A DNA stretch of 64,000 nt, taken from Colwellia sp. PAMC 20917. GTDB lineage: Bacteria; Pseudomonadota; Gammaproteobacteria; Enterobacterales; Alteromonadaceae. The number at the start of each line of letters is the position of its first letter. Positions within the stretch are counted from its first letter, which is position 1. Shown here in pieces: positions 1 to 64,000 of this stretch. The notes under the pieces were generated by a model. That model was not told the origin of the DNA. It did no database searches and saw only the letters and a list, made by a program, of their open reading frames with translations. The stretch covers positions 2,666,001-2,730,000 of the forward strand of contig NZ_CP014944.1 of NCBI RefSeq assembly GCF_001767295.1. Direction: 5' to 3'. The position numbers and the translations under genes are program-made.

Positions 1-1
1 A

Positions 2-256
2 ACCCAAATTTTACTTTATACCGTGTTACTTTTTGTTGTTGGCTTGTTACCTTATTTAGTGGGAATGAGTAATTGGTTATATTTAATTGGTGCAGTAACA
101 TTGAATTTAATGTTTTTTGCTTACGCCTGGAAACTTAAGTTTAATGCCGATGAGAATACGGCAATGGACACCTTTAAATTTTCAATCGTACATTTAATGG
201 GCTTGTTTATTATGCTATTGCTTGACCATTATTTATTACCTATGATACCAAGCTGA
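2..256 (+). CDS. cyoE: Heme O synthase (protoheme IX farnesyltransferase), C-terminal part
   Basis: The reading frame is open from the left edge of the window, so only about the last 84 residues are present. They form hydrophobic segments typical of the end of the UbiA-type membrane prenyltransferase that converts heme B to heme O for cytochrome oxidase; the stretch QILLYTVLLFVVGLLPY is characteristic. A GTG at 23 is an internal codon, not a start. The next gene encodes a SCO copper chaperone, which fits the end of a cytochrome c oxidase assembly cluster. The assignment rests on recognition of the C-terminus and on context. Confidence 0.85.
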   Translation, partial: TQILLYTVLLFVVGLLPYLVGMSNWLYLIGAVTLNLMFFAYAWKLKFNADENTAMDTFKFSIVHLMGLFIMLLLDHYLLPMIPS

Positions 257-433
257 TCAATTATCTGCTCATTGTTAAGGGTTAAAGACAAAGCTACTTC
301 GATACAATATTTAGTAGTAGGATAACGACTTACTAAATTTTATAGCGGGTATTTATCTATTTTTGACTGATGAAAAGTAGATCATTTAATCTGTCAAATG
401 GCTATTGGATAAGACAAACGGAAATAATTAAAT

Positions 434-1066
434 ATGAACAAGTTGTTGTATGTCATTGTCGCCCTTGTTGCTGGTGCAGTAGGTTTTTTTGTCTTTCAAA
501 AAGCGACAGTATTACCACAGCCCGAACATGCTTTATATTATCAGCAGGTTCGGGAAGTTAAGCCGTTTCAATTAACGGATCATCATAACCAAGCCTTTAC
601 CAAAGAACAATTAGCCAATAAATGGTCGTGGGTATTTCTAGGGTATACTTCTTGCCCTGATGTTTGCCCGACTACATTACAAGAACTAAACTTTGTTTAT
701 GATGATTTAAAAGCGATCAGTAAAGATACACAAATTTTATTGGTTTCGGTTGATCCTATTAGAGATACGCCAGAAAAATTAGCTCAGTATATAGCTTACT
801 TTAATGAGGAGTTTATTGCGCTTACGGCTGACCATGGTGTGTTATTTCCGTTTGCTCGTAACCTAGGCATGATGTACGCGATTAACGAGCCTGAAGGCGA
901 CAATAATGGTTACTTGGTCGATCACAGTGCTTCTTTAGTGTTAATTAATCCACAGGGAGATATCGCGGCTATATTTAAGCCAAGACAAGCCTTGGGTGTA
1001 TTACCTACCATTGATGGCGAGAAGCTGGTCAGTGATTTTGCAAAGATTGTAAAATTAGCTGAATAA
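434..1066 (+). CDS. SCO1/SenC family copper chaperone for cytochrome oxidase
   Basis: This 210-residue protein has one N-terminal membrane anchor (about residues 4-21) and a periplasmic thioredoxin-fold domain. The copper ligands of the SCO family are visible: C74 and C78 in TSCPDVCPTT and the distal histidine H164 in VDHSAS. SCO proteins deliver copper to the CuA site of cytochrome c oxidase subunit II. The position just after heme O synthase supports a role in oxidase assembly. The 177 bases between the two genes hold no other gene I can support. A hairpin terminator follows immediately. Confidence 0.93.
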   Translation: MNKLLYVIVALVAGAVGFFVFQKATVLPQPEHALYYQQVREVKPFQLTDHHNQAFTKEQLANKWSWVFLGYTSCPDVCPTTLQELNFVYDDLKAISKDTQILLVSVDPIRDTPEKLAQYIAYFNEEFIALTADHGVLFPFARNLGMMYAINEPEGDNNGYLVDHSASLVLINPQGDIAAIFKPRQALGVLPTIDGEKLVSDFAKIVKLAE

Positions 1067-1070
1067 AGGA

Positions 1071-1109
1071 AACTTGTCATCCTTAACTTTACTGGCTGAC
1101 AAGTTTTTT
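1071..1109 (+). terminator. Rho-independent terminator after the SCO gene
   Basis: A perfect 9-base stem, AACTTGTCA (1071-1079) with TGACAAGTT (1097-1105), is followed by a T run. It starts 4 bases after the SCO stop codon and separates that gene from the convergent deacetylase. Confidence 0.75.
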
Positions 1110-1124
1110 AAATCGTTATATTTG

Positions 1125-2174
1125 TTAAAGCGGATACCACTGCATACCTTCTTTTAAGACAAACCATGGCTTTGAGTACCAATAATAACGTCCTGGCTCA
1201 CTAATGCTTGGCGCGGTACAGTTACAGCGAACACGGCCAATGGGCAAGGGCGCGCTATAATTAATGGTAAAGCTATTTCCTTCTTGCCATTCTATCTTTT
1301 GTCGACCTAAACCCGAAATATAACAGTTCAATTGTGCGGGAAGAAAATCTTCAACAACAACATCAAAAGTCACTGATTTTGATTGGTTATACTCGACAAT
1401 GGTACTTGCATTTTCATTACGTAAAGTCATGTTGAAAGGTAAAGATTTTAATTTATCACGCAGACTAGATATTTGATCATAGGGTTTTGACGCAGGAAAA
1501 CGTGGCACGCTTGTTAAATCTGTCGCTAAGCCTACGGCTCCTGATTGTTGTGAAAAAGCAATAAAATCGTTTTGTGCGACCCATTCTTGTACTGCCGGTG
1601 TGTACTCACCATAAGGGTAAGCAAAATAGCGCCAACTTTGTCCAGTTTTTTCTTTAATAATACTTTCAGCCTCTAATAACAGTTCAGTATGTTTTATTAG
1701 CCACTGTTGTTCGGTTAAACCCTCACTAATACGGGCCATAGAATCATGTTCCATGCCATGGTTAGCTATAATAACGCCTTGATCAGCCATTGTTTTAAGT
1801 TGTTGCCAAGTAAGATAGTTACTAGAACCACGCTCAACAATGGCAGGGTTGATAAAAATCGTAAAAGGATAATTAAACTTGTCGAGAATGGGCTTACCAT
1901 TGAGTAGAATATCAAGGTAAGCATCATCAAATGTTATTGCCACTGTTTTGTCAGTAATAGGTTGCTGTTTCTTGATAGAATTCATTAAATCTGAGAGCGC
2001 GATGACATTGAAATTGTTATCAGATAAATACTGCATATGAATTTTAAACTGTTCCGGTGAAATACTAGTACTTGCCGGTGTTTTGTCACTAACATGGTGA
2101 TATTGTAAAATTACAGCGGCAAAGCTAGAAAAGTGAAAGCAAGATAGCAATAGTGCAGGTAATAAAAATTTCAT
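1125..2174 (-). CDS. Secreted polysaccharide deacetylase family protein (NodB fold)
   Basis: This 349-residue protein has a signal peptide (about residues 1-19, cut near SSFA-A). The NodB carbohydrate esterase 4 motifs are present: TFDD with D83 and D84, the metal-binding pair H139/H143 in NHGMEH, and the FAYPYGEY segment. Such enzymes remove acetyl groups from N-acetylated polysaccharides in a metal-dependent reaction. Residues from about 240 to the end form an extra C-terminal region, probably beta-rich, of unknown role. The substrate (peptidoglycan, chitin-like or exopolysaccharide) cannot be told. It ends against the terminator of the convergent SCO gene and stands alone. Confidence 0.85.
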   Translation of the reverse strand: MKFLLPALLLSCFHFSSFAAVILQYHHVSDKTPASTSISPEQFKIHMQYLSDNNFNVIALSDLMNSIKKQQPITDKTVAITFDDAYLDILLNGKPILDKFNYPFTIFINPAIVERGSSNYLTWQQLKTMADQGVIIANHGMEHDSMARISEGLTEQQWLIKHTELLLEAESIIKEKTGQSWRYFAYPYGEYTPAVQEWVAQNDFIAFSQQSGAVGLATDLTSVPRFPASKPYDQISSLRDKLKSLPFNMTLRNENASTIVEYNQSKSVTFDVVVEDFLPAQLNCYISGLGRQKIEWQEGNSFTINYSAPLPIGRVRCNCTAPSISEPGRYYWYSKPWFVLKEGMQWYPL

Positions 2175-2267
2175 GAGTGAAGCCCTTGTTTAGTCAGTCA
2201 TAAAAATAGCGCGTTTTGCTTTCTTTTTATAGTAAATTTTCAGGTAATTTTTATATGGAATACTTTT

Positions 2268-3635
2268 TTGAACGTTAATACTATCAATCATCATAAACAA
2301 CTATTCCTCATCGCCTTACCGATGATCTTTTCAAATATCACCATACCTCTTCTAGGCTTAGTTGATACTGCTGTTTTAGGACATTTAGACCAAGCCTATT
2401 ATTTAGGTGGCAGTACAGTCGGGGCAATGATTATTACCTTTGTTACTTGGTTGTGCGGCTTTTTACGTATGTCGACTACAGGTCTTACCGCTCAAGCATT
2501 AGGTGAAGAAAACGCACAAAAAAGTTTATTGGTTCTGCTACGGGGTTTGTTAGTGGCTTGCTTAATTGGTGGTGCACTGATTTTGTTACAGTCATTTTAT
2601 CTTGATCTGAGCTTGGGGTTAGCCGGGGGATCTGAACAAATACAATTTTATGCTAAACAATATTGCGATATCCGTATTTGGGGTTTACCTGCTGCGTTAT
2701 CAAATCTTGTTATATTAGGATGGTTGTTGGGCAATCATAAAGCCAAGGCGGTAATGTGGATATTGATCGTCACTAACTTAATTAACTTGTCGCTAGATCT
2801 ATTGTTTGTTTTAGTGTTTGACTGGCAAGTACAAGGGGTGGCGTCAGCAACGTTAATCGCTGAATATTCGGGTGTTATTATAGGGTTGGCTTATATTATC
2901 TTTGCGCAACAGACAGGTAATCGACAATCTCTAAAAAGTATATTAATAAAAATGATGGGGAAATTTACTGATATCAGAGATCAGTTATTTGAGAAGTCAG
3001 CGTTGATCAATTACTTTCAACTTAATCGAGATATTCTTATTCGAACACTGTGCTTAGAGATTTGTTTTGTCTTTATTACTTTTCAAGGGGCTAGGTTAGG
3101 GGACGATGTTATAGCAACTAATGCCATTTTAATGAACTTTGTTTTGTTAATTTCATTTGGATTAGACGGCATTGCCAATGCAGCAGAAGTGTTAGTGGGT
3201 AAAGCACAAGGGCAAAAGAATCTTAAACAGCGTAATTTTGTCGTCAAAATCGCTTTATTTTGGACGGGACTCTTTGCGCTAACTTATAGTGCACTCTTTG
3301 CCATAGCAGGTGATTTCTTGATTAGTTTACTAACCGACATTCCAGAGGTTGTTTTCTCGACCGAACAATATGTACATTGGATGATTATCTTACCTATATT
3401 AGGCTGTTGGTGTTATTTATTTGATGGTGTTTTTGTTGGTCTAATGAAAGCCAAAGTGATGCGAAATAGCATGATAATTGCGACCTTTGGTTGCTTTTTT
3501 CCAATGTGGTGGCTATTACAAGGGTTTGGTAATCATGGTTTATGGGCTGCATTTAGTGTGTTTTTGCTGGTACGAGGATTAAGCTTAGCTTGGCATTATT
3601 ATCGCGTTATAGAAAAACAAGCCATTAGTCTTTAA
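2268..3635 (+). CDS. MATE family efflux transporter (DinF-type)
   Basis: The 455-residue product has about 12 hydrophobic segments and the MATE opening PMIFSNITIPLLGLVDTAVLGHL. MATE proteins export drugs or metabolites using a Na+ or H+ gradient; the DinF branch is typical of gammaproteobacteria. The start is uncertain: the first in-frame initiator is TTG at 2268 with no good Shine-Dalgarno, and the next ATG (residue 19) would cut into the first helix. The 3' end overlaps the convergent small gene by 11 bases. Substrate unknown. Confidence 0.88.
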   Translation: MNVNTINHHKQLFLIALPMIFSNITIPLLGLVDTAVLGHLDQAYYLGGSTVGAMIITFVTWLCGFLRMSTTGLTAQALGEENAQKSLLVLLRGLLVACLIGGALILLQSFYLDLSLGLAGGSEQIQFYAKQYCDIRIWGLPAALSNLVILGWLLGNHKAKAVMWILIVTNLINLSLDLLFVLVFDWQVQGVASATLIAEYSGVIIGLAYIIFAQQTGNRQSLKSILIKMMGKFTDIRDQLFEKSALINYFQLNRDILIRTLCLEICFVFITFQGARLGDDVIATNAILMNFVLLISFGLDGIANAAEVLVGKAQGQKNLKQRNFVVKIALFWTGLFALTYSALFAIAGDFLISLLTDIPEVVFSTEQYVHWMIILPILGCWCYLFDGVFVGLMKAKVMRNSMIIATFGCFFPMWWLLQGFGNHGLWAAFSVFLLVRGLSLAWHYYRVIEKQAISL

Positions 3636-3879
3636 TTTTTTTATTTGCTCGTCGATCAAAAATATTGAGTAAACGATTAGCAAATATCCCACTGTAACCC
3701 CAAGCAGAGGTTAACAGACCAAGGGCTAAAAAAACAATGCCGGCGATTTGCCAATAATAATGGTAATAGTAACCGATAAAAATTAAGCATGCGCCAATAG
3801 CAAAAAGACCAAGTCCGCGAGTAAAAAGCACTAAGCTTCTTTGCGGGTCTTGGCCTAATTTTTCAAGTATTGTTATCAT
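3625..3879 (-). CDS. Small two-helix membrane protein, unknown function
   Basis: This 84-residue protein has two hydrophobic segments (about residues 19-39 and 43-63) and a basic C-terminus (RRANKKIKD), suggesting an inner-membrane hairpin with a cytoplasmic tail. I recognise no family motif. The start is ATG at 3879. It lies just downstream of nfuA on the same strand (about 58 bases away), so it may be co-transcribed with it. It overlaps the end of the MATE gene by 11 bases in convergent orientation. Function unknown. Confidence 0.6.
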   Translation of the reverse strand: MITILEKLGQDPQRSLVLFTRGLGLFAIGACLIFIGYYYHYYWQIAGIVFLALGLLTSAWGYSGIFANRLLNIFDRRANKKIKD

Positions 3880-3937
3880 TTTAAATTAATGAATAACTCA
3901 GCAGTCAGTATAGTTGTCGGGTTAACGAACAAATAAC

Positions 3938-4516
3938 TTAATAGTAAGAATGATCACCACGTTCGTGTTCAGTCATATCACGAACACCTTTTATCTCGCC
4001 TGCCATTGTTTCGAGAAGTTGTTTTTCGATACCATCTTTTACAGTGACATCAATTTGACTACAACCATTACAGCCACCACCAAATTGTAGAATAGCGAAA
4101 CCGTCGTCAGTAATTTCCATTAACGTACACTCACCACCATGGCCAGCTAACTGTGGATTAACTTCTGCTTTTAAGAAGTAGTCAACACGTTCGAATAATG
4201 GCGCATCGTCATTTACTTTTCTTAATTTAGCATTTGGCGCTTTTAAGGTTAATTGTGAACCCATTTGATCTGTAGTGAAATCAATTTCAGCATCTTCTAA
4301 GTACAGCTTACTGTCACCGTCGATATAAGCAGAGAAGTGTTCGAATTTCATTTCAATATCTTCAGGTTCTATCGCGTCAGCTGGGCAGTAAGATACGCCA
4401 CACTCTGCACTAGCAGTACCTGGGTTAACAACAAATACACGGATACTTGTGCCTTCTGCTTGTTGTTCTAATAATTTAGCGAAATGCGATTGTGCTGTTT
4501 CGGAAATATTGATCAT
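3938..4516 (-). CDS. nfuA: Fe-S cluster carrier/biogenesis protein NfuA
   Basis: NfuA binds a [4Fe-4S] cluster at its dimer interface and passes it to apo-proteins, especially under iron or oxidative stress. The protein has the N-terminal A-type-like domain (residues 1 to about 95) and the C-terminal Nfu domain with the CxxC ligand pair in GGGCNGC. I chose ATG at 4516 over the adjacent GTG at 4519; this puts the cysteines at 149 and 152, matching my recollection of the E. coli numbering. Residues C39 and C44 in the N-terminal domain are not canonical ligands. A perfect type 1 IscR site lies about 80 bases upstream, which predicts repression by [2Fe-2S]-IscR. Confidence 0.96.
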
Positions 4517-4593
4517 CACGGTTATTACTCTCTTACACTTGTTACCAAAATTTCTCTAAAGTTTCTCACGGACCTTAGAGATTGAAAATATTA

Positions 4594-4618
4594 ATACCTG
4601 ACTAATTTAGTCAGGTAT
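4594..4618. promoter_or_regulatory. IscR type 1 operator
   Basis: The 25 bases read ATACCTGACT, then AATTT, then AGTCAGGTAT. This fits the type 1 IscR consensus as I know it (ATASYYGACT R WWW Y AGTCRRSTAT) at every position. It is the core of a longer perfect inverted repeat with 19-base arms (4585-4603 and 4609-4627). It lies between the divergent nfuA and M14 peptidase genes, not at the 3' end of either, so a terminator role is unlikely. nfuA, an Fe-S gene, is the obvious target; effect on the peptidase gene is possible. Confidence 0.85.
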
Positions 4619-4760
4619 TAATATTTTACGCTGTTATCCACCTATACGCTAGTGAAATTATAGTTAATTGAAATAACAATATGATAAAAAGAGACAGTTA
4701 TTCTGGTGTGTTTCGATAGATTTTGGTATTTTATTGTTATTGAATTCAAGGATATATTTT

Positions 4761-7337
4761 ATGTTACTACGATTGTTTTTAGCCGTACTGGTCGGTTTTT
4801 TTATTTTGTCACCATTGAGTTATGCGGCAAAAGTTACCGACTATTTACCAACCGAACATACTTACAATCAAGCTATTCCTACCCCAGAAAGCTCATTAGG
4901 CTTTGGCATTGGCGAGCGACATATTCGTCATGATCAACTTCTCAACTACGTCAAAGTATTAGCAAGCAGCTCAGAGCGGATCACACTAACTGATATTGGA
5001 CAGACCCAAGAACTACGCCAGCAAGTGTTATTGACGATTTCTTCTAAAGATAATTTAGCTAATTTGAGTGAGATTTTGGCAAAAAGATCAGCCACGGGTA
5101 GTACCGATGACATCAGTTCACCGCTAGTCATTTGGCTTGGCTACAGTGTACACGGTGATGAGATTAGTGGCGCTAATGCGGCGATGGCCGTGGCGTATCA
5201 TTTGGCGGCAAGTGAAAATACTGATATAAAACAAATGCTAGAAAATACCCTGATTGTTATTGAACCAAGTATAAACCCCGATGGCATGGATAGATTTGTG
5301 CAATGGGCGAATATGCACCGTGGCAGCACACCTAATGCGGATCCTAATCATATCGAGCATCACCAAGGTTGGCTTACCGGTCGTACCAACCATTTTGGTT
5401 TTGATCTTAACCGTGACTGGTTATTACTTGCACAAAAAGAAAGTCAACATAGATTAGCGTATTTTCACCAATATCAGCCTCATGTATTAGGGGATTTTCA
5501 TGAGATGAGTGCCAATGGCAGTTATTTTTTTCAACCGGGCATCCCAACGCGAACTCACCCATTAACGCCAAGTGCCAATACAGAAATGACACAACTTTTA
5601 GCAAGCTATCATGCGAAGGCACTTGATAAAGATAATCGCCTTTATTACAGCCAAGAAAATTTCGATGACTTTTATTACGGTAAAGGATCTACTTACCCAG
5701 ACATTAACGGTGGAGTCGGTATTTTATTCGAACAAGCAAGTAGCCGAGGCATGCAACAAAACAGTGATAATGGCTTATTAACCTTTGAGTTTGGTATTCA
5801 AAATCACGTATTAACTTCACTCTCTACCATTGAGGGGGCATGGAAAAATAAGACCAAGCTACTGATTTATCAGAAAAACTTTTATAAAGAGTCAGAAAAA
5901 TTGGCTGATCAAGAGAGCTTTAGTGGCTACTTATTACATGAAACACATGATTCTTATCGCCTCAACGTCTTACTTGATAAATTAAAACAACATCAGATCA
6001 AGGCCTATCCGCTGACTGACGATTTTCGTTTAGCCGGTGTTGTTTATGCTAAAGAGCATAGCTTTTATGTGCCATTAGACCAGCGTCAGTATCGAGTTAT
6101 TCAAGCGTTGTTTTCGCAGCAAACTCAGTTCGAAGACAATACCTTTTATGATGTCTCCGGTTGGACAATGCCACTGGCAATGGACATAGACTTTTATCGG
6201 GTTGGTCGTACTTGGGGATTAAAACTGGCAGATAATGCTTGGGAGAAGCCAACAAATATAGCGGATAACAGTGGTATTGAGCAACAGGCGTATGCCTACG
6301 CATTTGAGTGGCATCATTTTTTAGCCCCAAAATTACTCAATGACTTGCTTAATAAAGGTATTAAAACAAAGGTTGCCACAAAAACTTTTTCTTCACGATT
6401 TAAAATTGATGGAAAAATGGTTAATAAAGATTTTGCGCGTGGCAGTATTATTATTCCTGCGGGCATACAAACGCAATTAAATTGGCGTGATATTGTCAGG
6501 CAAAGTAGTCAAAAAATTGATATACCTATTAATAGCTTGTCGACGGGATTAACCGTTAAAGGTATAGATATAGGTAGTGGCTCTTTCCAGTTATTATCGC
6601 CAGTAAAGGTTTTAATGCTCGGTGGTAAAGGCGTTTCTCAATACGAGAGTGCAGAGATGTTATTTTATCTTGACGATACCCTGTCAATCCCTGTGACGGT
6701 TGTAGAGCAGCAGCGTTTAGAAAAAATTGAGTTAAGTGGTTATAGCCATATTATTATGGTTGATGGCAAATACGATTCTCTTGGCCAAGATGGTGTCGAT
6801 AAAATAGCGGCATGGATAAAAAGTGGCGGTGTTATTTTTGGGCAGAAACGAGCAGCTAAATTTTTATCAGAATATGAATTACTGGCGATGAATTTTGTTA
6901 CTACTAATGAAATCAACCAGCTATTTGATACGGATAATGTCCGCTACCAAGACAAAGAAGAACTTGCTGGACGTAAACGTATTGCTGGCGCGATTTTTGA
7001 GTCAACACTCGATACCTCGCATCCGTTAGCTTATGGTTATACGGATAACCGTTTACCGTTATTTCGCAACAGTACATTAATTTTGCAACATAGTTCAAAG
7101 CCCTTTATCTCAGTGGCGAAGTATAATGCACGGCCATTATTGAGCGGTTATGCTGATAAAAATATGGTCAATCGAGTGGCAAATTCTTCAGCTATAGTCG
7201 CCCATAATTATGGTAATGGGCGAGTGATTGCCAGTACTGACAATTTAGCTTTTAGAGGCTATTGGTTAGGCAGTTCAAAGTTAATAGCGAACAGCTTATT
7301 TTTTGCTAAAGCATTTAACGTTTCTACGACTCATTAA
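4761..7337 (+). CDS. Secreted M14 family zinc carboxypeptidase, large form
   Basis: The product is about 858 residues with a clear signal peptide (MLLRLFLAVLVGFFILSPLS, cut after YAA). The M14 zinc site is present: H131 and E134 in HGDEISGANAA, the segment FDLNRDW, and DFHEMS. The catalytic domain takes about the first 400 residues. The remaining part contains a ThuA/glutamine-amidotransferase-like stretch (VLMLGGKGVSQYES, SGYSHIIMVDG) and a C-terminal beta-rich region. It probably degrades extracellular peptides. I use ATG at 4761, preceded by AAGGAT, rather than an in-frame TTG at 4734 without a ribosome binding site. Exact specificity cannot be told. Confidence 0.87.
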   Translation: MLLRLFLAVLVGFFILSPLSYAAKVTDYLPTEHTYNQAIPTPESSLGFGIGERHIRHDQLLNYVKVLASSSERITLTDIGQTQELRQQVLLTISSKDNLANLSEILAKRSATGSTDDISSPLVIWLGYSVHGDEISGANAAMAVAYHLAASENTDIKQMLENTLIVIEPSINPDGMDRFVQWANMHRGSTPNADPNHIEHHQGWLTGRTNHFGFDLNRDWLLLAQKESQHRLAYFHQYQPHVLGDFHEMSANGSYFFQPGIPTRTHPLTPSANTEMTQLLASYHAKALDKDNRLYYSQENFDDFYYGKGSTYPDINGGVGILFEQASSRGMQQNSDNGLLTFEFGIQNHVLTSLSTIEGAWKNKTKLLIYQKNFYKESEKLADQESFSGYLLHETHDSYRLNVLLDKLKQHQIKAYPLTDDFRLAGVVYAKEHSFYVPLDQRQYRVIQALFSQQTQFEDNTFYDVSGWTMPLAMDIDFYRVGRTWGLKLADNAWEKPTNIADNSGIEQQAYAYAFEWHHFLAPKLLNDLLNKGIKTKVATKTFSSRFKIDGKMVNKDFARGSIIIPAGIQTQLNWRDIVRQSSQKIDIPINSLSTGLTVKGIDIGSGSFQLLSPVKVLMLGGKGVSQYESAEMLFYLDDTLSIPVTVVEQQRLEKIELSGYSHIIMVDGKYDSLGQDGVDKIAAWIKSGGVIFGQKRAAKFLSEYELLAMNFVTTNEINQLFDTDNVRYQDKEELAGRKRIAGAIFESTLDTSHPLAYGYTDNRLPLFRNSTLILQHSSKPFISVAKYNARPLLSGYADKNMVNRVANSSAIVAHNYGNGRVIASTDNLAFRGYWLGSSKLIANSLFFAKAFNVSTTH

Positions 7338-7398
7338 TGATTTTTTGAGAGATGAAAAGATTTAAATTGTGTAAAGCTAACACCGTATAAGTTAATTG

Positions 7399-8196
7399 TT
7401 ATTGAATTTTTTTATTAGGTAAAGATAAACAAAGGCTTAATACGGTAACTTTTTTAACGCCATTAGCTTTCAATAAACGACAAATTTCATTACACGTAGA
7501 GCCTGTTGTGACCACATCATCAAGGAGCAATACGTGTTCAGGTAAACGAGAGTGTTGATCACTTTTATTGACTAAATATTCGCTTGACAGTTTAAAGGCA
7601 TGACGTAAATTTTTACGGCGGATAACACCGGTTTGACCCGCTTGGCTTTTATCGTGACTAATACGCTGCAATGCATCTGGGCAATAGGGTATTTGTGCAA
7701 GGCGGGCAAATTTTTCTGCCAATAAATGCGCTTGATTAAAACCTCGCGTTTGCCATTTTTTCAAATGTATTGGTACGGACAATAGTATGGGTTGATTGGG
7801 AAAATTTTTATTTTCATACGGTAAGGCGTTTTTCCATTGTTTAAATAATAAAATACTCAGTAAAGGGACTAATTCAAAACGGCCGTGATACTTTAGTTGC
7901 CTGACCCATAAGTCTATGGGCCATTGGTAAGCTGATACTGAGATTAACTGATCAAAAATTCTTTTAGGTAATATAGTATTTATCGCTGGCCAGGTTAATA
8001 AATCACCGTGTAATTTTTTTAAATCAAAAAGTGGTAAATCAGCCAAGCAAAAATCACAAATAAGCGCTTGGCTTTGACAGCGACCACCACATAAGTCACA
8101 ACAACTTAATTGTGTTGTAAACAACTTTAAACGATCAATAAAGTTAAATGAATTTTGTTTTAAATATTGAATAAATTTTACCTGGTTAAATTCCAT
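7399..8196 (-). CDS. ComF/GntX family phosphoribosyltransferase-like protein
   Basis: This 265-residue protein has an N-terminal four-cysteine zinc-finger-like motif (CDLCGGRC, CDFC) and a C-terminal PRTase fold with the PRPP loop VLLLDDVVTTGST. ComF-family proteins take part in DNA uptake and recombination in competent bacteria; the E. coli relative GntX (YhgH) lies next to bioH, as here. A good ribosome binding site (AGAAGG) precedes ATG at 8196. It is transcribed away from bioH across a 68-base shared promoter region. Confidence 0.9.
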   Translation of the reverse strand: MEFNQVKFIQYLKQNSFNFIDRLKLFTTQLSCCDLCGGRCQSQALICDFCLADLPLFDLKKLHGDLLTWPAINTILPKRIFDQLISVSAYQWPIDLWVRQLKYHGRFELVPLLSILLFKQWKNALPYENKNFPNQPILLSVPIHLKKWQTRGFNQAHLLAEKFARLAQIPYCPDALQRISHDKSQAGQTGVIRRKNLRHAFKLSSEYLVNKSDQHSRLPEHVLLLDDVVTTGSTCNEICRLLKANGVKKVTVLSLCLSLPNKKIQ

Positions 8197-8264
8197 TTAA
8201 TACCTTCTTTAAGTAAACTGTCGTTAACTTCGTGTAATAAAAATTAACGGTAATACCCTCTATT

Positions 8265-9065
8265 ATGAGCATGGCAGAAACTTTAAAAATATCGAGTCAA
8301 GGGTGCGGACTTCCGCTAGTTTTTATTCATGGCTGGGGATTAAACTCGGGCGTTTGGCAACCGAGTGTCGAGGTATTAAAAGAGCACTTTGAAGTGATCA
8401 CTGTCGATTTACCTGGTTTTGGTGCCAATTTAGAACACTCAATATCTCCTTATACTTTAGCTGAAGTTGCATCATTAATAGCGCAATCTGTAGCAAAACC
8501 TGCGGTATATATAGGTTGGTCGTTAGGTGGTTTGATTGCCAGTGAAATAGCATTAAATTTTCCAAAGCAAGTGAAAGCATTAATCACGGTCGCTAGCTCG
8601 CCTTGTTTTGTTGAGCAAGAGAACTGGTTTGGCATTAAGCCGGATGTTTTAGCGATATTTCATCGACAATTAGCAGAAGATACCGCCAAGACGATTAATA
8701 ACTTTTTAAAAGTTCAGGCGATGGGCAGCCCTCATTTACGTCATGATATTAAATTGCTACGAGAACTCGTTATGCAGTTTCCAATGCCAACCAAATCAAC
8801 TTTAGATGAGTCGCTGCAATTATTGACAACCGTTGATCAGCGCGAAAGTCTCGCCCAAATATCGATACCCTACTTGCGGTTATACGGAAAGCTTGACGGC
8901 TTAGTGCCGCGCAAGGCAATTACAGCTATTACTGCATTATCACCTAACAGTGATGTTGTTATTTTTGAGCAGGCATCACATGCACCTTTTATTTCTCACC
9001 CAGAGGCGTTTATCGAAACACTAACGACTTGGCTAGCCCCTTTAGTTGAACGTACTTATCGATAA
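8265..9065 (+). CDS. bioH: Pimeloyl-ACP methyl ester carboxylesterase BioH
   Basis: BioH cleaves pimeloyl-ACP methyl ester to give pimeloyl-ACP, which enters biotin ring assembly. This alpha/beta hydrolase of 266 residues shows the oxyanion segment FIHGWGLNSGVW, the nucleophile elbow GWSLGG (S86), the acid in YGKLDGLVP and the catalytic histidine in ASHAPFISHP. The start may be ATG at 8265 or the ATG two codons later. The head-to-head arrangement with comF/gntX matches other gammaproteobacteria. No other bio genes are in the window. Confidence 0.93.
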   Translation: MSMAETLKISSQGCGLPLVFIHGWGLNSGVWQPSVEVLKEHFEVITVDLPGFGANLEHSISPYTLAEVASLIAQSVAKPAVYIGWSLGGLIASEIALNFPKQVKALITVASSPCFVEQENWFGIKPDVLAIFHRQLAEDTAKTINNFLKVQAMGSPHLRHDIKLLRELVMQFPMPTKSTLDESLQLLTTVDQRESLAQISIPYLRLYGKLDGLVPRKAITAITALSPNSDVVIFEQASHAPFISHPEAFIETLTTWLAPLVERTYR

Positions 9066-9259
9066 ATCGATCCTTTACTTTTTAGTCGTATTGTATGATA
9101 ATTGAACAAAGATGTTGCAGGGTTAAATAGCAAAAACTGAGTACTTAGGCCGATTACTTAAGCTAAGTATTTAAATTAAATATGTAAATTAAGTCTGTAA
9201 ATTTAGTATTTACTTATTTGTACATTGTTATTCTGTTAATAGGTATAGAGGAGTTTGTT

Positions 9260-9574
9260 ATGGAAATACAATCAGCATTAGCAAGTGGTCTACAAGGCTT
9301 TCAAAAAGCGCAAGGCGATGTCACAGAAGCTGCAGCAGATATTGCGGCTAACTTAGCTGTTAGTCCTGAAGATTTTGGTATTGGTCAAGAAAACAATACT
9401 GATAATGCACCTAGCCCAGATACAGCTAGTAAGAATGCTAATTCAGCAGAATTACCAGACCTTACCAAAGCCGTTGTCGATTTAAAAGTTGCAGAATTTC
9501 AAGCGAAAGCGTCCGCAGATGTTATTCAAACAGCTGATGAAACTTTAGGTACGCTATTAGACGTTCGAGCATAA
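9260..9574 (+). CDS. Small protein resembling a flagellar-rod N-terminus, unknown function
   Basis: The product is 104 residues starting at ATG 9260, preceded by GAGGAG; an in-frame start 14 codons earlier lacks a ribosome binding site. Its first 30 residues (IQSALASGLQGFQKAQ, then DVTEAAADIAANL) resemble the amphipathic N-terminal helix of flagellar rod and hook proteins, which carry a similar small-residue-rich ANN/IAN pattern. The middle is Asn/Ser/Pro-rich and likely disordered, and the C-terminus is helical. No signal peptide is seen. The next gene starts 3 bases after its stop, so the two are surely co-transcribed and probably work together. Flagellar relationship is inference only. Confidence 0.7.
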   Translation: MEIQSALASGLQGFQKAQGDVTEAAADIAANLAVSPEDFGIGQENNTDNAPSPDTASKNANSAELPDLTKAVVDLKVAEFQAKASADVIQTADETLGTLLDVRA

Positions 9575-9577
9575 CCG

Positions 9578-10561
9578 ATGAACATCACGCCGCAAACGCC
9601 TACTCTGTCTATTCCTACTGCGGTTAATCCGCAAACGGATAGCTTGCGTCGTGAAAATAATATCCGCGAAGTTATTGCAAAACCAGCGGCCTCAAACCAG
9701 TCTGCAGCAGAAAAAGGGGTAGCTTCTGACAGAGAAAGAGGCAGAACCCCCGCACAGAATAATGAAAATGTTGATTTTGAAAGCATCCGCAAGCAAGCGG
9801 AATCAGCAACAAAAACGATTAGCGGTGATAGTAATCGCGAAAGTGGTTCATCGGAGCAACAATCTGCAGCTGAGACTTTTTTAGCAAACGAAAATGCTAT
9901 TGAAGATGATAGTGAAAATGGTCAAAATTCAGCAAGCTCCCCTGATGGCAAACCGGCTCCTAACAGTCGAGAAGCTTTTACCGAACAAAGAATTATTAAT
10001 GAGCTACAACTAAGAGATCAAGAAGTACGTGCTCATGAATTGGCACATGCTTCTGTCGGTGGCGCATCAACGGGCTCACCTTCATATACTTTTGAAATGG
10101 GTCCTGACGGAAAGAAATATGCTGTTGGTGGTGAAGTTTCAGTAGACCTTTCTACGGTTAATGGCGATCCAAGAGCAACCATAACGAAAATGCAAAAGGT
10201 CTATGCCGCCGCACTAGCACCTGCAGATCCATCAATTCAAGACACCCGTGTCGCAGCTTCAGCGTCGAGAGCTATTTTACAAGCGCAAACAGAGCTGGCC
10301 GCGATTAGTTCAGCAGAGACCAGTAAAGCAAAAAATGTAACGGTCCAAGGTAAGTCTAGTGATGTCTTTTCAGCAGAAGAAAATCAAGAAACAGAAGATT
10401 TTGATACGCTAGTTAATCGCACATTAGCGTCTCAGGACGAAATTATAGCTAACCGTGATAGCTCTGTTGATGAGCGAGCTTTAAGAATTGAAAGCCTCTA
10501 TGCTGGCATTACTCAAGCTTATGAAAAAGAGCCCAGTTTTCATTTCCAATTAACGGCCTAA
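9578..10561 (+). CDS. Putative metalloprotease, SprA-related family
   Basis: The 327-residue product has a long low-complexity N-terminal half (about residues 1-135, rich in Ser, Asn, Glu and Ala) and a conserved core from about 136 to 230. The core contains the zincin-like motif HELAHASVGG and the segment EMGPDGKKYAVGGEVSVD; this is the pattern I know as the SprA-related family (putative metalloprotease, CJM1_0395 type). The C-terminal third is helical. There is no signal peptide. It starts 3 bases after the upstream small gene. The biological role of the family is not established, so the protease label rests on the HExxH-like motif (HELAH). Confidence 0.75.
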   Translation: MNITPQTPTLSIPTAVNPQTDSLRRENNIREVIAKPAASNQSAAEKGVASDRERGRTPAQNNENVDFESIRKQAESATKTISGDSNRESGSSEQQSAAETFLANENAIEDDSENGQNSASSPDGKPAPNSREAFTEQRIINELQLRDQEVRAHELAHASVGGASTGSPSYTFEMGPDGKKYAVGGEVSVDLSTVNGDPRATITKMQKVYAAALAPADPSIQDTRVAASASRAILQAQTELAAISSAETSKAKNVTVQGKSSDVFSAEENQETEDFDTLVNRTLASQDEIIANRDSSVDERALRIESLYAGITQAYEKEPSFHFQLTA

Positions 10562-10603
10562 AACCTCTTAAGCCTAAACCTCTTAAGTTATTGCGCTATA
10601 AAG

Positions 10604-10639
10604 AAAAAGCCTCATTATTAATAAATAATGAGGCTTTTT
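10604..10639. terminator. Bidirectional rho-independent terminator
   Basis: A 15-base stem, with arms ending AAGCCTCATTATT and AATAATGAGGCTT around a 4-base loop, has T runs in both directions. It can end both the SprA-like operon on the plus strand and rph-pyrE on the minus strand. A short direct repeat, AAACCTCTTAAG then AAACCTCTTAAG, lies just before it (10561-10587). Confidence 0.85.
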
Positions 10640-10684
10640 ATTGTGCTTGTATCATTAAGCTAAAGTGATAGTAATGATTGTCAG

Positions 10685-11338
10685 CTAAATACCGTAATTC
10701 TCACGGTATTTATTAATACTCGCTAAACTTTTCGCTAATGTAGGTTGCAAAGCAAGGTTCTCTTCAAGGTAAGTGACCACGTCAGCTAGGGTAACAATGG
10801 CAATAACTTGTGTACCAAAGTCACGTTCAACTTCTTGAATAGCAGATAATTCACCTTGGCCTTTTTCTTGGCGGTCAAGAGCAATTAATACACCTGACAA
10901 TTGAGCGCCATGGGCCTTAATAATTTCCATTGATTCACGAATAGCAGTACCCGCAGTAATAACGTCGTCCACTAACATTATTTTACCTTGTAAAGGAGAG
11001 CCAACTAAGCTTCCACCTTCACCGTGAGTTTTTGCTTCCTTACGGTTAAAGCAATAAGGTATGTCCATACCGTGATGATCGGCTAATGCTACCGCAGTGG
11101 TGGTTGCAATTGGAATGCCCTTATAAGCTGGACCGAAAAGCAAATCAAACGCGATAGTAGAATCAACCAGTGCTTGTGCGTAAAAACGACCCAAGCGTGC
11201 TAAATCACCGCCGGTATTAAATAAACCCGCATTAAAAAAGTATGGACTTGTACGGCCTGACTTCAAAGTGAATTCACCAAAGCGTAGTACTTCTTTCGCT
11301 AGAGCAAATTCAATAAATTCACGTTGATAATCTTTCAT
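10685..11338 (-). CDS. pyrE: Orotate phosphoribosyltransferase
   Basis: PyrE transfers a phosphoribosyl group from PRPP to orotate, giving OMP, the fifth step of UMP synthesis. The 217-residue product has the PRPP-binding motif [13 protein letters not shown] and the N-terminal [14 protein letters not shown] segment typical of the enzyme. I prefer ATG at 11338 (MKDYQREF), preceded by GTGGGAATAAAG, over a GTG four codons earlier. It follows rph by 26 bases on the same strand, the conserved rph-pyrE operon. I see no attenuator hairpin with a T run in the short gap, unlike the E. coli operon. Confidence 0.97.
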
Positions 11339-11364
11339 CTTTATTCCCACTTTAATCAGAGTGT

Positions 11365-12078
11365 TTAGCTAAGCGCTAACTTTTGTAAATCAAATAATTC
11401 GTTAATACTGTCTTTTGCTAACGCTAGCATATTGTGCATTTCATCAAAACTAAACGGCGCTTCTTCTGCTGTGCCTTGAATTTCAATCAATTTACCTGTG
11501 TCTGTCATAACGACATTCATATCGGTATCGGCAGCAGAATCTTCTGGGTAATCAAGATCCGAAACGGCTTCACCTTTATAAATACCAACAGAAACTGCTG
11601 CTATCATGTGCTTTAATGGATTAGTTTTAATAATATCTTTAGCGCGCATATAATTTAAAGCATCGACTAATGCGACACAAGCACCGGTAATTGAAGCAGT
11701 ACGTGTACCGCCATCAGCTTGTATAACATCGCAATCGACGCTAATGGTATTTTCACCTAGGGCTTTCAAATCGACAGCTGCGCGCAATGCACGAGCGATT
11801 AAACGAGATATTTCCAACGTACGACCACTTTGTTTACCGTTAGCTGCTTCTCTGCGCATACGAGTGTGTGTAGAGCGAGGTAACATGCCATACTCTGCTG
11901 TGATCCAACCTTTACCTTGTCCTTTTAAAAAACGTGGTACACCGACTTCTACTGAGGCAGTACAAATAACTTTGGTGTCGCCAAATTCAATTAATACTGA
12001 ACCTTCAGCATGAGTAGTAAATTGACGAGTAATGGTTACAGGACGTATTTGACCTGGAGTTCTGCCGCTTGGACGCAT
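11365..12078 (-). CDS. rph: Ribonuclease PH
   Basis: RNase PH is a phosphate-dependent 3'-5' exoribonuclease that trims tRNA precursors. The start [14 protein letters not shown] matches the family precisely, so ATG at 12078 is chosen; the frame stays open 21 codons further upstream but that region is not conserved. AGGT lies about 9 bases before the ATG. The product is 237 residues, the usual size, with the conserved RTxTxxMRRE-like stretch ([18 protein letters not shown]) and [14 protein letters not shown]. It is the first gene of the rph-pyrE operon. Confidence 0.97.
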
Positions 12079-12232
12079 GTTAATATACCTATGGTGAAAT
12101 AATTGTTGCGCATTATAATCGTTCAGCAACAAATTTGACATAATGACGTGAAAACAATTTGAAATATAGTTAGTCTAATTAGGGTCTAGTTAGCAGTACT
12201 TTACAATATCCTAATTTATATTGAGTCTATTT

Positions 12233-12730
12233 ATGAAAAGCTTTGTTGTGTTAATGCTTGTTACTTTCGCCTCTTTTTTGTTAATAACACCCGCCTCAGC
12301 CATTAACGCTGATGATTTACCTAAATACAGTAAAGTCTATGATGAAAAAAGCGATCCCTTTAAAGATGCGAATGCGGCAATAAAGCTTGCTCAAAAAACT
12401 CAGCGTAATGTGCTAATCGAAATTGGTGGTAACTGGTGCAGTTGGTGTAAAAAAATGGATGTTTTTTTGGCTGAAAACCCTGAGGTTTATCAGAAGCTCC
12501 ATAGTGAGTTTGTCTTGTTAAAAATAAGCGTCAGTGACAGTAATGAAAATGAAGCGTTTATGAAATCTTTACCACCCGTTTTAGGCTATCCTCATATGTA
12601 CGTATCAACAAGTAGCGGTAAAATGCTTTTATCAAAAGATACTGCCGAATTACTCGTTGGTGAACAATATTCTAAAGAACAGTGGTTAGCCTTTCTTAAT
12701 AAATGGCAAAGCAGTGAGACAAAAGGATAA
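12233..12730 (+). CDS. Exported thioredoxin-like protein (CSWC active site)
   Basis: The product (165 residues from ATG 12233) has a signal peptide, MKSFVVLMLVTFASFLLITP then ASA, and a thioredoxin-fold domain with the redox motif GNWCSWCKKMD near residues 70-80. It should act in the periplasm as a thiol-disulfide protein. An in-frame TTG at 12221 is less likely as start. Only 4 bases separate its stop from the ATG of the Tat-exported subunit gene, so it belongs to the dehydrogenase operon. It may keep cysteines of the flavoprotein complex reduced or assist cofactor assembly; that role is inferred. Confidence 0.85.
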   Translation: MKSFVVLMLVTFASFLLITPASAINADDLPKYSKVYDEKSDPFKDANAAIKLAQKTQRNVLIEIGGNWCSWCKKMDVFLAENPEVYQKLHSEFVLLKISVSDSNENEAFMKSLPPVLGYPHMYVSTSSGKMLLSKDTAELLVGEQYSKEQWLAFLNKWQSSETKG

Positions 12731-12734
12731 ATCA

Positions 12735-13454
12735 ATGTCAGGTACAGCATTAAATAAAATCAACAGCTTCTTTGATAAAAATTATCAAACACCATCTTGG
12801 TTATCACATAAGTTTTCTCGTCGTAAATTATTGAAATCAGCGGCGGGAGCAACGGCAATCTCTGCACTTCCTGCGGTAGCGTTCAGTCAACATGAAAAAG
12901 ATAAAGTGTTTGAGACTTTGCAGGCAGAGCCTTGGTTAACCTTGAATGCCGTGGTTGATCATCTCTTACCAGAATCAAGTAGTGGTCCAAGCGCCAAAGA
13001 GTTACAAGTCGTTGTTTATTTATATAACGTTGTTTATCAGCAACCCACTGAAAAAAGTGAAATTGACTTTATTTTTAAAGGTGTCGGTTGGTTAAATGGT
13101 TATACAAAAAACCAATTACAAAAAACCTTTACTGAGTTAAGCAAAGTCGAAAAAGAAACCATGTTACGAGGGATAAGTGGCTCGAGAGCTGGCGAAAACT
13201 GGCTCAATAATCTACTGGGTTATATTTTTGAAGCTATGTTATCGCCACCCGCTTATGGCGGTAATCCAAAAGGCACAGGTTGGCAATGGCTAGAGCATCA
13301 AGCGGGCTTTCCATTACCTGAAGCGGGTCAACGTTATTTCGAGTTACCCAAACGTTCGGTGACCGGTGATAAAAGTGCCAACAACATTATTCAATCAAAA
13401 GACTTATTAGCAAATAAAAAGTGGTCGACAGTTAAAGGAAGTAACAAAGCATGA
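12735..13454 (+). CDS. Tat-exported gluconate 2-dehydrogenase subunit 3 family protein
   Basis: This product of about 239 residues carries a Tat signal: SRRKLLKSAAGATAISALPA near residues 28-47, ending in AVAFSQ. The mature part matches the Gluconate_2-dh3 family: WLTLNAVVDHLLPES near its start and the SPPAYGGNPKGTGWQWLEH segment. These small subunits pair with GMC flavoprotein dehydrogenases and carry them out of the cell by Tat as a complex. The start ATG 12735 has AAAGGA upstream. The stop codon overlaps the next start by 4 bases (ATGA), so translation is coupled to the large subunit. Confidence 0.88.
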   Translation: MSGTALNKINSFFDKNYQTPSWLSHKFSRRKLLKSAAGATAISALPAVAFSQHEKDKVFETLQAEPWLTLNAVVDHLLPESSSGPSAKELQVVVYLYNVVYQQPTEKSEIDFIFKGVGWLNGYTKNQLQKTFTELSKVEKETMLRGISGSRAGENWLNNLLGYIFEAMLSPPAYGGNPKGTGWQWLEHQAGFPLPEAGQRYFELPKRSVTGDKSANNIIQSKDLLANKKWSTVKGSNKA

Positions 13455-15160
13455 GTTTTGATATTTGCATAGTTGGTAGTGGTGCAGGGGCCTCACCTGT
13501 CGCTTATACATTAGCTAAAGCGGGCGCTAAAGTATTAATACTGGAAAAAGGTCCGTGGTTAACCGAGAAAGAATTTTTCAAAGATGAATTAGCGATTAGT
13601 TTACGTGATGCTTATAATCCCAAACTGGCTGATGAACAGCATGTTATTGAAGAAGAATATCAAACCGCTGACGGAGAAAACTATTGGCAAGGCGAGCCAA
13701 CAAGTGAGTCGGGCTGGAGCTTCTGGAACGGTAATGTTGTCGGTGGTTCATCTAACTTTATGAGTGGTTATTTTCATCGATTAAAGCCGGTAGATTTTAA
13801 GTTAAAGTCAACCTTTGGTGATATTGAAGGCGCTAATATTGTCGATTGGCCGATCAGTTATCACGAGCTTGAACCTTTTTATGCGCAAGTAGAACGAGAT
13901 GTTGGTGTCTCGGGGAAAGTTGTTTCACACCCTCATCAAGAACCACGCTCAACCGATTTCCCATACCCGCCATTAGTTGATCATCAAGTATCAGACTGGA
14001 TTGACAAAGCAGCAAAAAATATTGGCTATCACTCAATGCCAGTACCTCGTGCCATCTTATCGACTCCAGCCATGGGACGAAAAAGTTGCGAGTATTCAGG
14101 GTATTGTAGTAGCTATGGTTGTTCAACCGGTGCCAAAGGTAGTGGTCGAGCTGCTTTGTTAAACCATGCTGTGGCAACGGGAAATTTAACCATTAAAGCG
14201 AATGCTAAGGTTTATCATATAGCGAGTGATGATGAAGGTAAAATATCTGCCATCCATTATTACGACTCACAAGGTCGAGAACAAAAAGCCACAGCAAAAA
14301 TTTATGTTGTTGCTTGTCAAGCGGTTGAAACATCACGTTTATTGCTGGCTTCCAAAGGGAAAAAATTCCCACAAGGGCTTGCGAACAATAGCGGTCAAGT
14401 GGGTAAAAATTTAGTGTTTAGTGGTGGAGGTACCGGTAAGGGAGACTTTTTGTTTGCTGATTTAACAACGCAAAAGCAAGCTCAATTAAAGCAAGTGGGC
14501 CCTTTTATAAATCGTGCTTTGCAAGACTGGTATCAAATTGACGATAAAAGTTTCTCTGGTGCTAATCAACAAGGTCAAGCGAAAGGCGGCACCATAGACT
14601 TTCTTTTTTATCAAAACCCTATTGCTCGTGCACAAGGGCAACAATTTAATGATGCAAATGAGTTAGTGTGGGGCGAGCAATTACAGAAAAACTTAAAAGA
14701 AGAATTTACCACTTATAAAACCTTACGTTTTGAAGTCTTTAATGACTGGTTACCCACCGACGATTGTTTTGTTAGTTTAGACACGGAAGTCACTGATAAA
14801 TGGGGACAAGCAGTCGCCAAGGTAAGAATTGGTGCACACCAACATGATAGGGTGGTTGGAGAGTATCTAGCGGAGAAAGGCAAGAAGTTGCTGGAAAGTA
14901 TGGGTGCAAAAAATATTACTAGCTCTGTCAGCAGCTACCCGCCAACAAACTTAATGGCAGGAGGTTGCCGGTTCGGTAACGACCCCAAAACATCGGTATT
15001 GAATAAATACTGTCAAGCCCATGAAGTCAATAATTTATATGTTACCGATGGCTCATTTATGCCCACAGGCGGTAGTGTTCCCTACACGTTTACCATTTAT
15101 GCCAATGCATTTCGAGTTGCAGAGCATATTAAACACCGTTGGCAAGAGTCTATCATTTAG
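13451..15160 (+). CDS. GMC family FAD-dependent oxidoreductase (dehydrogenase large subunit)
   Basis: The 569-residue flavoprotein begins with the FAD-binding Rossmann motif IVGSGAGASPVAYTLAKAGA and has the WGGSSxxN-like segment GNVVGGSSNFMSGYF. A cysteine cluster C-x5-C-x4-C (CEYSGYCSSYGC) resembles the iron-sulfur ligand region of FAD-dependent sugar dehydrogenases. It has no signal peptide, so export would depend on the Tat-bearing partner gene, which it overlaps by 4 bases. Near the C-terminus the usual catalytic His and Asn positions of GMC enzymes read as TNLMAGGCRFG and SVPYTFTI, which lack both residues by eye. No cytochrome c subunit gene follows. Substrate unknown; sugar or sugar acid is likely. 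Confidence 0.85.
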   Translation: MSFDICIVGSGAGASPVAYTLAKAGAKVLILEKGPWLTEKEFFKDELAISLRDAYNPKLADEQHVIEEEYQTADGENYWQGEPTSESGWSFWNGNVVGGSSNFMSGYFHRLKPVDFKLKSTFGDIEGANIVDWPISYHELEPFYAQVERDVGVSGKVVSHPHQEPRSTDFPYPPLVDHQVSDWIDKAAKNIGYHSMPVPRAILSTPAMGRKSCEYSGYCSSYGCSTGAKGSGRAALLNHAVATGNLTIKANAKVYHIASDDEGKISAIHYYDSQGREQKATAKIYVVACQAVETSRLLLASKGKKFPQGLANNSGQVGKNLVFSGGGTGKGDFLFADLTTQKQAQLKQVGPFINRALQDWYQIDDKSFSGANQQGQAKGGTIDFLFYQNPIARAQGQQFNDANELVWGEQLQKNLKEEFTTYKTLRFEVFNDWLPTDDCFVSLDTEVTDKWGQAVAKVRIGAHQHDRVVGEYLAEKGKKLLESMGAKNITSSVSSYPPTNLMAGGCRFGNDPKTSVLNKYCQAHEVNNLYVTDGSFMPTGGSVPYTFTIYANAFRVAEHIKHRWQESII

Positions 15161-15179
15161 CCATTGTTATTGGGGGGGT

Positions 15180-15215
15180 GTTGTGAGGAGATAGAAGCAT
15201 TCCCTCACAACAGTT
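15180..15215 (+). terminator. Probable terminator after the GMC operon
   Basis: GTTGTGAGG (15180-15188) pairs perfectly with CCTCACAAC (15203-15211) around a 14-base loop. The T run after it is weak (AGTTTATT), so factor-independent termination is not certain. A run of seven G (15172-15178) lies just before it. The rest of 15216-15397 holds no gene that I can see. Confidence 0.5.
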
Positions 15216-15397
15216 TATTGATTAGGTTTTAACGAGACATCAATTTTCTAAGGCTAATCGACGAGTCTGATCTGAATTCGCTATAGCCACGTATTACTGC
15301 ACAGTTTAATTATAACTTGGTGTAATAAATTGCTAATCAAAGCGAATGTTATTATTACACTTAATTCGTTTGTCCGATAACGAGGAGTAATACAGTA

Positions 15398-16003
15398 TTG
15401 TTAGCACATAAACCATTAGGGGTGATATTTGATCTCGACAACACCTTGGTCTCTTCATCTTTAGATTTTGACAGTATAAGAGCTTCCTTGGGGTGTCCAA
15501 AAGGCATAGATTTATTAGATTTTATTGATGCTTTACCCGAACATCATCAAGTTGAAGCTCATGAGGTGATAGTAGAATATGAAATAAATGATGCTATGAC
15601 AGCAAATAAGTTGGCGGGAACCGACCAAATTTTAACTTTATTAGCTGAGTTGTCTTTACCTTGTGCGATTGTTACCAGAAATTGTCGACAAGCAGCGACG
15701 ATAAAAGTAAAAAACAATAATATCGATATTGAGATATTACTGACCCGAGAAGATCACAAAGCTAAACCAGCCCCTGATGCGTTACTACATTTAGCTGAGC
15801 TTTGGCAGATAGCCCCTGAAAACTTATTGTATGTTGGTGATTATTTATATGACTTGCAAGCGGCGCGAAATGCTAACACCATGTCTTGTCTTATCAATTA
15901 TGGTATAACAGCAAGCTATGAAAATTTGGCAGATGTTGTCGTTCACGACCTTAATGAATTAAGCGAGACAATTAAGCAAGTATCGATTGTAGAACATGCA
16001 TAA
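15398..16003 (+). CDS. HAD superfamily phosphatase (phosphoglycolate-phosphatase-like)
   Basis: The 201-residue product shows the HAD motifs in order: FDLDNTL with the nucleophile Asp (motif I, residues 11-17), CAIVTRN (motif II), a motif III lysine in KAKPAPDALL, and YVGDYLYDLQAA (motif IV). A small helical cap lies between motifs I and II, the subclass IA pattern. Such enzymes hydrolyse phosphomonoesters; the substrate is unknown. The only initiator in place is TTG at 15398, with GAGGAG about 10 bases upstream. The stop codon lies inside a hairpin shared with the convergent yceH. Confidence 0.85.
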   Translation: MLAHKPLGVIFDLDNTLVSSSLDFDSIRASLGCPKGIDLLDFIDALPEHHQVEAHEVIVEYEINDAMTANKLAGTDQILTLLAELSLPCAIVTRNCRQAATIKVKNNNIDIEILLTREDHKAKPAPDALLHLAELWQIAPENLLYVGDYLYDLQAARNANTMSCLINYGITASYENLADVVVHDLNELSETIKQVSIVEHA

Positions 16004-16025
16004 TGGAACTATCTGCATGTTCTTT
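15991..16025. terminator. Hairpin between convergent HAD and yceH genes
   Basis: GAACATGCA (15991-15999) pairs perfectly with TGCATGTTC (16013-16021), followed by a short T-rich stretch. It includes the HAD stop codon. A terminator role is likely but the T run is short. Confidence 0.5.
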
Positions 16026-16057
16026 ACTTAAGACCTGCATGCGCAGTAAATCGTTAA

Positions 16058-16723
16058 TTACTTATTTTCAAGTAATGCTGTTAGACATGATACTTGTTCG
16101 CTCAATACGGTAACTTGCCTTTCTAGATCTGCTACTCTTTGCTCCAGACGAGGCTGATTTTCAGATGAACTATCGTCTATATCGACAATGTTAGTATCAG
16201 CTAATTGATTTTCATGGGTATCAGAAAGTAAATGAACGTAGCGAGAATCACGTTTGCCAGGCTCTCGCGCTAGCTTTTTGACTAATATCTTACTGTTTAA
16301 ATTTTGCAATTGATGCAAAGTCGTTTCAACTTCACTGACATCGGTAAAGTCAGCTAAACGATTGGTACGAGTTCTTAACTCTCCCGGGGTTTGCGGCCCT
16401 CTTAGTAATAACACACAAATAATGGCTTTTTGCTGGCGTGTAAATTTTAAATGACCAAACTCAGTATCACAAAAACGATGAAAATATTTATTTACCCTTA
16501 CCGAAGCTTTTCTATCTACCATTAATTGATTCATTTCTACCAATTCATCAACTAAGTTTTGCACATCACTTTCAGAAAAGTTCGTTACCGGCTCACGGTT
16601 ACTTTTTTGATTACAGCCTAGGGTAATACCATTTAATGAGAGTGGGTATTGCTCAGGTGTTGTGATTTCTTTCTCAAGCATTACACCAATAATGCGGCAT
16701 TGGTTGGCGGATAGTGTGATCAT
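16058..16723 (-). CDS. YceH family protein (UPF0502/DUF480)
   Basis: The 221-residue protein matches the YceH family: LSANQCRIIGVMLEKEITTPEQYPLSLN at the start, the GCNQKSNREPV segment, and LRGPQTPGELRTRTNRLADF. The family has two winged-helix domains, which suggests nucleic-acid binding, but its function is unknown. The C-terminal 30 residues form a coiled-coil heptad pattern (LEQRVADLERQVTVLSEQVS). It appears to be a single-gene unit, convergent with the HAD gene. Confidence 0.9.
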   Translation of the reverse strand: MITLSANQCRIIGVMLEKEITTPEQYPLSLNGITLGCNQKSNREPVTNFSESDVQNLVDELVEMNQLMVDRKASVRVNKYFHRFCDTEFGHLKFTRQQKAIICVLLLRGPQTPGELRTRTNRLADFTDVSEVETTLHQLQNLNSKILVKKLAREPGKRDSRYVHLLSDTHENQLADTNIVDIDDSSSENQPRLEQRVADLERQVTVLSEQVSCLTALLENK

Positions 16724-16809
16724 TTTTAAAGTTTCCTGACAAAAGTCTTTGCTGATGTTATACCAAGCTATGTCTATATTTACTATGTTAAGTTGTTTTA
16801 TCAGCCATA

Positions 16810-16838
16810 AAAAAAGCCATAGTTTGCTATGGCTTTTA
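16810..16838 (-). terminator. Rho-independent terminator after yicC
   Basis: AAAAGCCATAG and CTATGGCTTTT form an 11-base stem with loop TTTG. Read on the minus strand it is followed by a run of T, 24 bases after the yicC stop. Confidence 0.8.
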
Positions 16839-16861
16839 AAAGAATAAGACCTACTTAATAT

Positions 16862-17725
16862 CTATTCTATATTCGCGATCTGCTCACGCATTTGCTCGAT
16901 AAGTACTTTTAGTTCTACGGCTGCATTGGTGGTATCAACATTAATCGATTTAGATCCTAAGGTATTCGCTTCACGATTAAATTCTTGCATCATAAAATCT
17001 AGGCGACGACCTTGTGCACCGCCTTTTGTCAGGATGCTTCTTGTCTCTTTTACATGGCTAAATAGGCGATCAAGTTCTTCGTCAACATCCATTTTTTGCG
17101 CAAGTAATACTAGCTCTTGTTCAACTCGGCTTGAATCTAGCTCAATTTTGGCGTCAGTGAATTTATCGGTGATCCGCTTACGCTGCCATGCAATGATTTC
17201 AGGCATAAATGCTTTTACTTTGTCTGACTGCTCAATAATACCTTCAAGACGTTGTTCAATTAATACTTTTAAGTTTTCTCCTTCACTTGCCCGAGCATCA
17301 ATAAAGTCTTTTAGCGCTTGTTCAAATCCTTCCAAAATTTCCTTTTGAATGTTGGTCATATCGGCTTCTTCAGCTTCCATGACACCAGGCCATCGCATGA
17401 TTTCTAAAGGATTTAATTGACTATTAAGTGTTTGTTCGTTTATCCAACCTGCGTGCTGCAGCAGTTGTTCAGCTAAGCCTTTATTAAGTGATAAATTGTT
17501 TTTTGCTGATGGGTTAGCATTGAAACGCAAACTGCACTCTACTTTGCCACGATTTAATTGTTTACGAAATCGCTCGCGCAATGCCGGTTCAATGCTACGA
17601 AATTGTTCTGGTAAACGGAAGTAAGTTTCCAAAAATCGTTGATTTACAGATCGAATTTCCCAAACTGCATTACCCCAATCACCTTTCACTTCAAAGCGAG
17701 AAAAAGCCGTCATACTATGGATCAT
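16862..17725 (-). CDS. yicC: YicC family endoribonuclease
   Basis: The 287-residue product starts with the family signature MIHSMTAFSR and ends with the conserved segment GAQGRRLDFMMQEFNREANT then LGSKS. YicC-type proteins are endoribonucleases; in E. coli overexpressed YicC promotes decay of the small RNA RyhB. It is a single-gene unit here with its own terminator. In many gammaproteobacteria rph and pyrE lie next to yicC; here they are about 4.8 kb away, separated by unrelated genes, which may mark an old insertion or rearrangement. Confidence 0.93.
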   Translation of the reverse strand: MIHSMTAFSRFEVKGDWGNAVWEIRSVNQRFLETYFRLPEQFRSIEPALRERFRKQLNRGKVECSLRFNANPSAKNNLSLNKGLAEQLLQHAGWINEQTLNSQLNPLEIMRWPGVMEAEEADMTNIQKEILEGFEQALKDFIDARASEGENLKVLIEQRLEGIIEQSDKVKAFMPEIIAWQRKRITDKFTDAKIELDSSRVEQELVLLAQKMDVDEELDRLFSHVKETRSILTKGGAQGRRLDFMMQEFNREANTLGSKSINVDTTNAAVELKVLIEQMREQIANIE

Positions 17726-17835
17726 ATTGTTGTCCGTTTACTGAATCTAAAAATTAAGGTAATTATGCCAAACGCGTAATCAGGTAGCTACTATATTTTA
17801 TACGCTTAAAGAATGAATTTCTATTTATACGAGGG

Positions 17836-18594
17836 TTAATCTAATTTCCATTTTTCTTTAATTTTTGCAAGTTGACCTGTGGTTACTAGTTGTTGAAATG
17901 CCGTTTGGTATTTTTTTATCAATGTCGGTGACGTATCAAGACTAAAGGCAATACTGAGTTTGTTATTTAAAGCGGCTACTTCGTTTAACCTTTGTAATTC
18001 ATTAAAATCATAGCCCAGATTTTTAGCTCTGGTTTCTATGGTGATTTGTGTGGCAAGTATTAGGTCAACTCTATCAATAAATAGCATATTCATGGTTTGT
18101 CGCTCGTTAGCAAGTTGGTAAATATTGGAGAAGTCTTGAGCGAGTAAATATTGTGCTGAATTAGAATTTCTAGAAACAGCGATCTTACGGTTTTTTAATG
18201 CGGAAACTTTATAGTTAGTTTTAGCGTAATGTTTTTTTAATCCCCAAAAATATAAGCGCTCTTCTTTAAGGGCACCGATCCAATGAAATTTTTTATTTCT
18301 AAGCTTTGTATGTGCAATAGAGTAAATTAAAACATTAGGGGTATGAAGTGCAACGTCGTATGCCCTTGCCCAAGGCATTATCTGAATCTTAGGATGGTCT
18401 TCAGTTATTTTAAATAAAGCTTCAACGACTTCAGTAGAAAAACCACCTAAGCTACTATCAGGATTTTTAATTTGATAAGGCTCTAGAAGCTCGGTAACAA
18501 CTTCAATGACTTCAGTTTTACCATTAAATGGTAGCAATAAAAGGAAAAAAGTTATTGTTAAAATGGTGAGGTAATTGTTAGATAATTTGATCAT
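17836..18594 (-). CDS. Periplasmic substrate-binding-domain protein (SBP_bac_3-like)
   Basis: The product is about 252 residues from ATG 18594, with a signal peptide (hydrophobic residues 9-23, cut near FNGKTE). The fold is a type II periplasmic binding protein of the amino-acid (SBP_bac_3) kind: MPWARAYDVALHTPNVLIYS, KNRKIAVSRNSNSAQYL and a closing TTGQLAKIKEKW. No permease or ATPase gene is adjacent. Stand-alone proteins of this type are common in marine gammaproteobacteria and may bind solutes for sensing or for a distant transporter. The frame is open 12 codons further upstream without a better start. Ligand unknown. Confidence 0.8.
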   Translation of the reverse strand: MIKLSNNYLTILTITFFLLLLPFNGKTEVIEVVTELLEPYQIKNPDSSLGGFSTEVVEALFKITEDHPKIQIMPWARAYDVALHTPNVLIYSIAHTKLRNKKFHWIGALKEERLYFWGLKKHYAKTNYKVSALKNRKIAVSRNSNSAQYLLAQDFSNIYQLANERQTMNMLFIDRVDLILATQITIETRAKNLGYDFNELQRLNEVAALNNKLSIAFSLDTSPTLIKKYQTAFQQLVTTGQLAKIKEKWKLD

Positions 18595-18725
18595 ATATAT
18601 TTTAAGTATCCGTAATATACTCAGTAGCAATACTATTTATAAACTTTAACTAAGATTTCTATTTTATTTTTATTAATATAGCTCACTTTGTTTGAATGGG
18701 TGGTTATATTATTAAATTTAGACAT

Positions 18726-18754
18726 AAAAAAAAGCAGCCCAGGCTGCTTTTTAA
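18726..18754 (-). terminator. Rho-independent terminator after gltBD
   Basis: AAAGCAGCC (18731-18739) pairs with GGCTGCTTT (18742-18750) around two bases. Minus-strand transcripts meet a run of about eight T after the stem, 20 bases past the gltD stop. Confidence 0.85.
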
Positions 18755-18773
18755 AATAAACGCTAGAAATAGC

Positions 18774-20222
<1,449 letters not shown>

Positions 20223-23200
20223 CTACTGTGCTTGAACGCGAAGTTCAGCAGATGAACGACTACGATGACCTAATAAGGTTTTAACATCGGTTGCCGTAGG
20301 TTTAACTAATTTAAATCGTGGTGCGTAAGCATCAAAGTTAGCTAATATTTCTTGAGCGCGTGCACTACCTGTTTCATCAAAATGTTGGTTAATAATACCG
20401 CGTAAATGTTCTTGATGAATAGTCAGATCACTTATTGGTAATAACTCGATGGATTCGCTATTTAAGCGGATATCTAAATCACCTAATTCATCAAACACAT
20501 AAGCAAAACCACCTGTCATACCGGCACCAAAGTTTACACCAACTTGCCCAAGAATGGTCACTATGCCACCCGTCATGTATTCACAAGCATGATCGCCAGT
20601 GCCTTCAATTACAGCATGAGCACCCGAGTTACGCACCGCAAAGCGCTCACCCGCACGGCCACAGCCATAAAGTCTGCCACCGGTTGCGCCATATAAACAA
20701 GTATTACCCATGATCATGGTTTTATGACTTAAATACTCAACACCTTTAGGTGGCTTGATGGTTAGCTTACCGCCAGTCATTCCTTTACCAACGTAATCAT
20801 TGGCATCACCGGTCAGGGTCATTTCTAAGCCACCGGCATTCCAAACACCAAAACTTTGGCCAGCGGTGCCATTAAGATAAATTTTAATAGGAGATGACGC
20901 CATACCTTGGTCACCATGATGACGAGCAATTTCACCCGATAATGATGCGCCGACAGAGCGATCAGTGTTTTGTATAGAAAAACGGAACTCGCCGCCTGCG
21001 CTGTGTGAAACAGCATCAGTACAAGCCGCCAATATTTCTTTATTTAGTACGCCTTTGTCAAAGGGATTATTTCCTTCTGTTTGATAAAGAGCCGTATCAG
21101 CACCCGCTACAACAGGCGCAATAATTGGTGATAAATCTAACTTTTGCTGCTTAGCGGTTAAACCTGTCAGTTGAACGAGTAGGTCGGTTCGACCAATTAT
21201 CGCTGTTAAGCTTTCGACCCCTAAACGGGCTAAAATTTCACGCACCTCTTGGGCAATAAACTTAAAGTAGTTCATGACTTGCTCAGGTAAACCTTTAAAG
21301 AATTTTTCACGTAAAACATCGTCTTGTGTTGCAACACCTGTAGCACAATTATTTAAATGACAAATACGTAAGAATTTACAGCCCAGAGTGACCATAGGCG
21401 CGGTACCAAAACCAAAGCTTTCTGCGCCTAAAATTGCCGCTTTAACAATGTCGATACCAGTTTTTAATCCGCCGTCAACTTGTAAACGTACTTTATGACG
21501 CAAACCGTTAGTCACTAATGACTGGTGTGCTTCGGCTAAACCTAATTCCCATGGACAACCGGCATACTTAACCGAACTCAATGGACTAGCTGCAGTACCA
21601 CCGTCGTAACCGGAAATGGTAATAAAATCGGCGTAAGCTTTAGCAACACCAGAAGCGATAGTGCCAACACCAGGTCCTGACACCAGTTTTACTGAAATAA
21701 CCGCTTTAGGGTTAACTTGTTTTAAATCAAAAATAAGCTGAGCTAAATCTTCAATTGAATAAATATCATGATGTGGTGGTGGAGAAATCAAGGTCACACC
21801 GGGTACTGAAAAGCGCAACTTAGCAATTAACGGTGAAACCTTATCACCGGGTAATTGACCACCTTCGCCGGGTTTTGCACCTTGAGCGACTTTTATTTGT
21901 AGTACATCGGCATTAACTAAGTAATGCGGTGTCACCCCAAATCTGCCAGAAGCAATTTGTTTGATACGTGAATTTTTTACGGTACCAAAGCGGCGTTCGT
22001 CTTCACCCCCTTCACCTGAATTTGAATAACCGCCTAAACGGTTCATGGCAATTGCCAATGCTTCATGAGCTTCAGGGCTTAATGCACCAATAGACATAGC
22101 GGCACTATCAAAGCGTTTAAACATTTCAGTATCAGGTTCTACTTTGCTGATATCTATGGCTTGGGTATCTTCTTTAAAGCCCAATAAATCACGTAACGTT
22201 GCCACAGGGCGATTATTTACTTGATCGGCAAACAGGCGGTAATCCGCATAATCGCCAGATTGAACTGCTTTTTGTAGGTAAGTCACGACATCAGGGTTAT
22301 AAGCGTGGTATTCACCGCCATGTACATACTTAAGTAAGCCGCCGTGATTGACTTTTTGATGTGCTAAAAAGGCTTTGCGAGCAAGGTTAATGTTGTCTTG
22401 TTCTATGTCTGAAAAATCAGCGCCTTGAATACGACTTGGTAAATCAGGGAAGCATATTTTCATGATATTTTGATGCAAACCAATCACTTCAAACAAACCT
22501 GCACAACGGTAGCTGGCGATTGTTGAAATACCCATCTTAGATAATATTTTCAACAAGCCTTTATTAATGCCATCACGATAGTTCATTACAGCTTGACGCG
22601 CCGTTAACTCAATTTGTCCTTGTTCAACTAATTGCTCAATTGTCTCAAAAGCAAGGTAAGGATAAACAGCGGTAGCGCCTAAACCTAGTAACACAGCAAA
22701 GTGATGTGAATCTCTTGCCGATGCCGTTTCAACAATTATATTTGAGTCACAACGTAATTGTGTTTCAACTAAGCGTTGTTGTACTGCGCCAACTGCCATC
22801 GCTGCAGGTATAGGTAAAAACCCTTTATCAATTTGACGGTCTGAAAGTATTAAAATAACGGTGTTTTTATCACGAACTAATGTCTCGGCTTCATCACATA
22901 AACGGATAATCGCCGCTTGTAAACCTTCTTCTGTGCGGTAATTTAAGTTCAGTGTGTCGCTGCGGTAATGCTCAGGGGCAAGTTCACGTAGCTGCTTTAA
23001 TCCGGTATACATTAATATAGGTGTTGCAAACAAAATTCTGTCGGCATGGCCTGTTGTTTCGTTAAAAACATTATGTTCACGACCAATGCAGGTACCCAGC
23101 GACATAACATAGCGTTCACGTAATGGATCTATGGGTGGATTTGTTACTTGAGCAAATTGCTGGCGGAAATAATCATAAATTGTTCGAGGTTGACTTGAAA

Positions 23201-24680
23201 GTACTGCCATAGGGGTGTCATCGCCCATAGAACCCGTTGCTTCCATGCCATTTTCAGCCAATGTTTTCACAATTTGATGAATTTCTTCGTAACTGTAATT
23301 AAACATTTTATGGTATTGCGATAGGCCTTTATCATCAAAAATACGCTTACCAATAAGTTCGGCATCGAGTTGATGAAAGGGCACTAAACGGCGGATGTTT
23401 TTATCCAACCATTCACGGTAAGGATGGCGAACTTTTAGTTCTTCATCAATATCGGTAGAAGTGAATATTTTGCCGGTGTAAGTATCAATGGCAAGCATTT
23501 CACCTGGGCCGACACGACCTTTTTCGACCACTTCATCTTCACCGTAATCCCAAATACCTACTTCAGAGGCAAGGGTGATAAAACCATCACGAGTAATAAC
23601 ATAACGAGCAGGACGCAAGCCGTTTCTGTCTAAATTACAGGCAACATGGCGACCATTGGTAACCACAACGCCGGCTGGGCCGTCCCATGGTTCCATATGC
23701 ATAGAATTAAATTCGTAAAACGCTTTTAAGTCTTCATCCATTAACGGACTATTTTGCCAAGCAGGTGGCATTAATAAACGCATACCTCGGTATAAATCCA
23801 TACCGCCAGCAAGGAATAATTCAAGCATGTTATCTAGTGATGATGAGTCAGAACCACTTTCATTAACAAAGGGCGCAGCATCTTGAAGATCGGGTAATAA
23901 AGGTGATTTAAAGATGTGGGTACGAGCACGACTCCACTGTCGGTTACCTTTAATTGTATTAATTTCACCGTTATGAGCCAAATAACGAAAAGGCTGTGCT
24001 AAATGCCATTGTGGAGAAGTATTGGTTGAAAAACGTTGATGAAAAACACAAATGGCCGTTTGCATGCGAATATCAGCAAGGTCTAAATAAAAGTTAGGTA
24101 AGTCTACCGGCATCATTAAGCCTTTATAGATAGTTACCAAGCACGACAAAATTGCCACATAAAAAACGCTATCTTCAATGCGTTTTTCTGCACGACGACG
24201 TGCCATAAATAAACGGCGTTCTAAATCTCGATTTCTCCAGCCCGGAGGAGCATCAACAAAAACCTGCTCTATTTGCGGCATGTTATTGACAGCCGTTTCA
24301 CCTAGCATAGAAGTATCAGTAGGCACTATGCGCCAGCCAATAAGTGTTAAGGTTTCACGCGCTAACTCTTCTTCAAGAATCTTTTTACTTAAAGCGGCTT
24401 GAATAGGGTCAGGATTGAGGAAAATCATACCTACAGCGTATTTTTTGCCAAGCTTCCAGTTGTTTTCTTCGGCAATAGCTCGAAAGAAGGTATCAGGTTT
24501 TTGCATCAACAAGCCACAACCGTCACCTGTTTTACCATCAGCAGCAATACCGCCACGATGTTGCATGCGATCAAGGGCATGAATTGCCGTTTTTACTAGT
24601 TTATGACTTGCTTCACCTTGTTGGTGAGCAATTAAGCCGAATCCGCAGTTGTCTTTTTGAACGCTGTGATCGTAAAGCAT
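20223..24680 (-). CDS. gltB: Glutamate synthase (NADPH) large subunit
   Basis: GltB converts glutamine and 2-oxoglutarate to two glutamates. The 1485-residue protein begins with an 11-residue propeptide before the catalytic cysteine of the glutaminase domain (DNCGFGLIAH, C12). The central and FMN-binding domains follow, with the 3Fe-4S ligand motif CKFLRICHLNNC, the tunnel-lining GGEDERRFG segment and the C-terminal beta-helix (MTGGKLTIKPPKG, MTGGIVTILG). The start has a good ribosome binding site (GAGGAGA). It leads gltBD. A pair of inverted AAATACTCT elements lies upstream and may be regulatory. Confidence 0.98.
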   Translation of the reverse strand: MLYDHSVQKDNCGFGLIAHQQGEASHKLVKTAIHALDRMQHRGGIAADGKTGDGCGLLMQKPDTFFRAIAEENNWKLGKKYAVGMIFLNPDPIQAALSKKILEEELARETLTLIGWRIVPTDTSMLGETAVNNMPQIEQVFVDAPPGWRNRDLERRLFMARRRAEKRIEDSVFYVAILSCLVTIYKGLMMPVDLPNFYLDLADIRMQTAICVFHQRFSTNTSPQWHLAQPFRYLAHNGEINTIKGNRQWSRARTHIFKSPLLPDLQDAAPFVNESGSDSSSLDNMLELFLAGGMDLYRGMRLLMPPAWQNSPLMDEDLKAFYEFNSMHMEPWDGPAGVVVTNGRHVACNLDRNGLRPARYVITRDGFITLASEVGIWDYGEDEVVEKGRVGPGEMLAIDTYTGKIFTSTDIDEELKVRHPYREWLDKNIRRLVPFHQLDAELIGKRIFDDKGLSQYHKMFNYSYEEIHQIVKTLAENGMEATGSMGDDTPMAVLSSQPRTIYDYFRQQFAQVTNPPIDPLRERYVMSLGTCIGREHNVFNETTGHADRILFATPILMYTGLKQLRELAPEHYRSDTLNLNYRTEEGLQAAIIRLCDEAETLVRDKNTVILILSDRQIDKGFLPIPAAMAVGAVQQRLVETQLRCDSNIIVETASARDSHHFAVLLGLGATAVYPYLAFETIEQLVEQGQIELTARQAVMNYRDGINKGLLKILSKMGISTIASYRCAGLFEVIGLHQNIMKICFPDLPSRIQGADFSDIEQDNINLARKAFLAHQKVNHGGLLKYVHGGEYHAYNPDVVTYLQKAVQSGDYADYRLFADQVNNRPVATLRDLLGFKEDTQAIDISKVEPDTEMFKRFDSAAMSIGALSPEAHEALAIAMNRLGGYSNSGEGGEDERRFGTVKNSRIKQIASGRFGVTPHYLVNADVLQIKVAQGAKPGEGGQLPGDKVSPLIAKLRFSVPGVTLISPPPHHDIYSIEDLAQLIFDLKQVNPKAVISVKLVSGPGVGTIASGVAKAYADFITISGYDGGTAASPLSSVKYAGCPWELGLAEAHQSLVTNGLRHKVRLQVDGGLKTGIDIVKAAILGAESFGFGTAPMVTLGCKFLRICHLNNCATGVATQDDVLREKFFKGLPEQVMNYFKFIAQEVREILARLGVESLTAIIGRTDLLVQLTGLTAKQQKLDLSPIIAPVVAGADTALYQTEGNNPFDKGVLNKEILAACTDAVSHSAGGEFRFSIQNTDRSVGASLSGEIARHHGDQGMASSPIKIYLNGTAGQSFGVWNAGGLEMTLTGDANDYVGKGMTGGKLTIKPPKGVEYLSHKTMIMGNTCLYGATGGRLYGCGRAGERFAVRNSGAHAVIEGTGDHACEYMTGGIVTILGQVGVNFGAGMTGGFAYVFDELGDLDIRLNSESIELLPISDLTIHQEHLRGIINQHFDETGSARAQEILANFDAYAPRFKLVKPTATDVKTLLGHRSRSSAELRVQAQ

Positions 24681-25105
24681 GATGTTATTTTCTCCTCAGG
24701 AAATAACCACTTGAGCACAGAGAACATGTTAAAGGAATAAAGTTATACAAATAATGCATAAATACTCTGTTTTCACTCAGGTGGAACCCTTCACATTAAA
24801 CACTTATCGATAAAAGGTCAATCAAAATAGAGTATTTGCTCGTAGTTTTTGTACATTAGTGTAACTATATGTTTTTATTGGTTATTGCTTGTGTAGGTTG
24901 GTTTTGTTGATTTAATCGCCTATTTTTTAAGCTGTTATCAATAGCTTTTAGCGAGTTGAGAATGATTTTTGTTTACTTTGTTGTAATTTAATTACATTTT
25001 TATTTTTATGACGAGATATGACGAGATATGCTAATTTTAGCTGTTATTCATCTTTTATTCATTGATGTATGTACAAGATGGTGGAGAATACGGTGAAAAT
25101 TCATC
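24681..25105. other. Non-coding region between gltB and folE2
   Basis: About 425 bases without a convincing gene. It must hold the gltB promoter. AAATACTCT (24760-24768) and its exact inverse AGAGTATTT (24830-24838) are 61 bases apart and could be operator halves; the first lies in TGCATAAATACTCT, which loosely resembles an ArgR half-site. A 10-base tandem duplication (ATGACGAGAT twice) is at about 25008-25027. Confidence 0.4.
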
Positions 25106-25133
25106 AATAAAAAAGCCAGTAATTACTGGCTTT
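25106..25133 (-). terminator. Rho-independent terminator after folE2
   Basis: AAAGCCAGTAA and TTACTGGCTTT form a perfect palindrome (25112-25133); minus-strand transcripts then enter a T run. It lies 38 bases past the folE2 stop. Confidence 0.8.
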
Positions 25134-25170
25134 AATATTAGCTTACTTTTTGTAATTGAATATCAATAGC

Positions 25171-26094
25171 TTAGGGTTGGTAGCCACCCTCAATGCCTTT
25201 AGTCGTAATACTTACCGCATCGTGGGCATGTAAAGATTCAAGGTGGTTGATACGTAGCCAAAAGTCGTCATATCCAGCAGTATTATTCATTGCGTGTTGT
25301 AAACGACGAGCGGCGTCTTCACAAAACATTAAGTTTTGACCATTCAGTAGCGCAAATTCTTGTTCATCTTCTCTTTTTACTGCGGCTTGAACGGGTGTCT
25401 TTAAACAGCCTTCAATAATATCGACTAATGCAGTAATAGGGAATTCACTAATGTTGGCATTTAACTTTACTTTTAATTCAGCAACTGAGCGTTGACTATG
25501 AGGTGTAGCAACAATACCTTCAGTTGTACCCAGCCACTCATGAATTGAGTCTAAATCGGCTTCTTGGCCATTAAACTTCTCTTTAAAAGCTTTTTGGATT
25601 AACTGTCGAGCAAGGGCGGCAGAACAAGGACAAGTTGATGAATATCTAACATCAACGGCTAGCTCTATATCGAGTTTACCTTTATTTAAACGACCGGTTA
25701 ATGTTACTGGGTATGCTTTCCAGCCTTGCTTACCACTAATTAATGATTTTCTTCTTAAGTGATAGTCGAAGCGGAACTGCACTTTAGCATTATCGCTAAG
25801 ATCGTGGTGACTACTAATAAAACCACTGAGTAAAGTGACCAAGCTTTGAAAGTCTAAAGTATTACTGGTTGAAAGTTCATCAAGCAGTAAATACAAGCGA
25901 GACATATGAATGCCTTTTGCTTGTGGTTCTTTTAAGTTTACAAACGCGTCAATAAAAGTAGAAACCATTCGCTCATTCTCACCTTGCGAAGCAACCATCA
26001 TCGGCATTTCTATATTACTCATTCCAACCCAATCGAGGGTACCTTCGGTTTGAGCTGTGGTGTGGTTGGCGATATCAGGCATTAATGTGGACAT
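25171..26094 (-). CDS. folE2: GTP cyclohydrolase FolE2 (type IB)
   Basis: FolE2 opens the GTP ring to make dihydroneopterin triphosphate, the first step of folate synthesis, using metals other than zinc. The 307-residue product has the family landmarks [12 protein letters not shown], the catalytic cysteine in [22 protein letters not shown] and [12 protein letters not shown]. It is a single gene with its own terminator. Many FolE2 genes are under Zur control; I looked for a Zur-like palindrome in the 296 bases upstream and saw none. Whether the genome also has the zinc enzyme FolE cannot be told from this window. Confidence 0.96.
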
Positions 26095-26389
26095 TTCTAC
26101 TCCAGTATTTCTAACACGCTATGTAAAGGGCTTTTTGAAACTTCAGTACATAACAAACTTATTAAGGGCGCGTATTCTAACGTATATTTCCTTGTAGATA
26201 TAGCGACAGTTCTTTTTTAAGTTACTGAGCAAGATAACTTATTGAAACGCTCTGTATTCATATGGTTTTATGTTTTTCAAATGACTTTGAAGTAATCTAG
26301 ATGAAAGGCATTTGTTTAATGACATCGGCGTTGATATTGTTACAATGAAGAAAATTACGCCACGATAATTATAATTTAAGGTAGGTTTT

Positions 26390-26737
26390 GTGAATTATAC
26401 CGAACAGTTAGATGTTAATTTATTAGATGGATACTTGGATAGCTTAGGACAAGATATTGTGCAACAGATGTTGGACTTATATATTGAGCAATCAAAGACC
26501 TATATTGAAGACATTATCGATTCGATTGCACAAGAGTCACAAGTATTATGGCAAGAACGTTGCCATAAAATGAAAGGTGCAACTGGCAGTGTTGGTTTGT
26601 TAACCGCTCATGCTAAGTTGGTGGCAATTGAAAAATTACCCGGGCAATGGCCAGAAAAATCAGCCTTTATCTCTGAGTTGAATGAGATAAATAAAAATGC
26701 CGTTACTGCTTTTAAAGTATGGTTAGACTCAAAATAA
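26390..26737 (+). CDS. Histidine phosphotransfer (Hpt) domain protein, HptA-like
   Basis: This free-standing 115-residue Hpt domain carries the phospho-accepting histidine H59 in ERCHKMKGATGSVGL, the classic HxxKG signature inside a helical bundle. Hpt proteins shuttle phosphate between receiver domains of phosphorelays. The start is GTG at 26390 with AAGGTAGG upstream. It faces arcA across a shared terminator. In Shewanella the free Hpt protein HptA passes phosphate to ArcA in place of the missing Hpt of ArcB; the position here suggests the same, but sequence orthology could not be tested. Confidence 0.85.
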   Translation: MNYTEQLDVNLLDGYLDSLGQDIVQQMLDLYIEQSKTYIEDIIDSIAQESQVLWQERCHKMKGATGSVGLLTAHAKLVAIEKLPGQWPEKSAFISELNEINKNAVTAFKVWLDSK

Positions 26738-26750
26738 CCATGATTTAAGA

Positions 26751-26795
26751 CAATTAAAAAAGGGGAAGCAATTATTGCTTCCCCTTTTTTAATTG
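26751..26795. terminator. Symmetric bidirectional terminator between hpt and arcA
   Basis: A perfect 21-base inverted repeat with loop TTA; the GC core is GGGGAAGCAA/TTGCTTCCCC, flanked by A6 and T6 runs that give each strand its own T run. It serves both convergent genes. Confidence 0.92.
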
Positions 26796-26812
26796 TTTAT
26801 TGATAAAGCGCG

Positions 26813-27514
26813 CTAATCTACAGAGCCAATAAAACGATATCCTTCACCGTGAATGGTATTAATTAATTCAGCAGCGTCAGGTACCGATTCAAAATGTTTG
26901 CGTAAACGCCTAATCGTTACATCAACGGTACGGTCATTTGAGCGAAGGTCACGCCCGGTCATTTCTTTAATCAATTGCTGGCGAGTAACAATTTGGCCCG
27001 TGTTTTCAATTAATAAACGTAGAGCGCGATATTCGCCGCGAGGTATAGATAAAACTTGCCCGTCAGGTGCGGTCATTTTTCTTGAATTACCATCGAGTGA
27101 CCATTTATTGAAAGTGATGACTGCTTTTTCAATTTCATTCTTTGTCTGACCAATTCGGTTAAGAATGTTTCGAGCTCGAATTGTTAATTCACGTGGATTA
27201 AATGGTTTTGTTAAATAGTCATCAGCACCAATTTCTAAACCAAGTATCTTATCTATATCACTATCACGACCGGTAAGAAATATTAACCCTAGCTCGTTGT
27301 TGCTGGTTAATTCTCTTGCCAATAATAAGCCATTTTTACCCGGAAGGTTAATATCCATGATGACTAAATTAATGGTGTTTTTTTGTAATTGAGTATCCAT
27401 GCTCTCACCGTCTGTAGCCTCTGATACTTGATAGCCTTCTGCTTCAAACAAGTTACGTAGGTTAAAGCGTGTAACATCTTCGTCTTCTACGATAAGTATG
27501 TGAGGTTTTTGCAT
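26813..27514 (-). CDS. arcA: Aerobic respiration control response regulator ArcA
   Basis: ArcA is the OmpR-family regulator that represses aerobic respiration genes when oxygen is low. The 233-residue product is strikingly close to E. coli Arc[13 protein letters not shown], the phospho-acceptor D54 in [39 protein letters not shown] with K103, and a C-terminal winged helix ending in [12 protein letters not shown] sequence resembling an ArcA box (GTTAATTATTTATAC, 27613-27627) lies upstream and may mean autoregulation. A histidine kinase gene lies 201 bases upstream on the same strand and an Hpt gene faces its 3' end. Confidence 0.95.
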
Positions 27515-27715
27515 GTTTTTTTTTCCATTCTTTATGTATTTAGCAATAATGTTTACGGTATGTTAGTTATAGCTGAAAATTATATTAACGCTATGTTACT
27601 AATGCTTATTTTGTTAATTATTTATACAATTATTAGTATGGTATAGAACCACTAACTAAAAAACAATCAAGTTTGTTAGTTTCTTCTTATTCAACAAATA
27701 TTTATCAGCACAGCT

Positions 27716-29344
27716 TTAATCTTCTTTAATGACTTGTGTTGGGATAATAATTTTGAAATTAACCCCTTTTTCAATTTCACTAATAAAGGATATTTTTCCA
27801 CCTAGTGCTTGTGTGACTAAATTATACACCAGATGTAAGCCCAAGCCACTGCCACCCGAACCCCTTTTTGTGGTGGTGAAAGGCTCAAAAATTTTATTCA
27901 TAATAGAAGGCTCAATACCCCTACCATCGTCCTGATAGTCAATAGTAAGCATATCGCTAGAAATACTAGTCTGTATGGTAATTACACCATGGTCTCTGTC
28001 ATCAAAGCCATGATTAATAGAATTTTGTATTAAATTAATAATTATTTGATTGATAGGACCGGGTTTGCTTTTTATGACGAGTTCGCTTGGACAGTCCACA
28101 TTAATAATAAAAGGTAACTTTTTAATTTGTGGGGCTAACGTTAATAATATGTCGTCAAACAAATTTTTGATATTGAATGTTCTTGCTTCTTCACTTGATT
28201 GGTCAACGGCAACTTTTTTGAAACTGGCAATTAATTCTGCAGCGCGCTTCAAGTTACGGTAAATAATTGCGGTATTTTCTTCACCTTCAACAAGAAACTT
28301 TTTCAATTGACTTGATTTTAAGGTTTTATCATCAAAAGCTTTTTTTATTTCTAATAAGCGATCCGATAATAATGTTGAAGCTGTAACGCCTAAACCTATC
28401 GGTGTATTTACTTCATGAGCGACACCGGCAACCATATCGCCTAACGAAGCCATTTTCTCACTTTCAACAAGTTGCCCTTGAAACTGATGCAACTTTTCTA
28501 ATGTTGAAAGTAATTCATTATTGGAATCCTTCAAGGCTTGGGTACGTTTATTGACTTTATTTTCAAGATCTTTGTTTTGCTGATAAGTGAGTTGTTTGGC
28601 ATCTGAGAGTTTAGCAAGTTGAGTTTCAGCTCTATTGAGTACAATATTTATGTTGCGCGCTAGAATATCGAGCTCTTTAAAAGGCATTTGTTCAATGCGT
28701 AAATTGAACTGTTTATGTTTCGAAATATCTTGTACTTTATTTGCCATATCTGACATAGGAGTAGTAATAAAGCGGTTAAGTGCTATTGATATTAAAGCGG
28801 TAATAAAAATAAACATGAAAATGAGAAGGGTGTAGCGCAATAATAAATGATTAGTTATTTGCTGAATATGTTCGCTGCTGACTTGTATGTAGACATAGCC
28901 CACCGTTTGCTCTTCAGCTATTACAGGTAACATGATTTCTATAATATGGCCGCTAAACTTTGCTGAAGATAACTCGGCTATTTTTTCACTTTTTTCAGAA
29001 ATAGCCTTGCCTATAGCACTTTTGTTGTAGCTAGCGAAGAAAGTAATGGCTTCAGTGTCAGGAACTTTTTTATAAATATGAACATGCCTAATATAAGGGA
29101 CATGTTTTAGCATTGATAAATAGTTACTAATTAATTGCTCTTCATCATTAACCAGATTGGTACTTTGACTATTTGCGATAAGCTCTGCCCAATACTTTGT
29201 GTTATTTGAGGCGTCCTCGTTAGTATCGTTAATTATTAAATTAGCGATGATAAAAGAAGAAATAATTACAGATAACACAACAAAACCAATGATCATAACC
29301 ATTAGCTTTATTTTTAATGAGTGAATGCGTTTCATTTTTTCCAT
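27716..29344 (-). CDS. Membrane sensor histidine kinase
   Basis: The 542-residue kinase has two membrane segments (about residues 13-36 and 170-190) flanking a periplasmic sensor of roughly 130 residues, then a HAMP linker, a coiled coil (about 235-295), the phospho-acceptor H310 in VAGVAHEVNTPIG, and an ATPase domain with the N-box INLIQNSINHG and the glycine boxes DDGRGIEP and GSGGSGLGLHLV. There is no receiver or Hpt domain. It lies upstream of arcA on the same strand, but it is not ArcB-like in architecture. The signal sensed is unknown. The start may be ATG 29344 or the ATG three codons later. Confidence 0.88.
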   Translation of the reverse strand: MEKMKRIHSLKIKLMVMIIGFVVLSVIISSFIIANLIINDTNEDASNNTKYWAELIANSQSTNLVNDEEQLISNYLSMLKHVPYIRHVHIYKKVPDTEAITFFASYNKSAIGKAISEKSEKIAELSSAKFSGHIIEIMLPVIAEEQTVGYVYIQVSSEHIQQITNHLLLRYTLLIFMFIFITALISIALNRFITTPMSDMANKVQDISKHKQFNLRIEQMPFKELDILARNINIVLNRAETQLAKLSDAKQLTYQQNKDLENKVNKRTQALKDSNNELLSTLEKLHQFQGQLVESEKMASLGDMVAGVAHEVNTPIGLGVTASTLLSDRLLEIKKAFDDKTLKSSQLKKFLVEGEENTAIIYRNLKRAAELIASFKKVAVDQSSEEARTFNIKNLFDDILLTLAPQIKKLPFIINVDCPSELVIKSKPGPINQIIINLIQNSINHGFDDRDHGVITIQTSISSDMLTIDYQDDGRGIEPSIMNKIFEPFTTTKRGSGGSGLGLHLVYNLVTQALGGKISFISEIEKGVNFKIIIPTQVIKED

Positions 29345-29378
29345 ATATTTATAGTAACTTAAATTTTATATTGAGCAA

Positions 29379-30425
29379 TTAAATTGAACAATGATAAAGA
29401 GAAAAGCCCTTTTGCTTAGCTAAAACTTGTGTTCTTCCAATCGCCTCTTCCATGATGGGTTGATAACGGAGAAAACTATTTGCCACCACAGTGACTTGTC
29501 CTTTTGGTTTTAAATGGGGTTTTATTTTTGAAAGGAATGTCTCTGTTGCTTGATAATTGGTTTTAAGGCCTTGATGAAAGGGGGGATTTGAAATAACGTA
29601 ATCGTACTTACCCTTTAGATCTGACAAGCTATCTGATGGAAAAACGTGGCCAGTTAAATTATTTAATTTCAATGTTGCTTGCGCTGAATATAATGCTAAG
29701 GCACTCACATCAAGTAAGTGTAACTTAATCTCAGGAAAAACTTTACCCAAGTAACTGGCTATGACTCCGGCACCACAGCCAAAATCGAGTATCTCACCGG
29801 TAATTTTCTTAGGTAAATTTTCCAACAATACCTGAGTGCCAATGTCGAGGCCGTTTTGACTGAATACACCAGGCAAGGCAACCACATCTACACTAGTGTC
29901 TTTAATCATAAAAGAATATGGCTTTAGCCAGTTGTCTAAGATAAAGGACTCTTGCGTTGCAAGTATATTGCTTGCGAATAATAAGCAATGGCGAGCAGCA
30001 TCAATTTTTGCACAATCGCCAAGCTGATGTTCGGTCAACTTTGCTAATGACTTAATACCACTTTTATTCTCACCGACAACCAAAACTAAACAATCATTTG
30101 CTATCGAGTCTTTTATCATCGCTAGCATAAAGGTTAATTCGGCCTTACTTTTAGGAAACTGAATAATCACTAAATCATGGGCAGCCTTACTTTGATAATA
30201 GACATTAAATACCGCAGTCATGTGAGTGAGGTCTAATCGTTTGGCTTGTAAATGTGATTGATAATTAGTGTTATAACATGTCATCGCTGCTTGAGCATGA
30301 AGTGCATGGTATTCTTGAAAAAAATCGTCAATAGGTAAGTTGATAAATAATGGCGCTTTTGCTTTTAGTAAATCGGGATTACGTAGCAATAATTGATTGA
30401 TGTTATCTAACAAAGTAATTCTCAA
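29379..30425 (-). CDS. rsmC: 16S rRNA (guanine-1207-N2)-methyltransferase RsmC
   Basis: RsmC methylates G1207 of 16S rRNA in the small subunit. The 348-residue product has the two-domain RsmC layout: a degenerate N-terminal methyltransferase domain and a C-terminal active one with the SAM motif ILDFGCGAGVIASYLG and the catalytic NPPFHQG. The first in-frame initiator is TTG at 30425, without a clear ribosome binding site; homology with the family N-terminus supports a start near there. It ends 34 bases before the kinase gene on the same strand. Confidence 0.92.
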   Translation of the reverse strand: MRITLLDNINQLLLRNPDLLKAKAPLFINLPIDDFFQEYHALHAQAAMTCYNTNYQSHLQAKRLDLTHMTAVFNVYYQSKAAHDLVIIQFPKSKAELTFMLAMIKDSIANDCLVLVVGENKSGIKSLAKLTEHQLGDCAKIDAARHCLLFASNILATQESFILDNWLKPYSFMIKDTSVDVVALPGVFSQNGLDIGTQVLLENLPKKITGEILDFGCGAGVIASYLGKVFPEIKLHLLDVSALALYSAQATLKLNNLTGHVFPSDSLSDLKGKYDYVISNPPFHQGLKTNYQATETFLSKIKPHLKPKGQVTVVANSFLRYQPIMEEAIGRTQVLAKQKGFSLYHCSI

Positions 30426-30506
30426 ATAATTGGGTTATGGCGTTCATAAATATATAGCTTATACCCTAAATTAATTAACGGTATTTTATACGCTTAACGA
30501 AAAGAT

Positions 30507-31895
30507 ATGTTTATAATAGCGGCTATTCTACGTGAATATTATTATCATGTCAGAAAGGCGAATAATAAATTTGCAAATCACCATATAAAATTCAGGGAGT
30601 GGGTTATTTTTACTAAATTTTTTACTTGGTTTAAAGTGAAACTAATACGCAGTGATAAGCGTGCATGGTTACTAAAGTTTCGCTATTTTACCGTCCCTAA
30701 CTGGTTTAGAAAAACACCTGTCGCTGAAGTTTACTTAGCACTTAATGACCCTTATAGCTTTATGCTGATTCAAGTGTTACCCGAGCTAGAGCAACGTTTC
30801 AATATTCAATTTAAATTATTTCTAGTTTATGAAAGTGTTCCAGGGGTAACTATCGATCCCAAATTAATGCGCACTTGGGCAATAAAAGATGCCAACTTTA
30901 TTGCTGATCAATATCAATTAAAAAAAATAACGCAACAACCGACTCAAGAATCACTCTTTACTGGTCAGCAAATGTGGCAGTTGCGACCTAAAACACTCGA
31001 TAATGCTTGGCAACTCTTTCAACAGACTTGGTCGAATGATTTTGATTACTACTATCATGCTTCTACACCAGTAATAAATTATCAAATTAAAAATTTAATG
31101 CGTTTAGTTAAACAAGGGCATTATTTACCTTCGTCTATTTTTATTGCGGGGCAATGGTTTGTCGGTATTGATAGGCTTGAACATCTAGAAAAACGTTTGG
31201 CTGACTTTGGTTTAGCAAAAGATGACAGTGTTGCTGTTTATCAAAAAAATAAATTAGTCTTTGCTGAGCAACAAGCGAAAGATAATGCCGCTGACATCGC
31301 TGACATCGCTGACATCGCTGACACGAAAATATTAGAAGCCTTTATTTCATTGCGAAGCCCTTATTCTTATATTGGTTTATTACAAGCAGAAAAGTTAAGT
31401 CAGCATTATCAGATCCCTTTAAAGATAAAACCGTTATTACCTTTGATTATGCGAGGGTTAACCACGACAGAAAATAAAGAACGTTATGCTGTTTTTGATG
31501 CCAGTCGTGAAGCCAAAAAACTTAATATTCCTTTTACCGGTATTGCAGATCCTTTAGGGCAAGGTATTTTTAATGCTTTTCAAATTTTTTCTTATGCAGA
31601 ACAACAAAATAAAGAGCTCGCTTTTATTAAGTCGGCGTTTAAAGCCATTTATGTTGACGGTTTAGACTTATCCCAGAAATCGGTAATCGAATCTTTATGT
31701 CAGCAGCATAAAATCAATTATCTACAAGCGTTAGAATATAATAATGAACATGACTGGCAACAATGGTCTGATACTAACCAAAGCACTTTAGATGGCATGG
31801 GGTTATGGGGAGCGCCTTGTTTTCGATTTCAAAATGTTATTTGTTGGGGGCAAGACCGTTTGGCACAAATTGAACAAGCGATTATTGTTTCATAA
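30507..31895 (+). CDS. Protein with two DsbA/HCCA-isomerase-like thioredoxin domains
   Basis: The 462-residue product carries two similar halves. Each starts with a pattern seen in 2-hydroxychromene-2-carboxylate isomerase and kappa-class GST relatives: VYLALNDPYSFMLIQ near residue 75 and AFISLRSPYSYIGLLQ near residue 278. The second half ends with the cis-proline-type segment GLWGAPCFRF. Neither half has a CxxC motif, so disulfide exchange is unlikely; glutathione-dependent chemistry is possible. The halves are joined by a repetitive linker (DIADIADIAD) coded by a 9-base tandem repeat. The N-terminal 40 residues are basic and unusual, so the true start may be later than ATG 30507. Confidence 0.7.
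   Translation: MFIIAAILREYYYHVRKANNKFANHHIKFREWVIFTKFFTWFKVKLIRSDKRAWLLKFRYFTVPNWFRKTPVAEVYLALNDPYSFMLIQVLPELEQRFNIQFKLFLVYESVPGVTIDPKLMRTWAIKDANFIADQYQLKKITQQPTQESLFTGQQMWQLRPKTLDNAWQLFQQTWSNDFDYYYHASTPVINYQIKNLMRLVKQGHYLPSSIFIAGQWFVGIDRLEHLEKRLADFGLAKDDSVAVYQKNKLVFAEQQAKDNAADIADIADIADTKILEAFISLRSPYSYIGLLQAEKLSQHYQIPLKIKPLLPLIMRGLTTTENKERYAVFDASREAKKLNIPFTGIADPLGQGIFNAFQIFSYAEQQNKELAFIKSAFKAIYVDGLDLSQKSVIESLCQQHKINYLQALEYNNEHDWQQWSDTNQSTLDGMGLWGAPCFRFQNVICWGQDRLAQIEQAIIVS
31290..31323 (+). repeat. 9-base in-frame tandem repeat in the two-domain linker
   Basis: GCTGACATC is repeated three times and followed by a partial fourth copy (GCTGACA), about 3.8 copies. Each unit encodes A-D-I, so copy-number change would lengthen the linker without a frameshift. 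Confidence 0.9.
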
Positions 31896-31939
31896 GATAT
31901 AATATATCCGTATTATCTTCATTTAGAGCACTATTGACT

Positions 31940-31966
31940 CAACATTAGAATAAATGTTCTAATGTT
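31940..31966 (+). terminator. Hairpin downstream of the two-domain gene
   Basis: CAACATTAGAA and TTCTAATGTTG form an 11-base perfect stem around a 5-6 base loop, 45 bases after the stop. The T run is poor (TTGTCC), so it may be a weak terminator that separates the gene from the riboswitch operon. Confidence 0.45.
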
Positions 31967-32019
31967 GTTGTCCTGAATTCAATAAAGTTTTGTTTTGTCA
32001 AACAAACGAAACTTATGAT

Positions 32020-32195
32020 AAAGGGCCAGAAGAGGAGCATTAACCAGGTAGTTATCATAAAGAGATCAAGCTCTAATGATTGGTAACGAGGGGGATTAAT
32101 GCCGAGGTAAGTAATTTTTTTGATAATTTACTTATCGGTTGTTTGGGTTGAATCCTAACAATTGTCACCAACTTGGTGGGGAGCTTCTGGCCTTT
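32020..32195 (+). promoter_or_regulatory. Lysine riboswitch (L-box/LYS element)
   Basis: The leader folds as a lysine aptamer. The closing P1 stem pairs GCCAGAAG (32025-32032) with CTTCTGGC (32184-32191). The conserved core follows in order: AGAGGAGC just inside P1, GAGGGGGATTAATGCCGAGG in the central part, a P4 arm (AAGTAA with TTACTT), and CACCAACTTGGTGGGGAGC (a P5 hairpin and the 3' core). It sits directly before a dapA paralogue and other lysine-pathway genes, as expected. No strong terminator hairpin with a T run follows, so control is probably at translation. Confidence 0.9.
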
Positions 32196-32258
32196 GTAAA
32201 GCCTAATGCTCTTCACATAAGTGATTGTTATCTTGGTTATTACAAACGCCTAAAAGTT

Positions 32259-32284
32259 CTCCGAACGAACAGAGTTCGAGAGAA
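32259..32284 (+). promoter_or_regulatory. Possible ribosome-binding-site-sequestering hairpin of the riboswitch
   Basis: CTCCGAAC (32259-32266) can pair with GTTCGAG (32274-32280) with one bulged base. The 3' arm covers most of the only ribosome binding site (GAGAG) before ATG 32285. This would let lysine binding shut off translation, the usual expression mode of gammaproteobacterial lysine riboswitches. The switch partner strand was not worked out. Confidence 0.5.
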
Positions 32285-33217
32285 ATGAATCAAATAAAAC
32301 TATCAAAAAAAATTAGCTTAACAGCTAACCCTACGCCTCATCATACTATTTTATGGACCGCATTAATTACGCCATTACTTGATAATGGTGAAATCGATTT
32401 CCCAAGCCTCAAACAGTTAGCTATTAGTCAGTCTGACGCCGGTAATGGCATTGTCTTGCTCGGTAGTACCGGAGAGGGCCTGGCCTTAACATCGCAAGAG
32501 CAAGTTAAGATTGTTGAATTCGTTTGCCAGTTATCACTCAGCGCGCCTTTAATGGTGGCTGTTGGCGGCTATCAGTTAACGGAGCAAATTAATTGGATAA
32601 CGGCTTGTAATAAATTACCTATTTCAGCCTACTTACTTGGTAGTCCCATTTACGCAAAGCCGGGTGTGATAGGTCAAACGCAATGGTTTAGTGCTTTACT
32701 TGATGCCGCCAACTTCCCCTGTATGTTATATAACGTCCCCTCTCGTAGCGGTGTTTCTATTGCTATTGAAACTTTACAGGCGGTGCAAAATCATCAGCAT
32801 TGTTGGGCGTTAAAAGAAGCCAGTGGCGATTTAAATCAGGTACTCGCCTATCACCAGTATTGTCCAGATATTGCCCTATATAGTGGTGAAGACGCCATGA
32901 TGCCTTACTTAGCACAAGCAGGTGTAAAAGGGTTAGTTTCGGTTTGTAGTAATGTCTGGCCGGCAGCGACTCATCAATACGTCGAGCTATCACTAGCTGG
33001 TGAGACCCAAGGTTTATTTCCACTTTGGCAAAATGCGGTCGATGAGCTTTTTCAGGTGGCAAGTCCCATACCCGTAAAAGTATTAATGCACCAAAATAAA
33101 ATGATCAACACTCCCTTTTTACGTGCGCCGTTAACCCATTTAGAACTTAACGACTGCAACTCGCTGTTAGCATCAGATAAATTAATTAATCAATGGCTTG
33201 AAAATCAAGCTAAGTGA
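32285..33217 (+). CDS. 4-hydroxy-tetrahydrodipicolinate synthase family protein (DapA paralogue)
   Basis: DapA condenses pyruvate with aspartate semialdehyde, the first committed step to lysine. The 310-residue product keeps the Schiff-base lysine K177 (WALKEASGD), the tyrosine Y149 (LYNVPSRSG) and the GSTGEG loop, where canonical DapA usually has GTTGE. ATG 32285 has GAGAG upstream; an in-frame TTG at 32225 lies in the leader. It is the first gene after the lysine riboswitch, so a role in lysine synthesis is far more likely than in sialic acid or other aldolase branches of the family. Confidence 0.88.
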   Translation: MNQIKLSKKISLTANPTPHHTILWTALITPLLDNGEIDFPSLKQLAISQSDAGNGIVLLGSTGEGLALTSQEQVKIVEFVCQLSLSAPLMVAVGGYQLTEQINWITACNKLPISAYLLGSPIYAKPGVIGQTQWFSALLDAANFPCMLYNVPSRSGVSIAIETLQAVQNHQHCWALKEASGDLNQVLAYHQYCPDIALYSGEDAMMPYLAQAGVKGLVSVCSNVWPAATHQYVELSLAGETQGLFPLWQNAVDELFQVASPIPVKVLMHQNKMINTPFLRAPLTHLELNDCNSLLASDKLINQWLENQAK

Positions 33218-33247
33218 TCCCTTTAAGTATTAACATGAGAATTTAAA

Positions 33248-33997
33248 ATGAATTGGCAAGAAACATTAACACAATTAGAAGCAGGTACTGTTCGTGCGGC
33301 AAATCAAGATAAAGCAGGAAATTGGCAGGCCAATGTAGCCGTAAAAGAAGCGATATTATCAGCATTTAAAGCGGGCGAAAACATTGCTTTTGATGGCATT
33401 TACAAGGGGTTTGTCGATAAACATAATTTACCTGCGCGTGAGTTTACCGCTGACGATAAAGTACGATTAGTCCCGGGTGGTTCTTCAGTTCGCCGTGGTG
33501 CGCATGTTGCTCCTGGTGTCATTATTATGCCACCCGCTTACATTAATGTTGGGGCTTTTGTTGATACAGGCACTATGATTGATAGCCATGCATTAATTGG
33601 CTCGTGCGCACAAATAGGTAAAAATGTTCATGTTTCTGCCGCTGTTCAAATTGGTGGTGTTTTAGAGCCGGTTGGTGCAAGCCCTGTTATTATCGAAGAT
33701 GGTGCCTTTCTAAGTGCTGGTGTGGTCATTGTCGAAGGTATTGTTGTTAAAAAAGGGGCTGTTTTAGCGCCAGGCGTCTCACTTTCAGCGTCAGTGCCTG
33801 TTTACGATTGTGTGAATGAAGTGATGCTTGAAAAAGGTGCTGATATTCCTGAACGTGCTGTAGTGGTGCCAGGAACACGTCCGGTTTCAGGGGCGTGGGC
33901 GAAAACGCACGGTTTAAATATGGCTTGTGCATTAATCGTTAAATATCGCGATGAAAAAAGTAATGCCTCGTTAGAACTCGAGTCTATTTTACGTTAA
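33248..33997 (+). CDS. dapD: Tetrahydrodipicolinate N-succinyltransferase family protein (short DapD)
   Basis: DapD transfers a succinyl group from succinyl-CoA to tetrahydrodipicolinate. The product is 249 residues, shorter than the roughly 274 of the common gammaproteobacterial enzyme. It has an N-terminal helical domain (about 1-75) and a left-handed beta-helix with hexapeptide turns (GAHVAPGVIIMPPAYINVGA, then IDSHALIGSCAQIGKNVHVS and QIGGVLEP). The last two segments match DapD strongly. It starts 30 bases after the dapA-like gene. An acetyl donor cannot be excluded by eye. Confidence 0.85.
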   Translation: MNWQETLTQLEAGTVRAANQDKAGNWQANVAVKEAILSAFKAGENIAFDGIYKGFVDKHNLPAREFTADDKVRLVPGGSSVRRGAHVAPGVIIMPPAYINVGAFVDTGTMIDSHALIGSCAQIGKNVHVSAAVQIGGVLEPVGASPVIIEDGAFLSAGVVIVEGIVVKKGAVLAPGVSLSASVPVYDCVNEVMLEKGADIPERAVVVPGTRPVSGAWAKTHGLNMACALIVKYRDEKSNASLELESILR

Positions 33998-34023
33998 GCC
34001 CTCTAAGGTAAAGCAGGAATATC

Positions 34024-35268
34024 ATGTCTGAGTTAGTCAATACTACCTATTGTTTTGATTCTCCTTCGGCGCTTGAATTAAGCGCTGAGTTAACAAAACA
34101 ACAACCTGAAAGTAGCCAGCAAGAAGGTTACTTTGTTTATCATCTTGATGCGCTTAAAGCCCATTTAGCCGAACTACAACGACAAGACGTTATTAAGTTA
34201 TGGTTTGCGGTAAAAGCGAACCCGTTATCTAACATCATTAAAACCTTAGACGATGCGGGTTTTAATTTTGATGTGGCGAGCAGTGGCGAATTAAATCAAG
34301 TCTTAAAGCAAGGTATTACACCCGAACGTATCTTAAATACCGGTCCGGCAAAATCAAAAGCACAAATAACGTCGTTCATTAAACAAGGGGTTAATATTTT
34401 TGTTGCTGAAAGTTTGAATCAATTAATTTGGTTAAATGAAGCAGCTATTGAGCATAATGTTAAGCCAAGAGTGCTGTTGCGGGTTCAGTTGCAATGGCCA
34501 GAGGGTGAAAAAAACCCTTTAGGGGGAAATTCCCTAACACCATTTGGTTTGTCGATAGAGCAGTGGCAAAGCATTAAAGTCGTTAACTTTCCTGGTATTG
34601 AGTTGTGTGGTTTACATATTTTTCAATGGGGCAATATGCTCAGTAATGAAAAAATGTTCTCGCTGTGGTCACAAATGGTTGCACCATTAAAAGGTTTAGC
34701 TGATGACATAGGTATGCCATTAAAAATCTTAGATTTAGGTGGCGGTTTAGGTATTGATTATTTACAGCAAGGCAAAACACTTTCTTGGCAGAAAATTATT
34801 GCTGATTTGGCAATCATAAAGCAGCAGGCAGGTGCCGAAGAGTTATGGTTAGAGTTGGGCCGTTTTGCGGTTGCTGAGTGTGGTTATTATGTGGTCCCCG
34901 TAGTTGATAGAAAAATTAATTATGGTCAAGAGCAGTTAGTCTTAGCTGCAGGTATTAATCATTTGTTAAGACCTGCGATAACAGAACAGCCTTTTCCGGT
35001 AAATTTACTACGAGAATCTGCACACGAAAAACAGTTGTTTGATATTCATGGTCCGCTATGTACCAGTATGGACAAATTGGGTAAGTTGCCTTTGCCTGAT
35101 GACGTATCCGTTGGCGATCAACTGGTATTTGGCTATTGCGGTGCCTACGGTTTTACTGAAAGTATGCCGTTTTTTCTTTGTCACCATATCGCTGCTGAAT
35201 ATGTGTTTAGTCAAGGGACGTTGATTGAAGTCAGAGCAGCACAACCAGCGGATTGGTATTTAAGATAG
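34024..35268 (+). CDS. PLP-dependent decarboxylase, diaminopimelate-decarboxylase-like (LysA family)
   Basis: This 414-residue fold-type III enzyme has the PLP lysine K64 (FAVKANP), H198 (LHIFQWGNM), the glycine loop DLGGGLGIDY, ELGR (277-280), the catalytic cysteine C346 in GPLCTSMDKL and GAYGF near 373. Family members decarboxylate meso-diaminopimelate to lysine, or related D-amino-acid centres in siderophore and polyamine pathways. The segment HIFQWGNM replaces the HIGSQ typical of standard LysA, so the specificity could differ. Riboswitch control and neighbours point to lysine formation. It starts 27 bases after dapD. Confidence 0.8.
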   Translation: MSELVNTTYCFDSPSALELSAELTKQQPESSQQEGYFVYHLDALKAHLAELQRQDVIKLWFAVKANPLSNIIKTLDDAGFNFDVASSGELNQVLKQGITPERILNTGPAKSKAQITSFIKQGVNIFVAESLNQLIWLNEAAIEHNVKPRVLLRVQLQWPEGEKNPLGGNSLTPFGLSIEQWQSIKVVNFPGIELCGLHIFQWGNMLSNEKMFSLWSQMVAPLKGLADDIGMPLKILDLGGGLGIDYLQQGKTLSWQKIIADLAIIKQQAGAEELWLELGRFAVAECGYYVVPVVDRKINYGQEQLVLAAGINHLLRPAITEQPFPVNLLRESAHEKQLFDIHGPLCTSMDKLGKLPLPDDVSVGDQLVFGYCGAYGFTESMPFFLCHHIAAEYVFSQGTLIEVRAAQPADWYLR

Positions 35269-35310
35269 CGATAAATACTTCAGCTTAATATTTAAGATAA
35301 AGTGAACAAA

Positions 35311-36438
35311 ATGAATGAAATAAAAAAAGAAGTTATGCATGTTGGTGAAATGGCGAGCGGCGCAGCACTTACTGTTCCTGTTTATCGTATAAAAGGACGT
35401 ACTGATGCGCCCAGTGTTTATATTCAAGCGAATATGCATGGCGCTGAAGTGCAAGGTAATGCGGTTATTTTTCAATTATTAGAATTATTGAAAAATACAA
35501 AAATCAATGGCGATATTACCTTAGTACCTTATGCTAACCCTGTGGGTTGCAATCATAAAAATGGTGAATATACCCTTGGCAGATTTGATCCTATCACCGG
35601 AGTGAATTGGAACCGGATGTATCACTTTGATGAAAGCATTATCAAACCGTTTGTTCGTGAATGTATTGGCAAAACAAATCAAGTCATTGAAGCCAATTTT
35701 AAAAAGCTAATGATTGAAAGTATTGAAGAAAAACTTAACCATAATATTTATGGGCTAACGACCGGACAACGTATTGCTTATCAATTACAGCGCTTGGCGC
35801 ATCAAGCTGACTACGTTTTAGACTTACATACCGGCCCTATTTCAAGTAAACATTTATACTGCCCTGAATATGCGCAAGAAAGCGCTCAGTACTTTGATAT
35901 TCCACATACATTATTAATTCCTAATGACTTTGATGGTGCCTTAGACGAAGCAACATTCTGCCCTTGGTGGTCATTACAAGACGCTTTTGCTGAATTAGGT
36001 ATCGAGTTTTCGATTAGTTCAGCGTCTATTAACAAAGAAAGCTTTACCGTTGAATTAGGCTCGCAAGAACAGATTGATCTTGATGTAGCCTTAGAAGATG
36101 CTAAAAGCATTATGAATTATTTGCAGCATAAAAACGTCATCAACACCACAGACTACCGACCTAAAACGATGACACGTTATGGATGTTATTTAAAAAACTA
36201 CAAAGCCTTTTATTCGCCAATGGGAGGGATGGTCGATTACTTGGCTGAATTTGGTCAACCATTAGCGGCGGGTGAACCACTGGCGAGAATTTTGCGCATG
36301 GATAATTATGGTGACGGCGATCCATTGCACTATATTTCATTGGATAAGAAAGTTATTCCTATTTTACATTTTGCCTCGGCGAGTGTGAATCAAGGTACAG
36401 AATTATATAAAGTGTTTAGTGAGTATTTTGAGTTTTAA
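35311..36438 (+). CDS. Succinylglutamate desuccinylase/aspartoacylase family metallohydrolase
   Basis: The 375-residue enzyme belongs to the AstE/ASPA branch of the M14 fold. Zinc ligands H43 and E46 (NMHGAEVQGN) and H173 (DLHTG), the substrate-binding NWNRMY, and the catalytic glutamate E248 (FTVELG) are all visible, and a C-terminal beta domain follows. Such enzymes remove succinyl or acetyl groups from amino acids. In a lysine-regulated operon with dapD, removal of succinate from N-succinyl-diaminopimelate, the job of DapE, is the most economical reading but is unproven. I chose ATG 35311 over GTG 35302 because AAGATAA is well spaced for it. Confidence 0.82.
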   Translation: MNEIKKEVMHVGEMASGAALTVPVYRIKGRTDAPSVYIQANMHGAEVQGNAVIFQLLELLKNTKINGDITLVPYANPVGCNHKNGEYTLGRFDPITGVNWNRMYHFDESIIKPFVRECIGKTNQVIEANFKKLMIESIEEKLNHNIYGLTTGQRIAYQLQRLAHQADYVLDLHTGPISSKHLYCPEYAQESAQYFDIPHTLLIPNDFDGALDEATFCPWWSLQDAFAELGIEFSISSASINKESFTVELGSQEQIDLDVALEDAKSIMNYLQHKNVINTTDYRPKTMTRYGCYLKNYKAFYSPMGGMVDYLAEFGQPLAAGEPLARILRMDNYGDGDPLHYISLDKKVIPILHFASASVNQGTELYKVFSEYFEF

Positions 36439-36506
36439 TACTGTGTGAATTAGCCTTGATTTATGGATAAGGTATTGACAATACTACTGTTGCCAATACC
36501 TTTGAA

Positions 36507-36800
36507 CTACTTGTTTTTTTGCTCTTTTTGGCGAGATTGTTCGATACTCGCGCTAAGTTCTTTGGCTAAAGATTGGACTTCGGGTATAAAATCTTGCATT
36601 AACTGTTGTGAAAGTATGATTGAGTCTTGAATAATTAAAGGCATTTTTTTCGTCATACTTCTGCCAATATCTGAACGATAAAATGTTATTAACCCTTGTA
36701 TTTCTGCTTCGGTAAAATTGCGGCTGTAAATGTCTATCATTGGCTCTTTAAAGCTATGCCAATTCATTTTCTCATGAAGAAGGGCATTTACTTTATTCAT
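36507..36800 (-). CDS. Short DUF2059 domain protein
   Basis: The 97-residue product matches the DUF2059 core: a tryptophan-containing helix, IDIYSRNFTEAEIQGLITFY then RSDIGRSMTKKMP, and a long final helix with a basic tail. Typical family members are about 180 residues with a signal peptide and an N-terminal helical region. Here a stop codon lies only six codons upstream of ATG 36800, so those parts are absent. It may be a true short cytoplasmic form or the remnant of a longer exported protein. Function unknown. Confidence 0.65.
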   Translation of the reverse strand: MNKVNALLHEKMNWHSFKEPMIDIYSRNFTEAEIQGLITFYRSDIGRSMTKKMPLIIQDSIILSQQLMQDFIPEVQSLAKELSASIEQSRQKEQKNK

Positions 36801-36872
36801 ATATTTATCATCACATTATTTGTTGTATAACACCGCTAATGCTTATATGTTTTTAGCAAGACTTACCTATAT

Positions 36873-36911
36873 TAAGGCCTCTTAACATTCATTAAGAGGC
36901 CTTATTTTTTT
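36873..36911. terminator. Hairpin terminator between the peptidase and DUF2059 genes
   Basis: TAAGGCCTCTTAA and TTAAGAGGCCTTA form a perfect 13-base stem (36873-36904). The best T run is on the plus strand. The gene ending nearest is the minus-strand peptidase (36940), for which the downstream tract is only A/T-rich, so the direction is unclear. Confidence 0.65.
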
Positions 36912-36939
36912 ATCAGATAATTTTGTCTTATTTTAATCG

Positions 36940-39267
36940 CTACAGCTTCAAGTGTGTATTGAAGTAATTAGTCATCATGGTTTTAATGTGTAACGTTGTG
37001 CCACTGCCTTCGTACAAGCCATGGCTTCGATTCGGGTAAGACATGAAGTCAAACTGACGGTTGTGCTTAACTAATTCATTAATTAGGCGCTCAGACCCTT
37101 GGTAATGAACATTATCGTCGCCTGTGCCATGAATAAGCAGTAATTTACCTTGCAAGTTTTTAGCATGGGTAATAGGAGAACCTTGCTTGTAACCTTCGGC
37201 AAAGTCAGCTAATAAACCCGAATAGCGTTCTTGGTAAATAGAATCGTATAAACGTTGATCTGGCACAGGTGCTAAAGAAATACCGACGTGATATTGCTCA
37301 GGGTAACGGAACATCATATTTAAGGTCATCGAACCACCGCCAGAATGCCCCCAAATAGCAACATGGTCAGTATCAATATAGTCCCAACGATTTGCCATTG
37401 CTGTTAATGCATCAGATTGGTCGCGTGAAGAAAGTACACCGACTGCGCCGTAAATTGATTTGCGCCACTCTCTGCCTTTTGGTGTGCGCGTACCGCGATT
37501 ATCAATAGAGGCTATTATGTAACCCTGCTCAGTTAACATTTGATCCCACATAGCGGCATTGCCACGCCAGCTATCAGTAACCGTTTGTCCCCAAGACTCT
37601 CCATAAACATAAAAAATGATAGGATATTTTTTCTTAGGATCAAAATCTGCAGGGCGAATAATATAACCGTCTAAAACGACACCATCTTGTGCTGTTACTT
37701 GAAAAAATTCATGATCTGTTTTTGGCAACTCAGCTAATTTATCGATTAATACCTTGTTGTCCATCATCATGTGTTTGGTTTGATGACCTTCAATTTTCAC
37801 TAAACGTTTCTGCGTTGGTTGGCTAAATGTCGAGTGTGAATGAATCGCCCATTGCCCGTCTGCCGACATTTGGTAACTGTTAGTACCAGCAAATTCTTCA
37901 GGAGTGACCCGTTGATTACTTAAACTTCCATCAAGCTTGCTGCGATATAAGTAACGCTGTGCAACATTTTCAGGTGAAGCTATGTAGTACAGCCAACCGT
38001 TTTCTTCGTCGATGGTTTGAATGCTTATTACATCAAAGTCACCTTCCGTTAAGTTTAAAGCGGTTTTTCCGTCACGTGTTATGTTGAAAACATGGCGCCA
38101 ACCACTGCGTTCACTTGTCCATAAAAAACTGTTGCCTTGGTTTAACCAGCGAGCATCGTCAAAGAAATCAAGAAAGGTCTCTTCTTGCTCTGTCATCACG
38201 GGGGTGACATCACCGGTATTAGCGTTAGCTAAATAAAGAATATTAGTGTCTTGTTTGCGGTTGACATGCTGTACCAATATTTGTTGACTGTTACCTGACC
38301 AATTCATGCGTGGAATATACATATCGCGTGAGTTGTTGGGTAGATTGGCCCAGATAGTTTTTGTTGTTGTTAAATTTACTACGCCAACTTTTGGCAATGC
38401 ATTTGTTTCACCCACTTTAGGGTAAGGGAATTTTGTGATGGTCGGGTAAAGTTCGTCAGTATTATTAATCATAATGAAGTCTTTACTACCACTGGTGTCT
38501 AACTGCCAGTAGGCAATTTTTTCACCGTCAGGGCTCCAGCGAAAACCATCCTTAATGGTAAACTCTTCTTCGTAAACCCAGTCAAATAAACCATTGATTT
38601 TTCCATCACCAGCGTCAAATGTTAATTGAGACACCTTATTATTTGCTAAGTCTTCTACATAAATATTGTCTGCAACCACGTAAGCGACTTTACTTGCATC
38701 AGGCGAAAATTTTGCAAACATTAATGAGCTTTCTAAGGGCTTCTTGCCACCAAGTTGCATTAATTTATTGGTTTTTATATCTAATAACCAATAATCACCT
38801 CGACTGTTTGAACGCCATACTTTTTTACTATTCGTATAAATAAGCAGTTTCTGACGGTCGTCTGACCAAGTGTAATTATCTATAGCTAATGGCTTTTCAG
38901 TGCCTTTAGGTGTCAGTTGTTGTGCCGAAATTAATACCGAACGCTGTAAGGTTTCAGGGTTATAAACAACAATGTCACGACCTATGCTGATTTCTTTGCC
39001 TTTTTCATCTGTTTTTGTTTTTGCTGATTTTTCAACGATAGTGTAACCACTACCGTCGGCTAACCAACGTAGACGAGAAATATAATCTGAGCTAAATTCA
39101 CCCTCTTTGTAAATACGTTCAACGGTTAACGGCGCTGATTTTTTAAGGTTAATGTTAGTATTTGTGGTATTTTCTGTGGTGATGTTTTGACAAGCAGCTA
39201 ATGATACGGCAATTGCAGTGGTCAATGCGGTTGAGCATAGCCAACGAGTTATTTTTATTTTAGGCAT
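36940..39267 (-). CDS. Dipeptidyl peptidase IV-type S9 peptidase, predicted lipoprotein
   Basis: The 775-residue serine peptidase has a lipoprotein-type signal (lipobox LAAC near residues 22-25) and a two-domain S9B layout: a beta-propeller (about 50-500) and a C-terminal alpha/beta hydrolase. The triad is visible: serine in WGHSGGGSMT, aspartate in IHGTGDDNVH and histidine in NRSHGLYEG. The double-glutamate segment YEEEFTIKDGF, which binds the substrate amino terminus in DPP-IV, is also present. It should release X-Pro dipeptides at the outer envelope. Full length and probably active. Confidence 0.93.
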   Translation of the reverse strand: MPKIKITRWLCSTALTTAIAVSLAACQNITTENTTNTNINLKKSAPLTVERIYKEGEFSSDYISRLRWLADGSGYTIVEKSAKTKTDEKGKEISIGRDIVVYNPETLQRSVLISAQQLTPKGTEKPLAIDNYTWSDDRQKLLIYTNSKKVWRSNSRGDYWLLDIKTNKLMQLGGKKPLESSLMFAKFSPDASKVAYVVADNIYVEDLANNKVSQLTFDAGDGKINGLFDWVYEEEFTIKDGFRWSPDGEKIAYWQLDTSGSKDFIMINNTDELYPTITKFPYPKVGETNALPKVGVVNLTTTKTIWANLPNNSRDMYIPRMNWSGNSQQILVQHVNRKQDTNILYLANANTGDVTPVMTEQEETFLDFFDDARWLNQGNSFLWTSERSGWRHVFNITRDGKTALNLTEGDFDVISIQTIDEENGWLYYIASPENVAQRYLYRSKLDGSLSNQRVTPEEFAGTNSYQMSADGQWAIHSHSTFSQPTQKRLVKIEGHQTKHMMMDNKVLIDKLAELPKTDHEFFQVTAQDGVVLDGYIIRPADFDPKKKYPIIFYVYGESWGQTVTDSWRGNAAMWDQMLTEQGYIIASIDNRGTRTPKGREWRKSIYGAVGVLSSRDQSDALTAMANRWDYIDTDHVAIWGHSGGGSMTLNMMFRYPEQYHVGISLAPVPDQRLYDSIYQERYSGLLADFAEGYKQGSPITHAKNLQGKLLLIHGTGDDNVHYQGSERLINELVKHNRQFDFMSYPNRSHGLYEGSGTTLHIKTMMTNYFNTHLKL

Positions 39268-39299
39268 AATATTTCCTTAATTTGCGTACAATCACTTTA

Positions 39300-39313
39300 A
39301 ATTGTATACAATT
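39300..39313. promoter_or_regulatory. 14-base palindrome, possible operator
   Basis: AATTGTATACAATT is a perfect palindrome 33 bases upstream of the peptidase ATG, in the region shared with the divergent ABC exporter. A related half (GTACAAT) is 12 bases away at 39286-39292. It looks like a site for a dimeric repressor, but no regulator is identified. Confidence 0.4.
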
Positions 39314-39434
39314 AATTGGCAATGCTGTTGGTCGATTAATTTGTCACTTTTACCGTATTTAAATGATCGCTTAGCGGTTGAAAAAAGTAAATTTGACCTC
39401 ACCTATTGCACATCAAAAAACAAAAGGTTGAACC

Positions 39435-40370
39435 ATGAATAACGCACTAGAAATTTCTGGCTTAAAAAAAGTTTATAAAGGTGGTTTTACTGCACTTAAA
39501 GGTATCGATCTTACGGTTAAACAAGGTGACTTTTTTGCTTTACTTGGTCCTAATGGCGCAGGCAAGTCGACAACCATAGGTATCATTACTTCTTTGGTTA
39601 ATAAAACCGCGGGTAGTGTTAAAGTTTTTGGTCATGATATTGATAAAGAACTTGAACAAGCCAAAAGCTATTTAGGTCTAGTCCCACAAGAATTTAACTT
39701 TAATCAATTTGAAACCTTGTTAACTATCTTAGTTAATCAAGCCGGTTACTATGGTGTTGAACGTTCTTTAGCATTTAAACGCGCTGAAAAGTACCTGAAA
39801 AAACTCGATTTATGGGACAAGCGTAACGATGCAGGTCGTATGCTTTCAGGGGGAATGAAACGTCGCCTGATGATTGCAAGAGCGCTAATGCATGAACCAC
39901 AGGTACTTATTCTTGACGAACCTACTGCCGGTGTTGATATTGAACTTCGTCGCTCAATGTGGATTTTCTTACGTGAATTAAATAAGCAGGGTATTACGAT
40001 CATTTTAACGACCCATTATTTGGAAGAAGCTGAAATGCTTTGTCGAAATATTGCCATTATTGACTCAGGTGTGATCGTTGAAGATACTGATATGAAATCT
40101 TTGCTGTCAAAATTAGACCAAGAAACAATCGTCTTTGATATCGACCCCATAACTAATGCGCCAGAGCTTGATGCATTCACTTGTCGATTGATTGACGACC
40201 ACACCTTAGAAGTTGATGTGAAAAAGTCGCAACTTATTAATGATATTTTTAGCCAGCTTAACGGACAAAATATTAATGTTCGTAGTATGCGTAATAAAAG
40301 TAATCGCCTAGAAGAGTTATTTGTCAGTCTCGTGGGTAGTGGGCAAAAAGTTAAACAGGAGAATAAATAG
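39435..40370 (+). CDS. ABC transporter ATP-binding protein (YadG-like)
   Basis: The 311-residue ATPase has Walker A GPNGAGKST, the signature LSGGMKRRLMIARAL, Walker B VLILDEPTAGVD and the H-loop in TTHYLEEAEML. The C-terminal 80 residues form the extra domain of ABC-2 exporters such as YadG. With the next gene it forms an export complex at the inner membrane; the substrate is unknown. The start ATG has AAAGGTTG upstream, and the permease ATG follows its stop by one base. Confidence 0.93.
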   Translation: MNNALEISGLKKVYKGGFTALKGIDLTVKQGDFFALLGPNGAGKSTTIGIITSLVNKTAGSVKVFGHDIDKELEQAKSYLGLVPQEFNFNQFETLLTILVNQAGYYGVERSLAFKRAEKYLKKLDLWDKRNDAGRMLSGGMKRRLMIARALMHEPQVLILDEPTAGVDIELRRSMWIFLRELNKQGITIILTTHYLEEAEMLCRNIAIIDSGVIVEDTDMKSLLSKLDQETIVFDIDPITNAPELDAFTCRLIDDHTLEVDVKKSQLINDIFSQLNGQNINVRSMRNKSNRLEELFVSLVGSGQKVKQENK

Positions 40371-40371
40371 T

Positions 40372-41145
40372 ATGTCATCAAAAAGTAATTTTATTGCTCT
40401 GAAAAGCATTTTATATAAAGAAATCAATCGTTTTATGCGTATATGGGTACAAACACTGGTCCCTCCTGCTATTACCATTAGCTTATACTTTGTTATTTTT
40501 GGTGAACTTATCGGTTCGCGCATTGGACAAATGGGCGGGTTTGATTATATGTCGTTCATTGTGCCTGGTTTAATCATGATGAGTGTCATTACCAATTCAT
40601 ACTCCAATGTAGCCTCGTCATTTTTTAGTGCTAAATGGCAACGTAATGTTGAAGAAATGCTGGTTGCACCGGTACCAAATTGGGTGATTGTTGCCGGTTA
40701 TGTTGGTGGCGGTATGGCACGTGGTATGTTGGTGGGTACGATAGTGACTTTAGTCTCTTTATTGTTTGTTGATATTCAAATTCATAATATTTGGGTGATT
40801 ATTGCCACGGTTAGTTTAACGTCAGCAACGTTTGCCTTAGGCGGTTTGATTAACGCTATTTTCGCTGGTAGTTTCGATGATATATCCATTATACCAACGT
40901 TTATTTTAACGCCATTAACGTATCTCGGTGGTGTCTTTTATTCGATCAGTTTACTCCCTGATTTTTGGCAAGGTGTTTCACAATTAAATCCTATCGTTTA
41001 TATGGTCAATGCTTTTAGATACGGATTTTTAGGTATTAGTGATGTGAGTCTAACATTAGCATTTTCTGTATTAGGGGCATTTATTATTACCTTATATGCT
41101 ATTGCCATGACACTTATCACCAAAGGAATAGGGCTACGTAGCTAA
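40372..41145 (+). CDS. ABC-2 type transporter permease (YadH-like)
   Basis: The 257-residue permease has six hydrophobic segments and ABC-2 signatures, including YMSFIVPGLIMMSVI, VEEMLVAPVPNW and the closing NPIVYMVNAFRYGFLG. I use ATG 40372, preceded by CAGGAGAA, over an in-frame start 17 codons earlier inside the ATPase gene. It pairs with the ATPase. Its stop codon overlaps the start of the methyltransferase gene (TAATG), so all three genes are translationally linked. Confidence 0.92.
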   Translation: MSSKSNFIALKSILYKEINRFMRIWVQTLVPPAITISLYFVIFGELIGSRIGQMGGFDYMSFIVPGLIMMSVITNSYSNVASSFFSAKWQRNVEEMLVAPVPNWVIVAGYVGGGMARGMLVGTIVTLVSLLFVDIQIHNIWVIIATVSLTSATFALGGLINAIFAGSFDDISIIPTFILTPLTYLGGVFYSISLLPDFWQGVSQLNPIVYMVNAFRYGFLGISDVSLTLAFSVLGAFIITLYAIAMTLITKGIGLRS

Positions 41146-41867
41146 TGACTATCAATATCGATAAAGAGGATGTCAGCGTGACGGGTGATTCAAGAGTTAT
41201 TATCACTAATCAACCTGGCATTCATGAAAAACTTGAAGAAATTGTTGAAAAACATTTACAGCACCGCTCGCAAAAGCCTTTTCAAGCACATACCGAGCAA
41301 GCGTTTGCCGCAATGGATGCTTTAGTGAAAGCCCATCAAGGGGATATTATTTTAGACTCGTGCTGTGGTGTTGGGCAAAGTACACGTATTTTAGCCAAAC
41401 AAAATCCGCAGGCTTTAGTGATTGGTGTTGATAAGTCAGCGCACCGCATTAATCGTAATGTAGATGAACTTCTCCATGACGATGGCTCTAAAATTGAAAA
41501 CTTTCATTTAGTTAGAGCAAACTTGAATGATTTTTATCGTTTAGTTGACCAAGCGAATTGGCCGGTAAAAAAACATTATATTTTGTATCCCAATCCTTGG
41601 CCTAAATCTAAACACATTCAAAGGCGTTGGCATGGTAGTGCGGTATTCCCACAAATTATTAATATTGGTGAACAAATTATTCTGCGCAGTAACTGGCGAT
41701 TATACTTAGAAGAGTTTCAATTTGCTGCCGATGTAGCGGGTATTTTAGGTAATATTAGTGCGATTACTAATGAAGAGCCTTTAACACCTTTTGAAGCAAA
41801 ATATAAAGCGAGTGGTCAACCTTGCTGGCAGTTATTGCTCAATCGTGAATACCTACCTTTTATTTAG
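41145..41867 (+). CDS. TrmB-like SAM-dependent methyltransferase
   Basis: The 240-residue product resembles tRNA (guanine-46-N7)-methyltransferase: the SAM motif region ILDSCCGVGQSTRILAKQNP and the TrmB-type LYPNPWPKSKHIQRRW. The motif I sequence DSCCGVGQS differs from the EIGFGMG of housekeeping TrmB, so this is a divergent member, possibly a second copy with another substrate. Its start overlaps the permease stop by one base. Why a tRNA-methylase-like enzyme should be coupled to an exporter is not clear. A terminator follows. Confidence 0.82.
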   Translation: MTINIDKEDVSVTGDSRVIITNQPGIHEKLEEIVEKHLQHRSQKPFQAHTEQAFAAMDALVKAHQGDIILDSCCGVGQSTRILAKQNPQALVIGVDKSAHRINRNVDELLHDDGSKIENFHLVRANLNDFYRLVDQANWPVKKHYILYPNPWPKSKHIQRRWHGSAVFPQIINIGEQIILRSNWRLYLEEFQFAADVAGILGNISAITNEEPLTPFEAKYKASGQPCWQLLLNREYLPFI

Positions 41868-41900
41868 TTTTGTTAACTATGCTGCTTAGTAAAATTGACA

Positions 41901-41930
41901 ATAAGTTAGTGAAACTCGCTAACTTATTTA
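41901..41930 (+). terminator. Hairpin terminator after the exporter-methyltransferase operon
   Basis: AATAAGTTAG and CTAACTTATT form a 10-base stem, with two more pairs possible inside, followed by TTT. An outer pairing (CTGCT with AGCAG) may extend it. It lies 33 bases after the stop. Confidence 0.65.
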
Positions 41931-42061
41931 ATGAGCAGTAAATAATGATTTAAAATTAAATTTGATTTTTATTAAAAATCAAGTGTTTAACGTATATGGC
42001 TTAGATCTTGATTACTTTTTGATTAACGAGTAATAATACTCAATCTAAAAGGATATTTAAG

Positions 42062-42157
42062 ATGAATAATTTAATTAAAAAGAATGTATTAATGATGGCG
42101 TTAAGTACTTTAGCACTTGTAGAATTAGCGCTAGTTTACGCAGCAACCATTATTTAG
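42062..42157 (+). CDS. Predicted 31-residue membrane peptide
   Basis: The short frame reads MNNLIKKNVLMMALSTLALV, then ELALVYAATII and a stop. It has a basic start and one hydrophobic segment with a central glutamate. An AAGGAT ribosome binding site lies about 8 bases before the ATG. The frame is in a 407-base gap without any other gene. Small single-helix proteins of this kind often regulate membrane complexes or transporters. Nothing links it to a known family, and it could be chance. Confidence 0.45.
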   Translation: MNNLIKKNVLMMALSTLALVELALVYAATII

Positions 42158-42274
42158 TGACTTTATTGCCGGGCTTTTCTCTGGTAGATAAAAATAAAGT
42201 ACAAGACATTTCAGTCATTTTTTATTAAAGTGCCGTTTTATGTTTACTTACCAACATGGTTACAGCGGCAAGGT

Positions 42275-43903
42275 ATGACGACGAATAAGCGCACAGCAAA
42301 AGCGACTCAAGAGTCTTTACACAGTATTTTTACCATTCCAGAAGCACCTGATTCGACATTGGGGCTGATCGAAAAAGAAATATCAGAAAATCTTGCTGGT
42401 TTTTTAGGTAATCATATTGCTGCTAAAGAACGTGCCTTAAGCGAAATTGAAAAAGATTTCGCTAGCTCGGCTATTCCCGAAGAACCTAGTTTTGTCTCTG
42501 ATCATACTCGCCATATTTTAGATAAAGTTGTTGCACAATCAGTGCATACATCAAGCCCAAGTTTTATTGGTCATATGACCTCAGCTTTACCTTACTTTAT
42601 TTTACCGCTTTCTAAATTGATGGTGGGTTTAAATCAAAATTTAGTCAAAATTGAGACATCAAAAGCATTTACCCCACTTGAACGTCAAGTGCTAGGTATG
42701 ATGCATCGTTTGGTTTATAAAGATAATGACCATTTTTATGAGCAATGGATGCACAGTGCTAACCATTCATTAGGTGCCTTCTGTTCTGGTGGCACTGTCG
42801 CCAATTTAACGGCCTTTTGGGTAGCGCGTAATAATTTGTTGAAAGCTGATGGTGATTTCAAAGGTATTGCACGAGAAGGCTTATTTAACGCATTAAAACA
42901 TTATAAATATGATGGCTTAGTGATTTTAGTGTCTGACCGTGGCCATTATTCATTAAAGAAGTCTGCTGATATCCTAGGGATTGGTCAGGACAGCGTGATA
43001 TCAATTCCTACCGATGGCCATAACCGCATTGATTGCCAGAAATTACGTGAAAAATGCCTTGAGTTGAAACAAAGAAACATCCGCGTATTAAGTATTGTTG
43101 GCGTTGCTGGTACGACAGAAACAGGTAACATTGATCCATTAGATAAAATGGCTGATATTGCTGAAGAGTTTCAAACACACTTTCATGTCGATGCAGCATG
43201 GGGTGGCGCGACATTATTATCAAATAAATACCGTCCACTGCTTAAGGGAATTGAACGCGCTGATTCAGTAACTATCGATGCTCACAAGCAAATGTATGTG
43301 CCCATGGGCGCAGGCCTTGTGGTGTTTAAAAATCCGGCTTCTGTGGCTTCTATTGAACACCATGCCGAATATATTTTACGTAAAGGTTCAAAAGATTTAG
43401 GCTCTCATACCTTGGAGGGATCAAGACCCGGTATGGCGATGTTGGTTTATGCAAGCTTACATATTATCAGTCGACCTGGTTATGAAATGTTGATTAACCA
43501 AGGAATTGACAGAGCACGGTATTTTGCAGAACGCATTAATCAGCATGCTGACTTTGAGTTAATAACTGAACCAGAGTTATGTTTATTAACCTATCGCTAC
43601 AATCCAAAAGCGGTTCAAAACTTATTAGCAAATAGTTCAGCAGAACAACAAGATAAGATTAATGATTTACTCGATGACCTGACTAAATTTATTCAAAAAC
43701 GTCAACGTGAAAATGGTAAATCATTTGTTTCACGTACGCGTATTGAAGTGCAGCGTTATCAAGGTCGAAAAACGGTGGTTTTTCGTGTTGTATTGGCGAA
43801 TCCATTAACCTCCAATGAAATTCTTAATGATGTGCTAGTGGAGCAACTTGAATTGGCTCAAGAAAGTGAAACCTTTCTACCTGATTTATTGTCTTTAACT
43901 TAG
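42275..43903 (+). CDS. panP: Pyridoxal-dependent aspartate 1-decarboxylase PanP
   Basis: PanP makes beta-alanine from aspartate for pantothenate and replaces PanD in many Vibrio, Shewanella and relatives. This product of about 542 residues aligns by eye with Vibrio PanP through FTIPEAPDSTLGLIEKEI, HTSSPSFIGHMTSALPYFI and KIETSKAFTPLERQVLGM. The PLP lysine is in TIDAHKQMYVPMG and the cofactor aspartate in HVDAAWGG. I start it at ATG 42275, which fits the family N-terminus; a GTG lies 15 codons upstream. panC and panB follow about 0.5 kb away on the other strand. A glutamate-decarboxylase role is the main alternative. Confidence 0.9.
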   Translation: MTTNKRTAKATQESLHSIFTIPEAPDSTLGLIEKEISENLAGFLGNHIAAKERALSEIEKDFASSAIPEEPSFVSDHTRHILDKVVAQSVHTSSPSFIGHMTSALPYFILPLSKLMVGLNQNLVKIETSKAFTPLERQVLGMMHRLVYKDNDHFYEQWMHSANHSLGAFCSGGTVANLTAFWVARNNLLKADGDFKGIAREGLFNALKHYKYDGLVILVSDRGHYSLKKSADILGIGQDSVISIPTDGHNRIDCQKLREKCLELKQRNIRVLSIVGVAGTTETGNIDPLDKMADIAEEFQTHFHVDAAWGGATLLSNKYRPLLKGIERADSVTIDAHKQMYVPMGAGLVVFKNPASVASIEHHAEYILRKGSKDLGSHTLEGSRPGMAMLVYASLHIISRPGYEMLINQGIDRARYFAERINQHADFELITEPELCLLTYRYNPKAVQNLLANSSAEQQDKINDLLDDLTKFIQKRQRENGKSFVSRTRIEVQRYQGRKTVVFRVVLANPLTSNEILNDVLVEQLELAQESETFLPDLLSLT

Positions 43904-44145
43904 CTTATATTCTGTAACTCTACTTGAAATGTTTTACTTTTACTTTCGTTGTGTAAGTTATTTCTTTCGTTGTACTATTTTTCTTCCTAAACTTTATTTT
44001 TTAACCTGTTGTTAAATAAGTTAATATATGTTTTTAATGAGTTTTTGTTCTATAAAGTTTCATTTAGATCTATAAATGTTATTTTCTTTATGAAAGTTGT
44101 TATGTAATAATTCATGCACGATTACATTTTGTGGTGGTAATAATT

Positions 44146-44295
44146 ATGGAATACGACATGAGAAAAACTCCAGTAGAAGTATCTGAACACAATCACGCTG
44201 ACATTTCATCGGTTCAACAAGCCTTAATTGAAGCGCAAAAAGAAATTTTAGAATTGCAATCGCAAATTCAATGGTTAGAACGCTCATACGAATAA
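44146..44295 (+). CDS. Predicted 49-residue coiled-coil protein
   Basis: The frame codes a charged N-terminus (MEYDMRKTPVEVSEHNHADI) and a helix with a clear heptad pattern (LIEAQKEILELQSQIQWLER), reminiscent in size and form of SlyX-like proteins. A G-rich sequence (GTGGTGG) lies about 7 bases before the ATG, and a strong terminator follows 31 bases after the stop. That fits a real small gene. Family unknown. Bases 43904-44145 before it hold no gene; they contain two CTTTCGTTGT copies 21 bases apart (43943 and 43964). Confidence 0.6.
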   Translation: MEYDMRKTPVEVSEHNHADISSVQQALIEAQKEILELQSQIQWLERSYE

Positions 44296-44321
44296 CTTTT
44301 TGTCGCGTTTTAGCACAGTAA

Positions 44322-44366
44322 ATACTAAAAAGCCGAATGTTATGAAAATAACATTCGGCTTTTTTG
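44322..44366. terminator. Strong bidirectional terminator with GAAA tetraloop
   Basis: AAAAGCCGAATGTTAT and ATAACATTCGGCTTTT form a 16-base perfect stem closed by GAAA (44327-44362), with T6 on the plus strand and A/T-rich tract on the other. It serves the 49-residue gene and panC. Confidence 0.9.
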
Positions 44367-44400
44367 ATCTTTATTTATTAATACGAGCAGTAAATAATTA

Positions 44401-45246
44401 TTAGAGGAAAACTTGTAAATTATCGATTAACCTTGCTTTACCACAATGTGCAGCGGCGAGGATCACTAATTCTTTATCATCTTTATTGGCAGGTTGTAGT
44501 GTTCTTGCATGACAAATATCAATATAGTCAGTTTTCATACCGGCATTATTGATCAAATGAGTGGCTTGTTTGATCAGACTACTAAAGTCGTGATCAGACT
44601 TTATTTGCTGTGCTAGCCATTGAATGTTTTTTGCAAGTGCTGGTGCGATTGCAAGTTGTTCCGGCGTTAAATAACCGTTTCTCGAACTCATTGCTAAGCC
44701 ACTCTTTTCGCGAACTGTATCGACAGCAATAATATCAATAGCCATTGAAAGGTCTTCAACCATAGTTTTTATCACTTGGACTTGCTGATAGTCTTTTAAA
44801 CCAAAACACGCGATGTCTGGTTGTACTAAATTAAACAGTTTACACACAACCGTAGCAACACCACGAAAGTGCCCTGGACGGCTTTCTCCACAGTAACCAA
44901 CAGATACATTGGGTACATCAACATAAGTCTGCTTATCTAGCCCTTTAGGATAAATCATTTGAGCTGAAGGGATAAAGAGTAAATCAGTGTTAGCAGAGAC
45001 TAATTGCTGTTGATCGTTGTCGAGCGTGCGCGGGTAATTATCAATATCTTCATTGGCGCCAAATTGCATGGGATTAACAAATATACTGGCAACCACTTTG
45101 TCGGCGTGGCGATGAGCCTCTGTTACTAAAGCTATATGCCCAGCGTGTAAATTGCCCATGGTAGGGACAAACGCTATTTTTAAACCTTGTTTACGCCATT
45201 CAGTGACTTGCTGGCGTAATTCAATAATCTCATTTACTATTTTCAT
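44401..45246 (-). CDS. panC: Pantothenate synthetase
   Basis: PanC joins pantoate and beta-alanine with ATP to give pantothenate. The 281-residue product has the nucleotidyltransferase motifs [26 protein letters not shown] and the KMSKS-like SSRNGYL, as well as [11 protein letters not shown]. It follows panB by 17 bases at the end of the sfsA-dksA-gluQ-pcnB-folK-panB-panC series. PanD is absent at the usual place after panC; panP takes its role nearby. Confidence 0.97.
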
Positions 45247-45263
45247 ATAGGGTATTTTACAAT

Positions 45264-46061
45264 CTATTTAACAAAAATATGTTCGTCACCAGGGAAGTTT
45301 CCATCAGAGACTTCACTAATGTATAACTCAATGGCTTTTTTAATGTCACCAGTATCGATCAAAAAATTACGTGAAAACTTTGGCATATAACTACAGGAAA
45401 TACCCAAAGCATCGTGCATCACCAAGATTTGACCATCGGTATCTTTACCTGCACCAATACCAATAGTTGGGATTGAAACAGCAGCAGTAATCGCTTTACC
45501 TAAATCACAAGGTATACATTCTAAAACTAACAATTGCGCGCCAGCCGCTTCAAGTAACTTAGCGTCGGCGATCATTTTATCTGCTTGTGATTTTTCACGG
45601 CCTTGTACTTTAAACCCACCAAATACATTAACAGATTGTGGTGTTAAGCCCAAATGAGCACAGACTGGAATACCGCGCTCTACTAAGCCTTTAATTGTAT
45701 CAACTAGCCATTCACCACCTTCCATTTTTACCATGCTTGCACCCGCTTGCATAAGTTTTGCCGCGTTAGTGAAAGCTTGTTCTTTAGTGGCATATGTCAT
45801 AAAAGGCATATCACTAATGATGAGGGTGTCCGTAACGCCACGCTTTACTGACTGTGTATGATAAGCCATATGATCTATATCAACAGGTAATGTGTCATCT
45901 TGGCCTTGTAAAACCATACCCAATGAATCGCCAATTAAAATAGCGTGAATACCTGCTTGATCGAATAGTTTTGCAAAACTTGCATCATATGCGGTGATGG
46001 TAGAAATTTTTTCACCTTGCTGTTTCATTTTTAGCAAAGTTGATGTGGTTATCTTAGCCAT
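45264..46061 (-). CDS. panB: 3-methyl-2-oxobutanoate hydroxymethyltransferase
   Basis: PanB adds a hydroxymethyl group from methylene-tetrahydrofolate to ketoisovalerate, giving ketopantoate. The 265-residue product shows [15 protein letters not shown], the metal-binding [18 protein letters not shown] and [15 protein letters not shown]. The length is standard. It lies upstream of panC with a short gap and about 80 bases after folK; the gap contains TGAGTAAATACTCA (46086-46099), a short inverted repeat. Confidence 0.97.
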
Positions 46062-46141
46062 ATTTAGTCCAAAATTTTTAAGGTTTGAGTAAATACTCAG
46101 AGAGTGTATTTGAGTGCGCGTACTTTCGCATAATTGTTAAA

Positions 46142-46633
46142 TTAGCGCAACTTGCTATGAATTTTTAACCCGTTTGTCGCAATAGCTTGGCTTAATGCTA
46201 AAACAGGCTTGCCATTGGGTAGTGTTAGCTTAGGTGATAACTCTGCAAGTGGTAGCAAGACAAATTCACGAAGCTCTAAACCATAATGAGGCACGGTTAA
46301 GCGTTCGTGGTTAATGGTTTGATTATCGTATAAAAGCATATCTAAATCGAGAATACGTGCTCCCCAGCGATTATCCTTTCGAACACGACCAGCATTATTT
46401 TCGATGGCTTGTAATTCGTTGAGTAAATCTAAAGGATTAAGGTCAGTTGTTAATGAGGCAACAGCATTCATATAGTCAGGTTGGTCTTGTGGTCCCATCG
46501 GGCGACTAAAATACAGCGAAGAAACACCGTCAAGTGTGGTGTTTTTTATTTGTGTTAAGGACGCAACTGCAAGTTCTATTTGTTTTTGAGGATCAGACAA
46601 GTTACTGCCTAATCCAACATAGACTAACGCCAT
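46142..46633 (-). CDS. folK: 2-amino-4-hydroxy-6-hydroxymethyldihydropteridine diphosphokinase
   Basis: FolK (HPPK) pyrophosphorylates the pterin before coupling to p-aminobenzoate in folate synthesis. The 163-residue product has YVGLGSNLSDP at the start and the ATP/metal-binding RWGARILDLDMLLYD. Its ATG overlaps the pcnB stop by one base (TAATG), so translation is coupled to pcnB, as in other gammaproteobacteria. Confidence 0.96.
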   Translation of the reverse strand: MALVYVGLGSNLSDPQKQIELAVASLTQIKNTTLDGVSSLYFSRPMGPQDQPDYMNAVASLTTDLNPLDLLNELQAIENNAGRVRKDNRWGARILDLDMLLYDNQTINHERLTVPHYGLELREFVLLPLAELSPKLTLPNGKPVLALSQAIATNGLKIHSKLR

Positions 46634-48072
46634 TAATCGCTACTGCTCGATTTGTCTTCGCGAGCAACCCGACGTTTTCTAGGACTTCTTCGGCTGGTAG
46701 TTCGTGATTGGGCAATACTTTTTATCATCAATTCTTGCGTGTTGTGGTCATTCACTTGAAAGTCAGTCCACCACTTTGCTAACTCTTCTAATGCTGGGTT
46801 TTCAGGTGTTGCTTCTATTTGGGCTCTCAGTAAAAGAAAATCATATCCCGCACGGAATTTCTGATGTTCTAACGCCTTATAAGCACGTTTACCATCTCTA
46901 CGACTTAGCTTATCTTGCAGGATCCATATATCTTTCATTACTGCTTGAAAACGTTTAGGGATACCTATACTGCGCTGTTGTTCAGACATTATTTCGCTTA
47001 AAGCAGCAAAAAATACATCTTGGGGTGACAGCTGTGGTTGTGCACTACGTAAACGTTCAACATGACTTTGCAGTGGATACCAAAGCATAGCGGCAAATAA
47101 GAATGCTGGGGTGACGCGTTGTTCATTATTAATACGGCTATCGGTATTTTCCAGGGCTTGCACGATAAAACGTTCAATATGCGGATGATTGCCTTTACTT
47201 AGCATTTGGTCAGTTGCTGGGAAAAAATAGCGAAATAAATCATACTTTCTTAACTGCTGAAAAGTAAGTTGCGCTTTGCCGGCAATAAATAACTTTAAAA
47301 ACTCTTCGAACATTCTTGCTGGAGGTATATTTGCCATTAAAGGAGCTAATTCAGCAATTGGCGCTTCTGTTTCTGGGCTAATGGTCATATCTAGCTTAGT
47401 GGCAAATCTAATTGCACGTAGCATACGAACCGGATCTTCACGATATCGTGTTTCAGGATCACCAATCAAACGGATTAATTTAGCGTTAATGTCGCCAATA
47501 CCGTTAGCAAAATCATGTACTTTAAAATCTTTTGCACTGTAGTAAAGTGCGTTAATGGTAAAGTCACGACGTTCTGCATCTTCTTCGATAGAGCCATAAA
47601 TATTATCACGCAGTAACATGCCGTCTTCACTTTGTTTTGAAGTCTTTTGGCAACTTTGCTCTTTCTCTGGCGCATTTTCATGGTGGCCACGGAATGTTGC
47701 TACTTCAATAATTTCACGGCCAAAAACAATATGAGCTAACCGGAAACGGCGACCTATTAATCGACAATTGCGAAATAAATCTTTAATTTGTTCAGGAGTC
47801 GCATTAGTTGCTATATCAAAGTCTTTTGGCTCTAAACCCAATAACAAATCACGTACACCACCACCGACTAAATAGGCGTCATAGCCACCACTATTTAAGC
47901 GGTAAAGCACTTTTAAAGCGTTGTTGCTCATTTTCTTACGAGAAACATTATGCTGGTCGCGTGTTAAAACAGTAGAGCCTGAGGTCGGCTGAATTTTAGT
48001 TGAGCTTTTAGCCATTTTTTTAGAGGCTTTGCCTAATACTCTTTTACACAAGTTGATAACACTTTTGATAAT
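46633..48072 (-). CDS. pcnB: Poly(A) polymerase I, predicted AUU start
   Basis: PcnB adds 3' poly(A) tails that promote RNA decay. Key motifs are the nucleotidyltransferase LVGGGVRDLLLG, DFDIATNATPEQ and RRFRLAHIVFG, then FRNCRLIGR and IRLIGDPETRYREDPVRMLRA (RNA-binding neck); the C-terminus is Arg-rich (SRRSPRKRRVAR). I place the start at ATT 48072: AAGG lies 5 bases upstream, and the predicted N-terminus, (M)IKSVINLCKRVLG, aligns without gaps with E. coli (M)FTRVANFCRKVLS, which is known to start at AUU. A GTG at 48129 and an ATG at 48015 are alternatives. Product about 479 residues. Confidence 0.93.
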   Translation of the reverse strand: MIKSVINLCKRVLGKASKKMAKSSTKIQPTSGSTVLTRDQHNVSRKKMSNNALKVLYRLNSGGYDAYLVGGGVRDLLLGLEPKDFDIATNATPEQIKDLFRNCRLIGRRFRLAHIVFGREIIEVATFRGHHENAPEKEQSCQKTSKQSEDGMLLRDNIYGSIEEDAERRDFTINALYYSAKDFKVHDFANGIGDINAKLIRLIGDPETRYREDPVRMLRAIRFATKLDMTISPETEAPIAELAPLMANIPPARMFEEFLKLFIAGKAQLTFQQLRKYDLFRYFFPATDQMLSKGNHPHIERFIVQALENTDSRINNEQRVTPAFLFAAMLWYPLQSHVERLRSAQPQLSPQDVFFAALSEIMSEQQRSIGIPKRFQAVMKDIWILQDKLSRRDGKRAYKALEHQKFRAGYDFLLLRAQIEATPENPALEELAKWWTDFQVNDHNTQELMIKSIAQSRTTSRRSPRKRRVAREDKSSSSD

Positions 48073-48218
48073 ACTGGCCTTGATTGGATAATGTGGGAAG
48101 TTGAAACATCTTATAATGCTAGGTTTCACTTTTTATTGGCTACAATAATATATCACGGGGCAATAAAAGAGAATATAAAACGTTTGAAAATTCAACAAAC
48201 ACCCGTTTTACTTGAATA

Positions 48219-49100
48219 TTACTGACAAAATGCTATTTCTTGCTGCTTAGGGATCGCATCTGTAGACCAGTTTTCGATCGCCCACTCTATTATTTGTGTG
48301 GCTGAATAAGCATAAAGATCTTTAGGTGGATGTTGTCCAAGAAAATTAAGGGCTGCGATTAAGGAAGGGGTTGGATTGTTATTATCAATGGCAGGGGCTT
48401 TGTTTTGTTTACTGAGTTTAAAACCAGTTGCATCAACGGCTAATGGAATATGGCCAAACTGTGGCGCTTGATAACCTAGTTGTTGATAAAAACTTAACTG
48501 CCTTACCGTTGGATCAAGTAAATCACAGCCTCGAATAACATGGCTAATATTTTGATAAATATCATCAACTACAACAGCAAGTTGATAAGCAAATAGCCCA
48601 TCTTTTCTGGCTAAAATAAAGTCTTCTTTGGCAAGCTGTTGCGGACAAAAATAATCACCTTGTATTAAATCATGATAGTGATAAATACCGTGGAGATTAC
48701 GAAACCGCGTAGCACTATTTGTTTGCGGATGATTTTTTTTTCTGCACTGACCTTGATAAATCCCGCCCTGGGCCTTGATTTCAGCGCGTGTACATTGGCA
48801 GTGGTAAGTGAGTTTTTGCTCTGCTAATTGTTTTAAAACGTCACGATATAAATCGCTTTGCTGACTTTGATATAAAACAGGTTCGTCCCAGTGGAGTCCA
48901 TAAGCATCGAGTGTTGTTAAAATTGCAGCACTGGCGCCGAGCATTTCACGGGGAGGGTCTATATCTTCAATACGAACTAACCATAAACCTTGCTGATTTT
49001 TTGCATGTAAATAGCTGGCGAGTGCGGCGATTAAAGAGCCAAAATGAAGGAAACCCGAAGGGGATGGAGCAAAACGGCCACGATATTGAGTCGTAGACAT
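48219..49100 (-). CDS. gluQ: Glutamyl-Q tRNA(Asp) synthetase
   Basis: GluQ (YadB) charges the queuosine of tRNA-Asp with glutamate. The product resembles the catalytic half of GluRS: GRFAPSPSGFLHFGSLIAAL (HIGH region), zinc ligands in CQCTRAEIKAQGG then QCRKK, and the KLSKQNK signature. It has no anticodon-binding domain. I start it at ATG 49100 (MSTTQYRGRF), matching the family; an ATG 15 codons upstream has no better ribosome binding site. It sits between dksA and pcnB as in E. coli. Confidence 0.95.
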   Translation of the reverse strand: MSTTQYRGRFAPSPSGFLHFGSLIAALASYLHAKNQQGLWLVRIEDIDPPREMLGASAAILTTLDAYGLHWDEPVLYQSQQSDLYRDVLKQLAEQKLTYHCQCTRAEIKAQGGIYQGQCRKKNHPQTNSATRFRNLHGIYHYHDLIQGDYFCPQQLAKEDFILARKDGLFAYQLAVVVDDIYQNISHVIRGCDLLDPTVRQLSFYQQLGYQAPQFGHIPLAVDATGFKLSKQNKAPAIDNNNPTPSLIAALNFLGQHPPKDLYAYSATQIIEWAIENWSTDAIPKQQEIAFCQ

Positions 49101-49184
49101 ACTCAAATATTGTGGCCGCGTAATATTAATTTTGTCGTGATTCATATAATGAACACGTTAGCGTAATATTATTTAATCAAGCAT

Positions 49185-49625
49185 CTAACCTGCTAATTGG
49201 CGTTCTTTAATCTCAGCAAGTGTTTTACATTCAATACATAAATCGGCAGTTGGGCGTGCTTCTAAACGACGAATGCCAATTTCAATACCACATGAATCAC
49301 AGAAGCCAAATTCATCTTCTTCAATCAATTGTAATGTTTTTTCAATTTTTTTAATGAGTTTACGTTCACGATCTCGTGTGCGTAGCTCTAAACTGAACTC
49401 TTCTTCTTGAGCTGCTCGGTCAACCGGATCAGGGAAGTTTGCTGCTTCGTCTTGCATATGCATAACTGTACGGTCAACTTCTTCGCGAAGCTGCACTCGC
49501 CAAGCATCAAGAATTTTCTTGAAATGCTCTAATTGAGCAGCGTTCATGTACTCTTCGTTGGCTTTCTCTGCGTACGGCATTACGCCCGCTAATGCTAAAA
49601 TACCTAGTACTTTTTTGGCTGGCAT
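49185..49625 (-). CDS. dksA: RNA polymerase-binding transcription factor DksA
   Basis: DksA binds the RNA polymerase secondary channel and, with ppGpp, controls stable RNA and amino-acid promoters. The 146-residue product has the coiled-coil tip [19 protein letters not shown] and the four-cysteine zinc finger CDSCGIEIG then ADLCIECK. The length and the ending [13 protein letters not shown] are typical. A good ribosome binding site (AGGAG) precedes the ATG. Confidence 0.98.
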
Positions 49626-49944
49626 GCTTATTCTCCTAAATGCTACATCGACCTACATGGCGAAGTTGTTGCTCTTTCATTAAAAGCTACACCCGTGGTT
49701 GCAATTGCCAATAATAAATAGACCTGAAATACCCAGTCTATATTGCGTTGCACGAATCATAATTCAAGGCTTTCGTTACAATTAACTTAAAAAATAATTA
49801 TTTTTCTTTTAAATCAAACGGTTGTGGGTTCGTTCGGAAAAGTGGAAATATTTTTGTATACTATTTTTTAACAATTTATTTTTGAGCAAGCTTTTTTAAC
49901 AATTTTTGTTAGGGTGAGTCAATGTATTTAACTCTTTTTTTTGG
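49626..49944. other. Non-coding region between dksA and sfsA
   Basis: About 320 bases with the dksA promoter region. It is very A/T-rich from 49790 on. I see no gene, no strong hairpin and no clear operator. Confidence 0.4.
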
Positions 49945-50685
49945 TTAATCAGTTACATTTTCCGCGAACCTTACCGGCAAGGAGTCGACCAAAGACATTT
50001 GAATGTTATTGATATCTTCCTTAAAGCTTACCTTGTAAGCAATAACCTCAACACCCTGCTCCTTAGCTTGTGATAGAAGTTCTGCATATTTAGCGTCAAT
50101 ATGCTGTGCGGCCATAACGCTTTCAATCCCACTATGAAGTACAGCAAATAACAAAATAGCTCGATGACCTTGTTGTTTCATTTGCATGAGTTCACGCAAA
50201 TGTTTCTGACCTCGAAGCGTGACTGCGTCAGGAAAGTAGCCTTGCTTACTTATAGAGCTATCACTTAGTAGGGTAACACTTTTAACTTCTATATAAGTTA
50301 AAACATCGTTTTTGTCAGTAAGTAAGAAGTCGATTTTACTATTTTCATCACCGTATTTTACTTCTCGCCTTAACGTTTTATAGTTGTGCAGTTCATTAAT
50401 GGTTCTATTAGTCAGTGCTTCTTCAACTAATTGGTTGGCACGTAGGGTATTTACACATATAAAATGATCATTGTGTGTTTGAGTAATTTCCCAACTGTAA
50501 GGATATTTACGTTTTTTATTATCGGAAGTACTGTACCAGACAGTATCTTTTTCTGTAGCACAACCGGTCATAGCACCTGTATTGGCGACATGAAGTGTTG
50601 TTTCAGTACCATCTTCTAATATGATATCTGCAAGGAAACGTTTATAACGTTTGATTAAAATCGCTTTTTTAAGATTTATGTTCAT
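49945..50685 (-). CDS. sfsA: Sugar fermentation stimulation protein A homologue
   Basis: The 246-residue product matches Sfs[16 protein letters not shown] then [11 protein letters not shown], the YPYSWEIT segment, and [21 protein letters not shown], whose Asp...Glu-x-Lys pattern suggests a PD-(D/E)XK nuclease fold. The family binds DNA in E. coli; the true role is unsettled. It heads the conserved sfsA-dksA-gluQ-pcnB series. The cysteine-free Lys-rich N-terminus is normal. Confidence 0.93.
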
Positions 50686-51090
50686 TGGAAAAATAAATGA
50701 TAAGTTTTATTAATGTTACGTTATGTACTGACAAACCGCTAACTTTTGTTAGTGGTACTTTCTTGGCCAACAACACTCGCTAAAATTATTGCAAAGTTAG
50801 CCTTATTGTCTAAAGCCAGTCTTATACTTCTCAGTTAATAAGCGTTAAAAGATAGTGGTTTTGATAAAATATTCCAAAGATATTTTGGTGCTGGTGTTAG
50901 AAAAGTACAACAAGAAAACTGCAGTATTATATCGTTAAATAATCCGTTTTCGCTGCTGAAACAGCCTTGTCTAGAGCTGATTTTTGGCTAGGTTTACAAT
51001 CATTAAATAACTACTTTTCAAAAAATATCGGCTTTGCTTAAGGATAAGTATAAACTAAGACGTATTAATTTATGATCTTCAGGATAGTTT
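50686..51090. other. Non-coding divergent region between sfsA and pepB
   Basis: About 405 bases that must hold both promoters. CAGGAT lies just before the pepB ATG. GCTAACTTTTGTTAGTGG (50740-50757) could form a small hairpin. I see no gene or recognised RNA. Confidence 0.4.
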
Positions 51091-52380
51091 ATGACCCAAG
51101 TAACAAATATTCATTTATCAAAGCAAAGTAGTAATAATAATTGGCAAAGTGACAACCTTGTTCAGTATGTTGATAACGAACTTCATATCTGTTTGAAAGA
51201 TTCAAGTGGAACCCCCTTAAGACAGATTCAAAAAGCAGCACGTAGCATTGAGAAACTTGGCGTTAAGCATGCCCGTTTATCTGGTGATAACTGGCAAGCT
51301 GATACTCAATGGAGTTTTGCACTCGGTTTTACTTGCGTCGGAAAATTAACTAACGTTGAATTTACCGGTAGCAGCGAATGTATCAATAATTTGAACGACA
51401 AATTAGCCGTTTTTGCGTGGAGTCGTGATTTAATTAATCAAACACCTTCTGAGTTATATCCGCTTAAATTGGCTGAATTAGCGGCAGACTATATTAATGC
51501 ACAAGCACCTGCTTACGTCACTAGCAATATTATCTCTGGCGATGAATTGCAACAGCAAGGCTGGGTAGGCATTTATAATGTTGGTAAAGGCAGTATTAAT
51601 CCACCGTGTTTATTAGAAGTTGATTTTAACCCAACAGGTGATCCTGATGCGGCTGTATCTGCTTGTTTAGTCGGTAAAGGTATCACTTTTGATAGTGGCG
51701 GTTACAGCTTAAAGTCAAACGCAGGTATGTTTGACATGAAATGTGATATGGGTGGTGCTGCAGTGGTTGCTGGGGCTATGGCATTAGCCATTAGACAAGG
51801 TTTAAATAAACGCGTTAAGTTATTTTTATGTTGTGCTGAAAATATGGTCAGTAACGATGCTTATAAGTTGGGTGATATTTTAACTTATAAAAACGGTGTA
51901 ACGATGGAAGTCGCTAATACTGACGCTGAAGGTCGAATAGTACTGGCTGACGGTTTATTAGCAGCAAGCGAAACTAAGGCACCTCTTATTATTGACGCAG
52001 CAACACTAACCGGTGCGGCGGTAATGGCTACCGGTGGTGAATACAATGCTTTATTTACTTTAGACAATAAAGCTGCAGAACAAGCTAAAAAAGCCGCAGA
52101 GCAAGTGAATGAGCCAATATGGCAATTTCCTTTAGCTGCTTGGCATCAAGATAAATGTCCATCTGAATTTGCAGATACGGCAAACAGTCGACCTGTACCG
52201 GGTGGCGGTGCTGGCGGTGCAAGTAATGCGGCGGGATTTTTATCTAGATTTGTCGACAATGAAGGAGCAGGTTGGTTACATTTCGATTTAGCGACGGCTT
52301 ATAATGGCAGTAGCACTAGCCTCTTTAGTGCCGGAGGGACTGGCTTAGGTATTGCCACGATCGCTGAGTTAATTAAGTAA
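51091..52380 (+). CDS. pepB: Peptidase B (M17 leucyl aminopeptidase family)
   Basis: PepB is a cytoplasmic two-metal aminopeptidase that removes N-terminal residues from peptides. The 429-residue product carries the M17 motifs LVGKGITFDSGGYSLKS, MFDMKCDMGGAAVV and the signature NTDAEGRIVLADGL. It aligns by eye with E. coli PepB over its whole length, including the QKAARSIEKLGVKHARLSGD N-terminal segment. The start has CAGGAT upstream. It is a single gene with its own terminator. Confidence 0.95.
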   Translation: MTQVTNIHLSKQSSNNNWQSDNLVQYVDNELHICLKDSSGTPLRQIQKAARSIEKLGVKHARLSGDNWQADTQWSFALGFTCVGKLTNVEFTGSSECINNLNDKLAVFAWSRDLINQTPSELYPLKLAELAADYINAQAPAYVTSNIISGDELQQQGWVGIYNVGKGSINPPCLLEVDFNPTGDPDAAVSACLVGKGITFDSGGYSLKSNAGMFDMKCDMGGAAVVAGAMALAIRQGLNKRVKLFLCCAENMVSNDAYKLGDILTYKNGVTMEVANTDAEGRIVLADGLLAASETKAPLIIDAATLTGAAVMATGGEYNALFTLDNKAAEQAKKAAEQVNEPIWQFPLAAWHQDKCPSEFADTANSRPVPGGGAGGASNAAGFLSRFVDNEGAGWLHFDLATAYNGSSTSLFSAGGTGLGIATIAELIK

Positions 52381-52405
52381 TTTTTAATGTAACGTGTTAA
52401 TTGAT

Positions 52406-52439
52406 AAAAGCACAATAATGAAGATTATTGTGCTTTTTT
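52406..52439 (+). terminator. Rho-independent terminator after pepB
   Basis: AAAAGCACAATAAT and ATTATTGTGCTTTT form a 14-base stem closed by GAAG, followed by T6. Confidence 0.92.
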
Positions 52440-52581
52440 GTTTAGGCGATTAATATATTTACATTCATAGCGGTTATTTACCTGTTTTAGGCTGGCGAAC
52501 GAAATATAACAATATGGCTTGAAACGTTTGTGATAGAGTGACTATCAGCTTGTTACCCGACCCTATTTCATAAAAATTAAA

Positions 52582-55107
52582 ATGTCTGTTTCTCCATTAC
52601 CCATAGAAAACATCAAAGCGGAATTTCTTGATGCATTAACTCAGCATCAAACTCTTGTACTATCTGCTCCGCCAGGCGCGGGTAAATCAACAGGCCTACC
52701 GTTATGGCTATTAGCACTTGGCCAATTTAAAGGTAAAAAAATATACTTACTTCAACCTCGTCGTTTAGCGGCTAAAACAGTTGCTTGTTTTTTAGCGAAG
52801 CAGATAGGTCAGTCGGTCGGGAAAACAGTCGGTTATCGGTTGAAAAATGAAAGTAGGGTATCTGAAAATACTCAATTGGAGGTCATCACTGAAGGTATAT
52901 TCACCCAAATTATTCAGCATGACCCTGAGCTTGAAAATTGTGCTTTAGTGATCTTTGATGAGTTTCATGAAAGGTCACTGCATGCAGATTTAGCCTTTGC
53001 ATTAGCACGAGATACACAACAAGGGTTACGAGACGATTTAAAAATATTATTAATGTCAGCAACGTTAGCGACTGCTGAAATACTCAAGCAATTACCTGAC
53101 GCCGTTTCTCTTGCTAGTGAGGGTCGAAGTTTCCCTATTGATGTTAGTTATTCGCCAGTAAAAAATAGCCGATTATGGCGTGAACACGCGGTTAATATTT
53201 GCAAGAACGCAATAAACTCGCACCAAGGTTCAATATTGGTTTTTTTACCAGGTATCGCAGACATTCGTTTTCTTGCTGAAAAGTTAAGTGAGTTATTACC
53301 CAAGCATTTTTTATTATGTCCATTATATGGCAACTTAACGCTTGCCGAGCAACAACAGGCAATTTCGCCTACCGAGCAAGGGCTTCATAAAATTGTTTTA
53401 GCAACTAATATCGCAGAAACGAGTTTAACGATTGAGGGAATTGATTTAGTTATAGACAGTGGCTTAGAAAAAGTCGCCATCTACGACCGGCAAACGCTGA
53501 CAAATCAGTTACAGCAGCGTAATATTTCTAAGGCCTCTGCAATACAGCGTATGGGACGTGCGGGTCGAATGATGGCAGGTAAATGTATTCGACTTTACAG
53601 CGACGAAGACTTTCAGCGTAGGAACGAACAAAGTGCCAGTGAAATTCAACAAGCTGACTTACTTCCTATGGTTATAGAGGTTGCACGCTGGGGTGTTAAG
53701 CAATTTAATGAACTACCTCTGATAGAACTTCCGGCAAAACTACTCGAAACTCAAGCATGGCAAGAATTACAAAAGCTGCAGATACTTGACGATAAAAGAA
53801 ACTTAACCCCGCTTGGCAAAAATGTTGCTGGTTTTGCTTGTCATCCACGTTTTGCTAAAATGATTGTGAGAGCCTCAGCATTAGAAAAAAAACATCAATA
53901 CTTAGGATTAACAAACCTCGCCGCATTGTTAGCGTCATTGCTTGAAGACCGAGACATATTTCGTGGTGAACGTGCATTTACCGATTGTGACCTACGTCAC
54001 CGTTTGAGTGAGTTAATTCAGCAATCGACCAGCAAAAAATATCAGTCATTTTTCCAACAAACAAAAAAACACTTACAAAAAATTAATAAAGTTTCAGTAA
54101 CGAATTTATCAAGCTTACCAGTGGAATTAACTGGATTATTACTTGCTTTAGCTTATCCCGAGCGTATTGCTAAACAACGAGCACAATACGGCCATTTTTT
54201 AGCTGAAAATGGTAAAGGTCTTATGATCAATGAACAAGATGCGCTGGCGAGTGAAGATTATATTGTGGCTGCTACTTTAGCTGAATATCAACAAAAATTA
54301 CAAGTAAGACTTGCTGCACCGGTTGATATTAAACAGCTTATTAGTTTAGGGATTATCGCTGAAAAACAAATAAAACAACTTACCTACGATTCAAAAACCC
54401 AACGTATAAGTGCTAAGCAGCAAACAGTATTTGGTGCTATTGTCTTGTCAGAAAAACCCAGTAATGAACAAATAAGTGATGAAGCGCTAGCTACTTTATG
54501 GCAACAGCAAATTGAGCGAAATGGTCTGTCCTATCTTCATTGGCGCGAAGATGATCAAAAATTACTCAGTCGTTGGCGCTGGGTTAATCAAACTCAGCCG
54601 CATTTAAATTTTCCTAATGTTGAGGAAAGTGGTTTATTACAACACTTAGCTTTATGGTTAGTTCCTTTTATTGGTGGGATTAAAAATAAAAACCAGCTAG
54701 ATAAAGTAAATTTATCATCAGCATTATTATCGTTACTTGATTATAACCAGCAAAAAACCTTCGCTCGTATTGCCCCTGAGTATTTTGTTGGCCCAACAGG
54801 AAGACGTTGCCCAATTCGATATAGTGACGAGCAAGCGCCAATTGTTTCAATGCCTATGCAAGAGCTTTATGGCGTGAGTGTTACCCCTAAGGTTGGCGAT
54901 GATCAGCATAACAGCGATGTTTCCTTGATTATTGAGCTACTATCGCCGGCAAAGAGACCTATTCAAGTGACACAAGATCTTATTGCTTTTTGGCAAGGAA
55001 GCTACAAGGAAGTACAAAAAGAGATGAAAGCAAAATACCCTAAGCACTTTTGGCCCGATGATCCTGCTAATGCAAAGGCGACTAACCGTGTTAAAAAATA
55101 TATGTAA
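52582..55107 (+). CDS. hrpB: ATP-dependent helicase HrpB
   Basis: HrpB is a DEAH-type RNA helicase-like protein of unsettled role, linked to mRNA processing. The 841-residue product has Walker A SAPPGAGKSTGLPL, the DEFHER box, the SAT motif (LLMSATLAT), and QRMGRAGR (motif VI); the C-terminal HrpB-specific domain ends in KAKYPKHFWPDDP. Length is normal. It precedes mrcB by 23 bases, an arrangement conserved in gammaproteobacteria. Confidence 0.96.
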   Translation: MSVSPLPIENIKAEFLDALTQHQTLVLSAPPGAGKSTGLPLWLLALGQFKGKKIYLLQPRRLAAKTVACFLAKQIGQSVGKTVGYRLKNESRVSENTQLEVITEGIFTQIIQHDPELENCALVIFDEFHERSLHADLAFALARDTQQGLRDDLKILLMSATLATAEILKQLPDAVSLASEGRSFPIDVSYSPVKNSRLWREHAVNICKNAINSHQGSILVFLPGIADIRFLAEKLSELLPKHFLLCPLYGNLTLAEQQQAISPTEQGLHKIVLATNIAETSLTIEGIDLVIDSGLEKVAIYDRQTLTNQLQQRNISKASAIQRMGRAGRMMAGKCIRLYSDEDFQRRNEQSASEIQQADLLPMVIEVARWGVKQFNELPLIELPAKLLETQAWQELQKLQILDDKRNLTPLGKNVAGFACHPRFAKMIVRASALEKKHQYLGLTNLAALLASLLEDRDIFRGERAFTDCDLRHRLSELIQQSTSKKYQSFFQQTKKHLQKINKVSVTNLSSLPVELTGLLLALAYPERIAKQRAQYGHFLAENGKGLMINEQDALASEDYIVAATLAEYQQKLQVRLAAPVDIKQLISLGIIAEKQIKQLTYDSKTQRISAKQQTVFGAIVLSEKPSNEQISDEALATLWQQQIERNGLSYLHWREDDQKLLSRWRWVNQTQPHLNFPNVEESGLLQHLALWLVPFIGGIKNKNQLDKVNLSSALLSLLDYNQQKTFARIAPEYFVGPTGRRCPIRYSDEQAPIVSMPMQELYGVSVTPKVGDDQHNSDVSLIIELLSPAKRPIQVTQDLIAFWQGSYKEVQKEMKAKYPKHFWPDDPANAKATNRVKKYM

Positions 55108-55130
55108 TAAAGTATCAGCTTTATTAACGG

Positions 55131-57479
55131 ATGAAAATACTATTTAAAATGACTAATAATGTGAAAAAAGAAAGCAAAGAAACTAAAGGAAAAACGGCCA
55201 CTAAGGCGTCTCGGGTAAGTTGGTGCTGGCATACCGCTTTGAAATTATTCATTACCTTTATGTTTTTATTTAGCTTTTATGCGGTTTACCTCGACAGTAA
55301 AGTGAAAGATAAATTTGAGGGGCAACGGTGGAACATTCCCGTGCAAGTTTATGGCAAAGTTGACAGTTTCAAAGTCGGCGATAATGCTTCACTCGTTCAA
55401 TTAAAGCAAAATTTACTTTTGTCTGGTTATCAGAGAAAACAGCAAGCGCTCAACCCGGGTGAATTTGCTTTATCAAAGACGACGCTGATTGTTTATCGTC
55501 GCGCTTTTGATTTTGGCTACGGTAATACGCACGTAGAGCGCTTCACTATTAATATTATCGATAACAAGATACTTTCTTTGTTTAATGAGCAAGGGGCTAT
55601 TGAAAGTTTTTCATTTGAACCTTACTCACTGGGGCGATTAGTTCCTGAAAACAAAGAAGATAGGGTGATAGTCTCATTGCAAACAGTACCAGAGCAATTC
55701 ATTGATACCTTACTCTTGGTTGAGGACCGTGATTTCTATTTTCATGCAGGTGTTTCCCCATTAGGAATTTTTCGAGCTTTGCTCGCTAATATTCAAGCAG
55801 GGAGAGCGGTTCAGGGGGGGAGTACTTTAACACAGCAACTGGTTAAAAATATGTTCTTAACCCGTGATAAAACACTTTGGCGTAAAGTTAACGAAGCGGT
55901 TATGTCGATTATTTTGGAGCTTAGATATAGCAAAGATCAGCTACTTGAAGCCTATATAAATGAAGTCTATTTAGGGCAACACTATGCTAATGGTATTTAT
56001 GGTTTTGGCTTAGCGGCTAAATTTTATTTTGGTCAGCCGATCCAATCTTTAACGATTGAACAAATGGCCATGCTTGTTGGGCAGGTCAAGGGGCCTAGTT
56101 ATTATGATCCTTGGCGTCAGCCTAAAAATGCTAAAAAGCGACGAGATCTTGTTTTACGGTTGATGTATCAAAATGAACTGATCTCACAAAAAAACTATCA
56201 AGCGGCCGTCGGATCACCTTTATCTATTCGTAAAACTCGCCGTTTAGCCAATAAAAAGTTTCCTGCTTATTTACAATTGGTCAAAAAAGAACTTTCTGAA
56301 AAACTTTCAGCGTTTCAGCAACAAGCGGGTGTTCGAGTTTTTACAGGCTTTTCAATAACAGCACAAATGAATGCAGAACAAACGATAGCTAAGCATATCC
56401 CTGAGTTAACAATACTAAACAAAGGCGAGACCTTACAACTTGCCATGGTGGTTACCGATATCAAGTCAGGTGAAGTAAAAGCCTTAGTTGGCGATAAAAA
56501 AGCGGGTTATGCCGGCTTTAACCGAGCATTAGATGCTAAACGTCCCATCGGTTCATTAGTAAAACCCGCAATATACTTGGCCGCTCTAGAGCGTTATCAA
56601 CAATATAACTTTGCAACCTTATTGAGCGACGAACCTATTGTACTTATCAGTGATGGCGGTAAAGAATGGCGTCCAAATAATTATAATGGAAAATTTGAAG
56701 GCAAGGTAAGCCTACATGATGCTTTAGTGAGGTCGTTAAACGTGCCAACAGTGAATTTAGGTATGCAACTCGGCTTAGAAAATATTGCCAATATCTTTCA
56801 CTTGTTAGGTTATCCCGAAGATATCGTCACTCGTCCTAGTATGTTATTGGGCTCTTTAAGTTTATCACCATATGAAATTAATCAGCTTTATTTATCTATA
56901 GCCAATCAAGGATTTAAGAGTAATAGTCATGCGATTGACCGTATAATCTCGGCACGGGGCGAAACTTTATGGCAATTTGAAGCGCCAGACGAGCAGTTGT
57001 TCTCAACTCAAGCTATGTATTTACTCGACCATGCTTTATCACAAGTAACCGAAGTGGGAACGGCTAAGTCGCTTACTTGGCGTTTAGATGGGGCAGCAGT
57101 AGCAGGAAAAACAGGTACCACCAATGATCAAAGAGACAGTTGGTTTATTGGTTATGATAACCAAAACTTAGTGACGACTTGGCTAGGTCGTGACGACAAC
57201 AAACCGACCAACCTAACAGGCAGTAGCGGCGCTTTAGTGCTATTTGCACAGTTTATGAATAAAAATGGTGTGGTTAACAAAAGCCGTTTAATGCCTGAAA
57301 ATATTGCATTAACTAATTTTGAATCGTCCAGTGGTATCGCCGTCAGTATCGAGTGTGCTGAAATGATTAGTTATCCGGCAATAACGACGGGTCTTTTAAT
57401 AGAGCCGCATTGTTTAGGAAAAAAGCTGACAGAAAAGAAGAAAAAGTTATCTTGGTTCGAACAACTTTTTACTGATTAG
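55131..57479 (+). CDS. mrcB: Penicillin-binding protein 1B
   Basis: PBP1b is the bifunctional synthase that polymerises and cross-links peptidoglycan. The 782-residue product has a basic cytoplasmic tail, one membrane anchor (about residues 37-57), a UB2H-like region, the GT51 glycosyltransferase domain (EDRDFYFHAGVSPLG, GGSTLTQQLVKNMFLT) and the transpeptidase domain with SLVK, SLN and KTGTT motifs in order. The start at 55131 has a weak ribosome binding site and ATG 55149 is an alternative. It would be activated by the lipoprotein LpoB, not encoded here. Confidence 0.96.
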   Translation: MKILFKMTNNVKKESKETKGKTATKASRVSWCWHTALKLFITFMFLFSFYAVYLDSKVKDKFEGQRWNIPVQVYGKVDSFKVGDNASLVQLKQNLLLSGYQRKQQALNPGEFALSKTTLIVYRRAFDFGYGNTHVERFTINIIDNKILSLFNEQGAIESFSFEPYSLGRLVPENKEDRVIVSLQTVPEQFIDTLLLVEDRDFYFHAGVSPLGIFRALLANIQAGRAVQGGSTLTQQLVKNMFLTRDKTLWRKVNEAVMSIILELRYSKDQLLEAYINEVYLGQHYANGIYGFGLAAKFYFGQPIQSLTIEQMAMLVGQVKGPSYYDPWRQPKNAKKRRDLVLRLMYQNELISQKNYQAAVGSPLSIRKTRRLANKKFPAYLQLVKKELSEKLSAFQQQAGVRVFTGFSITAQMNAEQTIAKHIPELTILNKGETLQLAMVVTDIKSGEVKALVGDKKAGYAGFNRALDAKRPIGSLVKPAIYLAALERYQQYNFATLLSDEPIVLISDGGKEWRPNNYNGKFEGKVSLHDALVRSLNVPTVNLGMQLGLENIANIFHLLGYPEDIVTRPSMLLGSLSLSPYEINQLYLSIANQGFKSNSHAIDRIISARGETLWQFEAPDEQLFSTQAMYLLDHALSQVTEVGTAKSLTWRLDGAAVAGKTGTTNDQRDSWFIGYDNQNLVTTWLGRDDNKPTNLTGSSGALVLFAQFMNKNGVVNKSRLMPENIALTNFESSSGIAVSIECAEMISYPAITTGLLIEPHCLGKKLTEKKKKLSWFEQLFTD

Positions 57480-57637
57480 CATGACAGGTTTACTAATGTA
57501 TCTTGTTTTTTTATCATGCCTTTTCTTGCATGTTTATTATACAGATACTATTGTATAAAAAATTAGCTGGCTCATAGGATTGCTTGTTAATCATAAGGGA
57601 TTGATATCACGTATAAAATTAATACGCTGGATCTGAT

Positions 57638-58033
57638 ATGAAGCATCGTTTAAGTTTTGGCTTTTATAATATATTTGCAAATAATATTATTGAAGTAACC
57701 GCTGATGAAGGCGTCGAAATGACACTTGAAATGGTTGAGGAATGCCATGAATTTGTGCATGAGAACGTAGAAGGGGATTTTGCCCTGTTAATCAACCGCA
57801 TTAATAACTACACCTTTACTTATGAAGCGAAACTTTCAGTTGCATCTTATGAAGGTTTAAAAGCGCTTGCCTTTGTTTGCTATTCTGAAAAAAGTGTCTT
57901 AGTGACGAAGAAACTGCAGGCAAGTCGTTCATTTGATCAATGGAAGTATCCGGTATTTTCAGGTTTAGAATTAGGTTGGCAACAAGCTTATCATTGGCTT
58001 GAAAATGAATTACTGGCCATTAAAGTAAATTAG
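57638..58033 (+). CDS. Conserved-looking 131-residue protein, unknown function
   Basis: The product is a soluble alpha/beta protein without signal or membrane segment. Its layout (an N-terminal strand, then VEMTLEMVEECHEFVHENVE, DFALLINRINNYTFTYEA, and a helix-strand end with WQQAYHWLE) resembles small STAS/SpoIIAA-like domains, but I recognise no defining motif. Codon use is like the neighbours. The IS element lies 11 bases after its stop, between the gene and a likely original terminator at 59563. Nearby TATACA-N8-TGTATA (57539-57558) may be part of its promoter. Confidence 0.65.
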   Translation: MKHRLSFGFYNIFANNIIEVTADEGVEMTLEMVEECHEFVHENVEGDFALLINRINNYTFTYEAKLSVASYEGLKALAFVCYSEKSVLVTKKLQASRSFDQWKYPVFSGLELGWQQAYHWLENELLAIKVN

Positions 58034-58043
58034 CGTCACCGTT

Positions 58044-58088
58044 AATAAAAAGGGATAGCCATCGGCTATAATGCCTGTCAGTTAAGAA
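58044..58088 (+). repeat. Left terminal inverted repeat of the IS
   Basis: Begins AATAAAAAGGGATAGCC and ends TCAGTTAAGAA. It matches the reverse of 59472-59516 except in the hairpin loop (ATC against GAT) and two bases further in. Confidence 0.88.
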
Positions 58089-58105
58089 CTGACAGGCATT
58101 TTTTT
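58070..58105 (+). terminator. Inward-facing terminator at the left end of the IS
   Basis: AATGCCTGTCAGTT and AACTGACAGGCATT form a 14-base perfect stem with loop AAG, followed by T7 on the plus strand. It would stop transcription entering the IS from the left, before it runs antisense through the transposase gene. Confidence 0.8.
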
Positions 58106-59449
58106 GCTTCTTTTTTCTGGATATCTTTTAGGCCTAGCCTTAACTATTCTCGGATAACTCCTATCCCGCCGTTCGGGTAAGACAAATGCCTCAGCCATAT
58201 CAAGTAAACTATTGAGTACGGAAGGAATTTTTCCTGGCGAGACAAATGGCAACATCGTTAACTCTTGAATGATATAAGCCGATGCACGGTTAAAGCTAAG
58301 CTGATAGGGCATCACGTCTTTTAAGCTATGTGCCATTTTAGCCATTTGAAATCGAATTAAATTATAGGCAAGTAAAACACCCCATAATTCTTGCTCTATC
58401 ATCTCTGGTTTTTTGCTTCTTAAGGTCAGCTGATTCTTAAGCATATACTGTTTCATTTCTCTAAAACCTAATTCTATTTCCCAGCGATGTGAATACAAAT
58501 CTGCGATGTCGGCAACAGGGTACCGTAATGGATCCGTCATTGACGTCAAAATTGAATAGACCTTTCCATTAATCGTACGTTTCACTAACCGTGCCTCCAT
58601 TGTGGAAGGTAAATTCAACCACTTTTTTCTGGCTTGAGGTGATGTTTTTAAAAGGATTATTTGGTCTCTATTACTATATTTACGGATGACTTCAAACTGT
58701 GTCCCTTTTTTCAAAGGTACTAGCCAATGGCGCTCATCACCCGTAGTTCGCCATTGATTAAGTAAACCAAGCGAATAAAAACCTTTATCAAATAGTGTTA
58801 AAGAGTTGTCGGGAGTCGATGGGATTAAATCGGCGGCTAAACACATTTCATTTGTAGAAACTTTATCGAATGCAGAGGCGGTTAATAAATGGCTGGTTAA
58901 CTCCATTTGGCATACCATTCTAATTTGGGGATAAGCTGATTCACGCTTGTCGTTATGCAACTTACCGAAAGCCTCTTCGTTTTCTTTGGTATCTGGCGTT
59001 CGCCAAACAACACCATCAACGCCGAGTAGTTTCAATCCACAAAAAGTAGGTGATGGTGTTTTTTCATGCCAAAGCTGTTGAGTCTGATTAAATATGCGCT
59101 CAACGACTTCTGCACCTAATCGTTGTCTCGCCTGGACAACAGCACTCGGTGCCACAAACGGGCGTTTCCCTGGAAGCATGATATCGAGTTGATTCACGAT
59201 GTCACTCATCGGAAGGTGCCTAAATATCGACATTCCCACGATACTCCAAACCATCATTTCAAGAGGTAACCTGCGTTTTCTTAATGTTACGATGCCTGAC
59301 TCTTTAAGGCATTTGTCGATTAAATCTGGTGATAGTACTTCAGATAAGGAATTAAAATGCTCAGGCGTAAAAGCCTCAAGTGAGTGAAAATCATAATCTA
59401 AAGGCATAAAAAAATCCGATGTGAAGTGAACATCGGATTTTGATCTCAT
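58082..59449 (-). CDS. IS4-group transposase
   Basis: This DDE transposase of up to 455 residues is very like the E. coli IS4 enzyme: [20 protein letters not shown] in the N-terminal domain, [15 protein letters not shown] with the first catalytic Asp, [17 protein letters not shown] with the second, and the YREK signature in [16 protein letters not shown] with the Glu. No frameshift or stop interrupts it. ATG 59449 opens the frame, but a terminator-like hairpin lies within the next codons; ATG 59407 just after it is an alternative start. The stop codon is inside the left-end hairpin. Confidence 0.93.
59408..59440 (-). terminator. Inward-facing terminator at the transposase start
   Basis: On the minus strand AAATCCGATG pairs with CATCGGATTT around a 9-base loop, followed by a T run directly before ATG 59407. 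It would stop outside transcription from the hemL side reaching the transposase gene. Confidence 0.7.
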
Positions 59450-59471
59450 TCAGCTAAAAATCAATAGTTTT

Positions 59472-59516
59472 TTCTTAACTGATCGGCATTATAGCCATCG
59501 GCTATCCCTTTTTATT
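59472..59516 (-). repeat. Right terminal inverted repeat of the IS
   Basis: Reverse complement begins AATAAAAAGGGATAGCC and ends TCAGTTAAGAA, the partner of the left repeat. Confidence 0.88.
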
Positions 59517-59562
59517 TTAAGGATGGTCTTGTTAAAAAATGAGTATCCTTGTGCGTCAACGG

Positions 59563-59595
59563 GCGTGGTTTAGTCGCTAAACCACGCTAATTTTT
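59563..59595. terminator. Terminator between the IS and hemL
   Basis: GCGTGGTTTAG and CTAAACCACGC form an 11-base perfect stem (59563-59587) around TCG, with T5 on the plus strand. It lies just past the hemL stop. Its plus-strand polarity suggests it once also ended the 131-residue gene before the IS arrived. Confidence 0.75.
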
Positions 59596-59598
59596 ACA

Positions 59599-60882
59599 TT
59601 ATAGTTGAGCAAAGCACTTATCAGCAGCGGCTAACGTTAATTCAATCTCTTTATCGGTATGAGCCATAGATAAAAAGCCAGCTTCATAAGCTGAAGGTGC
59701 CAAGTAGATGCCGTTTTCTAGCATTAAATGGAAGAAACGTCTGAACTTATCTGTATCGCAAGCGGTTGCTTGTTCAAAAGTAGTGACCGGCTCTGGTGAA
59801 TCTGTAAAGAAAAAACCAAACATTGCACCCGCATAGTTAATGCTTAATGACACGCCATTGCGCTCAGCTGCTGCTTTTAAACCCATAGCAAGCTTTTCAG
59901 TTGATGCACTCAGTTGCTCGTGTTTATCACCGATGCTTAATTCATTTAATGCCGCTAAGCCGGCAGCCATAGCGATAGGGTTACCCGATAAGGTACCTGC
60001 GTGGTAAACAGGGCCAATAGGTGCGATATAATCCATAATCTCTTTTTTACCGCCAAACGCACCAACAGGCATACCACCACCAATAACTTTACCTAACGTT
60101 GTTAAATCAGGAACAATATTGTAATGTGCTTGAGCCCCACCTAATGCAATACGAAAGCCGGTCATTACTTCATCAAAAATCAATACACTTTTATGTTCAT
60201 CACAAACGTCACGTAGACCTTCAAGGAAACCTTCTACCGGAAGAACACAGTTCATGTTTCCAGCAACAGGTTCGACAATAATACAGGCGATTTCATCTTT
60301 ATATTTAGCAAAAATTTGTCTAACTTCGTCAATATTATTAAAGCTAACGGTTAATGTGTGCTTGGCAACATCAGCAGGAATACCTGGTGAGTTTGGCACC
60401 CCCATGGTTAATGCACCTGAGCCTGCTTTTACTAATAGCGAATCAGCATGACCATGGTAGCAACCTTCAAACTTTAAGATTTTATCGCGTCCAGTGTAGC
60501 CACGAGCTAACCGAATTGCGCTCATGGTAGCTTCTGTACCTGAGCTGGTCATACGAATGCGTTCCATTGACGGTACTAGTTCACGTACCTTCTCCGCCAT
60601 AGTGATTTCTAGCTCGGTAGGTGCGCCAAAACTTAAGCCATTTTGAGCAGTTTCAATAACTGCTGCTAAAATAGCCGGGTGGTTATGGCCTAAAATCATT
60701 GGTCCCCAAGAACCGACATAATCAATATAAGCTTTACCATCGGCGTCATAAATATATGCACCTTCAGCGCGTTTAATAAAACAAGGCGTACCGCCAACAC
60801 CATTAAATGCACGAACAGGCGAGTTTACGCCACCGGGAATAATTTGTTTTGCGCTGTTAAAAAGTTGTTCTGAATGGTTCAT
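59599..60882 (-). CDS. hemL: Glutamate-1-semialdehyde 2,1-aminomutase
   Basis: HemL converts glutamate-1-semialdehyde to 5-aminolevulinate, the heme precursor, in the C5 pathway. The 427-residue PLP enzyme has [13 protein letters not shown], the [20 protein letters not shown] segment, [11 protein letters not shown] and the PLP lysine in [15 protein letters not shown]. Length is standard. It lies 74 bases after pyrB on the same strand and is probably transcribed separately or by read-through. Confidence 0.97.
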
Positions 60883-60956
60883 AAATTGCCTACTTTGTTA
60901 ATTATAATACGACTAACATTAAATAAACTGTTGTCGCTTATATACTTAAGAATTAT

Positions 60957-61964
60957 TTATTTGTTGGTGTACCAAGTCACTGGTTTTTCAAATTGGCTGA
61001 GCTTATTTTCGACACCCAGTGTTAAGGCAAATAATGCCATACGGACCAGTACACCATTTTGGGCTTGTCTAAAAATAGCTAGGTTGTCTAAATCATTTAA
61101 ATCACTATCAAGCTCGTTTGCTTCAGGGCGAGAATCGCGTGGTAAGGGATGCATTATCACGGTATGTTGCTGGCAAAACTGCTGATAAACTTCTCTATTT
61201 AAGCTGAAATGACCCCGGTATAAATTAGCTTCGTCTTTACTGGCAAAGCGCTCTTGCTGAATGCGTGTTTGATAGATGATATCGCACGATAAATTATGGT
61301 CAATTTTATCGGTAACCACAACTTGATGTCCGGCATTGGTTAAGGATGAGATTATACTGTCGGGCATGTTAAGTGCGTCAGGAGATATCATCGTTACTTT
61401 CATGTTTTTATATAAGCTGAGTAATTTTGATAATGAATGTACGGTTCTCCCGTGTTTGAGATCACCCATTAAGACAATATTTAAACCGTCTAAAGTTTTG
61501 TTATGTGGCGCCATTTCAGATTGCATGGTAAACAAATCAAGTAAGGCTTGTGTCGGGTGTTCATTAGCTCCATCTCCGCCGTTAATAACCGGTACACTAC
61601 TGCCTTTTGAAAACTCTTCAACTGAATACATCGTGGGATGTCGCATCGCAATAATATCAGAGTAGCCGCTAATAACACGTGCCGTGTCAAAGAGAGATTC
61701 ACCTTTACTCAACGATGAATTTTCTTGTCCTACGGTCTCACGAACAGCACCACCGAGAAGGTTAAAAGCGGCACCAAAACTGACCCGGGTACGGGTACTG
61801 GGCTCGAAAAAAAGATTATTGAGAATTGCACCATCCAACACATGACAACGCTTCTTACGCATAGCATAAGGCGCCATTAGTGATGAAACTTCTAAAATAC
61901 GAGAGATAGCATCGCGATTAAGCTGCGAGACAGAAAGGATATGACTTCCTTCAAACTTCATCAT
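60957..61964 (-). CDS. pyrB: Aspartate carbamoyltransferase catalytic subunit
   Basis: PyrB makes N-carbamoyl-aspartate, the committed step of pyrimidine synthesis. The 335-residue product has the carbamoyl-phosphate motif FFEPSTRTRVSF, the KGES loop, EHPTQALLDL and the HPLPRDSRPE aspartate-binding segment. It is about 25 residues longer than E. coli PyrB, as in relatives of Shewanella. No pyrI regulatory-subunit gene is next to it, so CTP control through PyrI would need a distant gene. The start may be either of two adjacent ATG codons. Confidence 0.96.
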   Translation of the reverse strand: MMKFEGSHILSVSQLNRDAISRILEVSSLMAPYAMRKKRCHVLDGAILNNLFFEPSTRTRVSFGAAFNLLGGAVRETVGQENSSLSKGESLFDTARVISGYSDIIAMRHPTMYSVEEFSKGSSVPVINGGDGANEHPTQALLDLFTMQSEMAPHNKTLDGLNIVLMGDLKHGRTVHSLSKLLSLYKNMKVTMISPDALNMPDSIISSLTNAGHQVVVTDKIDHNLSCDIIYQTRIQQERFASKDEANLYRGHFSLNREVYQQFCQQHTVIMHPLPRDSRPEANELDSDLNDLDNLAIFRQAQNGVLVRMALFALTLGVENKLSQFEKPVTWYTNK

Positions 61965-62147
61965 AAAAAGTTACCCAAAATTATAAGACTGCGACTATTT
62001 TTGATGCAGGAATATAGCACAATTCAGAAATGTTGAGAATAGATTATCGCTGCTATTCAGTTTCTGTGGGTCTAAATCAAAGCGTTCAAACTAATTGATG
62101 AAAGCTTCTTATGGGCTATAAGCCAGAATATAAGCAAAGATCGCCCA

Positions 62148-62579
62148 TTAGAAAGGTTTTAAATACACCAAATATAATATTACGAGTAATATAAGGACGG
62201 GAAATTCATTAAAAATTCGATAAAACTTTCCTGAACGTACATTTTTATCTTCTTTAAAATCTTTAACTAACTTAAAACAATAACCATGGTAAGCGAGCAG
62301 TAAAATCACTAACGTTATTTTTAAGTGCAACCATTTTGAAGCGATAAACCAAGCGTATCCATAATAATAAATCAAGGCTATGCCTAAAGACACGGTTAAC
62401 ACAGCAAAAGGTGTTACAAAATATAACAAACGTTTTTCCATACCCTTTAAATGCTCGGCAACCTCAATACTAGAGGTTTCAGCGTGATTAACAAACAGGC
62501 GTGGTAAATAAAAAACACCAGCAAACCAAGCGACCATAAAAAAAACATGGCAAGCTTGTAACCATAAAAGAGTTGTCAT
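62148..62579 (-). CDS. hemJ: Protoporphyrinogen oxidase HemJ
   Basis: HemJ oxidises protoporphyrinogen IX in heme synthesis in bacteria without HemG or HemY. The 143-residue membrane protein has four hydrophobic segments and the family signature ACHVFFMVAWFAGVFYLPRLFV with its conserved histidine; the HLK(I/L) motif in WLHLKITLVI is also present. It overlaps the end of the ClC gene by 4 bases (ATGA). Its presence two genes from hemL adds to the heme theme. Confidence 0.93.
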   Translation of the reverse strand: MTTLLWLQACHVFFMVAWFAGVFYLPRLFVNHAETSSIEVAEHLKGMEKRLLYFVTPFAVLTVSLGIALIYYYGYAWFIASKWLHLKITLVILLLAYHGYCFKLVKDFKEDKNVRSGKFYRIFNEFPVLILLVILYLVYLKPF

Positions 62580-64000
62580 ACTGTTGTTTTTCCTTCTAAT
62601 AAATAACTTCTGATCTGTTCAAAAGTAATAATGCCTAAGATCTCATTAGGATCATTATCATAAATATAAACACCACCATCTCGCTGTTCAATCAGGGCTA
62701 AATAGGCTTCAGCTAAAGTTGATTGGCTTTGCAAAGGTAGTAGCTGTAATTGTACTATTTCTACGCGCTTAGTGCCTGAGTCGTGTTTTATTTTTAACCA
62801 TGAAAATGTTGAGTAAGGACTAAGACTTTCTGTTTCAGGTGCTACTTCAATAATAACATGATTTAATAATTCAACATTCTTCAATGCCCTGAAAACTTCC
62901 AAAGAACATTCTTGTTGATAAACGCTAATATTTTCCTGTAATACGCCTAATACACCGATACGTTGTAATGATTTCTCGATGGGAGATTTTCGATATTTGA
63001 GACCCTGTTGCTCAAGTTGCATAACAAATACCGATCGGTTGTTGAAAAACTGCCCTGAAAAGACACAGGCAGTGGTGATGACTATCATTGCTGGCACAAC
63101 AACCTCTAACTGATTTGACAACTCGACTACCGTTAATAATGCGGCAAGGGGAGCGTTTAGTGTTGCTGCTAAGAACCCCGCCATACCCATTAAGGCATAA
63201 TCACCAGCAAAATTTTCTCCGGGTAGATAACCCGTAACTAATATTGAAACACAGGTGCCTACAATCGCACCAATACCAATAATAGGACCGATAATACCCC
63301 CAGGAATACCTAGACCTAAAGCGGTAATGGTCATCAAAATTTTAGCAAATAAAACCCCGAGTAATAATTGTAAAGGAATATTATTTTCTAAGGCAAACGT
63401 TATTACACTTAAGTCTGTGCCCATAGCAAAGGGTACAAAGAAGCCAAGTATCCCAGTAATTAATGCTGCTAACATAATGCGTGGCACAATATGAATCGAG
63501 CTCGAATATTTTATAATAATGACTAAGTATCGGTTAAAGCCATAGGCTAATAACCCAAGTATTAACCCTAATATAATCAAAACAGGGTAATGATCAAAAC
63601 TGAGGGATATTTTACTAAAATATCCAAATTCATGGGCAGGTCCCAAAAGGCTTCGGCTGATCATTGACCCTGTAATAGAAGCGATCATAACAGGAATAAA
63701 AATATGCACTTTGTATTCGCGTAAAATAACTTCCATAACAAATATAACAGCGGCAATGGGGGTATTAAAACAAGCGGAAATACCTGCGGCAATGCCACAT
63801 GCACATAGTGTGCGTATGGTATTAAACGGTAGATTTAACTTGTTACCTAAATAACTGCTACAAGCAGCTCCTAAATGTATAGCAGGCCCTTCTTTTCCAA
63901 CTGAGAAGCCGGACGCTAATGCAATCACACTACCGAAAAATTGATTCAACGTATTGCGAAATGGAATAATGCCATTAGCTACTTTTAGGCGATGTAACAC
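62576..64000 (-). CDS. ClC-family chloride channel/antiporter with CBS domains (5' end missing)
   Basis: The frame runs off the right edge; 474 residues are visible. They include the ClC selectivity motif GKEGPAIH, the helix GIPGGIIGPIIG, and MGMAGFLAATLNAPLAALL. After about residue 330 a cytoplasmic CBS-like region follows (ISVYQQECSLEVFRALKN to LGIITFEQIRSYL). ClC proteins move Cl-, often in exchange for H+. The missing part should hold the first helices with the GSGIP motif. The stop overlaps the hemJ start, so the two are co-expressed. Confidence 0.92.
   Translation of the reverse strand: MLHRLKVANGIIPFRNTLNQFFGSVIALASGFSVGKEGPAIHLGAACSSYLGNKLNLPFNTIRTLCACGIAAGISACFNTPIAAVIFVMEVILREYKVHIFIPVMIASITGSMISRSLLGPAHEFGYFSKISLSFDHYPVLIILGLILGLLAYGFNRYLVIIIKYSSSIHIVPRIMLAALITGILGFFVPFAMGTDLSVITFALENNIPLQLLLGVLFAKILMTITALGLGIPGGIIGPIIGIGAIVGTCVSILVTGYLPGENFAGDYALMGMAGFLAATLNAPLAALLTVVELSNQLEVVVPAMIVITTACVFSGQFFNNRSVFVMQLEQQGLKYRKSPIEKSLQRIGVLGVLQENISVYQQECSLEVFRALKNVELLNHVIIEVAPETESLSPYSTFSWLKIKHDSGTKRVEIVQLQLLPLQSQSTLAEAYLALIEQRDGGVYIYDNDPNEILGIITFEQIRSYLLEGKTTV

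Follow-up and report, generated by a model that had tools for sequence, protein, structure and literature searches.

A second set of lysine genes in Colwellia and related bacteria suggests a possible acyl-lysine branch of the diaminopimelate pathway

Why does a lysine-riboswitch operon end in a LysA-like decarboxylase followed by an AstE/AspA-type deacylase? The locus lies in a 64,000-nucleotide stretch of the Colwellia sp. PAMC 20917 genome (the window), and runs on the plus strand in the order lysine riboswitch, dapA, short dapD, lysX, and dac (Table 1), LysX and Dac being the names given here to the LysA-like protein and the deacylase. The intergenic gaps are 30, 26, and 42 bases. As the DUF2059 and DPP4-like genes downstream of dac lie on the minus strand, the operon ends with dac. 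This confirms the single-strand layout described in a first-pass annotation of the window, which proposed that the AstE-like enzyme stands in for DapE or, alternatively, that the cluster serves a parallel route.

Table 1. Features of the lysine operon, in window coordinates
Feature	Position	Strand	Basis
Lysine riboswitch aptamer RF00168	32022-32194	+	99.5 bits, E 9.5e-26
Leader hairpin pairing the dapA ribosome-binding site	32257-32284	+	Folding
dapA paralogue, 4-hydroxy-tetrahydrodipicolinate synthase, 310 aa	ATG 32285-33217	+	TIGR00674
Short dapD, tetrahydrodipicolinate N-acyltransferase, 249 aa	33248-33997	+	NF008808
LysX, LysA-like PLP decarboxylase, 414 aa; predicted N-acyl-LL-diaminopimelate decarboxylase	34024-35268	+	Own clade, residues
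Dac, AstE/AspA-type zinc deacylase, 375 aa	35311-36438	+	Pfam AstE_AspA_cat (PF24827)

The window's genome, which is complete in one contig of 4.68 Mb, contains dapE (542 bits; cut-off, 361.8), a second, full-length dapD (476 bits), and a canonical lysA (about 534.6-536 bits, over cut-off). The operon is a second set of lysine genes beside these, which supports the parallel route and leaves the replacement of DapE unsupported, indeed refuted in this genome. Among 77 genomes examined (68 with Dac and 9 of the same family without it), over-cut-off dapE is found in 76 and lysA likewise in 76, and each is kept in 18 of the 19 genomes with LysX. What favors replacement is the position of Dac near dapD, its membership in a deacylase family, and genome G029, which has the operon and no dapE match. 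However, G029 is a draft (92% complete, 220 contigs) and dapE is present in its congener G003, so the absence is likely an assembly gap, and we find replacement of DapE by Dac barely credible. The only LysX genome without over-cut-off lysA, G096, is a draft that is 93% complete, in 450 contigs.

The riboswitch aptamer lies upstream of the lysine genes on their coding strand and scores above the gathering score of 30; the genome has one other lysine riboswitch, upstream of lysC. The leader that follows (32186-32300) folds with -29.6 kcal/mol (z -3.97; 1 of 200 shuffles equally good) and forms a hairpin in which the ribosome-binding site, GAGAGA, immediately 5' of the dapA ATG, is paired. This hairpin is a probable translational expression platform, a function suggested by the pairing. 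Among 11 leaders folded, the same hairpin is present in L045, L048, and L050, and a comparable pairing ahead of the start codon in L053 to L056; such pairing was not seen in L046, L049, and L063. A lysine riboswitch precedes 16 of 19 LysX operons as well as 10 of 10 named loci tested, with L051, L052, and L081 showing none at the gathering score.

The first enzyme, DapA, scores 249.4 bits with TIGR00674, over the cut-off of 206.15. The short DapD is over the cut-off of NF008808 (289.6 bits; cut-off, 204) and under that of TIGR00965 (183.4 bits; cut-off, 375.4). It shares 42% identity with the full-length DapD of the same genome, whose ARSE stretch is altered in the short form. The predicted acyl donor is probably succinyl-CoA.

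Judged by family score or by active-site residues, LysX is not LysA. It scores 183.7 bits with the lysA model TIGR01048, under the cut-off of 297.9, and 47.8 against a cut-off of 500 with NF041039, the FslC/FigC equivalog. Its identity to the LysA of the same genome is 27%, and in the tree it belongs to a clade separate from LysA with support of 100/99. In Thermotoga maritima LysA, Arg249 and Arg285 are described as binding the distal carboxylate of diaminopimelate (DAP), and Glu315 the distal amine (PMC8277567). The spacing of these residues is matched in LysX, with E277 and R280 3 apart as are E246 and R249, and R280 and R316 36 apart as are R249 and R285. Both arginines are thus retained, and Thr347 stands where LysA has its Glu, following the catalytic Cys. 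The combination Arg280, Arg316, and Thr347 is found in all 80 named LysX relatives read (the best 80 of 287) and in 22/22 of the tree set, versus Arg, Arg, and Glu in 6/6 LysA. The Tyr that adjoins the second arginine in LysA is Thr or Ser in 22/22 LysX. Arg316 is absent from 8 of 9 other decarboxylases compared, and Arg280 is present in all 9; on this alignment Arg316 is the telling residue, Arg280 being common to the whole family.

The change at the Glu position has a counterpart in the T. maritima enzyme, where E315T is reported to abolish most activity on DAP and to favor 2-aminopimelate, a compound without a distal amine (PMC8277567). A Thr here removes the charge that a free amine needs, as would be expected if the amine were acylated. 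The PLP-site residues K64, D83, E277, and Y375 are kept in 80/80 LysX. However, LysX has Phe200 and Gly203 (22/22) against the PLP-stacking His and phosphate-binding Ser of the LysA HIGS motif (6/6), and this PLP site, unlike that of LysA, loosens the comparison with the mutant. Thr at the Glu place also occurs in 3/3 exosortase-type decarboxylases, and in the alignment BtrK has Arg at the Arg316 position, so the substrate cannot be read from either residue by itself. The nearest PDB sequences include SbnH and BtrK, with one LysA between them, and a structure model of LysX (pLDDT 84.5) fits LysA, BtrK, and SbnH about equally, so that the folds are not separated. A plasmid search with LysX returned 59 records, none reaching 60% identity; among the matches listed, 6 of 10 are named "type III PLP-dependent enzyme".

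A rival explanation is a product other than free lysine, such as a lysine relative or an acyl-lysine, or a LysX substrate that carries a distal carboxylate but lacks a distal amine, for example 2-aminopimelate. E315T LysA accepts D-2-aminopimelate according to PMC8277567, and related proteins of the wider LysX family take part in siderophore and antibiotic synthesis (PMC7857480). Against this, control by a lysine riboswitch and co-occurrence in operons with lysC, dapA, and dapD point to lysine, and no additional gene is recognized in the window's operon before the minus-strand genes begin; we consider such a product or substrate quite unlikely. The departure of LysX from LysA in score and residues suggests a deacylase that works later than the decarboxylase and not in the DapE position.

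Dac matches PF24827 with 99.8 bits (gathering score, 25), and its zinc ligands H43, E46, H173, and E248, already picked out by the first-pass annotation, are invariant in 21 aligned sequences, the window's own included. PDB entries 3fmc and 3lwu match it at E below 1e-128. Dac matches no dapE (M20) model; its sole NCBIfam match is DoeB (33.4 bits; cut-off, 402.7), no AstE (succinylglutamate desuccinylase) model appears among its NCBIfam matches at E 0.001, and PADLOC gave no match for Dac or its DSBA-like neighbor.

The gene also occurs outside LysX operons. Of 40 regions around Dac, 18 contain LysX, 6 have lysC-dac under a riboswitch, and 16 have neither, so that 22/40 lack LysX. In lysC-dac genomes Dac cannot take a LysX product and must accept something else, for example N-acyl-DAP. 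A second LysA-like gene examined in four such genomes (G005, G089, and G301, all of genus g24, and G078) was rejected as LysX: its protein has the residues CDS and lacks the RP arginine, which is an ornithine/lysine-decarboxylase pattern. A supposed transporter beside Dac in these regions proved to be lysC. In the Dac tree, the proteins of LysX operons do not form one clade, and the Dac of a distant lineage, f76, branches outside the Dac of the order and not with its operon type.

The riboswitch-lysC-dac regions bear on the possibility that the operon duplicates the canonical route in its usual order, in which Dac would be a lysine-repressible succinyl-DAP desuccinylase beside DapE and LysX a divergent diaminopimelate decarboxylase. 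A Dac without LysX fits a desuccinylase of the ordinary pathway, and the operon's proteins are all lysine-pathway types or a deacylase. Yet LysX falls under the lysA cut-off, is distant from the LysA of the same genome, and has neither the Glu nor the Tyr of the DAP site; the equivalent substitution in the T. maritima enzyme is reported to cost most of the DAP activity (PMC8277567); and DapE is already present in nearly every genome of the survey. We regard this explanation as unlikely, though deserving of consideration. The stand-alone genes, with no riboswitch in the 12 regions tested of 16, would suit a Dac whose sole task is to clean up lysine or other amino acids bearing an acyl group, carried along in lysine operons as a passenger. 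That is very improbable, as Dac follows lysX in every locus read among the best 80 and a Dac relative persists, away from lysX, in a distant LysX lineage.

The order dapD-lysX-dac recurs in 80/80 of the named loci, 57 of them with dapA, indicating that the association is not due to chance. Other arrangements are riboswitch-lysC-dapA-dapD-lysX-dac and riboswitch-lysC-dac. The operon is found in Colwellia, Thalassotalea, Pseudoalteromonas, and others. In f76, which belongs to another order, lysC, dapA, short dapD, and lysX stand together in 3/3 genomes, and the 2 genomes read each carry an unlinked relative of Dac, with 38 and 36% identity to that of the window.

From the genes, their conservation, the riboswitch, and the residue pattern, we infer substrates, an order for the last two steps, an acyl group, and a mode of repression, and propose, at close to an even chance, a lysine-repressible DAP branch in which the acyl group is kept to the end. 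DapA2 would form hydroxy-tetrahydrodipicolinate, the housekeeping DapB would reduce it, and DapD2 would acylate the product, probably with succinyl-CoA. A housekeeping transaminase of the ArgD/DapC type would then yield N-acyl-LL-diaminopimelate. LysX is predicted to decarboxylate the free L-amino-acid end of this compound to N2-acyl-L-lysine, from which Dac is predicted to release L-lysine by hydrolysis; Dac may act on N-acyl-DAP too. With DapE, DapF, and LysA bypassed, lysine would be made on demand without meso-diaminopimelate, which the canonical set would still provide to the cell wall. Abundant lysine would cause the riboswitch to shut the branch, probably by hiding the dapA ribosome-binding site.

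In favor of the branch, LysX lacks the distal-amine residue of LysA and keeps those for the distal carboxylate as well as the PLP-site residues, it is accompanied by an acylating and a deacylating enzyme, and the gene order equals the predicted reaction order. Lysine regulation, the retention of the LysX genes and a Dac relative in f76, and the FigC/SbnH precedent also count for it. Counting against it are Dac without LysX, the Thr of exosortase-type enzymes, the Arg of BtrK, the undiscriminating fold comparison, the altered PLP site, the failure of Dac from LysX operons to form one clade, and the three operons with no riboswitch match. Furthermore, as lysA and dapE are each kept in all but one of the LysX genomes, no genome demonstrates that the branch suffices. 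LysX would also need to act on an L center, whereas LysA works on a D center and its E315T form is described as remaining D-selective (PMC8277567); such a switch is known in relatives.

If the proposal holds, lysine could be made without raising meso-diaminopimelate, easing the conflict between lysine feedback and a constant supply of cell wall precursor. Two gene families would also gain functions, one currently annotated as diaminopimelate decarboxylase and the other as succinylglutamate desuccinylase/aspartoacylase, along with two PDB structures whose names are so far putative. Annotation in which DapE, DapF, and LysA form the sole exit to lysine would need correction. Somewhat short of an even chance, in our estimate, is the broader claim of a further DAP-pathway variant, from N-acyl-LL-DAP to N2-acyl-lysine, set apart from the meso-DAP and cell wall supply and switched by a riboswitch, with LysX and Dac as new subfamilies. 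Its taxa would be Colwellia, Thalassotalea, Pseudoalteromonas, and the outlying lineage in another order. No paper proposing an acyl-lysine route was among the literature matches listed, a weak absence as subscription journals lie mostly outside the coverage.

An operon reported from Pseudoalteromonas, in which a lysine riboswitch precedes dapA-dapD-lysA-hypothetical1-hypothetical2 (PMC5584792), is very probably the same operon. In that account, the third gene goes under the name lysA, the one after it is "hypothetical," and the operon is described as confined to Pseudoalteromonas; here it also occurs in Colwellia, Thalassotalea, and others, and neither the score nor the residues of the decarboxylase are those of LysA. 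FigC and SbnH are reported to decarboxylate N-citrylated L-amino acids and to cluster with LysA (PMC7857480). With FslC and BtrK, they share the LysA fold and wider clade and use L-amino acids that are acylated or bound to a carrier (PMC7857480), serving siderophores or antibiotics, unlike the predicted role of LysX. The LysA Glu is replaced in them as it is in LysX, by Met in FigC and, in our alignment, by Thr in both SbnH and BtrK. At the Arg316 position, SbnH has Leu (preceded directly by an Arg), BtrK has Arg without the RP motif, and the FslC of G580 has Ala. The close relatives of Dac, 3fmc and 3lwu, which we take to be Shewanella structural-genomics entries, are named only as putative succinylglutamate desuccinylase/aspartoacylase; the Dac of L065, where riboswitch-lysC-dac has no lysX beside it, resembles 3lwu by eye.

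With the succinylase DAP pathway (DapA, DapB, DapD, ArgD/DapC, DapE, DapF, and LysA), the branch would share the DapA and DapD reactions, acylated intermediates, and lysine as product. It differs in that decarboxylation is predicted to precede deacylation, with no DapE, DapF, or LysA step, and in its deacylase, which is of the AstE/AspA type and not the M20 type. In the LysW/acetyl-type alpha-aminoadipate pathway, LysK removes the carrier from finished lysine. There, likewise, the amino group is masked until lysine is complete and a deacylase acts last, whereas the carbon route runs through aminoadipate, the protecting group and deacylase family are others, and no LysA-like decarboxylase is known to take part.

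The first-pass annotation described a lysine riboswitch followed on one strand by dapA, a short dapD, a LysA-like gene and a deacylase gene, and all five elements were confirmed, with gaps of 30, 26 and 42 bases between successive genes. We refer to the LysA-like pyridoxal phosphate (PLP) decarboxylase as LysX and to the AstE/AspA-type deacylase as Dac. The zinc site predicted for Dac (H43, E46, H173, E248) also holds, being invariant across 21 aligned sequences. The nearest solved relatives of Dac, PDB 3fmc and 3lwu, both carry merely putative names.

Features of the lysine-riboswitch operon and its immediate surroundings in the window
Feature	Position	Strand	Score or content
DSBA-like-domain protein, 462 residues	30507-31895	+	C-terminal DSBA-like domain, IADIADIAD tract
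Lysine riboswitch	32022-32194	same as operon genes	99.5 bits
dapA	32285-33217	riboswitch strand	over curated cut-off
Short dapD	33248-33997	riboswitch strand	over NF008808 cut-off, not over TIGR00965
lysX, LysA-like	34024-35268	riboswitch strand	lysA score 183.7 bits, below cut-off of 297.9
dac, AstE/AspA-type deacylase	35311-36438	riboswitch strand	AstE/AspA catalytic domain
Terminator-like hairpin	36873-36904		13 pairs

The gene immediately upstream of the riboswitch, encoding the DSBA-like-domain protein, has a relative adjoining the operon at two other loci, L046 and L049. Downstream of the operon, the terminator-like hairpin is flanked by two minus-strand genes; the whole stretch holds 5 terminator-like sites against a shuffle mean of 4.7, which is no excess.

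Between the aptamer and dapA, the leader has a stable fold (z -3.97) in which a hairpin pairs the ribosome-binding site immediately ahead of the dapA ATG, and no terminator-like site was found on the + strand of this interval. Among 11 leaders folded, the hairpin is identical in the window and at loci L045, L048 and L050, comparable pairing precedes the start codon at L053-L056, and none is evident at L046, L049 or L063. We infer that the riboswitch likely acts by translational control.

As the same genome, a single 4.68 Mb contig, already carries dapE (542 bits), a second dapD (476 bits) and lysA (536 bits), the operon is an extra set beside the canonical genes; the one other lysine riboswitch found in the genome lies before lysC. 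The proposal that the deacylase stands in for DapE is thus contradicted by the window's own genome, and dapE is also present in 18 of 19 LysX genomes, the exception being a draft.

A scan of named genomes starting from LysX provided an independent test of its association with Dac. Among the best 80 of 287 LysX relatives, which come from Colwellia, Thalassotalea, Pseudoalteromonas and kin, dapD, lysX and dac follow in this order on one strand in all 80, preceded by dapA in 57, and a riboswitch is present in 10/10 tested loci. The nearest named relative, from Colwellia hornerae, is 94% identical to the window's LysX. Starting from Dac, matches were found in 68 of 394 genomes sampled from the order (E 1e-20). 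Leaving aside the window's own match, 67 remained, and the neighborhoods of 40 of them were read; because they were selected by Dac, these 40 regions cannot demonstrate that LysX depends on it. Short dapD and lysX adjoin dac in 18 (13 with dapA, 7 of these also with lysC in front), lysC and dac stand alone in 6, and dac lacks lysC, dapA, dapD and lysX in 16, two of which (L082 and L083) encode weak Dac relatives of ~30% identity. The riboswitch precedes 16 of 19 LysX operons, L051, L052 and L081 giving no hit at the gathering score; it also precedes the 6 lysC-dac regions, and it was absent from all 12 of the stand-alone regions searched for it. Five of the six lysC-dac regions come from one genus, g24, probably Shewanella, since the Dac at L065 resembles by eye PDB 3lwu, which we take to be a Shewanella entry.

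The long form, riboswitch-lysC-dapA-dapD-lysX-dac, occurs in all seven regions of genus g34 (L056-L062) and is perhaps the ancestral operon that gave rise to both lysC-dac and dapA-dapD-lysX-dac. In a tree of 43 Dac sequences the operon type does not form a single clade but splits into two main groups interspersed with the lysC-dac and stand-alone types, and L081 falls separately. One genome (G072; L047, L174) has a lone dac beside rsmC, its product 75% identical to the window's Dac, and the region yielded neither a riboswitch nor dapA, dapD or lysX. Genus g46 (L067, L068, L075) has a stand-alone dac without lysC or riboswitch, near tRNA genes in L067 and L075.

In a 37-sequence tree, LysX (support 100/99) and LysA (97/95) form separate clades, and exosortase-type decarboxylases stand beside LysX; the join between LysA and LysX depends on long branches, as the tool warned. 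According to the excerpted text of PMC8277567, Thermotoga maritima LysA binds the distal carboxylate through Arg249 and Arg285 and the distal amine through Glu315, and its E315T variant loses most diaminopimelate activity while gaining activity on 2-aminopimelate, a compound that lacks the distal amine. At the matching places, assigned from residue spacing and alignment to Aquifex LysA rather than the T. maritima sequence itself, LysX has Arg280, Arg316 and Thr347 in 80/80 named loci (the best 80 of 287) and 22/22 of the tree set, and the LysA comparison set has Arg, Arg and Glu (6/6). A nearby LysA Tyr is Thr or Ser in LysX. Since nine other decarboxylases share Arg280 (9/9), seldom Arg316 (one) and in three cases Thr (exosortase type), it is by these alignments Arg316 together with Thr that marks LysX. 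The PLP-site residues K64, D83, E277 and Y375 are retained; in place of the PLP-stacking His and the Ser found in LysA, 22/22 LysX sequences have Phe200 and Gly203, and the three exosortase-type proteins also have Phe at the His place. The substrate called for by such a pattern would carry a distal carboxylate and lack a free distal amine.

The simplest candidate would be N-acyl-LL-diaminopimelate, because the enzyme of the preceding gene acylates that amine and that of the following gene belongs to a deacylase family. DapD acylates the L-2-amino group, and the transaminase gives the second center the L configuration. LysX would then decarboxylate the acylated compound and Dac free lysine, bypassing DapE, DapF and LysA; a stereochemical switch in LysX is assumed. 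Counting against this acyl-retaining route, Dac also occurs where LysX is missing, BtrK likewise has Arg opposite Arg316 in the alignment with Aquifex LysA, and an AlphaFold model of LysX resembles LysA, BtrK and SbnH to about the same degree. A canonical order, with Dac as a lysine-repressible desuccinylase of succinyl-diaminopimelate, also fits: in the lysC-dac genomes Dac is under the same riboswitch control and must use another substrate, since LysX is absent there, and N-acyl-diaminopimelate is the simplest. That order would make LysX a divergent diaminopimelate decarboxylase, which, judging from its residues, it probably is not. As with dapE, 18 of 19 LysX genomes retain lysA (the two exceptions being drafts), so the genomes lend no support to sufficiency of the acyl-retaining branch.

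Across the class, a LysX search (369 genomes, E 1e-60) matched five genomes: the window's own, three of genus g164 in family f76 (~2.0 Mb each) and one of another genus, whose protein, with a CTP motif and Arg316 missing, is not LysX. An FslC match (838 bits) in one f76 genome hints at Francisellaceae. All three f76 genomes cluster lysC, dapA, short dapD and lysX without dac; at L170 the cluster also has a dapB-like gene (81.9 bits, under the cut-off of 122), an aminotransferase and an asd-like gene recognized by eye only. AstE/AspA-domain proteins are encoded in these genomes, with full-length Dac relatives in two (38 and 36% identity to the window's Dac) and a similar search match in the third; in the Dac tree, the two f76 relatives branch outside the order's Dac instead of joining the operon type. 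Two distant lineages thus combine LysX with short DapD and a Dac relative, with differing gene linkage. An over-cut-off lysA (387-397 bits) lies elsewhere in the f76 genomes; at L177 and L179 it adjoins a permease-like gene and a gene of unknown function, apart from the lysX-bearing cluster.

Among the papers listed by literature searches, none was found to propose an acyl-retaining lysine route. In the excerpted text of PMC7857480, FigC and SbnH, which both cluster with LysA, decarboxylate acylated L-amino acids, a precedent for the reaction predicted for LysX. A lysine-riboswitch survey, as excerpted (PMC5584792), lists a Pseudoalteromonas operon, dapA-dapD-lysA-hypothetical1-hypothetical2, as present only in that genus. 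This is very probably the window's operon type, whose range now extends to Colwellia, Thalassotalea and others, and putative roles are now proposed for its third and fourth genes, the lysA and hypothetical1 of that survey.
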